This document shows positions 1 through 48,949 of a DNA stretch of 48,949 nucleotides, in pieces; position 1 is the stretch's first letter; each line of letters opens with the position of its first letter. A model generated the notes under the pieces. It searched no databases. It was not told where the DNA came from and saw only the letters and a program-made list of their open reading frames with translations. This DNA is from Corallococcus praedator. GTDB lineage: Bacteria; Myxococcota; Myxococcia; Myxococcales; Myxococcaceae. The position numbers and the translations under genes were made by a program. The DNA lies in the NCBI RefSeq assembly GCF_003612125.1, contig NZ_RAWI01000023.1, forward strand, positions 1 to 48,949. The letters run 5' to 3'.

Positions 1-4
1 GAGT

Positions 5-37
5 TCGTCGGCAGCGTCAGATGTGCATAAGAGACAG
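5..37 (+). other. Sequencing-library adapter (Nextera read-1 / Tn5 mosaic end)
   Basis: These 33 bases match the Illumina Nextera read-1 transposase adapter at every position except base 26, which is C where the adapter has T. The last 19 bases (19-37) are the Tn5 mosaic end used in tagmentation. This is a library artefact and not genomic DNA. It sits at the very start of the sequence, so base 38 is the first trustworthy genomic base and the window begins at a contig end. Confidence 0.96.
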
Positions 38-176
38 CCTGGCAGACGTCGAAGCGGGCGATGCCGGGCTCCTTCACGCTGGCGCTGGCGTTGGCGAGGG
101 TGGCCTGGAGGAAGGCGTCGACGTGCTGGGGCAGCACGTGCACATGGACATGGATGACGAGCAGGCTCGTGGGCAT
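38..176 (-). CDS. Antibiotic biosynthesis monooxygenase (ABM) domain protein, N-terminal fragment
   Basis: The minus strand from ATG at 174-176 encodes 46 residues that look like the start of a small ABM/YgiN-type ferredoxin-like monooxygenase. It opens with a hydrophobic beta strand ([10 protein letters not shown]), then the typical [11 protein letters not shown] helix start and a [11 protein letters not shown] segment. Members of the family are normally about 95-110 residues, act as dimers and oxidise quinols or polyketides without cofactor, or simply bind small ligands. The rest of the gene is lost at the contig end, where the adapter begins. It is divergent from menB, with about 90 bases between the start codons. 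No clear ribosome-binding site precedes the chosen ATG, and a GTG three codons upstream is an alternative start. Family assignment is fairly firm; the substrate is unknown. Confidence 0.7.
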
Positions 177-265
177 GGCGCGCACGGTAGCGCGGGCGTC
201 TTCGAGCGGGAAACTGGTAGGGTGCCAGCCCGTTCACTCCCCCTATTTTCGGAGCAAGACTGCGC

Positions 266-1159
266 ATGGTCTCGGACCTCTTCGACGCGTCCCGCTGGCA
301 GCCGGTGGAAGGCTTCAAGTTCAAGGACATCACGTTCCACCGCGCGGTGGACCAGGGCACGGTGCGCATCGCGTTCAACCGGCCGGAGGTGCGCAACGCG
401 TTCCGTCCGAAGACGGTGGACGAGCTGGCCCGGGCGCTGGAGGCCACGCGGTTCATGACGGACGTGGGCGTGGTGTTGCTGACGGGCAACGGGCCGTCGC
501 CGAAGGACGGCGGGTGGGCGTTCTGCTCGGGTGGGGACCAGCGCATCCGGGGCAAGGATGGCTACAAGTACGAGCCCGGGGAGGACGCGGCGGATCCGGC
601 GCGGCTGGGGCGGTTGCACATCCTGGAGGTGCAGCGGCAGATCCGCTTCCTGCCCAAAGTGGTGATCGCGGTGGTGCCGGGCTGGACGGCGGGAGGCGGG
701 CACAGCTTGCATGTCGTGTGTGACATGACCATCGCGAGCAAGGAGCACGGCATGTTCAAGCAGACGGACGCGGACGTGGCGAGCTTCGACGCGGGCTACG
801 GGTCCGCGCTGCTGGCGCGGCAGGTGGGGCAGAAGCGGGCGCGGGAGATCTTCTTCCTGGGACAGTCCTATACGGCGGACGAGGCGTTCCAGATGAATGC
901 CATCAACGCGTCGGTGCCGCACGCGGACCTGGAGAAGGTGGCGCTTCAGTGGGCGGCGGAAATCAATACCAAGAGCCCCACGGCCATCAAGATGCTGAAG
1001 TATGCCTTCAACCTCCCGGACGACGGGCTCGTGGGCCAGCAGCTCTTCGCGGGAGAGGCCACGCGTCTGGGTTACGGCACGGAGGAAGCGCAGGAAGGCC
1101 GGGACGCATTCGTCCAGAAGCGGAAGCGCGACTTCAAGCGCTTCCCGTGGACGTACTGA
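266..1159 (+). CDS. menB: 1,4-dihydroxy-2-naphthoyl-CoA synthase (MenB)
   Basis: This 297-residue crotonase-fold enzyme closes the second ring of menaquinone by intramolecular Claisen (Dieckmann-type) condensation of o-succinylbenzoyl-CoA. Visible MenB signatures include the CSGGDQ oxyanion-hole segment (about residue 89), the GWTAGGGHSLHVVCD segment, the FDAGYGSALLARQVGQK stretch and the YGTEEAQEGRDAF motif near the C-terminus. Length is normal for the actinobacterial/myxobacterial subtype. The start at 266 is supported by GGAG at 251-254. No other men gene lies in the window, so it is not part of a men operon here. It is convergent with the first lipoxygenase, and the two stop codons share a hairpin. 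Function call is strong. Confidence 0.93.
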   Translation: MVSDLFDASRWQPVEGFKFKDITFHRAVDQGTVRIAFNRPEVRNAFRPKTVDELARALEATRFMTDVGVVLLTGNGPSPKDGGWAFCSGGDQRIRGKDGYKYEPGEDAADPARLGRLHILEVQRQIRFLPKVVIAVVPGWTAGGGHSLHVVCDMTIASKEHGMFKQTDADVASFDAGYGSALLARQVGQKRAREIFFLGQSYTADEAFQMNAINASVPHADLEKVALQWAAEINTKSPTAIKMLKYAFNLPDDGLVGQQLFAGEATRLGYGTEEAQEGRDAFVQKRKRDFKRFPWTY

Positions 1160-1181
1160 GCGCGGTTGTCCAAACCGCTCA
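1157..1181. terminator. Bidirectional terminator shared by menB and the first lipoxygenase
   Basis: TGAGC-gc-GGTT pairs with AACCGCTCA around a GTCCA loop, giving nine pairs with a two-base bulge. The hairpin includes the menB stop (1157-1159) and the complement of the lipoxygenase stop (1179-1181), so one structure could end both convergent transcripts. There is no long U-tract. Confidence 0.5.
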
Positions 1182-3242
1182 GATGTTGATGCGGGAGCTG
1201 ACCGTCCGGACATCCAGGCCCAGCGCTGAGAACTCTCCAGCGTGGGCCCGCAGCAGCTCCAGCAGCCGGGGATGCACGTCCTCTTCTTCATTGGAGAGGA
1301 TGAACCCGTAGTTCGTCTTGGACAGCATCCAGGAGATCCACAGCATCTCCGTCGCCTCATCCGGCTCCGGCGCCACGTCCAGGTCCTCTTCCGTCGACAG
1401 CGCGCCTCCCTTGCCCCAGCGAAGCCCCAGACACGAATACAGCACCTCGCCCGCGTCCTCCCACTGGAGGTTGTTCGCCCAGGCGTGCCGGAAGGTCGCG
1501 AAGAAGATGACGTAGCGGCAGAGGTTCTTCAGCGCCTCCACCTCCCCGGGCTGGGGCGAATCCGTATGCGTCACCGCGCTCACGGCCTTGGGCGGTGGCT
1601 CCGCGGCCTTCGCGTCCAGGTCCATGCGCTCCGAGCGCACGAACCACGGTGCCTCCTTCCCCGGCACCTTCGCCCGCAGATAACGACACACGAAGGCAGG
1701 CACCGAATGCGTCACGAGGTCGTCCGAGAACCGGCGCACCTCATTCCACTGCGCCTCCAACTCCGTGCCGTGCTCCGCGAAGAACGCGTCGATGTGCTCC
1801 CCGAGCAGCCGCCAGAAGAGCTGTCCGGCCTTTGCATACCGGTGCCCTTCACAGACAGGCGTCGCGGGCGCGAAGCCCTTCCAGTCATAACTGCCCATCA
1901 GGTGTTCCAGCCGCTTGTTGATACCCCGCTCCGTCAGGGCACTGGAGCGCGTGATGTATCCAGTCGACCCCACGAGGAACCCGTTGGCCGAGTGGTTGAT
2001 CAACACCACCTCCCGCAGGTGCGGCATCAACAGCCAGCGCAAGGGATTGCGTCGCAGGTTCCGGTGCGCGGCAATGGCATACTGCTCGACGTTGAAATGG
2101 CACTGCCCCAAATGGTTGCCCAACTCCACGTCCAGCGTCGCGCTCACCCGCGCCATCCGCTTGGCTGCCTCCCAATCCGCGCCGTCCGTGGGCGTGAAGG
2201 TCCGCCGTGTCACGGGTGAACCGGGCGCCGTCGCTCCTGGCTCCCGCATCCCCAGGATGATGCGCACGGGCAGCAGCCTTCCCTCCACCAGCCGCAGCCT
2301 CACGTCCACATCCGGCAGGCAGTGGCGGCCGTCCTGCTCATACGCATTCCACGGCAGGTAGAGCCGGAACGCCTGGGCATCCCCGGGGGCTTCCGGGTCC
2401 CGGTCCATCACGCTGGAGAACATGCCGTTGAGCAGGCGTTCACCGAAATAGGCATCACTCCGGGTGGAGCCCGGCGACTCCCGCTCCATCCGGGCCGTCG
2501 TCGACTCCGGATAGTCCGCTTGAATCTTCGCCAGACTCGGCGCCTGCCCCAGCCGTCCCTGGAGCTGGTGCTGCCGTTTGATGAGTTCAATGGGCGCGAC
2601 TGCCTTCAGCATCGCCAGGGAACGTCCCGGCGCATACGCCGTCGGTGGCGTGCCTTCCTCCACGACGAGCAACCGCGCCAGGGGTGACGCCGGGTCGTAT
2701 TCCCAGTAGGGAACTCGCACCGTGCCGAAGTCGTACTGGAGCCCGCCGTGGTCGTCCGGGCCCCGCTCCGAACCGATGCGCCGCCACGTCTCCACCACGC
2801 GCCCGTCCTTGCGGAACGTGTGCTGGGGCTCGAAGAAGCGAAGCTCAAGGTCCGGCAGGTCGCCTTCACCCGCGTCGGCCGGGTCGTAGCGGATGGCGAA
2901 GGCCCCGTCCGCATCCGTGAATCCCTCGCCCAGGAAGTCGTCCGGCGTCCCGAAGTCCCGGTCCCATAACTCCACCTTGAGGTGGTGCAGCGCAATGGGC
3001 CCCCGGGGACCGTCCTGCTCGAAGACCAGGCGGCCCCTGGCGACGGCGGGCAGGGTGGCTGGATCCCTTGTCGCACGCGGCGCACGCACGCGCGAAGCCA
3101 GGTTCCGGCTCACCGCCAGCCGCTGTTTCAGGTCGAGCCCCGCGTACCACCGGGCCAGCTCGTCCGGCTCCAGGAGGTCGGCTTCGGGGCTTCGGGACTT
3201 GAGGCCCAGGGACGCGATGATTCGGCGCCAGACGGTGCTCAT
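1179..3242 (-). CDS. Bacterial lipoxygenase with transthyretin-like N-terminal domain
   Basis: This 687-residue non-haem iron dioxygenase should insert O2 into polyunsaturated fatty acids to give hydroperoxides. All expected iron ligands are visible: the H-x4-H pair at H377/H382 (HLGQCH), H586 with N590 four residues later (HAWAN), and the C-terminal Ile687. The N-terminal part lacks a recognisable PLAT domain. Instead, residues about 68-185 read as a transthyretin-like/prealbumin-type beta-sandwich (GRLVFEQDG, LWDRDFGTPDDFLGEGFTDADGAF). By alignment to the plant INA(N/D)G segment, the stereochemistry-controlling Ala/Gly (Coffa) site appears to be Ser426, which is unusual; this alignment is by eye. 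It is divergent from the second lipoxygenase across 164 bases. M. xanthus has a comparable pair of characterised lipoxygenases. Family certain; regiospecificity unknown. Confidence 0.88.
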   Translation of the reverse strand: MSTVWRRIIASLGLKSRSPEADLLEPDELARWYAGLDLKQRLAVSRNLASRVRAPRATRDPATLPAVARGRLVFEQDGPRGPIALHHLKVELWDRDFGTPDDFLGEGFTDADGAFAIRYDPADAGEGDLPDLELRFFEPQHTFRKDGRVVETWRRIGSERGPDDHGGLQYDFGTVRVPYWEYDPASPLARLLVVEEGTPPTAYAPGRSLAMLKAVAPIELIKRQHQLQGRLGQAPSLAKIQADYPESTTARMERESPGSTRSDAYFGERLLNGMFSSVMDRDPEAPGDAQAFRLYLPWNAYEQDGRHCLPDVDVRLRLVEGRLLPVRIILGMREPGATAPGSPVTRRTFTPTDGADWEAAKRMARVSATLDVELGNHLGQCHFNVEQYAIAAHRNLRRNPLRWLLMPHLREVVLINHSANGFLVGSTGYITRSSALTERGINKRLEHLMGSYDWKGFAPATPVCEGHRYAKAGQLFWRLLGEHIDAFFAEHGTELEAQWNEVRRFSDDLVTHSVPAFVCRYLRAKVPGKEAPWFVRSERMDLDAKAAEPPPKAVSAVTHTDSPQPGEVEALKNLCRYVIFFATFRHAWANNLQWEDAGEVLYSCLGLRWGKGGALSTEEDLDVAPEPDEATEMLWISWMLSKTNYGFILSNEEEDVHPRLLELLRAHAGEFSALGLDVRTVSSRINI

Positions 3243-3406
3243 TGACGGCGGACCTCAATGCAAGACATCGCACCGAAGGGCATCGTGGATTCGGGTCCGT
3301 GACAGAGGCTGTTCGGGGCGGGTGTCATCGCACCCTGGAGGGTATCACGGCTTGTCCAGCCCGCTTTTGCGCCATACGGTGTGTCCCCGTGCTAGTGGGG
3401 GATTCC
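3243..3406. promoter_or_regulatory. Divergent promoter region between the two lipoxygenases
   Basis: The 164 bases between the two divergent start codons must carry both promoters. I see no convincing sigma-70 boxes. A GGGGGA stretch at 3397-3402 is the likely ribosome-binding site of the plus-strand gene. No strong palindrome was noticed. Confidence 0.35.
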
Positions 3407-5437
3407 ATGACTGTCGATTACACGCTAACGATTCGCACGAACTCGCGGCTCGGTGCGGGAACCAACGCCAACATCTCTGTCGTGCTGGTTGGGACGCAGG
3501 GTGAAAGCGACTCACACCCGCTGGACAAGCGCTTCCACAATGACTTCGAAGCCGGAGCGCAGGACTCCTATCCGCTCCAGACCCGCGACCTGGGCGAGCT
3601 GCTGCTTCTCCGTTTCTCGAACACCGGCAATGGCGTCGCGAGCGACTGGCTGCTCGACAATGTCGTCGTCACCGCGGGAGAGAAGCGCTGGTTCTTCCCC
3701 CACCACCGCTGGGTGCTGGGCAGGGCGACCGTGGAGGTCCTCGAAGGCACGGCGCGAATGGCGCATCAGGAGCAGCACGAGCGCGCGGCGTCCGCCCGTC
3801 AGGAGCAGCTCCAGGCACGCCAGCGGATGTACGGCTGGCGTGCGCCCGAGGCCACCGCCGGGCTGCCCGGGGCGCTCGACATCAGCGAGGCGAAGCCGCT
3901 CCCGAAAGATGAACTGTACCGGGGCCTCGTGGATGGCAGCTACGAGGTGGTCATCGCGAAGACGCTGGCGGCCATCAAGCTGCACATGCCCCTGCTGAAC
4001 AAGGCGTGGAACGGCCTGGTGGACATCTTCGACTTCTTCAAGGGCATCGAGCTGCCCCAGCTCGCCAACCGGTGGAAGGACGACTACGAGTTCGCCCGGC
4101 AGGCCGTCCAGGGCATCACCCCCGTCCACATCCAGTCCATCACCGCGCTGCCCCAGGGCCTGCCGCTCGCGGACGGAGACCTGCACGGCCTGCTGTCACC
4201 GGGCACCTCGCTGGCCCAGGCGCTCGCGTCGAAGCGGATCTTCCTGCTCGACTTCGAGATCCTGGACGACGTGCCCATGTTCAAGAAGGTGGACGAGAAG
4301 GGCGTCGAGGAGCGGCGCTGGTCGCCCGCGTCCCGCTGCCTGCTGTACCTGGACGACACCCGGCAGTTGCGGCCCATCGCCATCCAGCTCGGCCGGGACC
4401 CGGAGAAGGATCCGGTGTTCACGCCCAATGACAGCCAATATGACTGGCTGGCCGCGAAGATCTACGTCCGGTGCAGCGAAGGCAATACGCACCAGATGGT
4501 GGGGCACGCGCTGCGGACGCACTTCATCGCGGAGCCGTTCGTCATGGCGACGATGCGCAACCTCCCGGACCCCCACCCTGTCTACAAGCTGCTGCGCCGG
4601 CACTTCCGGTACACGCTCGCCATCAACGATGGCGCCCGAAGGGGCCTGCTCGCGGAGGGCGGCGTGTTCGACGACATCATCGCCACCGGCGGCCCCGACA
4701 AGGGCCACGTGTTCCTGGGCAAGAAGGGCTACCAGCGCTGGAAGCTGACGGACAACAAGCCGCGCCAGGACATCGAGCGCCGCGGGGTGATGGATCCAGC
4801 GGTGCTCCCACACTACCCGTACCGGGACGACGCGCTGCCCTTGTGGGACGCGTTCGAGGAATACGTCGGCGGGGTGCTCGGGCACTTCTACAAGTCCGAC
4901 GCGGACCTCATGAACGACGTCGAGATGCAGCGCTGGTGGGCCGACCTCATCTCGCACGGCATGTCGGTGGAGAAGCTGCCCTGCACGGAGCTCAAGCGCG
5001 TCGCGGACCTGGTGGACATCCTCACCACCGTCCTCTTCACCGTCAGCGTCCAGCACGCGGCGGTGAACTACCTCCAGTACGAACACTATGCCTTCGTGCC
5101 GAACGCGCCCCTGTGCATGCGCAAGCCGCCTCCGACGAAGAAGGGCCTCATCGGGCCGGATGACATCGTGGAGATGATTCCCACCAAGTCGCAGATGCTC
5201 TGGCAGGTCTCCATCGGCCGCGCGCTCTCCAGCTTCGGTGACGACGAGGAGTACCTGCTCCACGAGGGCGGCTGGTACGAGGAGTATTTCCAGGAGCCGG
5301 AGGTGCTCGCCCTCCGCGACCGCTTCCATGCCCGGCTGCGCGCCCAGCGCGACGCGGTGAAGGCTCGCAACGAGAAGTGCGAAGTGCCCTACACGGTCCT
5401 GCAGTCCGACCGGATCCCCTGCGGCATCACCGTCTGA
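3407..5437 (+). CDS. PLAT-domain lipoxygenase
   Basis: From the ATG at 3407 the protein has 676 residues. The reading frame is open further upstream, but homology begins here and a purine-rich ribosome-binding site precedes it. Residues about 1-115 form a PLAT/LH2 beta-sandwich (YTLTIRTNSRLGAGTNANI, then a WFFPHHRW segment). The catalytic domain shows H367/H372 (HALRTH), H550 with N554 (HAAVN), and a C-terminal Val676 whose carboxylate would be the fifth protein ligand; Ile is more usual. The aligned Coffa position appears to be Ala416, which in known enzymes goes with S-hydroperoxide products. The P450 gene follows after 20 bases in the same direction, so its hydroperoxide product is the likely P450 substrate. 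Family certain; fatty-acid substrate and position are inferred. Confidence 0.9.
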   Translation: MTVDYTLTIRTNSRLGAGTNANISVVLVGTQGESDSHPLDKRFHNDFEAGAQDSYPLQTRDLGELLLLRFSNTGNGVASDWLLDNVVVTAGEKRWFFPHHRWVLGRATVEVLEGTARMAHQEQHERAASARQEQLQARQRMYGWRAPEATAGLPGALDISEAKPLPKDELYRGLVDGSYEVVIAKTLAAIKLHMPLLNKAWNGLVDIFDFFKGIELPQLANRWKDDYEFARQAVQGITPVHIQSITALPQGLPLADGDLHGLLSPGTSLAQALASKRIFLLDFEILDDVPMFKKVDEKGVEERRWSPASRCLLYLDDTRQLRPIAIQLGRDPEKDPVFTPNDSQYDWLAAKIYVRCSEGNTHQMVGHALRTHFIAEPFVMATMRNLPDPHPVYKLLRRHFRYTLAINDGARRGLLAEGGVFDDIIATGGPDKGHVFLGKKGYQRWKLTDNKPRQDIERRGVMDPAVLPHYPYRDDALPLWDAFEEYVGGVLGHFYKSDADLMNDVEMQRWWADLISHGMSVEKLPCTELKRVADLVDILTTVLFTVSVQHAAVNYLQYEHYAFVPNAPLCMRKPPPTKKGLIGPDDIVEMIPTKSQMLWQVSIGRALSSFGDDEEYLLHEGGWYEEYFQEPEVLALRDRFHARLRAQRDAVKARNEKCEVPYTVLQSDRIPCGITV

Positions 5438-5457
5438 GACGTCTGGAGAAGATGCCC

Positions 5458-6882
5458 ATGCCCAACCTGCTTTCTCGTGGCCTGTTCAACCTGTTCTTCG
5501 GTTCCAGGCGCAAGCCCTTCGCTTCACTCCCCGGGCCGCAGCCCGGCGTGCTCGGCACCGCGGGTGACTTCCTGGGGCCCCAGCCCTGGGACGTCTGCGC
5601 GCGGTATGGCCGCGAGTACGGCGGTGTCACGCTCATCTGGATGGGGCCCAGCCCCGGCGTGGTGCTCAACGACCCCGCGATCATCGCGGAGGTGCTGGAG
5701 TCCCCCCGCCGGATGGAGTTCGAGAAGGGAAACATCAGCGAGCAGATCCGGCCCACGGTGACGGACGACACGGTCTTCATCGCGAAGCTGAGCGGGGACT
5801 GGGCCCAGAAGCGCAAGCTGGAGCCCATGGAGCAGCCCTGGTCCCCGAAGTGGCTGGCCGCCCAGGTGGAGCCGATGCACCGGTCCATCGTGGAGTCCGT
5901 GGAGGCCCTGCTGAAGGAGCCCTCCATCGACTACACCACCGCGATGCGGAAGCTGACCTTCGACGCCTTCGCGGTGGCGGCGGTGGGGGAGAGGCTTCCG
6001 ACCTCCGTGTTCGACGACTTCATGCTGCTGGCGAAGGGCGCGGATGCCCGGATCCAGGCGAAGCTGCCATTGAAGTTCGTCTCGCCGCCCAAGGGCTTCG
6101 ACGAGGCGAAGGCGCGCTTCTATGGCCAGTTCGCGGACCGGGTGCGCGCCGCGCGCAAGAACCCGAATCCCCAGGGCGTGGACGTGATGTCGTGGACGCT
6201 GCGCGAGACGCCTGGGATTGATGACCAGGTGCTGGCGCACCTGCTGGGCGGCATCTTCTACGGAGGCGCCTTCTCCTCCAGCGTCACGCTGGTGGGGGCG
6301 TTCCACCAGCTCCAGAAGCATCCCCAGGCGGAGGCACGGCTCGCGCAGGAGGCTGCTTCGCTGGGGGACGGGCCGCTGACGTTCGAGAAGCTGGGCCATG
6401 CGCCCTGGGCGGAGGCCTGCGCCTTCGAATCCCTGCGCCTCCTGCCGGCGGTCCGGGTCTTCACCCGCACGCCGTCGAAGGACGCGCAGCTCGCGGGCGT
6501 CACGCTGCCCGCGGGCGCGATGATCATGATCTCCAACCAGCACCTGCACCGGGACCCGGCCCACTGGACGGAGCCGGACACGTACCACCCCGCGCGCTGG
6601 CTGGACGGCGGCGCGGCCCGGGATCCGCTGGGCAGCGGTCACTTCTTCCCGTTCGGACGGGGCCCGCGCGCGTGCGTGGGCGGGGACTTCGCGATGGTGT
6701 TCCTTCGCACGGCGCTGGCGACCATCGCCGCGCGTGCGAAGGCCCAGGTCGATTCGACGGAGCCCTTCGAAGAGGGGTTCTTCTTCGGCGTCGTGCTTCC
6801 CAAGGGCGTCACCGGGAAGCTCGTCGCGCGCTCATCGCAAGCAGCGCGGGCCACTCCGCCGGTGGGAGCCATCTCCGCTTGA
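5458..6882 (+). CDS. Cytochrome P450, probable fatty-acid hydroperoxide-metabolising (CYP74-like function)
   Basis: This 474-residue P450 shows W115-x3-R119 (C helix), E324-x2-R327 (ExxR) and the haem loop FPFGRGPRACVGG with the iron-binding Cys406. The I-helix, normally (A/G)Gx(D/E)T, reads G269-G-A-F-S-S274. The acid is Phe272 and the threonine is Ser273, so the usual proton relay for O2 activation is missing. Loss of that pair is known in P450s that use a ready-made peroxide (CYP74 allene oxide synthases and hydroperoxide lyases; CYP152 peroxygenases use another variant). Together with the lipoxygenase gene 20 bases upstream, this suggests conversion of fatty-acid hydroperoxides. ATG 5458 is preferred over 5452 because GGAG at 5445-5448 is then nine bases upstream. 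There is no membrane anchor. Redox partners are absent nearby. P450 call is certain; reaction is inferred. Confidence 0.88.
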   Translation: MPNLLSRGLFNLFFGSRRKPFASLPGPQPGVLGTAGDFLGPQPWDVCARYGREYGGVTLIWMGPSPGVVLNDPAIIAEVLESPRRMEFEKGNISEQIRPTVTDDTVFIAKLSGDWAQKRKLEPMEQPWSPKWLAAQVEPMHRSIVESVEALLKEPSIDYTTAMRKLTFDAFAVAAVGERLPTSVFDDFMLLAKGADARIQAKLPLKFVSPPKGFDEAKARFYGQFADRVRAARKNPNPQGVDVMSWTLRETPGIDDQVLAHLLGGIFYGGAFSSSVTLVGAFHQLQKHPQAEARLAQEAASLGDGPLTFEKLGHAPWAEACAFESLRLLPAVRVFTRTPSKDAQLAGVTLPAGAMIMISNQHLHRDPAHWTEPDTYHPARWLDGGAARDPLGSGHFFPFGRGPRACVGGDFAMVFLRTALATIAARAKAQVDSTEPFEEGFFFGVVLPKGVTGKLVARSSQAARATPPVGAISA

Positions 6883-6891
6883 GGGTGAGCG

Positions 6892-8742
6892 CTACGGGAT
6901 GCGGCCGGTGTCCATGAAGGTGTCGGAGGCAATCTGAGACACCGTCCACTCCCACCCGGGGGGCATGGTCGGACGGAGCCACCACTCCCACGCCTCGTGG
7001 ATGTCCACGTCGTAGCGGCCCACGTAGAAGAGCCGCTCCCGCATCCTGCCGAACGCGCCGCGGGGGCCCAGGCCGTAGGCCGCCTGCAGCACCTCCACGT
7101 TGTAGCGATACAGGAAGGTGGACACGCGCATCTCGTTCTCGTTGCCGTTCGCCCACACCGTGCCCGCATCGCCATAGGTGCAGCCCGCACCGTTGCAACC
7201 GGTGATCGTCGTAGCGAAGTTCCTCAGGTTGCCGCCCACCGGGTAGCCGTGCCACTGGGCCAGGAGCGCACCGAAGTAGCTGGCCCAACCCTCGTTGTAC
7301 GCGAGCTCCGGGTGCTGCTGCTCGGTCCCAAAGTGGCTGCCGTAGGCGAAGCTCGGGAAGGTGATGGCGAGCGCTCCCAGCTCATAGGCCGAGTACCAGG
7401 ATACCGGTGACGTCGTGAAGTACATCAGCTCGTGGCCGAACTCGTGCCAGACGGTGAACGGATCCGCCCAGTCCTGCTCCACCAGCTCCAGCTTCGACAC
7501 CGTGGCGAAGGAGACGGAGGTGAAGGGCACGTGGGTGGGCCAGGCCACGCGCAGCGAGAAGTAGGAACCTCCCGTGCCGCCAGCGTACGCGTTGAATTCC
7601 TCGGCGTGCTGGATGAGGTTGAGCACGCCCAGGGCCTGCTCGGCGGGAGAGTTGCTTGCGGCCAGGTTCACGGAGAAGGTCGTGCCGCTGGTATCCCAGA
7701 AGGTGCCGGTGCGCACGCTGTGGGTGCCGCTGTAGGGCGTGAGGATGTAGTAGACGCCCATGGAGTACAGGTCCTCCGTCTCGACGACGAAGAACAGGTC
7801 CGCGAGCGACATGTCCCACGGGGCGCCGTAATCGCAGGTGGGTTTGCGGAAGTGGAACCAGCCCGAGGCGTCCGTGTAGCCCGTGGCCACCTGGGTGTTC
7901 GGCAGGGCGGGGTTCTCGTCATAGACGGTGACGCGGGTGTTGCGGACGTCCTGCCAGCGCCCCTGGTACGACAGGCCCACGTGCACGGACGCCGCGTCGC
8001 CATTGGCGTTGCAGCCCAAGCCCTTCGCCTGCACTTCGCCGGACGGCGCCACGCGGGAGGCGGCCTCCAGGTCGACGCGAGACGGGGCGCCACTGCCGGT
8101 GTCGGGCAGCACCGTCATCACGGTGCTCACGGGGGCGGAGCGCGTGCCATCCCCTCGGGGGAAGGTGACGCCATCCAGCATCACCGTGCGGGGCGACGTG
8201 TCCTGTCCGCCGCCGCGCGCCGCCGCGCGCACGTCCTCGGCGTCCAGTCGGGCCAGCTCCTCGGCGGAGCGCACCCGGGGGACTCCGGACAGGTGCTCGG
8301 TGAGTGTCTGCGTGACGGGTGCGAGGACGGTCTCGCCGGGCCGGTGCGCGTTGAGGCCGAGCAGGTGCGACGTGGGCCGTCCCCATGCGTCAGCCCGGGC
8401 CACGGCGGTGACGGAGAAGAAGCCCGCGCGAGGCGCGTGCCCGCGCACCCACACCGACTTCGTCTCGCCCGCCGCCAGGTCCACCGTCAGCGTGCGGCGC
8501 TCCAACGCCAGACTTTCGGGAGCGCTCAGCTCCACGGTGGCGGTGGTGGCAACCGGGCTCGCGACCTCCACCCGCAGGGCCAGCGGACCGCCGGCGATGA
8601 GGTCCTCCTGCGCGAGGTGGAGCTTCACCGCGGCCTCGTGCGCGGCCTCCGTGACTACGGGTTCCAGAGCCGGGTCCCCACACCCACTCAGCGCACCCAT
8701 GACGAGCGCCACACCGCACACCGCTGCCTTGATCCTCGACAT
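6892..8742 (-). CDS. Secreted lipoprotein, putative gluzincin-type zinc metallopeptidase
   Basis: A 616-residue product from ATG 8742, chosen because GAGGGG then lies six bases upstream; ATG 8748 would abut it. The N-terminus is a lipoprotein signal ending LSGC, so it is probably membrane-anchored. The first half is beta-rich and Ig/transthyretin-like (for example a VTVYDENP...GYTDASGWFHF segment), with no clear named domain. The C-terminal half carries HEFGH (H433, E434, H437) and, 47 residues after the second His, NEGW with E484. That is the layout of a gluzincin zinc site with the third ligand in an ExxxA-type helix (EGWAS). It is convergent with the P450 gene with only nine bases between them. 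The peptidase family cannot be named, and proteolysis is inferred from the motif only. Confidence 0.75.
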   Translation of the reverse strand: MSRIKAAVCGVALVMGALSGCGDPALEPVVTEAAHEAAVKLHLAQEDLIAGGPLALRVEVASPVATTATVELSAPESLALERRTLTVDLAAGETKSVWVRGHAPRAGFFSVTAVARADAWGRPTSHLLGLNAHRPGETVLAPVTQTLTEHLSGVPRVRSAEELARLDAEDVRAAARGGGQDTSPRTVMLDGVTFPRGDGTRSAPVSTVMTVLPDTGSGAPSRVDLEAASRVAPSGEVQAKGLGCNANGDAASVHVGLSYQGRWQDVRNTRVTVYDENPALPNTQVATGYTDASGWFHFRKPTCDYGAPWDMSLADLFFVVETEDLYSMGVYYILTPYSGTHSVRTGTFWDTSGTTFSVNLAASNSPAEQALGVLNLIQHAEEFNAYAGGTGGSYFSLRVAWPTHVPFTSVSFATVSKLELVEQDWADPFTVWHEFGHELMYFTTSPVSWYSAYELGALAITFPSFAYGSHFGTEQQHPELAYNEGWASYFGALLAQWHGYPVGGNLRNFATTITGCNGAGCTYGDAGTVWANGNENEMRVSTFLYRYNVEVLQAAYGLGPRGAFGRMRERLFYVGRYDVDIHEAWEWWLRPTMPPGWEWTVSQIASDTFMDTGRIP

Positions 8743-9057
8743 ACCCATCCCCTCATCGTGTTGTGTGGGAAAGGGCCTTCGTGCTCCGGCCGTCCCCCCT
8801 GCGAATACGGAGCCGGGAAGGAAACCGGGTCGTTGCCCCGAACTTCTATTTTTCTGTTGGGGTTGCGCTTCAAAGCCAGAGGTCCGCCTCGGGCCAGGCG
8901 CGGCGCTTCCACAAACGTCCGCTGCACAATACTTCCAGGCGGCGGGACGGGCCCTTCAGGCCCGGACTGGCTTGGCGGGGATGTCCTGGCTGGCATGATT
9001 CCAGGTCGGAAGGTCGGGCTTCATTCGGGAGCCCTGTACCGGACCCAGGAGTCGTCC
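8743..9057. other. Intergenic region between divergent lipoprotein genes
   Basis: About 315 bases without a credible gene. It holds the ribosome-binding sites of both flanking genes (GAGGGG complement at 8749-8754; AGGAG at 9047-9051) and must hold two promoters, but I see no clear promoter boxes and no repeat of note. Confidence 0.5.
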
Positions 9058-9504
9058 ATGAAGTCTGGAACCTTGTGGCTGCGAGCGCTCACCCTGGTGT
9101 GCACGAGTCTGGCATTGACGGCCTGTGGCGGGGCGATGACGCCCGAGGAGGCCGCGGCCGAGGAGGCCGAAGCGCTGGCCACGGTGGAGGCGGAGCTGGG
9201 CTCCTGTGGCACCTGGTCCACCTGGACCAACACGGGCACGACCTCCTGTGGTGCCACCACGTCATGTGGCTACTACTGGGTTTGTGAACCGTACGCGAAG
9301 GAGGGCGACCCCGAATCCCTCGTCGGTGGGGGAGGAATCGAGGGCGCCGCCCCGTCCTGCCCGCTGGGTCAGACGGCCCGGCGCTACAACTATCGCGGCC
9401 GCTTCAACCAGCAGTCCAGCTACCGCGTGTGCTTCAACGAGGCGGGGACCTACACGCACACGGAATACCAATACCAGAACATCTTCAACACCTGCAGTTG
9501 CTGA
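9058..9504 (+). CDS. Small cysteine-rich secreted lipoprotein
   Basis: 148 residues. The N-terminus is a lipoprotein signal with an LTAC lipobox. It is followed by a Glu/Ala-rich stretch (EEAAAEEAEALATVEAEL), then a region with many cysteines in short repeats (GSC, TSCGATTSCGYYWVC) and a Tyr/Asn-rich C-terminus ending NTCSC. The regular cysteines suggest a small disulfide-stabilised extracellular domain behind an acidic linker or propeptide. A good AGGAG lies six bases before the ATG. It stands alone, divergent from the metallopeptidase gene. I do not recognise the family, and no function is proposed. Confidence 0.8.
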   Translation: MKSGTLWLRALTLVCTSLALTACGGAMTPEEAAAEEAEALATVEAELGSCGTWSTWTNTGTTSCGATTSCGYYWVCEPYAKEGDPESLVGGGGIEGAAPSCPLGQTARRYNYRGRFNQQSSYRVCFNEAGTYTHTEYQYQNIFNTCSC

Positions 9505-9543
9505 GCGGGAGGGCGAGTCCCTGCGTCTCCACTCCAACGCCTG

Positions 9544-9566
9544 ACGCCCATCCGTCGTATGGGCGT
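9544..9566. terminator. Hairpin between the two small lipoprotein genes
   Basis: ACGCCCAT pairs perfectly with ATGGGCGT across a seven-base loop, 40 bases after the stop of the cysteine-rich lipoprotein gene and 18 bases before the next start. No T-run follows. It may end the upstream transcript or act in the leader of the downstream gene. Confidence 0.4.
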
Positions 9567-9583
9567 ACCCAGGAAGCCCGCCC

Positions 9584-10099
9584 ATGTTCCGTCCGCTTGC
9601 CCTGACGTCCTCCGCCGCCGTCTGCCTCCTCTGCTCCGCCTGCGGTGGAGGTGACGACAATGACAGTCCCATCGAGCCGCTCCAGGACACGCGCTCCAGC
9701 GTCACCGGCACCCATCCCGTCACGATGACGATGTTCAGCCCGGTGACGAGCGACGCGATGAATCCCGTCCAGTCCCAGCCCACCCTGAGCCTGACCGCGG
9801 AACCGGGCGTGTCGGATCGCCTGCGCGTCTCCCTGGCCCCTTTCGAGTGCACCCTGACCGCGACCATGACGGGCGCGGCCACCTTTGCCCTGAATCAGGG
9901 CTCCTGCTCCTTGATCATCCCTCCTCAAGACATGAAGTTCGGCTGCTCCATCACGCTGGTCATCACCGAGGGCACCGGCGGGCGCGACACCCCGCACGCC
10001 AAGGTTGGAATGACCTTCAACGCGGACTACCGCAAGATGTGCGCGGACGATGACGCTCCCTTCGTCACCCCCGTGAGCGTGACGCTGGTAGGGAGCTGA
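9584..10099 (+). CDS. Hypothetical lipoprotein
   Basis: 171 residues with a signal peptide and lipobox (CLLCSACGGGDD), so it is predicted to be lipid-anchored outside the cytoplasm. The mature part is Thr/Pro/Ser-rich, with paired cysteines around FECTLTAT, GSCSLI and FGCSITLV and a Cys near MCADDD. This suggests a small disulfide-bonded beta-sandwich. An AGGAAG sequence precedes the ATG. It is convergent with the oxidoreductase gene, separated by a structured terminator. No family is recognised. Confidence 0.8.
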   Translation: MFRPLALTSSAAVCLLCSACGGGDDNDSPIEPLQDTRSSVTGTHPVTMTMFSPVTSDAMNPVQSQPTLSLTAEPGVSDRLRVSLAPFECTLTATMTGAATFALNQGSCSLIIPPQDMKFGCSITLVITEGTGGRDTPHAKVGMTFNADYRKMCADDDAPFVTPVSVTLVGS

Positions 10100-10144
10100 G
10101 ACACCGGGACCCCGGTTGTCCCCACGCGGCGACGGTGGGGTGTC
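10100..10144. terminator. Branched terminator between convergent genes
   Basis: GACAC (10100-10104) pairs with GTGTC (10140-10144) and encloses two smaller hairpins, ACCGGG/CCCGGT and CCCCAC/GTGGGG. It lies just between the two convergent stop codons and overlaps the right one. No U-tract. Confidence 0.4.
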
Positions 10145-10865
10145 AGTCCTTTTCAGGCAGGCCGAGCAGGCGACGCAGCTCCGGCATCGTCGTGTTGGCC
10201 CGGAAGCCCGGCCCGCCCCGCTGGAAGCGTGTGGCCGAGGCCAGGTTGCCCACCACCAAGGGCTCGCAGCCAGCGTCGCGCACCAACTGTGCCGCCACCT
10301 GGACGGCCTGGGTGTCGTCCCCGGCGATGGGAACCGCCAGCAGCCCGCTCTGCCGGCCGGCGGACGCTTCGACCGCCGTGGCGTCGACGGCGCTGAAGGC
10401 CCGGACCAGCCGCGTGCCCGGCAGGTACTTCGCGGAAGTGGGGCCGGCGCCGTGGGCCTGTGCCTCGCGCGCCAGGGCGTCGTCGCGGCCCGCGGGCGGG
10501 TTGCAGGCATCGAGGACCACCTTGCCGCGCAGCGCCGTCTTCAGGTCGCGCCCGAGCTGCGGAATCGCGCTGTAGGGCGTGGCGATCAACACGACGGAGC
10601 CGAACTCGGCCGCCTGCTGTGGCGTGCCCACCGAAGCGCGCGGGCCGAGCTGCCGGGTCAGGGAGACGAGCTCGTCAGGATGGCGGGAGGAGAACAGCAC
10701 CTCGTGCCCGGCCCGGACCCAGATCTGGCCGACGGTGCCCCCCAGCCACCCCGCGCCGATGACGCCGATCCGCAGGGCCTGGGTCTTTGTCTTCACCTGG
10801 CCCAGGACCGGGAGCGAGGCCAATGCTGCGAAGGTCCCCAGGACGGAGCGACGGGAGATCGGCAT
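10143..10865 (-). CDS. NADPH-dependent F420 reductase-like oxidoreductase with twin-arginine signal
   Basis: 240 residues from ATG 10865, which has GGAAGG nine bases upstream. The N-terminus SRRSVLGTFAALASLP looks like a Tat signal, so export to the periplasm is likely. A Rossmann motif (IGVIGAGWLGGTVG) follows at about residue 32, then SSRHPDEL where the NADP 2'-phosphate is usually read. The rest matches the NADP-oxidoreductase, coenzyme F420-dependent family (KVVLDACNPP, RLVRAFSAVDA and VPIAGDD segments). Members reduce F420 or act as NAD(P)H reductases of unknown partner. An exported member is unusual. Length and motifs appear complete. Substrate unknown. Confidence 0.83.
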   Translation of the reverse strand: MPISRRSVLGTFAALASLPVLGQVKTKTQALRIGVIGAGWLGGTVGQIWVRAGHEVLFSSRHPDELVSLTRQLGPRASVGTPQQAAEFGSVVLIATPYSAIPQLGRDLKTALRGKVVLDACNPPAGRDDALAREAQAHGAGPTSAKYLPGTRLVRAFSAVDATAVEASAGRQSGLLAVPIAGDDTQAVQVAAQLVRDAGCEPLVVGNLASATRFQRGGPGFRANTTMPELRRLLGLPEKD

Positions 10866-11044
10866 GACGGTGAACCTTCCTTGGAGTCGAGGGCGTTCGT
10901 GCCTCGCTGTCAGGAAGAAATACGCCCGGCGCCGGTCGGGAAATAGACGCGACCGACGCAATGGGCCTTCAAGCCATGCTTCACAATCACGGACGCGCAC
11001 CCTGACTCAGGGAGGCGTCTCGCGCCCGCGGTGGGCGCTCGTGC

Positions 11045-12355
11045 TCAGCTCCGGAAGCCCGTGAACTCCTTCGCTTCAATGCGCGCGAAATCCGCGAGGG
11101 TCGCGTGCGGCTCCCGCGAAGTCGCCTCGAGCGGGAGGATGATGGTGAAGCAGGTCCCGTCCTCGGCGGAGCTCGTCACGGTGGCGCTCCCACCGTGCGC
11201 CTCGGCGAGTCCCCTCACCAGCGGCAGGCCGAGCCCCCAGCCCTTCTCCGCGCTCTCCGATGCGGACCGCGTGCGGTGGAAGGGCTCGAAGATGGTCTGC
11301 TGCTCGTGCTCGGCGATGGGGGTGCCCTGATTCCTCACCTGGAGCGTCACACGGTTCCCACTCTGGGCGAGCAGGACTTCAATCGGGGTGCCCGGCGCGC
11401 CGTACTTCGCCGCGTTGGAGGCCAGGTTCTCGACGATGCGGCGAAGCCCGAGCGGATCCGCCTTCATCTTGAACACGCCCTCTGCCTTCAGGACGAAGCG
11501 CTCCGTGTAGACGGCCGCGAGTTCCTCCAGGGCCTGGGTCGTGATGGCGTGGAGGTCGCATTCCCCCAGATCCAGGGCCACCCGCTTGCCGGCCTTGATC
11601 CGGCTCGCGTCCAGCAGGTTCTGGATCATGCGCTCCGCGCGGTCCAGGCTCGCGCTCACCCGCGCCACGGAGGTCTGGACGCTCGGCAGGTCCGCATGGC
11701 GCCTTCCCAGGAGCTGCACGCTCAGCTTCGACGCCGTCAGGGGCGTGCGCAGGTCATGGGTGAGCGCCGCGACGAACGTCTCCCGCAGGTTCTGCTCCGT
11801 CTTCAGCTTCTGGATCTGATTGCGGAGGTTGATCTCCGTCATGATGGACGTCGTCAGCTCCCGCATCACCTTGAGGTCCCTCGGGGTCCACTCGCGCACC
11901 TTGGGTTCGATGCAGCAGAAGGTCCCCAGCACGTGGCCGTCCGGGTTGATCAACGGCAGCACGATGATGGCGACGATGCCCCAGGGCCCGGTCGAAGGAT
12001 GGAACTTCAGGAAGGGGTCATTGAGCGCATTCGAGGAGATGATGGGGTCTCCCTCGAGCGTGTAGCGGCACAGCGAGGCGTCGATCGGCAGTGTCCGGGT
12101 CTCCCGGAAGGGGGACGGCAGGCCGAAGTCCGCCTTGAAGAACTGCTTGTCGGCGTCCACCAGCGACATGATGGTCAGGGGGACGTCGAGCAGCTCCGCC
12201 GCCAGGCGTGCGAGGCGGTCGAAGGTCTCCTCCCGGGGCGTGTCCAGCAGCCCGGTGTCGCGGATCGCCTGCAGGCGGTTCGGGTCCGTGAGGCGACGGT
12301 TGCACCGCTGCGTCCGCCCCAGGGAGACATCATCCAGTTCGCCTAGAAACTTCAT
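11045..12355 (-). CDS. Soluble GAF-domain sensor histidine kinase
   Basis: 436 residues with no membrane segment, so it is a cytoplasmic sensor. Residues about 25-178 form a GAF domain of the type that begins NRLQAIRDTGLLDTP, common in myxobacterial and cyanobacterial kinases. The HisKA helix contains the phospho-acceptor H200 (ALTHDLRTPL). The HATPase_c domain shows the N-box (ENLASNAAKYG) and a glycine-rich GWGLGL loop. The GAF ligand is unknown; a small molecule or redox signal is plausible. No response regulator is encoded next to it, so it is an orphan kinase. The ATG at 12355 gives a complete protein. Confidence 0.92.
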   Translation of the reverse strand: MKFLGELDDVSLGRTQRCNRRLTDPNRLQAIRDTGLLDTPREETFDRLARLAAELLDVPLTIMSLVDADKQFFKADFGLPSPFRETRTLPIDASLCRYTLEGDPIISSNALNDPFLKFHPSTGPWGIVAIIVLPLINPDGHVLGTFCCIEPKVREWTPRDLKVMRELTTSIMTEINLRNQIQKLKTEQNLRETFVAALTHDLRTPLTASKLSVQLLGRRHADLPSVQTSVARVSASLDRAERMIQNLLDASRIKAGKRVALDLGECDLHAITTQALEELAAVYTERFVLKAEGVFKMKADPLGLRRIVENLASNAAKYGAPGTPIEVLLAQSGNRVTLQVRNQGTPIAEHEQQTIFEPFHRTRSASESAEKGWGLGLPLVRGLAEAHGGSATVTSSAEDGTCFTIILPLEATSREPHATLADFARIEAKEFTGFRS

Positions 12356-12450
12356 GGGGCGAGCCTAATCGGGGCGCCTTCCAGGTGAACACTTTGTGCT
12401 CCCTGTCCTGCTCCTCCGTTCGCTGAGGAACCTTCCGTGCCGCAGGTGCT

Positions 12451-13190
12451 TCAGGCCGCGTCGTGGAAGATGATGCCCGCGGTGTGCCTCTGCCCTGAAC
12501 GCACCCGGCTGACGCCGTGCCGGAGGTTGACGCGGTAGGTGCCCCGCGTGCCCTGCACCGGACGGTGATGCACCGCGAAGACGACCGCGTCCCCCTGTCG
12601 CAGCGGGACGACCTCCGGTCGAGACTGCATCCGGGGCCGCTGCTCCGACAGCACGAACTCACCGCCCGTGAAGTCCCGTCCCGGCTCCGACAACAGGAAG
12701 GCCACCTGGAGCGGGAAGACATGCTCCCCGTAAAGGTCCTGGTGCAGGCAGTTGTAGTCCTCCGCGCCGTAGCGCAGCAGCAGCGGCGTGGGCCGCACCT
12801 GTCCCGCCGCGTGACAGCGCGCGAGGAACTCCGCGTGCGCTTGCGGATACCGCACGTCGATGCCCATCGCCGTGTTCCAGCGGTTCGCGATGGGCACGAG
12901 CCGCGGGTACAGCGCCGTGCGCAGCTCCGACACCACCTCCGGCAGGGGATGGTCGAAGTACTGATATTCCCCCCGCCCGAACCCGTGCCGCGCCATCACC
13001 ACCCGACTGCGAAACGCCCCCTCCACGTCGTACAGCAGCGCCAGGGCCTCGCACTCCTCGGCGGTGAGCAGCCGCTCCATGGTCGCGCAGCCCCGCGCAT
13101 CCAACTCCTGCTCCACCGCGCCCCAATCCACCGTCCCCACGCGGGTCGCGATTCCATCCACCGGGGATGGCGCGAACGCACCCCGGGTCC

Positions 13191-13194
<4 letters not shown>
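12451..13194 (-). CDS. 2OG-Fe(II) oxygenase, predicted DNA-alkylation repair (PF09859-type)
   Basis: 247 residues. The double-stranded beta-helix iron site is visible as H151-x-D153 (CLHQDLYG). The distal His is probably H209 or H210, and a 2-oxoglutarate-binding Arg follows (VHHRPVQGTR). The sequence fits the family annotated as 'oxygenase, catalysing oxidative methylation of damaged DNA' (PF09859/COG3826). This is recognised from its conserved segments (RHGFGRGEYQYF, RYGAEDYNCLHQDLYGEHVF), and I could not run a search. It is not a classical AlkB. The start codon overlaps the ada stop (ATGA at 13194-13191), so the two are translationally coupled, which supports a repair role. Direct substrate unknown. 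Confidence 0.82.
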
Positions 13195-14264
<1,070 letters not shown>

Positions 14265-14501
14265 GGTGTGTTGCCTCCCTTCGAGAGCGGTCCTCATGAC
14301 CACGCCCGGAAACTAACCTCCGCGCTGGAGGTCAGCACTCCGCGGCTTGCTCTCGAATTCGCCCGGGCCCCCATGAGGCGTGCGACATGCGCCCACCACC
14401 AGGCCAGACAGAGACGAGTCCCTCGCGGCCTGCACGCTCGCGGTCGGCATGACAGGATGCCGCGCCCCACTTCCCCGTTGCCGGTACGAGACGAGCACGC
14501 C

Positions 14502-17500
14502 ATGCCCCACCTCCGACTGATGTGGAAACGCTCCCATCTGCTGGGTTCCACGCTGCTGGCCTGCGCCGCGGCCCCCGCGTGGGCGGCCCCCGCGCCCATC
14601 TCCGTCCCCAACGCCGGCTTCGAGGCCACCGCGAGCGCGGGACTCCCGAAGGGCTGGTCCGCGTCCGGCCAGGGCAAGGTGTCCACCAGCACCGACGCGA
14701 AGGCGGAAGGCAGCCGGGGGCTGCTCATCGAAAGCCCCCAGGGCGGCGCCGAAACGACCGTGCAGTCGGAGCCGGTGAAGCTCCAGGTGGGGCGCCTGTA
14801 CCGGCTGAGCGCGTGGGTGCGCACGAAGGGCGTGCAGGCGGATGCGCAGGCGCGCTACCCAACGGCGCTGGGCGCATGTCTGTCCATGCAGAGCTTCCCC
14901 TTCACCAACTGTTCGCCGCCGCAGGGCGCGGACGCCAGCGGCCGGGTGCAGGTGATGTTCTTCGCCACCCAGTCCACCGACCGCGTGCAGGCGCACCTGG
15001 GCCACAACGGCAAGGCCACCGGCACTGCGTGGTTCGACGACGTGAAGCTGGAGGAGGTGGACGACATCACCGCGTACGTCCCGATGGAGAGCGTGCGCTG
15101 GGCCGGCAAGGGCTTCCGGTATGACGACGGCGGCTGGGTGTACGTGCACATCGAGGGCGAGCCCTACGAGCGCGGCCGGCAGTTCGGTGAGCTCGTGTCG
15201 CAGGAGATCGTCCGCTACATCGAGAAGCTGGGCATCCAGAAGGACAAGGCGGACGCCGCGAAGGGCTGGGCGCAGGTGCGCCTGCTCGCGGACTCGCTCT
15301 TCCTGCGCCGCTTCGACCCGGAGTTCCTGGAGGAGATGAAGGGCATTGCCGACGGCGCGAACGTGGCCGGCGCGAAGTTCAAGGGCCCGGACGCGAAGGA
15401 GCGCGACCTGGATGTGCTGGACATCGTCGCGCTCAACTCCGCGGTGGACCTGGGCCAGTTGGAGGAAGCCAACCGCGTGACGGCGTCCCCGCTGTCCGGA
15501 CGCACCTTCCTCAAGGGCGAGGACGAGAACGGCCGGGCGGGGGAGGGTGACCACTGCTCGTCGTTCGTCGCCACGAAGTCCGCGACGAAGGACGGCCGCG
15601 TCGTCATGGGGCAGATCTTCATGTGGAACGGCTACACCGGCGTCCACTGGGACGTGGTGCTGGACGTGCAGCCGACGAAGGGCCACCGCTTCGTGATGCA
15701 GACCTTCCCGGGCGGCATCCACAGCGGCGCGGACTGGTTCCTCAATGACGCGGGCATCGTCATCGGTGAGACGACCGTGGGCCAGACGCCCTTCAACATC
15801 GACGGCACCCCGCAGAGCAATCGCATCCGCCGGGCCGCGCAGTACGCGTCGTCCATCGACGACGTGGAGCGCATCCTCAAGGACCGCAACAACGGCCTGT
15901 ACACCAACGACTGGACGCTGGCGGACACCAAGACGGACGAGGGCGCGTGCCTGCTCCTGGGCACGAACAAGACGCGCCTGTGGCGCACCGGCAGCAAGGG
16001 CAAGCAGGCCGACACGCCCGGAAACCTCAAGGACTTCATCTGGGCCAACAACAACAACCGCGACCCGGAGGTGCGCAAGGAGTCCGTGCCCAACACGAGC
16101 AACGCCCCGGTGGATCTGGCCTTCAACACCTGGAACCGCGACATCGCCTTCCAGGAGGCCTATGCCCGGTACGGCAAGGCCGGCTTCGACGTGGAGAGCG
16201 CCACGCGGATGCTCGCGACGAGCCCCATCAACCGCCCCCACGCGTGTGACGGCAAGGTCACCACGTCGGAGATGGCGGAGAAGCTGATGTTCCTGGCCCA
16301 CTTCGGCAAGACGACGCTGCGCGAGAAGATGGTGGGCAGCCGCTGGATTCCGGACCTGCCTGGCGCCACGCCGCACCTGTCGCTGGGCTACACCGCCTTC
16401 AGCCCCGTCTACGTGGCGGACAAGCTCAAGGCCGCGAAGGCGCAGCAGAAGCCCGAGCCCAAGGTGGAGAAGCCCAAGAAGGACTTCACCCGCGTGAAGG
16501 ACGCGCTCGCCTTCGACGAGAAGAAGCTCTGGGCCAACACGGTGTTCCCCGCCACGGACGGGGACAACTGGTTCGTCAGCGGCTCGGCCGCGTACTGGAC
16601 CCAGCTCAAGGACCTGCCGGAAGGCGATGATGCGCTGGGCAAGGCGTTCGACCAGCAGCGGGACGCGCTCGCGGAGCTCAATGCCCGCTACCTCTACGTC
16701 TCCTCCCGCGAAGGCGACGTGGTGCCCACGTCCGCGCGCACGGACTACGGGCGCTATGGCCAGTACGCGGTGCCCCGCATCAAGGGGACGTATCTCTTGC
16801 ACCAGCTGCGGCTGACCCTGGGCAACGCGAAGTTCGCGCAGGTGATGGCCGCGGTGCACGGGAGGTTCGCGAACAAGAAGCTGTCCACCCAGGACTTCAT
16901 CAAGACGGCGTCGGAGGCGGCGGGCCGGGACGTGGCGCCGCTCGTGAGCCAGTGGGTGGCGCGTGAGGGCCTGCCCGCGCCGCGCCTCACCTCCCGCGCC
17001 CAGAAGGCGAAGGAGGGTTACGAAGTCACGCTGAAGGTGGAGCAGTCCGGCAAGCCCTGGCAGTTCGTCACGCTGGTGGAGGTGCAGACGGAGAAGGGCG
17101 CCACGCTGGAGCGCGTGGAGGTGAAGGGCGCAAGCGACACCTTCACGGTGAAGGTCGCGGACAAGCCGGTGCGCGTGGTGTTCAACGTGGGCAACGACAT
17201 CCCCGTGGCCCGCGAGCGCTACCAGACCCTGGCCAACACGCTGGACGACTGGGAGAAGCTGCTCTTCGTCTACGGCTCCGCGCGCCAGGTGGAGTCCATG
17301 CGCACGCTGGCGCTGAACTACCGCGAGCAGTTGGCGGACGCGTCGCCGGAGAAGCTGGCCCCGCTCAAGCCGGACGCGGAGGTGACGGACGCGGAGCTGG
17401 CGGACCGCGACCTCGTCGTGTTCGGTGGCGCGGAGGACAACGGGCTGCTCGCGCGGCTCCAGGCGGAGAAGAAGCTGCCGGTGGAGCTGGGCCGGCGCTA

Positions 17501-17777
17501 CTTCCGCTGGCAGGGCAAGACGTACGGCCGCGCGGATGACGGCCTCGCCGTGGCGCTGCCCAACCCCTGGAACCCCAAGCGCACGCTGTACCTCTTCGTC
17601 GCCAACAGCGGCCTGGAGCTGTGGCACATGACGCGCACGTTCCAGCGCGGCCTCCAGAGCTGGGCCCTGTTCCGCGCGGGCGAGGTGAGCGGCAAGGGCT
17701 TCCACGCCCCGGACAACCTCACGCAGGAGCTGTCCGTGGACCTGCCTGCGCCCAAGCTGGGCATGCTCACGCCGTAG
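14502..17777 (+). CDS. Secreted multidomain protein: CBM-like domain, C45-type Ntn hydrolase, degenerate M1-peptidase tail
   Basis: 1,091 residues. A signal peptide (about 1-29, ending AWAA) is followed by a jelly-roll carbohydrate-binding-like domain (about 33-188). Next is a phospholipase-B/acyltransferase-type C45 domain: EGEPYERGRQFGEL at about 218, and the self-cleavage/nucleophile site HCSSF with Cys352 after a GEGD linker. From about 660 a third region resembles the C-terminal half of M1 aminopeptidases. Its W690-F-V-S-G-S-A-A-Y698 aligns with the zinc-ligand helix W-L-N-E-G-F-A-x-Y, but the glutamate is Ser693 and no HExxH is present, so this part cannot be a zinc peptidase. A Lys/Pro/Glu-rich linker separates the two. 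Likely exported and autoprocessed. Which amide or ester it cleaves is unknown. Confidence 0.82.
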   Translation: MPHLRLMWKRSHLLGSTLLACAAAPAWAAPAPISVPNAGFEATASAGLPKGWSASGQGKVSTSTDAKAEGSRGLLIESPQGGAETTVQSEPVKLQVGRLYRLSAWVRTKGVQADAQARYPTALGACLSMQSFPFTNCSPPQGADASGRVQVMFFATQSTDRVQAHLGHNGKATGTAWFDDVKLEEVDDITAYVPMESVRWAGKGFRYDDGGWVYVHIEGEPYERGRQFGELVSQEIVRYIEKLGIQKDKADAAKGWAQVRLLADSLFLRRFDPEFLEEMKGIADGANVAGAKFKGPDAKERDLDVLDIVALNSAVDLGQLEEANRVTASPLSGRTFLKGEDENGRAGEGDHCSSFVATKSATKDGRVVMGQIFMWNGYTGVHWDVVLDVQPTKGHRFVMQTFPGGIHSGADWFLNDAGIVIGETTVGQTPFNIDGTPQSNRIRRAAQYASSIDDVERILKDRNNGLYTNDWTLADTKTDEGACLLLGTNKTRLWRTGSKGKQADTPGNLKDFIWANNNNRDPEVRKESVPNTSNAPVDLAFNTWNRDIAFQEAYARYGKAGFDVESATRMLATSPINRPHACDGKVTTSEMAEKLMFLAHFGKTTLREKMVGSRWIPDLPGATPHLSLGYTAFSPVYVADKLKAAKAQQKPEPKVEKPKKDFTRVKDALAFDEKKLWANTVFPATDGDNWFVSGSAAYWTQLKDLPEGDDALGKAFDQQRDALAELNARYLYVSSREGDVVPTSARTDYGRYGQYAVPRIKGTYLLHQLRLTLGNAKFAQVMAAVHGRFANKKLSTQDFIKTASEAAGRDVAPLVSQWVAREGLPAPRLTSRAQKAKEGYEVTLKVEQSGKPWQFVTLVEVQTEKGATLERVEVKGASDTFTVKVADKPVRVVFNVGNDIPVARERYQTLANTLDDWEKLLFVYGSARQVESMRTLALNYREQLADASPEKLAPLKPDAEVTDAELADRDLVVFGGAEDNGLLARLQAEKKLPVELGRRYFRWQGKTYGRADDGLAVALPNPWNPKRTLYLFVANSGLELWHMTRTFQRGLQSWALFRAGEVSGKGFHAPDNLTQELSVDLPAPKLGMLTP

Positions 17778-17790
17778 TGGATTGAAGCCC

Positions 17791-17831
17791 ACCCATGTCA
17801 GCAGAGGAGGTCATTTTTGTCTGACATGGGT
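17791..17831. terminator. Perfect 11-bp inverted repeat after the C45 gene
   Basis: ACCCATGTCAG (17791-17801) and CTGACATGGGT (17821-17831) pair perfectly around a 19-base loop, 13 bases after the stop codon. Three further G-C pairs are possible beyond a two-base bulge. There is no T-run after it, so it could be a terminator stem or a protein-binding site for the downstream module. Confidence 0.45.
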
Positions 17832-17851
17832 TTGGGCGGACCTCATGGGGA

Positions 17852-17867
17852 GGGGCTTGCCTTTGCG
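17852..17867 (+). promoter_or_regulatory. Possible sigma-54 promoter of the type VI module
   Basis: A GG doublet (17853-17854) and a TTGC element (17863-17866) have the 11-base G-to-G spacing of a -24/-12 promoter. The -24 box is a poor match (GGGGCT where TGGCAC is expected). It lies about 50 bases upstream of the first gene of the module. Confidence 0.2.
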
Positions 17868-17917
17868 TAGATGCCAGGGTTTGAATCGGGCAGACGCTGA
17901 ATGCGCAAGGAGGCTGC

Positions 17918-18328
17918 ATGCAGGCCCTGCCAATTCCTCTTCCGCTGGAGCAGGCTTCTTCGGGAGCGCTCTACCTCGCCCAAGTGGTCAGCGCGCCGGG
18001 TGAGCCGCTCCTCGTCCAATGCGCCGCGCTTTCAGCACAATCATTGGCAGCAAAACTCGTCCTGCCCGTGGGCATCTGCGCCGCTCCTCCCCCGGCCCCT
18101 GGGGCCCATGTCCTGGTCTGCAAGCCTGTCGGCTCCCCAGACATGCTCCTCATCCTGGGAGTCGTGGGTGAGCAGGCGCATGCCGCGGACGCTTCGCTCC
18201 AATTGCGGTGCGGACAAGGACGGATGGAGATTCGAGAGGATGGGCGCATCCAATTGCGCGGAACCGACGTCACCGTTCGTTCGACAGGGATGGCTCGGTT
18301 GAAGGGAAGTGCTGTTCGGATCAATTGA
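17918..18328 (+). CDS. DUF6484-like protein of the type VI effector module
   Basis: 136 residues, preceded by a very strong AAGGAGG four bases before the ATG. The protein has an N-terminal Ala/Pro-rich part and a C-terminal run of short beta strands with regular hydrophobics (LQLRCGQGRMEIREDGRIQLRG, truncated here to its pattern of alternating residues). This resembles the beta-helical ends of VgrG/DUF6484-type proteins that accompany T6SS cargo. It is first in a tight same-strand run of seven genes. The DUF6484 label is from memory of the neighbourhood and pattern and is moderate. A role in carrying or docking the PAAR-like effector is inference. Confidence 0.62.
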   Translation: MQALPIPLPLEQASSGALYLAQVVSAPGEPLLVQCAALSAQSLAAKLVLPVGICAAPPPAPGAHVLVCKPVGSPDMLLILGVVGEQAHAADASLQLRCGQGRMEIREDGRIQLRGTDVTVRSTGMARLKGSAVRIN

Positions 18329-18339
18329 GGAGGGCTTGA

Positions 18340-19617
18340 ATGTCCTCCAACCCTCCTTCCTATTATCTGCCATTCCTTCGGCAACACCTCGAAGGCGTCG
18401 GTGACTTCCGGGCCCGGTATCAACGCCTCCTTCGGACGCGGCACGCCTCCTGGGCGCAGCTCGCGAAGTGGGAAACGCGGCACCAATTGCATCTTGATGC
18501 GCTTCGTTACTCCCGGGAAAGCAGCCTGGAATTGGCGCGGCCCCTCCTCGATAGTGAATGGGAGGAAGAAGTATTCGGGGGCGCGGTGGTGCTTCTGGGC
18601 TGCGATGAAATCGAACCCGTATTGGATGCCCTCTCAGGCGAACGCGCGACGCCGTTTCGGAACGCACTGCTCGACGCCCTCTTCTGGCATTCTGGCAGCG
18701 AGCTTGCGCCCCAGATCTGGCGCCGCTTCGAGAGCAGCTCCGAGTCTCAGGTCCAGGTCCGGGCGGAGCTTCTTCTCCTGCTGGGGCGGCGCCGTGAACA
18801 TGCGACCGCGATTCTCCAACGCGCCATCCAGGACGAGCAGCCGGCGGTCCGGGCTGCCTGCCTCCTGGCGGGTGCCTGGCTCGCGCCTTCGCTGGTGGTT
18901 CCCCTTCTGGACAATGCCCTTGCTACGCCAGCCCTCGAGCAGGCCGCGCTCCTGGCCCTTTTGGAGATCAATCCTCCACGCTGCCTCCCCCGTTTGCGCG
19001 GTTGCGTCCGGGCAGGACGTCACATCGAAACACTGCTGCCCGCGTTGGCGGCTCTGGGGGAGCCCGAGGATTTCAAGCTGATCCAGGCGCAACTGGAGGG
19101 GCCACATGCGTCCTTCGCGCTCCTGGCGCTGGGCTTTCATGGAGACCCGAGGGCACTGCCCGTGGTGGTGGCGGGGCTTGAACAGAGCGCCTCTCGGAGC
19201 GTCCTCTCGGCGGCATTGGAGGCCTATGCGTGCCTCTCTGGATGGTCACCCGCGCAGGGCCTCTTTCCCGAGCCCGAAGAGGACGTGGCCGATGATGGGG
19301 AGGCGTTGGACCCGGATGCGGAGGCGGACCGCGTCGAGCGAGACGCGCACCGCGAGGACCTGCGCGCCCAGGCCCTTCGGCACTGGCGAGCCCAGCCTCC
19401 GCGACAGCTCGCGGGCCAGCGCATCCGGCATGGCGCGCCCTGGAGCCTTGCTCGCAGTCTGCGTGACCTGGAAATCCAGGGTGGAACCTTGAGGGCGTGG
19501 ACGTTTCGTGAAGTTGCCCTTCATTCCGGACATCCCCCCATCGCGGACCCCGAGTCGCTCCAGGGCCAACAACGTAAAGCCCTCCAACATTGGGCCCGGA
19601 AGCTCGGCCAGCGCTGA
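18340..19617 (+). CDS. TIGR02270-family HEAT-repeat protein, T6SS-associated
   Basis: 425 residues of mostly amphipathic helices with repeating Leu/Ala patterns (for example LLGRRREHATAILQRAIQDE and AVRAACLLAGAWLAP), consistent with HEAT-like repeats. The opening YYLPFLRQHLEGVGDF and the ending that contains RHGAPWSLARSLRDLE are typical of the TIGR02270 proteins found next to type VI PAAR-like effectors. An acidic linker (EPEEDVADDGEALDPDAEAD) lies at about residues 310-330. GGAGG overlaps the end of the previous gene just upstream. A scaffold or loading role is likely but unproven. Confidence 0.75.
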   Translation: MSSNPPSYYLPFLRQHLEGVGDFRARYQRLLRTRHASWAQLAKWETRHQLHLDALRYSRESSLELARPLLDSEWEEEVFGGAVVLLGCDEIEPVLDALSGERATPFRNALLDALFWHSGSELAPQIWRRFESSSESQVQVRAELLLLLGRRREHATAILQRAIQDEQPAVRAACLLAGAWLAPSLVVPLLDNALATPALEQAALLALLEINPPRCLPRLRGCVRAGRHIETLLPALAALGEPEDFKLIQAQLEGPHASFALLALGFHGDPRALPVVVAGLEQSASRSVLSAALEAYACLSGWSPAQGLFPEPEEDVADDGEALDPDAEADRVERDAHREDLRAQALRHWRAQPPRQLAGQRIRHGAPWSLARSLRDLEIQGGTLRAWTFREVALHSGHPPIADPESLQGQQRKALQHWARKLGQR

Positions 19618-19623
19618 GTCGCC

Positions 19624-20634
19624 ATGCATGTCACCAATCACAGCCCCTTCGCGGCATCACACCTGATCGCCTGGGATCGGGATGGCCAGGAGGTGCTGGT
19701 CGTCATCGTCAAGTGCACCTACGCCTTTGAACCGGACGGTCGGTTGGTGACCGCGGGGGAGCAGAGTCCCGTCTCCCGGGGCGATGAATTCGAACCCGGC
19801 CAGCCCTTGAAGCTGAAGAGGCCTGGCGACTTCAACACCGGCAAGCCAGGCACCGACATCCTCGTTCAGGGCAGCGCCTGGACGGCGCACGGTGAACCCA
19901 TGACGGTCATGCCTCTCTCCCTGCGGGTCGGCCCCATTTCCATCTCCGCGCGCGTGTGGGGTGAGCGGTGGAACGAGAATTCATTGTTGGGATGGCGGTT
20001 GAGCTCCCCGCAGCCGTTCGTACGGCTTCCGCTCACGTGGGAAACGGCCTTTGGTGGTGCGGACCCAGACCCGTCGAAGTCGGTCTTCTGGCCGGAGAAC
20101 CCGATTGGCCGTGGCTTCCTCGCGGGACGTCCGTCGTCACGTGAGCCTGTTGCCGCCCCGAACCTGGAGTGGGCTGACAATCCCTACCGGGGCTTCAGCG
20201 AGCCGGCGCGGACACTGGGATTCGGTCCGGTCCATCCTGCCTGGAGCCCCCGGAGGCAGCACGCCGGGACCTATGACGATCGCTGGCGTGAGGAGCGCGC
20301 CCCATTCGTGCCAGGGGATTTCGACCCGCGCTTCTTTCATGTCGCGCCGCCGTACCTGCGCACCGCCGTGCCGTTGAAGGGGGGCGAGGACGTGATGTGG
20401 AAGGGCTTTCATCCCGAGGTTCCCACTGCGTTCCAACTGCCTCGCCCTTCTCATGACGTCGTGTACCGCCAGCGTGGATTGAAGTCGGACCTCGATGCCG
20501 TGTGGCTGATGCCAGATGAGAAGCGCGTGAGCATGGCGTGGCGGACGCTGCTTCCCCTGCCTCGCTCGGCGAGCACTTCCGTGGAGGTCTCCATCCAGGG
20601 CAAGCCCAGGGTCCGTCTGGGGCAGGTTTCATGA
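19624..20634 (+). CDS. DUF2169 protein, T6SS effector adaptor
   Basis: 336 residues, six bases after the TIGR02270 gene. Family features are the opening NHSPFAASHLIAWDRDGQEVLVV, the LPLTWETAFGG segment and an NPIGRGF segment, all typical of DUF2169. Proteins of this family sit beside PAAR or DUF4150 effectors and act as chaperones/adaptors that help mount the effector on the VgrG spike. No signal peptide or membrane segment, so it is cytoplasmic. The stop codon overlaps the next start (ATGA). The family is recognised with good confidence; its partner here should be the nuclease two genes downstream. Confidence 0.83.
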   Translation: MHVTNHSPFAASHLIAWDRDGQEVLVVIVKCTYAFEPDGRLVTAGEQSPVSRGDEFEPGQPLKLKRPGDFNTGKPGTDILVQGSAWTAHGEPMTVMPLSLRVGPISISARVWGERWNENSLLGWRLSSPQPFVRLPLTWETAFGGADPDPSKSVFWPENPIGRGFLAGRPSSREPVAAPNLEWADNPYRGFSEPARTLGFGPVHPAWSPRRQHAGTYDDRWREERAPFVPGDFDPRFFHVAPPYLRTAVPLKGGEDVMWKGFHPEVPTAFQLPRPSHDVVYRQRGLKSDLDAVWLMPDEKRVSMAWRTLLPLPRSASTSVEVSIQGKPRVRLGQVS

Positions 20635-21662
20635 GGCCGCTCGCCATCACAGGGGTCGGCGCCCGGACTCCCGTGGGGCCTGGCGCGCGTGAGACGTTCT
20701 TCTCCGTCCAGGCGAAGTTCAACGCCTTTCACGAAAGCTTCATCGTCGACAGGACCGGGGAGGGCGCCGTGCTCTCCGCCATCGCTCCGCTCCACCCTCG
20801 GGTGGGTGAAGAGGCCCGATTGCTGGAACTCGCGGTCGCGGCGCTCACGGAGGCATTGCAGGGTGTGGCGGATTCCTGGAACGCACGCCACCGCGTGGGG
20901 CTGGTCCTGGTGACCCCCGAGCCAGGGGCGCGGCCCTCGCCATGGAGCTTCCCCGCCTCGGTGGTGCAGGCGCTCCTGGAACGGTTTCCCCGGTCGATAG
21001 GCAGTCCCAGGGTGTCCCTGATCCCCGGAGGACACACCGGGTGGGTCATGGCCCTGGAGCAGATTTCCGTGTTGTTCGCGCAGGGGCAACTCGACGCATG
21101 TGTGCTGGGCGCAGTGGATACGTTGTGCTCTCCGAGGACGGTGGAGCACCTCGACCGTCAGTGCCGGCTCCGCAACAGCCTGGAGGTGGAGGGCAGGGTC
21201 CCGGGGGAGGCGGCCGCATTCCTGGTGCTGGAGCCGCTCAGGCCCCAATCCCGAGCACTGTCCCAATTGGCTGCGTGGGGGGAAGGCACCCCACTGCAAG
21301 GCGAGAAGAGTCCTCTGCCGGGAGCCCTCCTCACTCGCGCCACCCGTGAGTGTCTGCGCTCGAGCGCCGCCAACAACGAAAGCCCTGGCCTCATCTTGAG
21401 CGACATGGACGGCTCGAAACACGAAGCCCTTGAGATGGCCTTCGCCCGCTTTCGTGCTTTCAGGGACCAGGCCAGTGCCGCCTCGCTGCTTCATCCCAGT
21501 GAGAGTCTGGGCGACGTGGGTGCGGCAACCGGCCCCCTCCTGATGGTGCTCGCGACGCTCTGCCTCCTCCACGGAAGCGGGCTCCCTGGAGGCGCCCTTG
21601 TCGCCACCCACACCCCACCCGGTCATGGCGCGGTCTGCCGGGTCTTGCCGGAGAGGCGCTGA
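20631..21662 (+). CDS. Ketosynthase-like (thiolase-fold) pseudoenzyme of the T6SS module
   Basis: 343 residues from the ATG that overlaps the DUF2169 stop codon. The N-terminus ITGVGARTPVGPG is the first strand of a beta-ketoacyl synthase, and the QLDACVLGAVDTL segment matches the KS core. At the nucleophile elbow, where KS enzymes have a TACS-type Cys, this protein reads IPGGHTG (about residues 131-137), so the catalytic cysteine is absent. The protein is also shorter than true KS enzymes. Similar KS-like proteins are found beside DUF2169/PAAR-like genes. A structural or chaperone role is more likely than acyl condensation. Fold call good, function unknown. Confidence 0.75.
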   Translation: MRPLAITGVGARTPVGPGARETFFSVQAKFNAFHESFIVDRTGEGAVLSAIAPLHPRVGEEARLLELAVAALTEALQGVADSWNARHRVGLVLVTPEPGARPSPWSFPASVVQALLERFPRSIGSPRVSLIPGGHTGWVMALEQISVLFAQGQLDACVLGAVDTLCSPRTVEHLDRQCRLRNSLEVEGRVPGEAAAFLVLEPLRPQSRALSQLAAWGEGTPLQGEKSPLPGALLTRATRECLRSSAANNESPGLILSDMDGSKHEALEMAFARFRAFRDQASAASLLHPSESLGDVGAATGPLLMVLATLCLLHGSGLPGGALVATHTPPGHGAVCRVLPERR

Positions 21663-21665
21663 GCC

Positions 21666-22751
21666 ATGGGCACCACCGTGATGGTGAATGGTCGCACCGT
21701 CGTCCACGAGAAGTCGGACGGTGTTTCGCTCGCGGGGCCAGACCCCTGTCTGACCCCGACACCCAGCCCCTCACCCGTGCCCTATATGAATGAGGCGAAG
21801 TCCAGCGATACCGCTGCTGGAGCCTCGAGTGTGCTCGTGGATGGCGTGCCGCTCGCCATCAAATCCTCCTACTTCGCCTTGAGCACGGGCAACGAACCGG
21901 GCACCGCGGGGGGCGGAGTGGTGTCGGGACGCATCAAGGGCAAGGCGTCCTTCGTGAGCTATTCCTTCGACGTGATGGTCGAAGGCGAGAACGTCCCGCG
22001 CATGGGTGATGCCATGCAGCACAACCACGGGAGCCCGAGCAATTCGATGAGCCCCGCCGAGCTTCAGCCTCCCGGGGCGAGTGGCGCGGGTCTCTCGCCC
22101 ACGGACAAGCAGGTGCTTTGCGAGCTGATGTGCCACTGCAACAAGGTGGGGAACTTCAAGACGGGAAAAGACGGCCGGGCGCTCAAACAACAGTGTGTCA
22201 GCACCCTCCTCCAGGGAATCGATGACAGTGTTGGAAACAAGAGTCGCTACAAGCCGGAGATCAGCTACGACATGCGGTCGACTCCTCCGAAACCCATCAT
22301 GGATGGCAATCGTGGACTCCGCGGGCACGCCTGGGTGCCGGGATGGATGAAGAAGAACGGTGTGCCCGCGAATGCTGGCATGGTTCGCCGGCCTGATGTC
22401 GTCATCGTCAAGAACGGGAGCAGTCCTCCGCTCCAGAACAACATCCAGCATGTCGTCGAGATGAAATTTCCGGGCGATACGCCGACGCTCGAACAACGCA
22501 GGGCCTACGAGAGGATCGCTGGCGACCGGAGCAAGCTCACCATCCTCAAGTTGGAGGACTGCAACTGCCGGAAGGACAAGCAGCCCCAGGAGCAACCGGA
22601 GCCGGTGTCCGCGCCGAACTGGTGGGAGGTGACCTTGCTGAGTCTGGCGCTGGTCGCGCTCGTCCTCGATGACCTGGCGCCGACCGGCGCGACGCAGGCG
22701 GATGATGTCCTGATTCCGGGGATTGTCGCTCGCCTGGTCCTTGCTTTTTGA
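21666..22751 (+). CDS. T6SS effector: PAAR-like (DUF4150) domain fused to VRR-NUC nuclease
   Basis: 361 residues. Residues 1-125 are a PAAR-like DUF4150 tip domain (TVMVNGRTVVHEKSDGVS, then PSPVPY and FVSYSFDVMVEGENVPRMGD). Residues about 150-300 form a PD-(D/E)xK nuclease of the VRR-NUC type: D244 in RRPDVVIV, E265-x-K267 in VVEMKFPGDT, and Q277 with AYERIAG. A Cys-rich patch (CELMCHCNK) precedes it and another (CNCRK) follows. The architecture matches DNA-cutting type VI effectors such as TseV. A hydrophobic segment at about 319-337 (WWEVTLLSLALVALVL) is an odd addition that may be a membrane helix. The gene lies three bases after the previous one and is followed by an immunity gene. Confidence in the nuclease call is high. 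Confidence 0.85.
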   Translation: MGTTVMVNGRTVVHEKSDGVSLAGPDPCLTPTPSPSPVPYMNEAKSSDTAAGASSVLVDGVPLAIKSSYFALSTGNEPGTAGGGVVSGRIKGKASFVSYSFDVMVEGENVPRMGDAMQHNHGSPSNSMSPAELQPPGASGAGLSPTDKQVLCELMCHCNKVGNFKTGKDGRALKQQCVSTLLQGIDDSVGNKSRYKPEISYDMRSTPPKPIMDGNRGLRGHAWVPGWMKKNGVPANAGMVRRPDVVIVKNGSSPPLQNNIQHVVEMKFPGDTPTLEQRRAYERIAGDRSKLTILKLEDCNCRKDKQPQEQPEPVSAPNWWEVTLLSLALVALVLDDLAPTGATQADDVLIPGIVARLVLAF

Positions 22752-22779
22752 TAAGGCAGCCGCTGGACGGAGTGAGCCC

Positions 22780-23718
22780 ATGACAACGGACGACGATTTC
22801 ACGGAGGAGAAGCAGTTGGCCGTGCGCGACGGTCAGGGCCGCGTCGTCGTGCAGGTGGGACTCCTCGCCACACTCTATTTCGAGAATGCCCACCGGCCGG
22901 AAACCCGGGATGCGGTGCTCACCTGCGTGGAGCGCCTCCAGGCATGCTTCGGCCAACACCTGCGCTGGGTGGTGCATCCCAAGAGCGGGAAGATGTATCC
23001 CCACGGCTCCAGTCGTGTTCCCTCTCTTCGCGCGGTGATGGCGCAGCGAGGTGGCAATCAGGCCTGGGAGTACTCCACCCACGGTGGCGAGCAACCGGAG
23101 GCCGCGAGTCACTTCCGGATTGAAGCCTTTGGTCCCCCGGACTGGGAGAAGGCGCTGGGCCACCTGTCGTTCATGCTGCCCCTGACCTGGTTCGCGGACC
23201 ATCCGGGGAGTCTTCCCGCGCTGATGCTTGAGCTCTGCAACCATCTTCATCCCATCCATGGGTACGGAGGGCCTGGCCTGGCGGAGTCTCCCGATGTGGG
23301 CGTGGAAAGTGACTTCCAACCCGCTGTCTATGCCATGGCCCGTCGATTTCCCGGACTGGAGGTGGACAGTCCTCTCAGCCATGCCCGGTATCTGGGAGAT
23401 GGCATCAAGGGCGTCAACTGGCTCACGATCGTCGGGGAGCGTTTCCTTCCACGGGTGGGCGGAATCCCTGGCCTCGTCGCGACCCTGGGCGATGAGATTT
23501 CCCTCCGCGAATATGATGGAGGTGTGCTCATCCAGGCCGGTTCCCGCCCTCGAATGGGCGACGCGAACGATGGCCGTATTCCCGAGCCCTATCTCCGGGT
23601 GGCCCAGGCGCTTCGGCCTCTCCGGGTCGAATCCGTGGGGTCCCTGCACTTCGCGGGTGGGAACCGATTCACCCCAGAGACTTCCGACGAATGGCTTCGC
23701 CGGTTCGATGGCCCTTGA
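22780..23718 (+). CDS. Type VI immunity family protein (DUF3396)
   Basis: 312 residues directly downstream of the nuclease effector, with GGACGGAG before the ATG. The segments VGLLATLYFENAHRPETRD, FMLPLTWFADHPG and ARYLGDGIKGVNWLTIVG are typical of DUF3396, a family annotated as type VI immunity. No signal peptide, so it is cytoplasmic, as expected for protection against a DNase. Position and family together make it the cognate immunity protein of the VRR-NUC effector; the pairing itself is inferred. Confidence 0.82.
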   Translation: MTTDDDFTEEKQLAVRDGQGRVVVQVGLLATLYFENAHRPETRDAVLTCVERLQACFGQHLRWVVHPKSGKMYPHGSSRVPSLRAVMAQRGGNQAWEYSTHGGEQPEAASHFRIEAFGPPDWEKALGHLSFMLPLTWFADHPGSLPALMLELCNHLHPIHGYGGPGLAESPDVGVESDFQPAVYAMARRFPGLEVDSPLSHARYLGDGIKGVNWLTIVGERFLPRVGGIPGLVATLGDEISLREYDGGVLIQAGSRPRMGDANDGRIPEPYLRVAQALRPLRVESVGSLHFAGGNRFTPETSDEWLRRFDGP

Positions 23719-23757
23719 GGTCCAAGCCCCTCCACCGCGCAACCGCACGAGTCGTCC

Positions 23758-24309
23758 ATGTCCGAGGCTTCCCACTTCTTTGCCGCGCTGGTGACGAGCC
23801 CCGCGGTTTTCCGCAAGACCCTGGAGAGGGCCCGGCTTCAGGCCGTGCTGGACGTGGAGCCGGCGGGGGACGCCGTCGCCCCTTCGGGCCCCGGGGCGAC
23901 ACCTGCGGTCCCCGGGCCACGATGGGTGGCGTTCGCCAGCCCGGGTGAGAACCGAGAAGCCCTTGGGAAGCTGACGGAGCGGCTCGTAGAGGTGTTCGAC
24001 GAAGGGGGGGATTGGAGCCTCGGCTTCTTCATGGACCAGGCGAAGCTCACCCTTCGAAGCGAGGACCTGGAGCCCTCCGTCGAGGACCGGAGAACAAGCG
24101 CGCGTCGGCATGCCTGGCTCCTGCTCTTCCTGGGGCGCACCCCGGATGAGGCCCTGGCCGCACTGTCCACGGGGGGCGCCTTCGCGTTCTGCGAGGCGCT
24201 GGGGATTTCGTTCCTGGAGTTGGTGGATCAGGAAATGGTGCCGTGGGAGGCGCTGTCCCGGGAGTTTCCTGACAGGTACACCGTGGCCTCTTGGGAACTG
24301 GCGGACTGA
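23758..24309 (+). CDS. Hypothetical protein at the end of the T6SS module
   Basis: 183 residues, 39 bases after the immunity gene and on the same strand. No signal peptide or membrane helix. It has a Pro/Gly/Ala-rich stretch at about 38-58, then an alpha/beta-looking part rich in Trp and acidic residues (GGDWSLGFFMDQ, QEMVPWEALSREF). I do not recognise the family. Its place suggests an accessory or second immunity protein, but nothing in the sequence proves it. Confidence 0.7.
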   Translation: MSEASHFFAALVTSPAVFRKTLERARLQAVLDVEPAGDAVAPSGPGATPAVPGPRWVAFASPGENREALGKLTERLVEVFDEGGDWSLGFFMDQAKLTLRSEDLEPSVEDRRTSARRHAWLLLFLGRTPDEALAALSTGGAFAFCEALGISFLELVDQEMVPWEALSREFPDRYTVASWELAD

Positions 24310-24392
24310 GCAAGTCGCCTCGGAGAAAGAGCCCTACCGCCCGACATGCGGGTCGTGGACCTGGCCGGTCGCTCGCTCCTCGCCACCCTCTC

Positions 24393-24423
24393 GATTTGAC
24401 TCCGGGACGGAGAGGGTTAAATC
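24393..24423 (+). promoter_or_regulatory. Probable promoter of the efflux operon, within an inverted repeat
   Basis: TTGACT (24396-24401) and TTAAAT (24417-24422) resemble -35 and -10 boxes with a short 15-base spacer. They lie inside near-matching arms GATTTGAC / GTTAAATC (7 of 8 paired). The region is AT-rich against its surroundings and lies just upstream of the tetR start. Confidence 0.45.
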
Positions 24424-24435
24424 TCCCTTCAAGAA

Positions 24436-25062
24436 ATGAATCGAGATTCAAAATCTGAGGCGCCTGTCAAAAAGCTGCGCTCGCGCCTGAAGGAAGCCAC
24501 CGCTGACGCCATCCTGGCGGCGGCCGCGGCGGTGTTCGCCCGGGAGGGCCTGCACGCGGCGAAGATGGAGTCCATCGCCGAGCAGGCAGGCGTGTCGGTG
24601 GGGACGCTCTACAACCACTTCACGGACCGGGCGGCGCTGCTGGAGGCGCTGCGCGCGAAGCGCCGGGAGGCGTTGCTGGAGCGGCTGGATGTCGCGCTGG
24701 CCCAGGTGGAGGGGCAGTCCGCCCGCGAGCAGCTCCGCGCCTTCGTGGTGGCGGTGTTCGCCCACGTGTCGGAGCACGACGCCTTCGTGCGCGTGATGAT
24801 GCAGCTGCCCGAGGACGCGGCCCGCACTCAGAACAAGAGCCGTGTCCTCGCGGAGCTGAACCGGCGCATGGAGCCCGTCTTCGCGCGCGGCATCCAGGCC
24901 GGGGAGTTCCGCGCGGAGGGCAGGGCGTTCTATCCGGCCCTGCTGATGGGCATGGTGCGCGGCGCGTTGGACCGCGTGCGCGAGGGCGACCGCGCGAACC
25001 CTCCCGCCTCGGCCTGGGCGGAGGAGGTCCTCCGCGTCTTCCTGAAGGGAATCGAGGTCTAG
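24436..25062 (+). CDS. TetR-family transcriptional regulator of the efflux operon
   Basis: 208 residues. The N-terminal HTH is clear (ILAAAAAVFAREGLHAAKM, then ESIAEQAGVSVGTLYNHF with the usual YxHF end), followed by an all-helical ligand domain. It is cytoplasmic and probably represses this operon until an inducer binds. The MFS exporter starts four bases after its stop, so the three genes are one unit. A palindrome covers its own start codon. The ribosome-binding site is weak (only AAGAA next to the ATG). Inducer unknown. Confidence 0.9.
   Translation: MNRDSKSEAPVKKLRSRLKEATADAILAAAAAVFAREGLHAAKMESIAEQAGVSVGTLYNHFTDRAALLEALRAKRREALLERLDVALAQVEGQSAREQLRAFVVAVFAHVSEHDAFVRVMMQLPEDAARTQNKSRVLAELNRRMEPVFARGIQAGEFRAEGRAFYPALLMGMVRGALDRVREGDRANPPASAWAEEVLRVFLKGIEV
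24437..24450. promoter_or_regulatory. Palindromic putative TetR operator over the tetR start codon
   Basis: TGAATC-GA-GATTCA is a perfect 6-bp inverted repeat that begins at the second base of the tetR ATG. Its position just past the probable promoter fits an autorepression site for the TetR-family regulator. Binding is inferred. Confidence 0.4.
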
Positions 25063-25066
25063 CGAC

Positions 25067-26695
25067 ATGGCGACTTCCGTCGCATCACCCGGAGCCCTGG
25101 CGGCCACACCCAAGGCCCTGCCGAACAAGTGGCTCGTCACGCTGTCGGTGACGTTCGGCACGCTGATGGGCGCCATCGACTCGTCCATCGTCAACGTGGC
25201 GCTGCCGCAGATTCGCGGCGCGGTGGGCGCCACCGTGCAGGAGATCACCTGGGCCACCACCGGCTTCGTCATCGCCACGGTGATGGTGATGCCGCTCACG
25301 GGCTTCCTGGGCCGCCTGTTCGGTCAGAAGCGCGTGTACCTGGCGTGTCTGGTGCTCTTCGTCGTGGGCTCGTTCCTCTGCGGCTTCGCGTGGAACCTGC
25401 CGACCCTGGTGCTCTTCCGCTTCCTCCAAGGGCTGGGCGCGGGCGCGCTGCAACCCACCGAGCAGGCCATCCTGCGCCAGACGTTCCCGCCCAAGGAGCA
25501 GGGCACGGCGATGGCCGTCTTCGCCATGGCCGTGATGGTGGGCCCGGCCATCGGCCCGACGCTGGGTGGCTACATCGTCGACAACTTCCACTGGTCGTGG
25601 ATCTTCTTCATCAACGTGCCGGTGGGCATCCTGGGCTTCTTCATGGTGGCCCGCTTCGTCCAGGAGGACGAACAGCTGCGCGCCACCGCGCGCGTGGAGG
25701 CCGAACGCCAGCGCAAGCACATGGACTGGGCCGGCATCACGCTGCTCTGCATGGGGCTCGCGTCGCTCCAGTACTTCCTGGAGGAGGGGCAGGCGGATGA
25801 CTGGTTCCAGTCCCCCCTCATCATCGCCTGCGCGCTGTTCGCGGCCACGTGCCTCATCGCGTTCGTCATCTGCGAGCTGACGGCGGAGGCGCCCGCGGTG
25901 AACCTGCGCCTGTTCAAGGACCCGGTGTTCGCCTCCGGCACGATGCTCAGCGCGCTGGTGTTCGCGGTGCTCATGGCCAGCATGTTCCTCTTGCCGGTGT
26001 TCATGCAGGAGCTGCTGGGCTTCACCGCCACCCAGTCCGGGTTCGCGCTGATGCCCCGCACGCTGGTGATGCTGGTGATGATGCCCATTGTCGGGCGGCT
26101 GTACGGCAAGGTGCCGGCGCGGGTGCTGGTGGCCGCGGGCATCGTGTTCGCGGGCTTCGGCGCGTTCGAGATGAGCCACTTCTCGCTGGCCACGGGCTCC
26201 GGGAACATCATCAGCGCCATTGCCCTCCAGGGCGTGGGCTTCAGCCTGATGTTCGTGCCGCTCAGCGCCACGGCGCTCGCCAACATCCCGCGCGAGCGGA
26301 TGGCGGACGCCACCGGGCTCAACTCGCTGCTGCGCCAGATTGGCGGCTCCATGGGCCTGGCCATCTTCACCACGCTCCTGTCGCGCTACACGGTGACGGC
26401 CAAGGCCTCCATCGCGGCGCACCTGAACCCGGAGCGCTGGGAGGTCGCGGGCCGCATGGCCGCCACCCAGCAGGGGCTCATGCAGCACGGCCTGGATGCC
26501 GCCGGCGCGAAGGCGGCCAGCCTCCAGATGATGGTCGGCTCGGTGTCCCGGCAGGCCATGGTGCTCGCCTTCGACAAGCTGTTCGTCCTCGCGGCGCTGA
26601 TGTTCGTGGTGGTGCTGCCGCTCATCTACTTCCTCAAGGCCGCTCCCAGCGGCGGGGGCTCCCACGAGAAGCCCCACATCGACGTGGAGATCTAA
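25067..26695 (+). CDS. emrB: DHA2-family MFS drug:H+ antiporter (EmrB/QacA type)
   Basis: 542 residues with about 14 hydrophobic helices in the inner membrane. Typical DHA2 motifs are the helix-1 segment MGAIDSSIVNVALPQI, the loop GRLFGQKRVY between helices 2 and 3, and the helix-5 motif C region (GPAIGPTLGGYIVDNFHWSWIFF shown here only by its type: proline/glycine-rich antiporter motif). It exports hydrophobic drugs using the proton gradient together with the downstream adaptor. The spacing to tetR (4) and emrA (3 bases) shows an operon. The symbol is by family resemblance. Substrates unknown. Confidence 0.9.
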   Translation: MATSVASPGALAATPKALPNKWLVTLSVTFGTLMGAIDSSIVNVALPQIRGAVGATVQEITWATTGFVIATVMVMPLTGFLGRLFGQKRVYLACLVLFVVGSFLCGFAWNLPTLVLFRFLQGLGAGALQPTEQAILRQTFPPKEQGTAMAVFAMAVMVGPAIGPTLGGYIVDNFHWSWIFFINVPVGILGFFMVARFVQEDEQLRATARVEAERQRKHMDWAGITLLCMGLASLQYFLEEGQADDWFQSPLIIACALFAATCLIAFVICELTAEAPAVNLRLFKDPVFASGTMLSALVFAVLMASMFLLPVFMQELLGFTATQSGFALMPRTLVMLVMMPIVGRLYGKVPARVLVAAGIVFAGFGAFEMSHFSLATGSGNIISAIALQGVGFSLMFVPLSATALANIPRERMADATGLNSLLRQIGGSMGLAIFTTLLSRYTVTAKASIAAHLNPERWEVAGRMAATQQGLMQHGLDAAGAKAASLQMMVGSVSRQAMVLAFDKLFVLAALMFVVVLPLIYFLKAAPSGGGSHEKPHIDVEI

Positions 26696-26698
26696 GCC

Positions 26699-27931
26699 AT
26701 GGCAACGACAACAACGGCCCCCCAGCTCGTCCCCGAAGCGGCGCCCGCGCCCTCCGCCGAGGCGCAGGCGAAGCGTGGCAAGCGGGGCTTCTTCATCCTG
26801 GGCGCCGTGGTGGCCTTCATCCTGCTGTCCCTGGGCGGCTTCAAGCTGCTCACCGCAGGGCAGGAAACCACCGACGACGCGCAGGTGGAGGCGGACGTGG
26901 TGCCCCTGTCCGCGCGCGTGTCCGGCCCGGTGGTGAAGGTGGCCCTGGCCGACAACGCCACCGTGCACCAGGGCGACGTCATCCTCCAAATCGATCCGCG
27001 CCCCTACGAGGCCCGGGTGAAGCAGGCGGAGGCGGAGCTGGAGTCCGCGCGCGCCCAGGCCGTCGCCGCGGACGCGCAGGCCACCGTGGCCGCCGCCGGG
27101 GCGAAGGGGGGGCTGTCCAGCGCGAGGGCGCTCGTCACCACCAGCAACTCCGCGGTCAGCAGCGCCCAGGCGCAGGTGGCCTCCGCCCGCGCGGCGGTGT
27201 CCCGGGCCGAAGCGCAGGCCCGCAAGGCGGCGTTGGATCTGGAGCGCGCGAAGAGCCTGCGCGAGCAGAACGTCGTGGCGCAGAGCGCGCTGGATGATGC
27301 GCAGACGGGCCACGACACCGCGCAGGCCGCGCTGGAAGGTGCCCGCGCGCAGCTCACCCTGGCGGAGGAGGGCCGGCGCACCGCGGAGAGCAAGGTCGCG
27401 GAGGCGCAGGGCCAACTGGATGTGAGCGCTCCCATCGACGAGAAGATCGCCGCCGCCCAGGCCAACGCGGCGCTGGCGCACGCCCGGGTGAAGGGCGCGG
27501 AGGCGGCGCTGGATCAGGCCAAGCTCCAACTGGAGGACACGCGCATCGTCGCCCCGGCGGACGGCCAGGTGTCCAAGCTGTCCGTGCACGCGGGACAGCT
27601 GCTCACTCCCGGGCAGGCGGTAGCGGAGCTGGTGCCGCTCACCACCTACGTGGTGGCGAACTTCAAGGAGACGCAGGTGGGCCACATGCACGCCGGCCAG
27701 CGCGTGGAGGTGGAGCTGGATGCCTTCTCCGGTGAGAAGCTGGAGGGCAGGGTGGAGAGCCTGTCCGGCGGCACCGGTTCACGCTTCTCGCTGCTGCCTC
27801 CCGACAACGCGTCCGGCAACTTCGTGAAGGTGGTGCAGCGCGTGCCCGTGCGCATCACCTGGGTGCACCCGCCGGAAGGACTGGCCCTGCGTGCCGGCCT
27901 GTCCGCTGACGTCACGGTGCACACGAAGTAG
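26699..27931 (+). CDS. emrA: HlyD/EmrA-family efflux adaptor
   Basis: 410 residues. One N-terminal membrane anchor (about 31-52) is followed by a biotinyl-lipoyl-like half (DDAQVEADVVPLSARVSG), a long Ala/Glu/Gln-rich coiled coil (about 100-265), the second half-hairpin (TRIVAPADGQVSKLSVHAGQ) and a beta-barrel (VVANFKETQVGHMHAGQ). It bridges the inner-membrane EmrB to an outer-membrane channel of TolC type; no such channel gene is adjacent. The last 21 codons and the stop are part of a segment copied 10.5 kb downstream. In that copy the TAG stop reads GAG. Confidence 0.9.
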   Translation: MATTTTAPQLVPEAAPAPSAEAQAKRGKRGFFILGAVVAFILLSLGGFKLLTAGQETTDDAQVEADVVPLSARVSGPVVKVALADNATVHQGDVILQIDPRPYEARVKQAEAELESARAQAVAADAQATVAAAGAKGGLSSARALVTTSNSAVSSAQAQVASARAAVSRAEAQARKAALDLERAKSLREQNVVAQSALDDAQTGHDTAQAALEGARAQLTLAEEGRRTAESKVAEAQGQLDVSAPIDEKIAAAQANAALAHARVKGAEAALDQAKLQLEDTRIVAPADGQVSKLSVHAGQLLTPGQAVAELVPLTTYVVANFKETQVGHMHAGQRVEVELDAFSGEKLEGRVESLSGGTGSRFSLLPPDNASGNFVKVVQRVPVRITWVHPPEGLALRAGLSADVTVHTK

Positions 27932-27954
27932 TCAGCACCGGGGCTGCACGAAAG

Positions 27955-27984
27955 GCGCCGCGCTCCTTCGCAGGAACGCGGCGC
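27955..27984. terminator. Bidirectional terminator after emrA
   Basis: GCGCCGCG and CGCGGCGC form a perfect 8-bp stem around a 14-base loop with a small inner TCC/GGA stem. It is followed by TTCTTC on the plus strand. It lies 24 bases after the emrA stop. The same hairpin is present in the right copy. Confidence 0.7.
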
Positions 27985-27996
27985 TTCTTCATGCCC

Positions 27997-28073
27997 TCAC
28001 AGGTCGACGACCCTCTCCACGTCCGCCCACGAGGGCGAAGAGCACCTCTCCGCCCGGGGCCACGAACGTGCCG
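27997..28073 (-). pseudogene. GNAT acetyltransferase remnant
   Basis: This is what remains of a second copy of the GNAT gene found intact at 38521-39009. The last codons (ERVVDL where the intact gene has EMVVDL) are joined to the segment that encodes FVAPGGEVFFAL by a 272-base deletion, which is not a multiple of three. The upstream part is replaced by unrelated sequence. It cannot be functional. Confidence 0.8.
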
Positions 28074-28074
28074 T

Positions 28075-28491
28075 ATGACCGCACTGGTAGATGCCCTGAG
28101 CGTTGTTGGTGACGCGGCCGTAAGACACGCCGGTCTGCCCCGACACGACCAGCTCGTTGTTGTTGAAGAAGGCCGCCCCGAGCAGGCGCTCGTTGTTGAG
28201 CGCGGTCCCCACGACATTCGGTGACGCCGCGCCGCCGGGCACTTCGAGAATCCCGGTCTGCTTCAGGTGGATGCCCTGCGAGGACAGGACGACGTTCTCG
28301 ACCAGTTCATAGATGGCGTAGTCCCGGGTCGGGAGGCCCGTCATGGAGCCATCCGCGTCCTTGTACCAGCGGAGCCAGCCAATGGGCCCGAACGCCACGT
28401 CCTGCCGATGGTAGATGGGCTGGAGGTCGTCGAGGTTCGGCGTCGCGTCGTACTCGGATTCCGCGAGGCAGCGCCATGCGGAGATCGCGAT
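28075..28491 (-). pseudogene. Unidentified gene fragment fused to the GNAT remnant
   Basis: A minus-strand frame is open from just after an in-frame TGA (28492-28494) down to the GNAT remnant. It encodes about 138 residues with protein-like composition (ESEYDATPNLDDLQPIYHRQ, GWLRWYKDADGSMTGLPTRD, ALNNERLLGAAFFNNNELVV). It has no start codon of its own near the top and its natural end is missing, since it runs straight into GNAT remnants. It is a truncated piece of a gene I do not recognise. Confidence 0.5.
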
Positions 28492-28662
28492 TCAGGGCGG
28501 CGGATGCGATCGGCTTCAACATGGACGGCCTCGGCTGTGCTGTGATGGACAACCGGTGCGGTGCCATCGCAAGGCCGGATGCAACCGGACTCACGCCGCG
28601 CCGACGCGGGGTGTAGGGAACGCCGTCGTCGGATCGTCCTTTGAGCGATCAAGGAGCAGGAC

Positions 28663-29321
28663 ATGACCATCACCATCACCGCCTTTGAACGCTCGCCCGA
28701 TCGCGGCAGGGGACTGGCGCGGGACATGCGGGTGCGCTGGGCGCTGGGCGCTGGAAGAGGTGGGCCAGCCCTACGACGTCCGTCTGCTGTCGTTCGATGC
28801 GATGAAGGAGCCCGCGCACAAGGCGCTGCATCCGTTCGGTCAGATCCCGACCTATCAGGAGGGCGATCTCGCCCTGTTCGAGTCCGGCGCGATTGTCTTC
28901 CACATCGCGGAGCGCCATGCCGGCCTGCTGCCGGAAGATGCGAATGGCCGCGCGCGCGATCGCGTGGATGTTCGCGGCGCTCAACACGGTCGAGCCGTCG
29001 ATCTTCGACCGCAGTCTGGTGATGATCCTAGAGCGCGACCAGCCCTGGTACGAGCATCGCCTGCGCGCGCTGGACGACATCATCCGGAAACGGCTGGAGG
29101 ATCTCTCCGCGCGCCTCGGCGACGCTGACTGGCTCGACGGCGCCTTCAGCGCGGCCGACATTCTCATGGTGACGGTCCTGCGCAGGCTGCAGGGGTCGGG
29201 CATTCTCGAGGCGTATCCGAACCTCGCCGCCTATATCGCCCGCGCCGAAGCGCGGCCGGCCTACAAGCGTGCGTTCGCTGCGCAACTGGCGGTGTTCAAC
29301 GCCGCCCCGCCGACCGGGTGA
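28663..29321 (+). pseudogene. Glutathione S-transferase, broken by two frameshifts
   Basis: AAGGAG and the ATG at 28663 begin a GST-like protein (MTITITAFERSPDRGRG). A tandem duplication of the 7-mer GCGCTGG around 28745-28760 shifts the frame within RWALEEVGQPYDV. The thioredoxin-like part continues in frame 2 (HPFGQIPTYQEGDLALFESG is the cis-Pro and ES glutathione-binding region). Near 28947, a CG-dinucleotide run (CCGCGCGCGCG) lacks two bases, so the helical domain continues in frame 3 (IAWMFAALNTVEPSIFD to the stop). Repairing the two events gives one GST of normal length (about 217 residues). The gene decayed by slippage and is probably dead, unless the shifts are sequencing errors. Confidence 0.8.
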
Positions 29322-29333
29322 CGGCGCGCGGGC

Positions 29334-29702
29334 TTACGCCTTGGGCAGACCCGAAAGCAACGGCATCACGTCCACCGCGTCGCACGGGAAGATCGTGAAG
29401 TGCGGATGATTTTCGAACAACTTCGCCGCGGCTTCATGCGACGGCGCGCGCACGACGACGAAAACGGTCAGCTCGTTCACGACGTCCGCCACGCCATCCG
29501 GCGACGTCCGCTTGGTTTTGCCGAGCGGGCCGCCCTCGTAGACGATGACGTCCCGGTGCTTCTCGTCCCAGGCCCTCAGGGCGGAGAAGCCTTCTTCGTC
29601 CTTCGCGCGCCGTTCGTCGTCGGACATCGCATACCAGGCCCGCCAGCGCGGACTCATCTTGTTGCTGAGGAAGACCGCGAGATAGGTGCCGTCCGTGCTC
29701 AT
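29334..29702 (-). CDS. YciI-like domain protein
   Basis: 122 residues from ATG 29702, with GAGAGG upstream. The segments DERRAKDEEGFSALRAW and IVYEGGPLGKTKRTSPDG match the YCII-related dimeric alpha/beta fold found in small stress or secondary-metabolism proteins. The C-terminus HPHFTIFPCDAVDVMPL is typical. It is convergent with the GST pseudogene and appears intact, unlike most of its neighbours. Biochemical role unknown. Confidence 0.78.
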   Translation of the reverse strand: MSTDGTYLAVFLSNKMSPRWRAWYAMSDDERRAKDEEGFSALRAWDEKHRDVIVYEGGPLGKTKRTSPDGVADVVNELTVFVVVRAPSHEAAAKLFENHPHFTIFPCDAVDVMPLLSGLPKA

Positions 29703-29741
29703 GCATTCGCCTCTCTTTGCGCTTGTGCGTGAGAGGCTCGC

Positions 29742-29945
29742 CGGGAACAACAGCGTCAACCGCCTTCCGGGAGCGACCGGGATGGTTTGCTTGACGCGGA
29801 AGAGACCGCGCGCCGTGTCGGTGGCGTCGACGTGCAAGCGGATGGTGCCGGGGAAGGGCGTGTCACGCGGCGCCTCGATGGGCGGCGGCATGGGCGCGGG
29901 TTGGGGCAGCGGCCAGGACTGGGATGCGGAGGGTGCCTGCGCGTG
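29742..29945 (-). pseudogene. Fragment of an M61-family peptidase N-terminus
   Basis: The minus strand encodes IEAPRDTPFPGTIRLHVDA and then RGLFRVKQTIPVAPG and LTLLFP, which is how myxobacterial M61 (glycyl aminopeptidase-type) proteins begin after their signal peptide. The frame then runs into unrelated codons upstream of the YciI gene, and the catalytic HExxH domain is absent. Only about 68 residues remain. Family by recognition, moderate. Confidence 0.5.
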
Positions 29946-29948
29946 CGC

Positions 29949-30380
29949 CACCGTTTGCGAGGCAGCGAATTGGAGGGCGAGGTCCGCCTGGGGTTGCCGC
30001 AGGACTTCGCCGAAACCTGGCTGCCCCGGGTGCTCAGCACCTTCGCGCGCGCATCCGGCGGTGCGCATCGAGGTGCGCACCGAGCGCAACGCCCAGCGTG
30101 GCGGATCGCGTTCGCGAGCCCGAGCCTCGCGGGCCTGTGGGCGGCGGCCGAGGCGGGGCTTGGCGTGACGCTGCGAACGGCCTTCGGCCTGCCGAAGACG
30201 CTGGCCGTGCTGGAGCCCGGCGCCTCGGGCCTGCCCGCGCTCGGGAGCATTCCGGTGCACCTGCTCAGGGCCGAACGGGAGCCGAGCAAGACCGTGGCCC
30301 AACTGGCCGGCATCCTGCGTGAAGCGCTCGCGCAGGAGCTGACGACACCCCGACGGGCGCGGCCGCGCGGCGGGGGCTGA
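29949..30380 (+). pseudogene. LysR-type regulator remnant (substrate-binding domain only)
   Basis: The plus strand encodes RGSELEGEVRLGLPQDFAE and LPRVLSTFARA, then in another frame HPAVRIEVRTERN, then back in the first frame RIAFASPSLAGLWAAAEAG and the C-terminal VAQLAGILREAL. These are consecutive pieces of a LysR effector-binding domain. The HTH (about 90 residues) is missing, about 55-60 residues are deleted in the middle, and one frameshift remains. It begins where the M61 fragment on the other strand ends. Confidence 0.62.
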
Positions 30381-30583
30381 CGCCCGGCCGCGCCGCTCCT
30401 CGGCCTCTGCACACCCGCCACGCACCGCAGTCCCTGCGTAGAGGAGGGACGGGAGCCCTGTTGAGGGAGAGGGCTGGAGCCGAGGAGCCGAAGTAGGCGG
30501 CTGACGGGGCCCCCAGGCTGTGCGCCAGGCCGGCGGGGAGGCCGGGCAGGCCATGGAACCGTCAAGGGGCCGCGCGTGTCTCA

Positions 30584-31417
30584 ATGGGTCCATGCCGGAG
30601 GTACATCCTGCTGCCCTCCCTCTTGTTGAGCCTGCTCGCTGTGACGCCCGTGCCGGTGGTGGAGATAGAGGTATTCGTGCCGTTGTGCGACAACGCCTTG
30701 ATTGCGTGCGGGCGCGGCCCCGCGGGCGATCCCCGCTCCCTGGAGGCGAATCTCTACTGGGGCGCGGCCTACGGGGCGGAGCGCTTCCTCTCGCGGGCTT
30801 CCGGGTTCCGGGTTCGGAGCCGCCGTGATGGCCCGGCGGACTCCGCGGTGCTGCGCGAGCTCGTCATCGAGCGGGCCGCCGCCCACGGTGAGCGGCCTGT
30901 CCGGCTCCTGCTCCATGCCTATGCGGGAGACCGGATTGACAGCGCACTGGAGGACTTCCTGCGCGCCGCCGCGGGTGCGAGCCAGGCCGACCTCGTGGTC
31001 TGGGCCGGACATGACCGACTCATGGACCGCTCCCCGCCCGGGATTCAGCCCCTCCCTGGTGAGACGCCCAGGCCCGTTGTTGTCCTGGCCTGCATGAGCG
31101 AGCAGTTCTTCGGGCCAGTGCTGGAGCCACTGGGAGCCCGGCCGGTCGTGCTCACCCGAACCCTGATGGCGCCCGAGGCCTACCTTCTCGAAGCGTTGGC
31201 CTCCGCCACTGCGCGGCATGGCCTGACGGAGCCAGCAGCCCTGCGCACCGCGCTCGTCGACGCCTATGCCCGCTACCAGCGAATCACTCGCCGTTCGGCC
31301 AGTTCGGTCTTCTCCAGGGTGCACCCGGCTCAAGCGCTGCCCCGCGATGCAGCAACGCCCGCGGCGCCGTCCACGGCCCCTCGAAGCGCGCCTGCCCCAT
31401 CGCCGGCTGGACGGTAG
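30584..31417 (+). CDS. Conserved hypothetical exported protein
   Basis: 277 residues. The N-terminus has a signal-like hydrophobic run (ILLPSLLLSLLAVTPVPVV). The mature part opens with EVFVPLCDNALIACGRG and SLEANLYWGAAYGAERFLSR. I recall that pattern from conserved uncharacterised proteins of several proteobacteria, but cannot name the family. The C-terminus is Ala/Pro/Ser-rich, low complexity. No membrane helix beyond the signal. It seems intact although it lies between decayed genes. Function unknown. Confidence 0.65.
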   Translation: MGPCRRYILLPSLLLSLLAVTPVPVVEIEVFVPLCDNALIACGRGPAGDPRSLEANLYWGAAYGAERFLSRASGFRVRSRRDGPADSAVLRELVIERAAAHGERPVRLLLHAYAGDRIDSALEDFLRAAAGASQADLVVWAGHDRLMDRSPPGIQPLPGETPRPVVVLACMSEQFFGPVLEPLGARPVVLTRTLMAPEAYLLEALASATARHGLTEPAALRTALVDAYARYQRITRRSASSVFSRVHPAQALPRDAATPAAPSTAPRSAPAPSPAGR

Positions 31418-31587
31418 AGACGGCATGCGTAGACGGCGTGCCGTGGCCATGTCCCCTCCGACGGACCTGCATCCCCGGCAATCAGCAGCCGGGCCTGGTC
31501 CTTGATGATGAGGTTCCCCTTCACGGAGACGTGCGCGGCCTCGATATACGCTCACGAAACGAACGGCATGGCCTTCAGCAGCTTCGA

Positions 31588-32646
31588 ATGACGATGGGGA
31601 CCCACGACTTGAAGAATGCATTCCGAGGTGTCGTGCACAGTGGCTGCTTCATCGACGAGCGCAACCTGGCGCTGGTCGTCAGCCACCCGCATCCCGACAA
31701 TGACCACTGAGGCGGGCCGGGCCCCGTCGAGGAGTGGAACGGGCCCTACGACCCGGAAGCGTTCCAGAGTCTCATCGACTCCGACTTCGACCCCGACGAC
31801 GTCCGCTTCGAGGTCGACAGGTTCCAGCACGTGGCGGTGTGCACGGAGGGAACCTGGACGTTGGAGGAACTGCCGGGCGCTGGAACCATTGAAGCGCTGT
31901 ACCGGCAGGGCACCAGCAGTCTGGGCGCGCTGCTCTCGTACGGCGGCTCGGCCTTCCATGCCGCCATTCGCGAGCGCGACGGAGGCCGCTGGGAGGTCCT
32001 CGAGTACCAGGGACTGCCGGCGGGGCTCGTCGAGACGCGTGCGTGTTTCAGCGGTGCTGACATCGTGGTCGCCGGGAGTCTGTCGTACGCGCCCGACGCT
32101 CCGTCCGAGGTGGGCCTGCTCATGCGCGGCGATGGGGGCATGACCTGGACGCAATCGCTGGGACAGGTCCCAGGGCGGGTGCTCGCGCTGGACAGCTGTC
32201 CCGGAGAGGACGGAACGAGAATCCTCTACGCCGGAGGCAGGGGGCTCTGGATGCACGCGGAGGGCCGCTGGCGGGAGGTGCATTCCTACCTGAGCGGCGA
32301 AGTGGCCTACCTGCGCTGCTTCCCCTCGGGCGATGTCATCGCGGGCACGACGCGAGGCGACGTCATCGCCGGGAAGGGGGCGGACTGCCGCGTCATCGCG
32401 CGGGTGGGCCCCATTCATTCCGCCGAGCGGTGGGCAGACAGCCTTTACGTCGCGGACCCGGACCGGGTCTACCGCCTGGGCACGTCCGGCATCGAGCGTT
32501 GCGCCATTGCCCTGGTGGATTCCGTCGGCCAGCTGCCCACCGTGGGCAGGGTGTCCGCGGGAGGCGGCCGCCTCTGGTTGGCGGGGAGCCACGTTCTCGC
32601 ATCGAGCGTTGACGGCATGGCCTGGACGACGCACCCGGTGCGCTGA
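31588..32646 (+). pseudogene. Beta-propeller-like hypothetical protein with in-frame TGA
   Basis: A frame starting at ATG 31588 or 31594 encodes LKNAFRGVVHSGCFIDERNL and then meets TGA at 31708-31710. After the stop the same frame continues without interruption to 32646 with coherent protein (DPDDVRFEVDRFQHVAVC, GLLMRGDGGMTWTQSLG, WADSLYVADPDRVYRLG). Repeating G-x-W and aromatic/Gly motifs about 40 residues apart suggest a propeller of sialidase-like blades. GTG 31831 could allow translation of the C-terminal 271 residues. A nonsense mutation in a once longer gene is the simplest reading. No family name known to me. Confidence 0.65.
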
Positions 32647-32669
32647 GCGCTGGCCCAGGGGAGACCGCT

Positions 32670-32990
32670 TCAGTCGAGCCCGCTCTTCCCCGCGAACCCG
32701 TACGCCTTCACCTGCTGCGCCGCGTCCACCCCGTCCGCGCGGAGCCGTGAGCGCAGCGCCTGGAGGGGCTGCGCCCTTCCCGTCATGACGAGGTGCGCGC
32801 CCGGCCGCTGCTCCAGCGCCGCGCGCAGGCGCTCCGCCACCGCGGGCAGGTGTGCCTCATCGGGCGCCCGCTTGATGACGGCGCTCCCGGACAGCTTGAA
32901 CTCCCGCAGCACCGCCTCGGACCCGTCGCGGGAGGAGACCTCGAACGCCCTGCCTGACGTGTCAGCCGCCCTGCCTGACGTGTCAGCCGC
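32670..32990 (-). pseudogene. C-terminal fragment of a ferredoxin-reductase/siderophore-interacting-like protein
   Basis: The minus strand encodes LREFKLSGSAVIKRAPDEA, then HLVMTGRAQPLQALRSRLRA and the end VKAYGFAGKSGLD. This resembles the NAD(P)-binding C-terminus of flavin/ferredoxin reductase-type proteins, which end KAYWxxGKxGLD; the Trp is Gly here. The FAD-binding part is absent. Upstream the frame passes through a 21-bp tandem repeat (ADTSGRA twice) and no start codon with a ribosome-binding site is evident. Family call is tentative. Confidence 0.5.
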
Positions 32991-32995
32991 CCTGC
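32947..32995 (+). repeat. 21-bp tandem repeat, 2.3 copies
   Basis: A 21-base unit (GCCCTGCCTGACGTGTCAGC plus C) is repeated exactly at 32947-32967 and 32968-32988, with a third partial copy to 32995. Each unit carries the near-palindrome CTGAC-GT-GTCAG. The period is a multiple of three, so it reads as a seven-residue repeat on the minus strand. Confidence 0.9.
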
Positions 32996-33256
32996 GAGAG
33001 CTTGAAGCATTCCCCAGAGCGAAGTGAGCGCCAACGGCCCTTTGATGGACTCCAAGTGGCCGAACTCATGGGGTCGAGTTCAAGAAGGAAGGGATGTCTC
33101 AGGCGAGGACTCGCGCGGGCCTGGACTGGCATTTCACTTGCAGTGTGCCTGTTCACTTGGGTGCCCATCAGCCTGCGCACCGCGGGCAATGGCCCTGGAA
33201 TTGATCACTGAAACAGATTCACGCAACAGGCTTTGACAACAGCAAGGAACGTCAAG

Positions 33257-35071
33257 ATGAAGAGCACGCTTCGAATCATCAGCACCTGCGCCTGTGCGCT
33301 GGCGCTGGCGACGACACTCGCCTCATGCATGAAAACCATGCCCCCCGGAAACAACAACCCGGATCCAAAATTTCCGGGGGGGGCACTCATCACAGTGACA
33401 GATTTGACCACGAGCGCCACTCTACCCGCTGAGCCACCGCCTTACGACGGCAGCATCAGTCGCGAGGAATATGCCCGCTTTGCCTGGCGGCAGTTCATCT
33501 ATTTGAACTCCCCCGTCCAGCGGATCTATGATCCTTCCCCTCCCGCGGGGATGATTGCGGTGGTTCGGGGCACTATCTCTGCCGATCCGGAATACACCTT
33601 TCTCGACTCCGGCTCGCCAGACTTCTACGAGACAGGCACCCGTAAATTTGGTGGACCCTTCCCCCTGGGTCGCAATCACCTGATCTGGGAAACCTTTGCT
33701 CACCGCTCCGAGTTGTTCCCCGCGAACGCGCCTCCCAAGGGCGATCTGAAATCCCTGAGCCCTCAGTACAACTTCGCGAATGTCACGGTCGGTAGAGTGT
33801 CCGACATGATCCGGTTCAACAACCTCGACGAAAACACTCAGATCAGTCAAAACCAGATCTTTTTCCCGAAAAACGGAAGCACGCCGTCAGCCAATCCATA
33901 TGACGATCATATGATCTTTTTCGAGGCCAAGGTGAATCAGGCAGAGCATGACTATATCAAGAAGACCTTGGGCAATACATACCCCGAAGAAGCCGACGTC
34001 CACAATGCCATTCCACGCATTGAATTTCCTCCCAATGTGGGCAGTCCTGTGCCTGCCGGTGCGCAGAGTGCTGATGAGTCCATCGAAGTCAAGGCGGCCT
34101 GGCGGGAGATGACTGATGAGCTGATCAAATCACGCCGCTACCATACAGCCGAGGCCACGTACTACGTCAACGGTGGGAACGGTCCTGAACCGCGGGTGGG
34201 CACTTTCGGTCTGGTCGGCCTGCACATCCTGCGCAAGATGAAAAACTACCCCGCCTTTATTTATACCACGTTCGAGCATGTAGATAACTTGCAGAAGCCG
34301 GATAAGAGCCCTACCGGCCTGTATGTCGTTACCCTCTACGACACAATGAATTACAAGCCGCCGATCACCAAGCCTGTGCAGGCCATGGTCAATACGGGGG
34401 CCGGCCACTTCCAGTCGGTTGCGCTACCCCTGGAAGGCCAGGTGAACGCAGCCAACGGATATCCGATCATTGATGGGTCATTCCAAGTGCGTCCGCCCTT
34501 GGCAGGCCCGATCACGGTCGAACCGTCACAGGCCATGACGATCGCCGTCAATAATGTCAATGCCGAAGTCCTTCAAGCCATGGGCAAGGATGATGAGTTC
34601 GAGAAAACGGTGTGGCCGTATTATCGCCTCGCGGGAATTCAGATTGTACCCGTGAATGAGAACAGCGTCACCTCCACGGGTGAGCCCGATCCGCTGACCG
34701 AGGACTTCTACCTGGCAAACACTGTGATTGAAAGCAGCCGGTCTGGTGTCCAGTTGTTCAAAGGCGCGGTCGCGGATCCTGGCCTTCGCGGCGCAGCGCC
34801 GAATCAATTGATCAACGACCGCAGCAAGCCGAATGTCCGGCAAGTGCGGGGATTGGACCCGAGCACCTACGACACCGTGGTGATGGGTGGATGTATGGGT
34901 TGCCATGGCAATGCCCAATACCCCAGGGACCCAAACAACAATGATCTCGGTCCGACAATCTTCAACTTCCTGACCAGTGAGGACACCTTGTCGGGCAAGG
35001 GCTTTGGGGTCGATGTGCGGCCTGAACGCCTTGGGGAGCCGAGGACAAACACTCACGCGTATATTGAGTAA
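33257..35071 (+). CDS. Lipoprotein with a single haem-c motif, likely acquired
   Basis: 604 residues from ATG 33257, with AAGGAA seven bases upstream. A lipoprotein signal ends at C24 (LASC). The body carries IEVKAAWREMTDELIKSRRY and GTFGLVGLHILRKMKNYPAFIYTTFEHVDN, typical of an uncharacterised bacterial family that I know only as haem-containing hypotheticals. Near the C-terminus, C546-M-G-C549-H550 is a covalent haem-c site (MGGCMGCHGNAQ). It should be an exported, membrane-anchored redox or haem protein. Codon use is clearly less GC-rich than in its neighbours, with many A/T third positions and AT-rich stretches, pointing to horizontal transfer. No cytochrome partner is adjacent. Confidence 0.82.
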   Translation: MKSTLRIISTCACALALATTLASCMKTMPPGNNNPDPKFPGGALITVTDLTTSATLPAEPPPYDGSISREEYARFAWRQFIYLNSPVQRIYDPSPPAGMIAVVRGTISADPEYTFLDSGSPDFYETGTRKFGGPFPLGRNHLIWETFAHRSELFPANAPPKGDLKSLSPQYNFANVTVGRVSDMIRFNNLDENTQISQNQIFFPKNGSTPSANPYDDHMIFFEAKVNQAEHDYIKKTLGNTYPEEADVHNAIPRIEFPPNVGSPVPAGAQSADESIEVKAAWREMTDELIKSRRYHTAEATYYVNGGNGPEPRVGTFGLVGLHILRKMKNYPAFIYTTFEHVDNLQKPDKSPTGLYVVTLYDTMNYKPPITKPVQAMVNTGAGHFQSVALPLEGQVNAANGYPIIDGSFQVRPPLAGPITVEPSQAMTIAVNNVNAEVLQAMGKDDEFEKTVWPYYRLAGIQIVPVNENSVTSTGEPDPLTEDFYLANTVIESSRSGVQLFKGAVADPGLRGAAPNQLINDRSKPNVRQVRGLDPSTYDTVVMGGCMGCHGNAQYPRDPNNNDLGPTIFNFLTSEDTLSGKGFGVDVRPERLGEPRTNTHAYIE

Positions 35072-35299
35072 GAGAGCCCTGGCGTTGCTTGTCAGCCGAC
35101 CCGCGCGCAAGAGTTCAGGGTGACGATTTGCCCCAGTGCTTTCGCGCGGCGTCCGGGACGTCGAGGAGCGCACGGTTCAGGCCGGGGAGTCCCGCGGGCC
35201 CATCGTGGTCGGCGCGGCCGTCGGCGGGCGGGCGCCCCGCGCCGGTCGCGTGCAGATCCGCTCGCCCTTGCTGCGCGCAATCTGGTAGCTGGCTGGCTC
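35072..35299. other. Non-coding stretch in the island
   Basis: About 228 bases between the haem lipoprotein and the hydrolase gene. GC is high again here. Six frames give only Arg/Pro/Ala-rich shadow peptides, and I see no gene, repeat or clear terminator. Confidence 0.4.
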
Positions 35300-36124
35300 A
35301 TGACCGAGACAAAGTTCACGCGCTCCGGCGTCCGCCTTCGTCGGCATTCCGAACGGCCGGGCGGCTTGAACTGGCTGCTGCTCCCCGGCGGTCCGGGGAT
35401 CGGGTCGGAAAGCCTGGAGGAACTCGCCGCCGCGCTCGAGGTTCCGGGCGCGATCTGGCTGGTCGACCTGCCGGGGGACGGCTCCAACCGCTCGCCGCCC
35501 GGCGCGCCGGCCGACGTCTTCGATGTCTGGCCCACGGTGGTCGTCGAGGCGGCGCAGGCGGTCCCCGATCCCGTCTTCGTCGGCCATTCGACCGGCGGAA
35601 TGTACCTTCTCGCCACGCCGGAGCTCGCGCCGCACCTGAAAGGGCTGGCGCTGCTCGATACGGCGCCGGATGCCAGCTGGCATCCGCGCTACGTCGAGAT
35701 GGCCCTCGCCTCGCCGCTGCCGGAGGTCGAGGCTGCCATGGCCGTGTACGAGGCCGACCGGTGCGACGCCAACATCACGGCCATCACCGTGGCGTCCGCG
35801 CCCTGGAACTTCACGCCTGCCGGCCTGCAGGCCGGCCGCGAGCTCCTCGCGCGCATGCCCTACAACAGCGCCGCCGTCGATTGGTCGGACGCCCACTTCG
35901 ACCACGTCTATGCTGCCCGTTGGTGGCCGGCGGACATCCCAATCCTGCGTCTTGCGGGGGCGCAAGACCGCATTGTCTGGCAGGGCGGCTGGGACGCGCC
36001 GCGGTATTGCACGCCGAACGTCATCGAGCGCGCCATCCCGGGCGCCGGCCACTTCCCCTGGATCGAGAACCCGGACGCGGTGCGCGCGGCCTTCGCCGAC
36101 TTCAGCCGCCGGCTCGTCGGCTAA
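35300..36124 (+). CDS. Alpha/beta hydrolase
   Basis: 274 residues. The fold is shown by the oxyanion-loop LLPGGPGIGSE, the LVDLPGDGSNRS strand, the nucleophile elbow GHSTGG with S97, the late acid region LAGAQDRIVW, and the catalytic His in IPGAGHFPW. No signal peptide. The nearest familiar groups are proline-iminopeptidase or ester hydrolases (HGGPG-like start), but the substrate cannot be told. No good ribosome-binding site precedes ATG 35300; the frame is open upstream without homology, so this start is chosen by domain onset. It stands alone within the island. Confidence 0.82.
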   Translation: MTETKFTRSGVRLRRHSERPGGLNWLLLPGGPGIGSESLEELAAALEVPGAIWLVDLPGDGSNRSPPGAPADVFDVWPTVVVEAAQAVPDPVFVGHSTGGMYLLATPELAPHLKGLALLDTAPDASWHPRYVEMALASPLPEVEAAMAVYEADRCDANITAITVASAPWNFTPAGLQAGRELLARMPYNSAAVDWSDAHFDHVYAARWWPADIPILRLAGAQDRIVWQGGWDAPRYCTPNVIERAIPGAGHFPWIENPDAVRAAFADFSRRLVG

Positions 36125-36378
36125 GGCCAGGCGTCTCGGCGCGCTCGTCTCGTCGGGCCTCGGGCCTCGTCCGGACGCTCGTGCAGCCGTGCTCGACGCG
36201 CGCCTCGAACTCGAATGGCACGTCAAGGCTCTCCATGCCCGCAGGCTCGAAGGGGCATGACGGGCGCGTCGATGACCGCCACCTCGGCCAGTCCTGCGCG
36301 GGCATGAGTGGCGCGCCCAGCACGGCGCCCGAGCTTGTCGAGATGTCCCGAGGGCCGCTGAAGCTGTGCCCCGTGTCG

Positions 36379-37185
36379 TCAGACGTGTGGGTCGAGGAAG
36401 CCCACCACGGCCTTCAGGAACTCCGCCGGCCGTTCGACGTTCGACAGGTGTACAGCGGGCAGGACCTCAAGCCGCGCGCCGGGAATGGCGGAGGCAATCT
36501 CTTCGCCATGGCGGGCGGAGGTGACGGTGTCGTGCTCGCCTGCGATGACCAGCGTCGGGTTGCGAATCAGCGTGAGGGTGCGGCGCAGGTCCGCGTCGCG
36601 CACCGCGGCCCAGCTTCCGGCCACGCCCTCGCGCCGCGTGGCGAGCAGCGTGCGGCGGAACGGCTCGACGACCTTGTCGTTCGCCTCAAGCATGGCGGCC
36701 GGGAACCAGTTGCGCAGGAACATCTCCGCTGTGGCCCGCATGTCGGGGGCCGCCAGAAGCTCCGCGATCGCGCGGTCCCATTGCTGCGCCGGGCCGAGGT
36801 ATGCGGCGGTGTTGGCCAGCACCAGGCGGTCGACGCGCTCCGGCGCATGAATCCCCAGCCACTGCGCGACGAATCCGCCGAGGGACAGGCCCAGCACGTG
36901 CACCCGCTGTAGGCCCGACGCGTCCAGCAGCTCCACCACGTCGCGCCCCAGCCGGTCCAGCGAGTACGGACCGGTGGGGACGCCGGAGGCGCCGTGGCCG
37001 CGCGCGTCGTAGCGCAGCAGCCGGAAGTGCTCGGTGAGCGCCGGCACCTGGGCGTCCCACATGCGGAGGTTGGTACCGATGGAGTTCGAGAGCAACAGCA
37101 CCGGCTTCTGTAGCGCGCCGTCGAAGCGGTAGGCGATGCGCACGCCATCGCCGGTGGTGATGAAGGAGGGGGGCTGGGATTCCAT
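36379..37185 (-). CDS. pcaD: 3-oxoadipate enol-lactonase-like alpha/beta hydrolase
   Basis: 268 residues. Strong PcaD-type features are LLLSNSIGTNLRMWDAQVP near the N-terminus, RYDARGHGASG, the nucleophile elbow GLSLGG with S101, D219 in AGEHDTVT, and H246 in AVHLSNVERP. PcaD hydrolyses beta-ketoadipate enol-lactone in aromatic catabolism. No other pca gene is nearby, so the true substrate may be another lactone or ester. It is divergent from the LysR gene across 100 bases that hold a palindrome, which suggests control by that regulator. The 254 bases downstream (36125-36378) hold no evident gene. Confidence 0.83.
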   Translation of the reverse strand: MESQPPSFITTGDGVRIAYRFDGALQKPVLLLSNSIGTNLRMWDAQVPALTEHFRLLRYDARGHGASGVPTGPYSLDRLGRDVVELLDASGLQRVHVLGLSLGGFVAQWLGIHAPERVDRLVLANTAAYLGPAQQWDRAIAELLAAPDMRATAEMFLRNWFPAAMLEANDKVVEPFRRTLLATRREGVAGSWAAVRDADLRRTLTLIRNPTLVIAGEHDTVTSARHGEEIASAIPGARLEVLPAVHLSNVERPAEFLKAVVGFLDPHV

Positions 37186-37202
37186 ATTGGCTCCAGGAAG
37201 GT

Positions 37203-37220
37203 GATGAGAACGGTCTCATC
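37203..37220. promoter_or_regulatory. Palindrome in the pcaD-like/lysR divergent region (putative operator)
   Basis: GATGAGA-ACGG-TCTCATC is a perfect 7-bp inverted repeat, 18 bases upstream of the hydrolase start. A half-site-like GATGAG recurs at 37261-37266. Its position between a LysR regulator and its divergent target is where LysR boxes usually lie. Binding is inferred. Confidence 0.5.
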
Positions 37221-37285
37221 CATAGGAGCCGGGCGGCCGGAGAGACATTACAAAGTTTGAGATGAGCGTGTAGCTTTCTCCGACA

Positions 37286-38218
37286 ATGACTGGCTTCACA
37301 CTTCATGAGTTGCAGTGCTTCGACGCCGTCGTGAGCGGCGGAAGCTTCCAGGCCGCGGCGGAGCGGATGCACCGATCGCATCCGTCGGTGTTCGCGGCAG
37401 TGGCCAAGCTGGAACAGCAGCTGGGCCTGAGCCTGTTGGACCGTTCGGGCTATCGCGTGCGCCTCACCGAGGCCGGGCGGGCCTTCCATCGCAAGGCCCG
37501 CACGTTGCTGCGCGAGGCCGAAGAGCTGAGCACGCACGCCCAGCAGCTCGCGATGGGCGAGGAGGCAGAGCTGCGCGTGGTGCTCGGGGACCTGTGCCCG
37601 CTGCCGCCGGTGCTGGCGCTGCTCAGCCGCTTCTTCGCGCAATGTCCGCAGACGCGGCTGCATCTGCAGTTCGAGGCGGTGAGCGGCCCATGGGAGCGGC
37701 TGCTGGAGGACGAGGCCGACCTCATCGTGCACCGTGTACCCAAGAGCGACGTACGGATGGAGTGGATGGATTTGGGCCGAGTCGCGCTCGTGCCGGTGGT
37801 GGCGCCGGGTTTCCTTCCCTTCCAGCCGAAGACCGCCATCACGCCGCGGCAGATGCAAGCCTTCACCCAGTGCGTGCTCCGGGACTCGGCGCGGCATCCT
37901 CCCGAACAGGGCCACTTCCTGGTCGAAGGCGCGCCTCGGTGTTCCGCGCCAGACCACCTCATGAAGAAGGAATTGGTCCTGCACGGCATGGCGTGGGGGC
38001 ATCTGCCGCGGTTCATGATCGAGGCCGAGTTGCGGGACGGACGCCTGCGGTCCATTGCCGGACGGCACTTTCCCGGCGTCATCGAGGAACTCGTGGCAGC
38101 GCGCCGGCGTGACCGGCCGCACGGGCCGGTCGCCAGCCGGCTGTGGGGCTTTCTGGCTGGCCATGCACCGGTGCTGCGGCCCGTGCTAGGACGCGTGCCC
38201 CGGGCGAAGGGAGGCTGA
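37286..38218 (+). CDS. LysR-family transcriptional regulator
   Basis: 310 residues. The N-terminal winged HTH is standard (LHELQCFDAVVSGGSFQAAA, then KLEQQLGLSLLDRSGYRVRLTEAG with an unusual SHPSVFAAV in the recognition helix region), followed by an effector-binding domain (ELRVVLGDLCPLPPVLALL onward). It is divergent from the enol-lactonase-like gene and probably controls it and itself. The C-terminal tail beyond about 270 is Arg-rich. Effector unknown. Confidence 0.9.
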   Translation: MTGFTLHELQCFDAVVSGGSFQAAAERMHRSHPSVFAAVAKLEQQLGLSLLDRSGYRVRLTEAGRAFHRKARTLLREAEELSTHAQQLAMGEEAELRVVLGDLCPLPPVLALLSRFFAQCPQTRLHLQFEAVSGPWERLLEDEADLIVHRVPKSDVRMEWMDLGRVALVPVVAPGFLPFQPKTAITPRQMQAFTQCVLRDSARHPPEQGHFLVEGAPRCSAPDHLMKKELVLHGMAWGHLPRFMIEAELRDGRLRSIAGRHFPGVIEELVAARRRDRPHGPVASRLWGFLAGHAPVLRPVLGRVPRAKGG

Positions 38219-38391
38219 CGGGCGCGCCGTCGAGGCCGGGGGCGCCGACGCTACCGGTGCACGAAAGCTTTACGCACGGGAGCGCGGCGCCGGCCCGCCA
38301 TCACCTCCCGTCACGCACTGAGACCGGCCCGCTATCGGACGCGGATGCGCCCGTCATCCCGCGCGCGCAGGACGGCGTCATGCCCCGCGCT

Positions 38392-38550
38392 CCCGCCGGA
38401 AGGACTGGCCCTGCGCGCCGGCCTGTTCGCTGGCGTCACGGTGCACACGAAGGAGTCAGGACCGAAGCCGCACGAAAGGCGCCGCGCTCCTTCTCGGGAA
38501 CGCGGCGCTTCTTCATGCCCTCACAGGTCGACGACCATCTCCACGTCCGC
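38392..38550 (+). repeat. Right copy of the emrA-3'/terminator/GNAT-3' junction
   Basis: Gap-free match to 27868-28026 with 11 mismatches in 159. It contains the last 21 codons of emrA as a non-coding relic (the stop codon is changed to GAG) and then the terminator and the true 3' end of the intact GNAT gene. It is the right boundary of the island. Confidence 0.9.
38479..38508. terminator. Terminator of the GNAT gene (right copy)
   Basis: Perfect GCGCCGCG / CGCGGCGC stem with a 14-base loop, the counterpart of the hairpin after emrA. Read on the minus strand it lies about 13 bases after the GNAT stop codon. Confidence 0.7.
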
Positions 38551-39009
38551 GCGCGAGTAGCCCGTCGCGGCCGCCAGCTCCGGGCCGCTGCGCGTGGTGA
38601 CGAAGCCGTGCTTGCGGTACAGGCCCAGCGCGGGTGCGAGCGCGCTGTTCGTCACCAGGTACATCCGCCGAGCGCCGCGCTCGCGGGCCGTGGTCAGCGC
38701 GGCCCGCATCAACGCGTCCCCCAGGTCCCGGCCCCTCGCTTCCGGGGACACCGCCATCTTGCACAGCTCGTACGTGTCGCCGTCCGCCTTGCGCAGCGCG
38801 CACGTGCCCAGCACCCGGCCGTCCACGAGCGCGAAGAACACCTCACCGCCCGGGGCCACGAAGGTCCCGTGCGGATCCGTGAGCGAGGCCAGGTCCGAGC
38901 CCTCGATGTGGAAGTCCTTTTCAATCCACTGGCGGTTGAGCCGTTCGAAGTCCGAGCGGAAGGCTTCCCGCCAGGTGACGACCTCGACGGTGGGCAGGGC
39001 AGGGGACAT
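38521..39009 (-). CDS. GNAT-family N-acetyltransferase
   Basis: 162 residues from ATG 39009. The acetyl-CoA loop is visible in VSPEARGRDLGDALMRAAL, preceded by the beta-4 strand YELCKMAV and followed by LYRKHGFVTT. It transfers an acetyl group to an amine; the acceptor is unknown. The start lies five bases after the stop of the MFS gene on the same strand, so the two form an operon and the acetyltransferase may act on a substrate linked to that transporter. A mutilated second copy lies at 27997-28073. Confidence 0.88.
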   Translation of the reverse strand: MSPALPTVEVVTWREAFRSDFERLNRQWIEKDFHIEGSDLASLTDPHGTFVAPGGEVFFALVDGRVLGTCALRKADGDTYELCKMAVSPEARGRDLGDALMRAALTTARERGARRMYLVTNSALAPALGLYRKHGFVTTRSGPELAAATGYSRADVEMVVDL

Positions 39010-39014
39010 GGGAC

Positions 39015-40307
39015 TCACGCGGTGGCGGCGGGGGCCGCGGGCTTCTTGCGCAGGAAGAGCGCGAAGATGATCACCACGATGCTGATGCCGCCGAAGGTGA
39101 TGAGGCCGTCCGCCGCGATGCTCGCGCGCGTGCCGATGCCCCGGAACGCCGACGCGTGCCCGTCCAGCGCGGTGGTGTAGCTGATGGCGAAGTTGGAGGC
39201 CGCGACGAACAGCGAATACTTCGTCGTCACCGCCGCGCCCTCGCTCACCATCTCCAGCACCATGCCCGCGAAGGCCGCGAAGCCCGCGCCGTTGGCGAAG
39301 CTGTATGCGAGCGTGCCCCAGATGTACGTCGTGGTCGTCATCGGCGCCGCCGCCATCGCGAAGGCGCACAGGCCGGTGGCAGCGCCCGCCAGCGCGTACG
39401 CGAGCTTGCGGTTCATCCGGTCCGACAGCCAGCCGCCCACGAGCGACCCCGCGGCGCCCATGACGCCCATGCCCAGGCCGTTCACCAACTCCACCGTGTG
39501 CTCCGGCACCTGGTAGTCGTGGGCCATCGCGCTGAACAGGTTGGAGAGCGCGCCGCAGGCCACCGGCGCCAGGCACAGCACCAGCAGGATGATGCCCTCG
39601 CGGCTGAAGGCCGTCTTCGCCAGGTCCACCACGATGCCCTTCACCCGCTCCCACGCGGCCTTGAGCAGCGGCCCGGTGGGCACCGTGGACGGGTCATGCC
39701 GTTCGGTGATCCAGAAGATGCCCGCGCCGCTCGCCAGCACCAGCGTGGCCAGCACGGTGCCCGCCACCTGCCGGGAGAACCGGCTCGCGAGGAAGATGGC
39801 CAGCGCGCCCAGCAGCGCCGTGGCGCCCACGTTGCCCGCCATCTGCCAGCCCGCCGTGCGCCCCTTGTCCTCCAGCTTCGACGTCGTGGCCATCAGCCCG
39901 TTGAGCGCCGCGTGCGCCGTCGTCGACGCCGCCTGCAACGCCGTCAGCAGCAACGTGAAGACGCCCAACTGGTGAGCGGGATCCGGCAGCAGCGCGCACG
40001 CCAGGATGAGCAGCGCCGTGAGCAGCGTGCTCACGCCGTACCAGACCCGACGCCAGGGCCCCAGGTCGATGAGCGGCACCCACAACAGCTTCCACGCGTG
40101 CGGGGAGAAGGCCGTGCCCGACAGCACGCCAATCTGCGCCAGCGGCATCCCGTCCTTCGCCAGCCAGTACGGCACCGCCGTCTGAAGGAAGCCCACGGCC
40201 GCGCCGAACTGGACCTCCAGCAGGCCGAACAGGGGAGGCCACGACCAACGCTCTTCGGCGACCGGTGCGGTGGCCGGAAGGGCCGTCTCGGGTTCAATCA
40301 AGGGCAA
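39015..40307 (-). CDS. MFS transporter of the PAT/AmpG-like type
   Basis: 430 residues, about 12 hydrophobic helices. The opening PPLFGLLEVQFGAAVGFLQTAVPYWLAKDG and the SPHAWKLLWVPLIDL loop, noted here by their short cores, resemble the peptide-acetyl-CoA/AmpG group that imports muropeptides or acyl-CoA-like compounds; this is a family resemblance only. The only upstream start is TTG 40307; no ATG with a good ribosome-binding site exists, so the exact start is uncertain. It is followed by the GNAT gene and is divergent from the amylase gene. Confidence 0.8.
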   Translation of the reverse strand: MPLIEPETALPATAPVAEERWSWPPLFGLLEVQFGAAVGFLQTAVPYWLAKDGMPLAQIGVLSGTAFSPHAWKLLWVPLIDLGPWRRVWYGVSTLLTALLILACALLPDPAHQLGVFTLLLTALQAASTTAHAALNGLMATTSKLEDKGRTAGWQMAGNVGATALLGALAIFLASRFSRQVAGTVLATLVLASGAGIFWITERHDPSTVPTGPLLKAAWERVKGIVVDLAKTAFSREGIILLVLCLAPVACGALSNLFSAMAHDYQVPEHTVELVNGLGMGVMGAAGSLVGGWLSDRMNRKLAYALAGAATGLCAFAMAAAPMTTTTYIWGTLAYSFANGAGFAAFAGMVLEMVSEGAAVTTKYSLFVAASNFAISYTTALDGHASAFRGIGTRASIAADGLITFGGISIVVIIFALFLRKKPAAPAATA

Positions 40308-40490
40308 CGCTCGGGGGTGGGAACGGCGGAGGGTGGGATTCTAGACAGCTCCGCCGTTCAGCAAAGCGCGACGCACCGCGGCGTCGCCCGTGCGCACCGT
40401 GTGGGAGGGTGGCCCTGACGGGCGGTCCTGGTTTGCAGGGAAAGGCAGGACTAGCTTGCCGCCGCTTCCTCCCCCAACCCCGAGCTCAAG

Positions 40491-42065
40491 ATGACGCTGA
40501 AGACCCGCCTGCTGGCCGCTTCCGTGGCCAGCCTGTTCGCCGCCGCGCCCGCCGCGGCCAAGCCGCTGGATGGCGCCAGCACGGACGTGATGATCCAGGG
40601 CTTCCACTGGAACTCCGCCAGCGCCGGCGGCTGGTGGAACACGGTGAAGAACAACGCGGCCACGCTGAAGTCCGCGGGCTTCACCATGGTGTGGCTGCCG
40701 CCGCCCTCCGACGCGGCCGCCATCCAGGGCTACCTGCCCCGGCAGCTCAACGTGCTCAACTCCAGCTACGGCACGGAGGCGGAGCTCACCGCCGCGCTGG
40801 CCGCGCTCAATGCGCAGGGCGTGAAGCCCATCGCGGACATCGTGGTGAACCACCGCGTGGGCACCGCCAACTGGGCGGACTTCACCAACCCCACCTGGGG
40901 CGGCTGCAACACAGTGGCCAAGGGCGACGAGTGGGCCACGGCCTGCGGCAACCCGGACAGCGGTGAAGGCTACGCGGCCGCCCGCGACCTGGACCACTCG
41001 CAGGCCATCGTGCGCTCGGACCTGAAGACGTGGATGAACAGCCGCCTGAAGGGCGTGGGCTTCGCCGGCTGGCGCTTCGACTTCGTGAAGGGCTTCGCCG
41101 GCTCCTACGTGAAGGAGTACGTGACGGACACCTCGCCGTGGTTCTGCGTCGGTGAGCACTGGCCCACGAACTACTTCGACGCGAACAACCCCGACAATTG
41201 GAAGAGCCAGATCATCGGCTGGGTGGACCAGACCACGGGCACCTGCGCCGCCTTCGACTTCGCGACGAAGGGCCTGCTCAACGACGTTCTCACCAACAAC
41301 AACTACGCGCGCCTCAAGGCCAGCGACGGCAAGCCCGCGGGCACCATCGGCTGGTGGCCCTCCCGCTCCGTCACGTTCGTGGACAACCACGACACGGGCC
41401 CCAGCGAGGCGTGCGGCAACGGGCAGAACCACTGGCCGGTGCCGTGCACCAAGGTGATGCAGGGCTACGCCTACATCCTGACCCACCCGGGCATCCCCAC
41501 CGTCTACTGGCCGCACTACTTCAACTGGGGCCTGGGCACCTCCATCAAGGACCTCATCACCATTCGCAAGAACGCGGGCCTCACGTCGGAGTCCCCCGTC
41601 ACCATCCTGCGCGCGGAAGCGGGCCTCTACGCGGCCACCATCGCCGGCAAGGTGGCGGTGAAGATTGGCGCCACCGCCTGGAGCCCCGGCACCGGCTGGA
41701 CGCTGGCCGCCTCCGGCACGGACTACTCCGTGTGGACCACCGGCACCACCCCGCCCCCCACCGGCACCACCGCCAACGTGGAGTTCGTGTGCAACAACGG
41801 CACGACCGTGATGGGCCAGAACGTCTACGTCACGGGCAGCATCACGGAGCTGTCCAACTGGAGCGGCACGGCCACCAACAAGCTCCTCAGCCCCACCGCG
41901 TACCCCACGTGGCGCGCCACCTACGCCATGCCCGCCAACACCTCCATCCAGTGGAAGTGCGTGAAGCGTGACGGCGCCGGCAACCTCGTGTGGCAGGGCG
42001 GTGGCAACAACACCGTCAACACGCCCGCCGCGGGCGGCAGCATCACCGCCACCGCCAGCTTCTAA
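40491..42065 (+). CDS. Secreted GH13 alpha-amylase with C-terminal CBM20-like starch-binding domain
   Basis: 524 residues. A signal peptide (ends AAAPAAA, about 23) is followed by a GH13 barrel: region I DIVVNH (D116-H121), nucleophile D197 in GWRFDFVK, acid/base E222 in VGEHW, and transition-state D301 in VDNHD. The early part (VMIQGFHWNSASAGGWWN, GYLPRQLNVLNSSYG) resembles plant-type and maltotetraose-forming amylases. A Thr/Pro linker (TTGTTPPPTGTTA) leads to a domain of about 95 residues with NVYVTGSITELSNWSG and an IQWKCVKRD segment, typical of CBM20. It should degrade starch outside the cell. A hairpin terminator follows. Confidence 0.93.
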   Translation: MTLKTRLLAASVASLFAAAPAAAKPLDGASTDVMIQGFHWNSASAGGWWNTVKNNAATLKSAGFTMVWLPPPSDAAAIQGYLPRQLNVLNSSYGTEAELTAALAALNAQGVKPIADIVVNHRVGTANWADFTNPTWGGCNTVAKGDEWATACGNPDSGEGYAAARDLDHSQAIVRSDLKTWMNSRLKGVGFAGWRFDFVKGFAGSYVKEYVTDTSPWFCVGEHWPTNYFDANNPDNWKSQIIGWVDQTTGTCAAFDFATKGLLNDVLTNNNYARLKASDGKPAGTIGWWPSRSVTFVDNHDTGPSEACGNGQNHWPVPCTKVMQGYAYILTHPGIPTVYWPHYFNWGLGTSIKDLITIRKNAGLTSESPVTILRAEAGLYAATIAGKVAVKIGATAWSPGTGWTLAASGTDYSVWTTGTTPPPTGTTANVEFVCNNGTTVMGQNVYVTGSITELSNWSGTATNKLLSPTAYPTWRATYAMPANTSIQWKCVKRDGAGNLVWQGGGNNTVNTPAAGGSITATASF

Positions 42066-42074
42066 GACGCCGAG

Positions 42075-42113
42075 ACAGGCGCCCCTGTCGCCTCGCTTGC
42101 CGGGGGCGCCTGT
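42075..42113 (+). terminator. Intrinsic terminator of the amylase gene
   Basis: ACAGGCGCCCC (42075-42085) pairs with GGGGCGCCTGT (42103-42113), an 11-bp GC-rich stem with a 17-base loop. It is followed by GTTT, nine bases after the amylase stop codon. Confidence 0.75.
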
Positions 42114-42212
42114 GTTTCACCTGTTGCTTGAGTTCCCGTCTTCAAGCTGTCACAGGGGCCGCTTCACTCCCCGGGCGGGCCCCTCCCGCCCCCTTGAACG
42201 AAGGCGGAAGCG

Positions 42213-43208
42213 ATGAAGCGTGGAATGGCAGTGCGCAGCGCGATGCTGTGGATGTCCGCGGCGGGCCTCCTGGGCGCCTGTGGTGGCCCGCCGGAGCAGA
42301 CCCCGGCCCCCGAGGCCGGCGACACGGTGACGACGGCGACGCAGTCGCTGGTGCCGGCTCCGCCCGCGCCGTTCGACAGCTACCTCTACATCGCGGGCAA
42401 CCTCTCCGTGGGCGGCGCGGTGACAGGGAACACCGGCACGACGGCGAACTACGAGGGCTACAAGCTCACCGTCGCGGCGCACACGCAGGTGGCGCTGGAG
42501 GTCACGCACCTGGGCACGGGCATGGGGGTGGACACCGGCCTGTACGTGTACGGCCCGAAGACGCAGTACGGTTACGGCTTCATGCCGCGCTACGGGGACG
42601 ACGACTCCGGCTACGGCGAGCTGAGCAAGCTTCCGCTCGCGACCCTCAACCAGCCGGGCGAGTACCTGGTGGTGGTGGGCTGGAGCAACGGCCTGGCCAA
42701 GAACTACCGTCTCCAGGCCTCCTGCGTGGGCGGCGCGTGCGTGCCGAACCCCGCCCCGGCGCCGGCCAATGCCCCGGTGACGCTGGTGGCGTTCCCCCTC
42801 GACGGGGAGCTCAATGCGGTGCTCGGCGGGGGCAATGCGTACCGCGAGGACATGTACTCCTTCCTGGACCGGTATGACTTCGCGTGGCCGTACTCGACTC
42901 CCGCGTCGCTGGACGCCGCCGCCGCTGTGGTGCTCGCGCGCAGCGAGTACCGGGGCTACCGCAACGACCCGACCCCGGACACGTACACCTATCCGGCGTT
43001 CCTGTCGCAGATGTACCTCCAGTTCCAGCCGCTGCACCAGGCCATCCTCGACCACTACGGCGAGGACGCCGCGAACGCGCAGGTGAAGAGCTACTTCCGC
43101 GAGTTCAGCACCGGCCCCAACGGCGACAACTGGCGCACGCTCAACATCATCCTCCTGCCCGGCTCCCGCCACGTCCTCGTGTACGAGCAGACCGCCCACG
43201 AAATCTGA
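42213..43208 (+). CDS. Hypothetical lipoprotein
   Basis: 331 residues. The signal peptide has an LLGAC lipobox. After a Pro/Thr-rich linker, residues about 60-180 are beta-rich and end in a CVGGAC pair (YLYIAGNLSVGG, GVDTGLYVYGPKTQYGYG, PGEYLVVVGWSNG). This fits a pre-peptidase C-terminal-like sandwich. A second, more helical part (LARSEYRGYRNDPTPDTYTY, QPLHQAILDHYGEDAANAQVKSYFREFS) ends with a Trp/Leu-rich strand. No catalytic motif is visible. It stands alone between two terminators. Function unknown. Confidence 0.8.
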   Translation: MKRGMAVRSAMLWMSAAGLLGACGGPPEQTPAPEAGDTVTTATQSLVPAPPAPFDSYLYIAGNLSVGGAVTGNTGTTANYEGYKLTVAAHTQVALEVTHLGTGMGVDTGLYVYGPKTQYGYGFMPRYGDDDSGYGELSKLPLATLNQPGEYLVVVGWSNGLAKNYRLQASCVGGACVPNPAPAPANAPVTLVAFPLDGELNAVLGGGNAYREDMYSFLDRYDFAWPYSTPASLDAAAAVVLARSEYRGYRNDPTPDTYTYPAFLSQMYLQFQPLHQAILDHYGEDAANAQVKSYFREFSTGPNGDNWRTLNIILLPGSRHVLVYEQTAHEI

Positions 43209-43234
43209 AGGCGCGCCCCAGCACGCTGAAGACG

Positions 43235-43274
43235 AAACCGCCCTCCTCTCCACGTCGGGAGGGGAGGGCGGTTT
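43235..43274. terminator. Bidirectional terminator between the lipoprotein and RND genes
   Basis: AAACCGCCCTCC (43235-43246) pairs perfectly with GGAGGGCGGTTT (43263-43274). It has A residues on one side and T residues on the other, so it can work for both convergent transcripts. Confidence 0.85.
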
Positions 43275-43295
43275 GCTGTTTCAAGCGCTGTCAGC

Positions 43296-46436
<3,141 letters not shown>

Positions 46437-46461
46437 GGGGTGACGCCCTCTCTCGAAACGC

Positions 46462-47679
46462 CTAGCGGCTGCCGCCGGTGGTGCCGCCCGCCGCGGGCCG
46501 GGGCGCCATGGCACGGGTGGGGACTTCGTCCGCGCGCGCCGTGCCCGGCGCCTGCGCGGGGTCGTTGGGAGCGCTGACCTGCTTGGGAATCACGGCCATG
46601 CCGTCCTTCAGCATGTGCAGCGAGGACACCGCGACGAGGTCGCCCTGCTTCAGGCCGCCCTCCACCACGTAGGACATGTCGCCCAGCGTGCCCAGCGACA
46701 CCGGGCGGCGCTCCACCAGCGTCTTGCCGTCCTTCTTCTCCACCACCATCGCGAAGGGCTGCCCGCTCTGGCGCACCACCGCGAGCGCCGGAATCTGGAG
46801 CGCGTCGCGCGTGGAGTACACCAGCCGCGCGCGCAGCAGCTCGCTGGGGCGCAGGCCCACGGTGTTGCGGAAGGCGGCCTTCACCTCCACCAGCTGCGTG
46901 CGCGGGTCCGTCTGCGGCGCCACGTAGAAGACGGTGCTGGAGAGGATGAGCTTGCCCTGCTGATCCAACAGCTCCAGCACGGTGTCCGGCTTGAGCGAAC
47001 GGGCGCGGAAGGCCGGCACCGACACGCTGACCTCCAGCGCGTCCGCCTGGGCCACCGTGGTGAGCGTCGTGGTCGCGCCCACGAAGTCACCCACGCGCAC
47101 CAGCACGTCCCCCATGGTGCCCGCGAACGGCGCGCGAACGACATGGAACTGCAGCTGCACCTGACGCTGGGCCACCGTCGCGCCGGCCGCGCGCTGGGCG
47201 GCCTCCGCGGCCTTCACGGCCGCCTGGGCGCGCTCCAGCTCCTGCACGCTCGCGAGGCCTTCCTTGTTCAAGGACTCGGTGCGCGCCAGGGTGCGGCGCG
47301 CCAGCTCCAGGTCCACCGCGGAGGAGCTCTGCTGGGCCTGGGCGCTGTCCAGCGCCGCGGTCTCCTGGCGCGCGTCCACCTCCACCAGCGGCGTGCCCGC
47401 CTCCACCTTCTGGCCGGGCTTCACGTGGATCTTCCTCACGTAGCCGGCCACCTGCGGCAGCACGGTGACGCTCTGCCGCGACAGGAGCGAACCCAGGTAC
47501 TCCCCGGTGTCGCGCACCTCGTGCGGCGCCAGCGCCACGACCTGCACCTCGCGCGGCGGGGGGGCGGTCTTCACTTCCGTCTTGCCCGAGCACCCGGCCG
47601 CGCCGGCCACCAGGGCCGCGCCAAACAGCGTCTTCGTCAACAGCGCCTTCAGGGGGCGCACCCTCGTCACCAGTCGCAC
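46462..47679 (-). CDS. RND periplasmic adaptor (membrane fusion lipoprotein)
   Basis: 405 residues from GTG 47679 with GGAGG four bases upstream. The signal has a lipobox (VAGAAGC), so it is a lipid-anchored adaptor like AcrA. Domains in order: lipoyl half (SVTVLPQVAGYVRKIHVKPG), alpha-hairpin (about 95-165), second lipoyl half (VVRAPFAGTMGDVLVRVGDFVG), beta-barrel and membrane-proximal domain, then a Pro/Ala-rich tail ending GGTTGGSR. It overlaps the upstream channel gene by 13 bases and lies 25 bases before the pump gene, so the three are one operon. Confidence 0.92.
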   Translation of the reverse strand: MRLVTRVRPLKALLTKTLFGAALVAGAAGCSGKTEVKTAPPPREVQVVALAPHEVRDTGEYLGSLLSRQSVTVLPQVAGYVRKIHVKPGQKVEAGTPLVEVDARQETAALDSAQAQQSSSAVDLELARRTLARTESLNKEGLASVQELERAQAAVKAAEAAQRAAGATVAQRQVQLQFHVVRAPFAGTMGDVLVRVGDFVGATTTLTTVAQADALEVSVSVPAFRARSLKPDTVLELLDQQGKLILSSTVFYVAPQTDPRTQLVEVKAAFRNTVGLRPSELLRARLVYSTRDALQIPALAVVRQSGQPFAMVVEKKDGKTLVERRPVSLGTLGDMSYVVEGGLKQGDLVAVSSLHMLKDGMAVIPKQVSAPNDPAQAPGTARADEVPTRAMAPRPAAGGTTGGSR

Positions 47680-48949
47680 CGGGCCTCCGTGAGGAACGCA
47701 TCCAGGCGGGCCTGGACGAGCTCGAATTCCCTCAAAACCAAAGCGAGCTGGGCCTGGCGGAGGGCGGCTCCGCTCTGCACCAGCTCCAAACTGCCACCGC
47801 GTCCCACCTCAAAGGCCCGCCGGGTGAGCCGGTCGGTCCGGTCCGCCAGGTCGAGGGACTCGGCCGCCGTCTTCAACAGCGCCTCGGACACTTCCACTCC
47901 ACGCCGGGCGCGAGAAACCTCCACGCCCACGCTGCGGCGCGCGGCCTCCAACTGCTGCGCGGCCTGCTCCTCCACGCCCGCGCGCTCCCGGACGAGGCCG
48001 CCGCGAAGGCCGCCTTCCCAGAGGGGGACGGACAGCACCGCGGACACATTCCACAGGGCGAAGCGGCCGAAGCCGGGATCGGTGGTGAGGCCCAAGAGCG
48101 TGCTGCTCACCCCCACCGTGGGCAGATAGCCCGCGGAAGCCTGCCGCCGGCTGTCCCGGGCCGCGTCCACGTTGGACTTCGCGGCCTGCAGGTCGGCCCG
48201 GGCGCCCAGGTCCTGAAGGGGAGAGCAGTCCCGGCGCGTCTGCTCCACCAGCCCGGACAGGTTGAAGTCCGGGTTGACGCCCACGCCGTGGTCCGTGCCC
48301 AGCGACAGGCCCAGCGACTCGCGCGTGCGGCGCAGCTGTTCATCACCGGCCACCAGCGACTGCCGCGCCAGCGCCACGTCCTGGCCCACCCGCACCACGT
48401 CCAGCTGCGTGCCCGCGCCCAGCTCGAAGGAGCGCTGGGTGAGGGCCTGACGCTCCAGCGCCTGACGCAGGCCCACCCGGTTGATCTCCGCGGCGCGCTC
48501 GGCGGCCACCGTGGCCACCAGCACCTGCGCCAGCCCCTGGGTGAGCCGGCGCTGCGTGTCCTTCAGGCTGGCCACCGACGACAGCTCCGATGCCTGCGCT
48601 GACGACAGGCCCCGCCATGCGCCTACATCCACCACGGACTGGGTGAGCGACACGGACAGCGTGCCCAGGGGCGCGCTGGGGACCTTGGTGCCAGCGCCTC
48701 CCGTCGTACCTCCACCCACCACACCGCCGCCGGGGGCGGAGGGGCTGTCCGGATGGAGCACATCGAACCCCACGCCCGCGGAGGCCCGCGCGTTGGGCAG
48801 CAGCAGCGACAGCGACTGGCGCCACCGGCCCTGGGCGCGCTCCACGCCCGCCTCGGCGTTGCGCAGGTCCGTGGAGCGCTGGCGCACCAGCGTGAGGGCT
48901 TCGTCCCACGTCTTCACCTGCTCGGGCGCGGGCGGGACGGGGGTGAGCA
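47667..48949 (-). CDS. TolC-family outer-membrane channel, N-terminus cut by the window end
   Basis: The visible 427 codons run open to the last base, so the signal peptide and first residues lie outside. The pattern WDEALTLVRQRSTDLRNAEA opens the first long helix. The internal repeat (second coiled coil QALERQALTQRSFELGAGT; later RRAFEVGRGGSLELVQSGAAL) and the strand region TLSVSLTQSVVD are typical of outer-membrane efflux proteins. The Gly/Pro-rich insert (PSAPGGGVVGGGTTGGAG) at about residue 60 of the visible part is a likely extracellular loop. It is first in the OMF-MFP-RND operon. Confidence 0.9.
   Translation of the reverse strand, partial: LTPVPPAPEQVKTWDEALTLVRQRSTDLRNAEAGVERAQGRWRQSLSLLLPNARASAGVGFDVLHPDSPSAPGGGVVGGGTTGGAGTKVPSAPLGTLSVSLTQSVVDVGAWRGLSSAQASELSSVASLKDTQRRLTQGLAQVLVATVAAERAAEINRVGLRQALERQALTQRSFELGAGTQLDVVRVGQDVALARQSLVAGDEQLRRTRESLGLSLGTDHGVGVNPDFNLSGLVEQTRRDCSPLQDLGARADLQAAKSNVDAARDSRRQASAGYLPTVGVSSTLLGLTTDPGFGRFALWNVSAVLSVPLWEGGLRGGLVRERAGVEEQAAQQLEAARRSVGVEVSRARRGVEVSEALLKTAAESLDLADRTDRLTRRAFEVGRGGSLELVQSGAALRQAQLALVLREFELVQARLDAFLTEARCDW

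Follow-up and report, generated by a model that had tools for sequence, protein, structure and literature searches.

The window, a 48,949-nucleotide stretch of a Corallococcus praedator contig, carries near its start two lipoxygenase genes and a cytochrome P450 gene. LOX1 (3407..5437, forward strand; ATG at 3407, stop at 5437) encodes an animal-type PLAT-lipoxygenase that matches PF00305 (259 bits) and PF01477 (71.3 bits), with the PLAT/LH2 domain at residues 5–105 (3419..3721, forward strand) and human 5-LOX as its closest solved chain (3o8y, 392.7 bits). The iron ligands H367, H372, H550, N554 and the C-terminal Val676 are conserved, giving the protein the features expected of a lipoxygenase (the PF00305 match, three histidines, an asparagine and a C-terminal carboxylate). 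An earlier sequence-only reading had described LOX1 as a PLAT-lipoxygenase with all iron ligands, and its coordinates and complete set of ligands are borne out here, with one correction: the C-terminal ligand is Val676 and not Ile, and among the 60 aligned rows that extend this far (duplicate loci counted in) Val is found in 58 and Ile in two. At the column aligned with Ala424 of 5-LOX, which we take to be the stereo-determining ‘Coffa’ site, LOX1 also has Ala, so that S hydroperoxides are predicted.

The second lipoxygenase, LOX2 (1179..3242, reverse strand), is divergent, with no PLAT match in Pfam and a PF00305 score of 34.8 bits (cut-off 23.6). All five iron-ligand positions are kept (H377, H382, H586, N590 and Ile687), which as far as sequence can tell rules out a dead enzyme and upholds the two-lipoxygenase setting proposed earlier. 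Of the 45 genomes that have the LOX1–P450 pair, 44 also have LOX2, which lies at the same locus in 40 (counted from coordinates).

The P450 gene (5458..6882, forward strand; ATG at 5458, stop at 6882) encodes a protein of 474 amino acids and begins 20 nt after the LOX1 stop codon, as first noted, in the same transcriptional order; the two genes are probably read from one message. Starting instead at an alternative ATG at 5452 would reduce the gap to 14 nt. Conservation of the N-terminus favours the start at 5458 (Met1, Pro2, Asn3, Ser6 and Arg7 are invariant in 19/19 aligned orthologues), and a likely ribosome-binding site, GGAGA (5445..5449, forward strand), lies 8 nt before it. Membership of the P450 superfamily is clear from the PF00067 match (156.1 bits) and from E324 and R327 of the ExxR motif and the cysteine ligand C406, all three present in every one of 47 orthologous sequences drawn from 45 genomes. 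The haem loop, FGRGPRACVG (F399–G408; 6652..6681, forward strand), is of ordinary length, and its residues F399, G402, R404 and C406 are identical in all 47. Other features are relaxed: the Arg of the WxxxR motif is retained in 30/47 orthologues and replaced by His or Asn in 17/47, and CxG reads CxA in 23/47. An AlphaFold2 model built from 19 close orthologues had a mean pLDDT of 47.2, too low to use.

The I-helix of the protein is altered. Its core reads GGAFSSS (G269-G270-A271-F272-S273-S274-S275; 6262..6282, forward strand), with Phe272 (6271–6273) and Ser273 (6274–6276) where Asp/Glu and Thr are normal. The replacement of the acid and the threonine in GGAFSS, as originally read, is confirmed by a phmmer alignment with ferruginol synthase (5ylw), in which F272 pairs with Asp and S273 with Thr, and by the invariance of both residues in 47/47 orthologues, which argues that the change is not due to chance. 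Across residues 262–283 none of the 47 has an Asp or Glu; towards its ends, four carry Gln or Asn. Among 36 comparison rows (the best-scoring other P450s of this genome and its relatives, two genes from genome G077 being counted twice), 34 have Asp/Glu at the acid column; the two exceptions are L098, with Gly, and L123_1, whose Glu is displaced by one column. The acid is, on these alignments, the clear loss, since Ser273 is still an alcohol. A serine at this position may partly serve proton delivery, a point against the reading favoured below.

The P450 is tightly bound to LOX1 in the genomes surveyed. With orthologues defined by at least 59% identity, the P450 is found in 45 of 46 Myxococcota genomes that have LOX1 and in none of 149 that lack it, and in 45/45 genomes it lies directly downstream of LOX1 on the same strand, with gaps of 11–54 nt. 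Altogether 46 of 47 P450 copies adjoin LOX1, in one case only a LOX1 fragment; the sequence-only reading had made its case depend on homologues not lying mostly apart from lipoxygenases, and on this point it holds. Might the P450 nevertheless have a function unrelated to lipoxygenase and be a neighbour by descent only? All of the linkage is confined to one bacterial family, and a 61% identical paralogue in genome G066 (L072) has no lipoxygenase beside it. The adjacency has persisted in all 45 genomes, however, though the genes flanking the pair turn over, and in genome G090 the locus is rearranged but intact, with LOX1, P450 and LOX2 in that order on one strand. We regard descent alone as very improbable. 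One genome (G093) has LOX1 without the P450. Beyond the family, no P450 was annotated within 4 kb of any of eight plasmid lipoxygenases (the plasmid gene table being incomplete), so that on this small sample bacterial lipoxygenases do not seem to be paired with a P450 as a rule.

A third gene can be added to the pair. In 23 of the 45 genomes, including that of Myxococcus xanthus, a fatty-acid desaturase gene lies directly 3′ of the P450, and in 22 of these 23 the two overlap by 4 nt, a further point against mere neighbourhood by descent. The desaturase is a new observation and strengthens the reading of the lipoxygenase and P450 as parts of a pathway; this desaturase also occurs in genomes without the P450. 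Neither NCBIfam nor PDB matches assigned a regiospecificity to the enzyme, and the text of an M. xanthus lipid paper has no occurrence of desaturase, P450 or lipoxygenase. A polyunsaturated fatty acid synthase was sought as a source of substrate, and no PfaA match above the cut-off was found in the C. praedator genome, which makes desaturases, or uptake from outside or from prey, the probable origin of the acid.

The reading we favour, and consider moderately probable from the sequences, is that a Myxococcaceae fatty-acid oxylipin operon encodes a P450 that would transform a lipoxygenase hydroperoxide independently of any redox partner. LOX1, and probably also LOX2, would convert a polyunsaturated fatty acid, supplied or adjusted in many relatives by the desaturase, to its hydroperoxide; the P450 would take up this hydroperoxide, break its O–O bond at the haem and rearrange it without O2, NADPH or redox partner. 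The outcome would most likely be an epoxyalcohol of the hepoxilin type, with an allene oxide, an aldehyde or a diol as possible alternatives. For this reading count the linkage, the invariant F272/S273 pair, the desaturase, the relaxed WxxxR and CxG features of monooxygenases, the I-helix likeness to plant allene oxide synthase and the two hydroperoxide-forming lipoxygenases of M. xanthus (both described below), and the absence of a convincing ferredoxin-like ORF from the window's first 12 kb and from 24 related loci, where the single motif match (L046) falls in an apparently out-of-frame ORF. Against it count the genome without the P450, the paralogue without a lipoxygenase, the restriction to one family and the desaturase found without the P450, together with a haem loop, an ExxR motif and, in most orthologues, a WxxxR motif that are of the monooxygenase kind.

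These last features are what would be expected of the main rival, a monooxygenase of the ordinary sort whose I-helix has changed; it would depend on a redox partner and hydroxylate or epoxidise the lipoxygenase product or the fatty acid itself, with a water at Ser273–Ser275 or a polar substrate group replacing the acid. The solved chains nearest to the P450 are monooxygenases (CYP3A, ferruginol synthase, LUT5, CYP120 and CYP51 among them), and P450eryF and P450cin have an altered acid–alcohol pair and are nonetheless active monooxygenases. On the other side stand the loss of the acid in every orthologue, as opposed to its retention in nearly all of the comparison P450s, and the lack of a convincing redox gene nearby, a weak negative since redox partners can be encoded elsewhere in the genome. 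We judge this alternative unlikely, though less so than a third, that the P450 is a peroxygenase which, like CYP152 enzymes, takes its oxygen from the lipoxygenase hydroperoxide or from H2O2 and oxidises another site or another fatty acid. Adjacency to a hydroperoxide-forming enzyme and loss of the I-helix acid would both suit a peroxygenase. CYP152 enzymes carry an Arg-Pro in the I-helix, however, which is not present in GGAFSS (no aligned orthologue has an Arg in the motif), and there is no sign of a second substrate; a peroxygenase seems improbable.

Placing the favoured hydroperoxide-rearranging P450 among known enzymes brings out both likenesses and differences. CYP74 enzymes act on lipoxygenase products and lack the I-helix acid–alcohol pair, a trait shared by all 47 orthologues; plant allene oxide synthase even has Phe at the acid position, but its alcohol position is occupied by Asn rather than Ser (sequences from PMC13049297, aligned by eye). 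Members of the CYP74 clan have an extra nine-residue motif in the haem-binding domain (PMC10813956). No such motif is found in the ordinary-length loop of the myxobacterial P450, which on this ground is rejected as a CYP74 member, and CYP74 is absent from the best 60 of 306, and from the best 60 of 542, solved chains matching it. Kinship to CYP74 is not supported by these comparisons, and a CYP74-like function would be convergent. The Methylobacterium proteins MnHPL and MspCYP74 are likewise bacterial P450s placed among peroxide-rearranging enzymes, but they are listed as members of the CYP74 clan (figure legend in PMC10813956). In the fungal dioxygenase–P450 fusions (linoleate diol, epoxyalcohol and allene oxide synthases; PMC13049297) the enzyme that forms the peroxide is likewise made together with a P450, a self-sufficient one, but there the two share one chain and the first is a haem dioxygenase; in the myxobacteria the lipoxygenase uses non-haem iron and the P450 has its own gene. 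Two animal P450s, prostacyclin synthase (CYP8A1) and thromboxane synthase (CYP5A1), also rearrange a peroxide without needing a redox partner, and their I-helix is modified; they act on a cyclooxygenase endoperoxide, however, and their alcohol position is taken by Asn or Ile. Prostacyclin synthase combines Gly in place of the acid with Asn in place of the alcohol (sequences in PMC13049297, aligned by eye), and thromboxane synthase in our own alignment retains Glu, so that loss of the acid is no requirement for peroxide rearrangement. A scan of viral contigs for distant P450s gave one partial relative, too little to deepen the alignment, and a search of plasmids at 1e-25 gave a single relative, from Streptomyces, with 26.5% identity. 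In a 41-row tree, six orthologues cluster with 33% identical homologues (G091/G092) and a 28% identical homologue (G027) on a long stem (91/100), a grouping given little weight because long branches meet there.

The M. xanthus lipoxygenases have been studied biochemically. An et al. (2018; PMC5760719) described an arachidonate 11-LOX (MXAN_1744) and a 12-LOX (MXAN_1745), which yield 11S- and 12S-hydroperoxides. Both PF00305 genes of the M. xanthus genome in our set (G137) lie at the LOX1–P450 locus, and LOX1 and LOX2 thus very probably correspond, in one order or the other, to these two enzymes. Either MXAN_1743 or MXAN_1746 should then be the adjacent P450; neither name occurs in the text of PMC5760719, where the proteins tried as thromboxane synthases, without activity, were MXAN_0683 and MXAN_2304. 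The purified lipoxygenases turned their own hydroperoxides into hepoxilins with no P450 present (PMC5760719), so hepoxilins can be accounted for without a P450 hepoxilin synthase. This is the main result against our reading of the P450, and it weakens the idea that the P450 takes up the lipoxygenase product directly.

M. xanthus serves as a genetic model, and eicosanoid-like products of both its lipoxygenases are known, but a P450 gene almost always tied to LOX1 was not found described in the literature searched. Its proposed action on hydroperoxides is easy to assay. Were the P450 to rearrange them without a reductase, chemistry of the CYP74 type would have arisen independently once more, and there would be a bacterial enzyme in which to study how a P450 chooses between peroxide rearrangement and O2 activation. 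We suggest, tentatively, that a P450 able to rearrange hydroperoxides may have arisen in myxobacteria separately from CYP74 and from the self-sufficient P450s of fungi and animals, and may work within a lipoxygenase–P450–desaturase operon that would amount to a complete bacterial oxylipin pathway for signalling, development or predation. If so, what are now loose myxobacterial oxylipin enzymes would become a defined pathway open to deletion and assay.

The window, a complete contig (C648) in the 10.5 Mb genome of a myxobacterium of the Myxococcota, carries two lipoxygenase genes and a cytochrome P450 gene at a single locus. LOX1 (3407–5437, plus strand) encodes a PLAT domain and a lipoxygenase domain, LOX2 lies at 1179–3242 on the minus strand, and the P450 (5458–6882, plus strand; PF00067, 156.1 bits) shares 96% identity with the Corallococcus terminator enzyme (L038). 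The sequence-only reading described a PLAT-lipoxygenase with complete iron ligands and a divergent second lipoxygenase, and both descriptions hold: the LOX1 ligands are H367, H372, H550, N554 and the C-terminal Val676, whilst LOX2 is a distant lipoxygenase in which all five ligand positions are kept. The LOX1 alignment has 61 rows, with duplicate loci from some genomes. One row is a fragment; the remaining 60 extend to the C-terminal residue, which is valine in 58 and isoleucine in two. The closest solved structures to LOX1 are human 5-LOX and coral lipoxygenases. All 60 rows with a residue there have alanine in the column aligned with Ala424 of 5-LOX, the stereo-determining position. Alanine at this position predicts S products for LOX1.

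The P450 had been proposed to lack the O2-activation motif, with Phe272 and Ser273 in place of the I-helix acid and Thr. This is borne out by phmmer alignment with ferruginol synthase, which sets F272 opposite Asp and S273 opposite Thr, and by the 47 orthologues from 45 genomes (G066 contributing a second copy and G084 a second, broken one), in which G270, F272, S273, W115, E324, R327 and C406 are invariant. As 88 of the first 459 alignment columns are invariant, the invariance of F272 and S273 is by itself unremarkable and it is the type of residue that counts. No orthologue has Asp or Glu anywhere in residues 262–283, although four have Gln or Asn towards its ends. Two homologues with 33% identity (GGMTSITS) and one with 28% (GGVWSVTA) also lack the acid and keep the Ser. 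Among the best-scoring matches to other P450s from the same genome and its relatives, Asp or Glu occupies the F272 column in 34 of 36 rows (two G077 genes being counted twice), the exceptions having Gly (L098) or a Glu one column off (L123_1). L098, from the window's own genome, reads AGHGPP and so likewise has neither acid nor Thr. Elsewhere in the orthologues, the WxxxR Arg is replaced by His (16/47) or Asn (1/47), and CxG becomes CxA in 23/47.

With at most eight candidates scored per genome, 49 of 195 Myxococcota genomes gave a P450 match at 1e-30. Orthologues, defined by at least 59% identity, are present in 45; the remaining four (G027, G065, G091 and G092) have matches of 29–34%. LOX1 (PF00305 match of 4.8e-70 or better) is present in 46 genomes, comprising these 45 and G093, which has LOX1 without the P450; the next match (6.5e-70), in G182 from another family, was excluded, its inclusion giving 45/47. 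The P450 lies immediately 3′ of LOX1 on the same strand in 45/45 genomes, with a gap of 11–54 nt. Counting second copies, 46 of 47 P450s adjoin LOX1 or, for the broken G084 copy, a LOX1 fragment, the exception being the second, paralogous copy of G066 (L072). The linkage to lipoxygenase is stronger than the first reading could show. LOX2 is found in 44 of the 45 genomes, in 40 at the same locus and in G063, G066, G073 and G074 elsewhere; a PF00305 search did not find it in G064. In G090 (L071), the order is LOX1–P450–LOX2, all on one strand. LOX1 and P450 identities rise together across genome pairs (Spearman 0.85), a correlation that joint descent would produce and that adds no independent evidence. 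Because every case falls within one family, the 45 genomes do not count as independent events; the argument for linkage is that the LOX1–P450 adjacency is retained while flanking genes turn over.

In 23 of the 45 genomes, the gene directly downstream of the P450 encodes a fatty-acid desaturase; the two genes overlap by 4 nt in 22 of these and are 28 nt apart in the other. In Myxococcus xanthus AM003 (L049 7434–8276; 281 amino acids, PF00487, 93.4 bits) its start overlaps the P450 gene end by 4 nt, as does the desaturase gene at L140 1972–2811. The downstream gene cannot be judged in G120, where the contig ends at the P450. The 21 genomes without an adjacent desaturase, for 15 of which the search covered only 1.5 kb behind the P450, are 16 of the window's genus plus G062, G063, G064, G066 and G090. 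A desaturase at least 72% identical is encoded somewhere in all 45 genomes, the window genome's relative (73%) being on a separate contig, C647. The same desaturase is found in genomes that lack the P450 too, and is thus not specific to a LOX1–P450 pathway.

Other lipoxygenase neighbourhoods were also seen. In G091 and G092 (L077 3184–11980; L078), the 33% P450 homologue and a different lipoxygenase are encoded ~5 kb apart on opposite strands. Between them are two proteins of ~550–600 amino acids, one of which (L077 6767–8437) has a weak peptidase C25 score. A protein sharing the LELLL(V/T)HAD start of the latter, a likeness judged by eye, recurs beside other myxobacterial lipoxygenases (L087 8215–9879; L088 5801–7486); a scan of the L087 protein gave no Pfam family. 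The window genome's third lipoxygenase (L086 6699–10617) is near an FMO-like flavin monooxygenase. On Rhodococcus plasmids L134, L137 and L138, the lipoxygenase gene is flanked by an acyl-ACP thioesterase gene on one side and a YncE-family gene on the other, and the ~1325 amino acid product of Burkholderia stagnalis plasmid L135 (1637–5614), annotated as an FAD-dependent oxidoreductase, includes a lipoxygenase-like stretch and is perhaps a fusion. Within the window, the genes for an Ada-type repair protein and, after it, a PF09859 oxygenase (12451–14303) are likely to form an alkylation-repair pair.

PMC5760719 describes M. xanthus MXAN_1745 as an arachidonate 12-lipoxygenase and MXAN_1744 as an 11-lipoxygenase, both forming S products; the purified enzymes also form hepoxilins from their own hydroperoxides, and the epoxide hydrolase MXAN_1644 yields trioxilins. 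Arachidonate-fed cultures contained hydroxy acids, HXB3, PGG2/PGH2 (by database match) and four unmatched compounds. Both PF00305 genes of the M. xanthus genome G137 are at the LOX1/LOX2 locus, so the published pair very probably corresponds to LOX1 and LOX2, and the M. xanthus P450 should have a neighbouring tag, MXAN_1743 or MXAN_1746. Neither tag is mentioned in that paper, and the thromboxane-synthase candidates assayed there, which were inactive, are other genes. In the titles, abstract openings and passages of the open-access literature on myxobacterial lipoxygenases and P450s, we recognised no description of this P450. The main finding that speaks against needing a P450 hepoxilin synthase is the hepoxilin activity of the lipoxygenases themselves, as reported in PMC5760719.

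How might such a P450 act? The groove sequences printed in PMC13049297 are FATcFN for plant AOS, ATQGN for PGIS and AGYEI for TXS; aligned by eye with GGAFS, their acid and alcohol positions hold Phe and Asn, Gly and Asn, and Glu and Ile, respectively, so self-sufficient P450s have reached several solutions. A P450 fused to cNMP-binding domains in G027 (L076 3354–5540) has an I-helix like that of thromboxane synthase, reading AGTEI in our alignment, and it precedes the 28% relative of the locus P450 (L076 5549–6868; GGVWS). The locus P450 itself is not filed as a CYP74 member: its haem domain lacks the extra nine-residue motif that PMC10813956 gives for CYP74. Neither CYP74 nor CYP8A1 is among its best 60 of 306, or of 542, matching solved chains. 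A search for iron–sulphur motifs in short ORFs of the window's first 12 kb and 24 loci gave one match only (L046), in an apparently out-of-frame ORF. The Phe–Ser groove is compatible with a self-sufficient P450, without being proof of one. Judged from sequence, rearrangement of a lipoxygenase hydroperoxide by the P450 without O2 or a redox partner is plausible for this locus, and the enzyme may work like CYP74.
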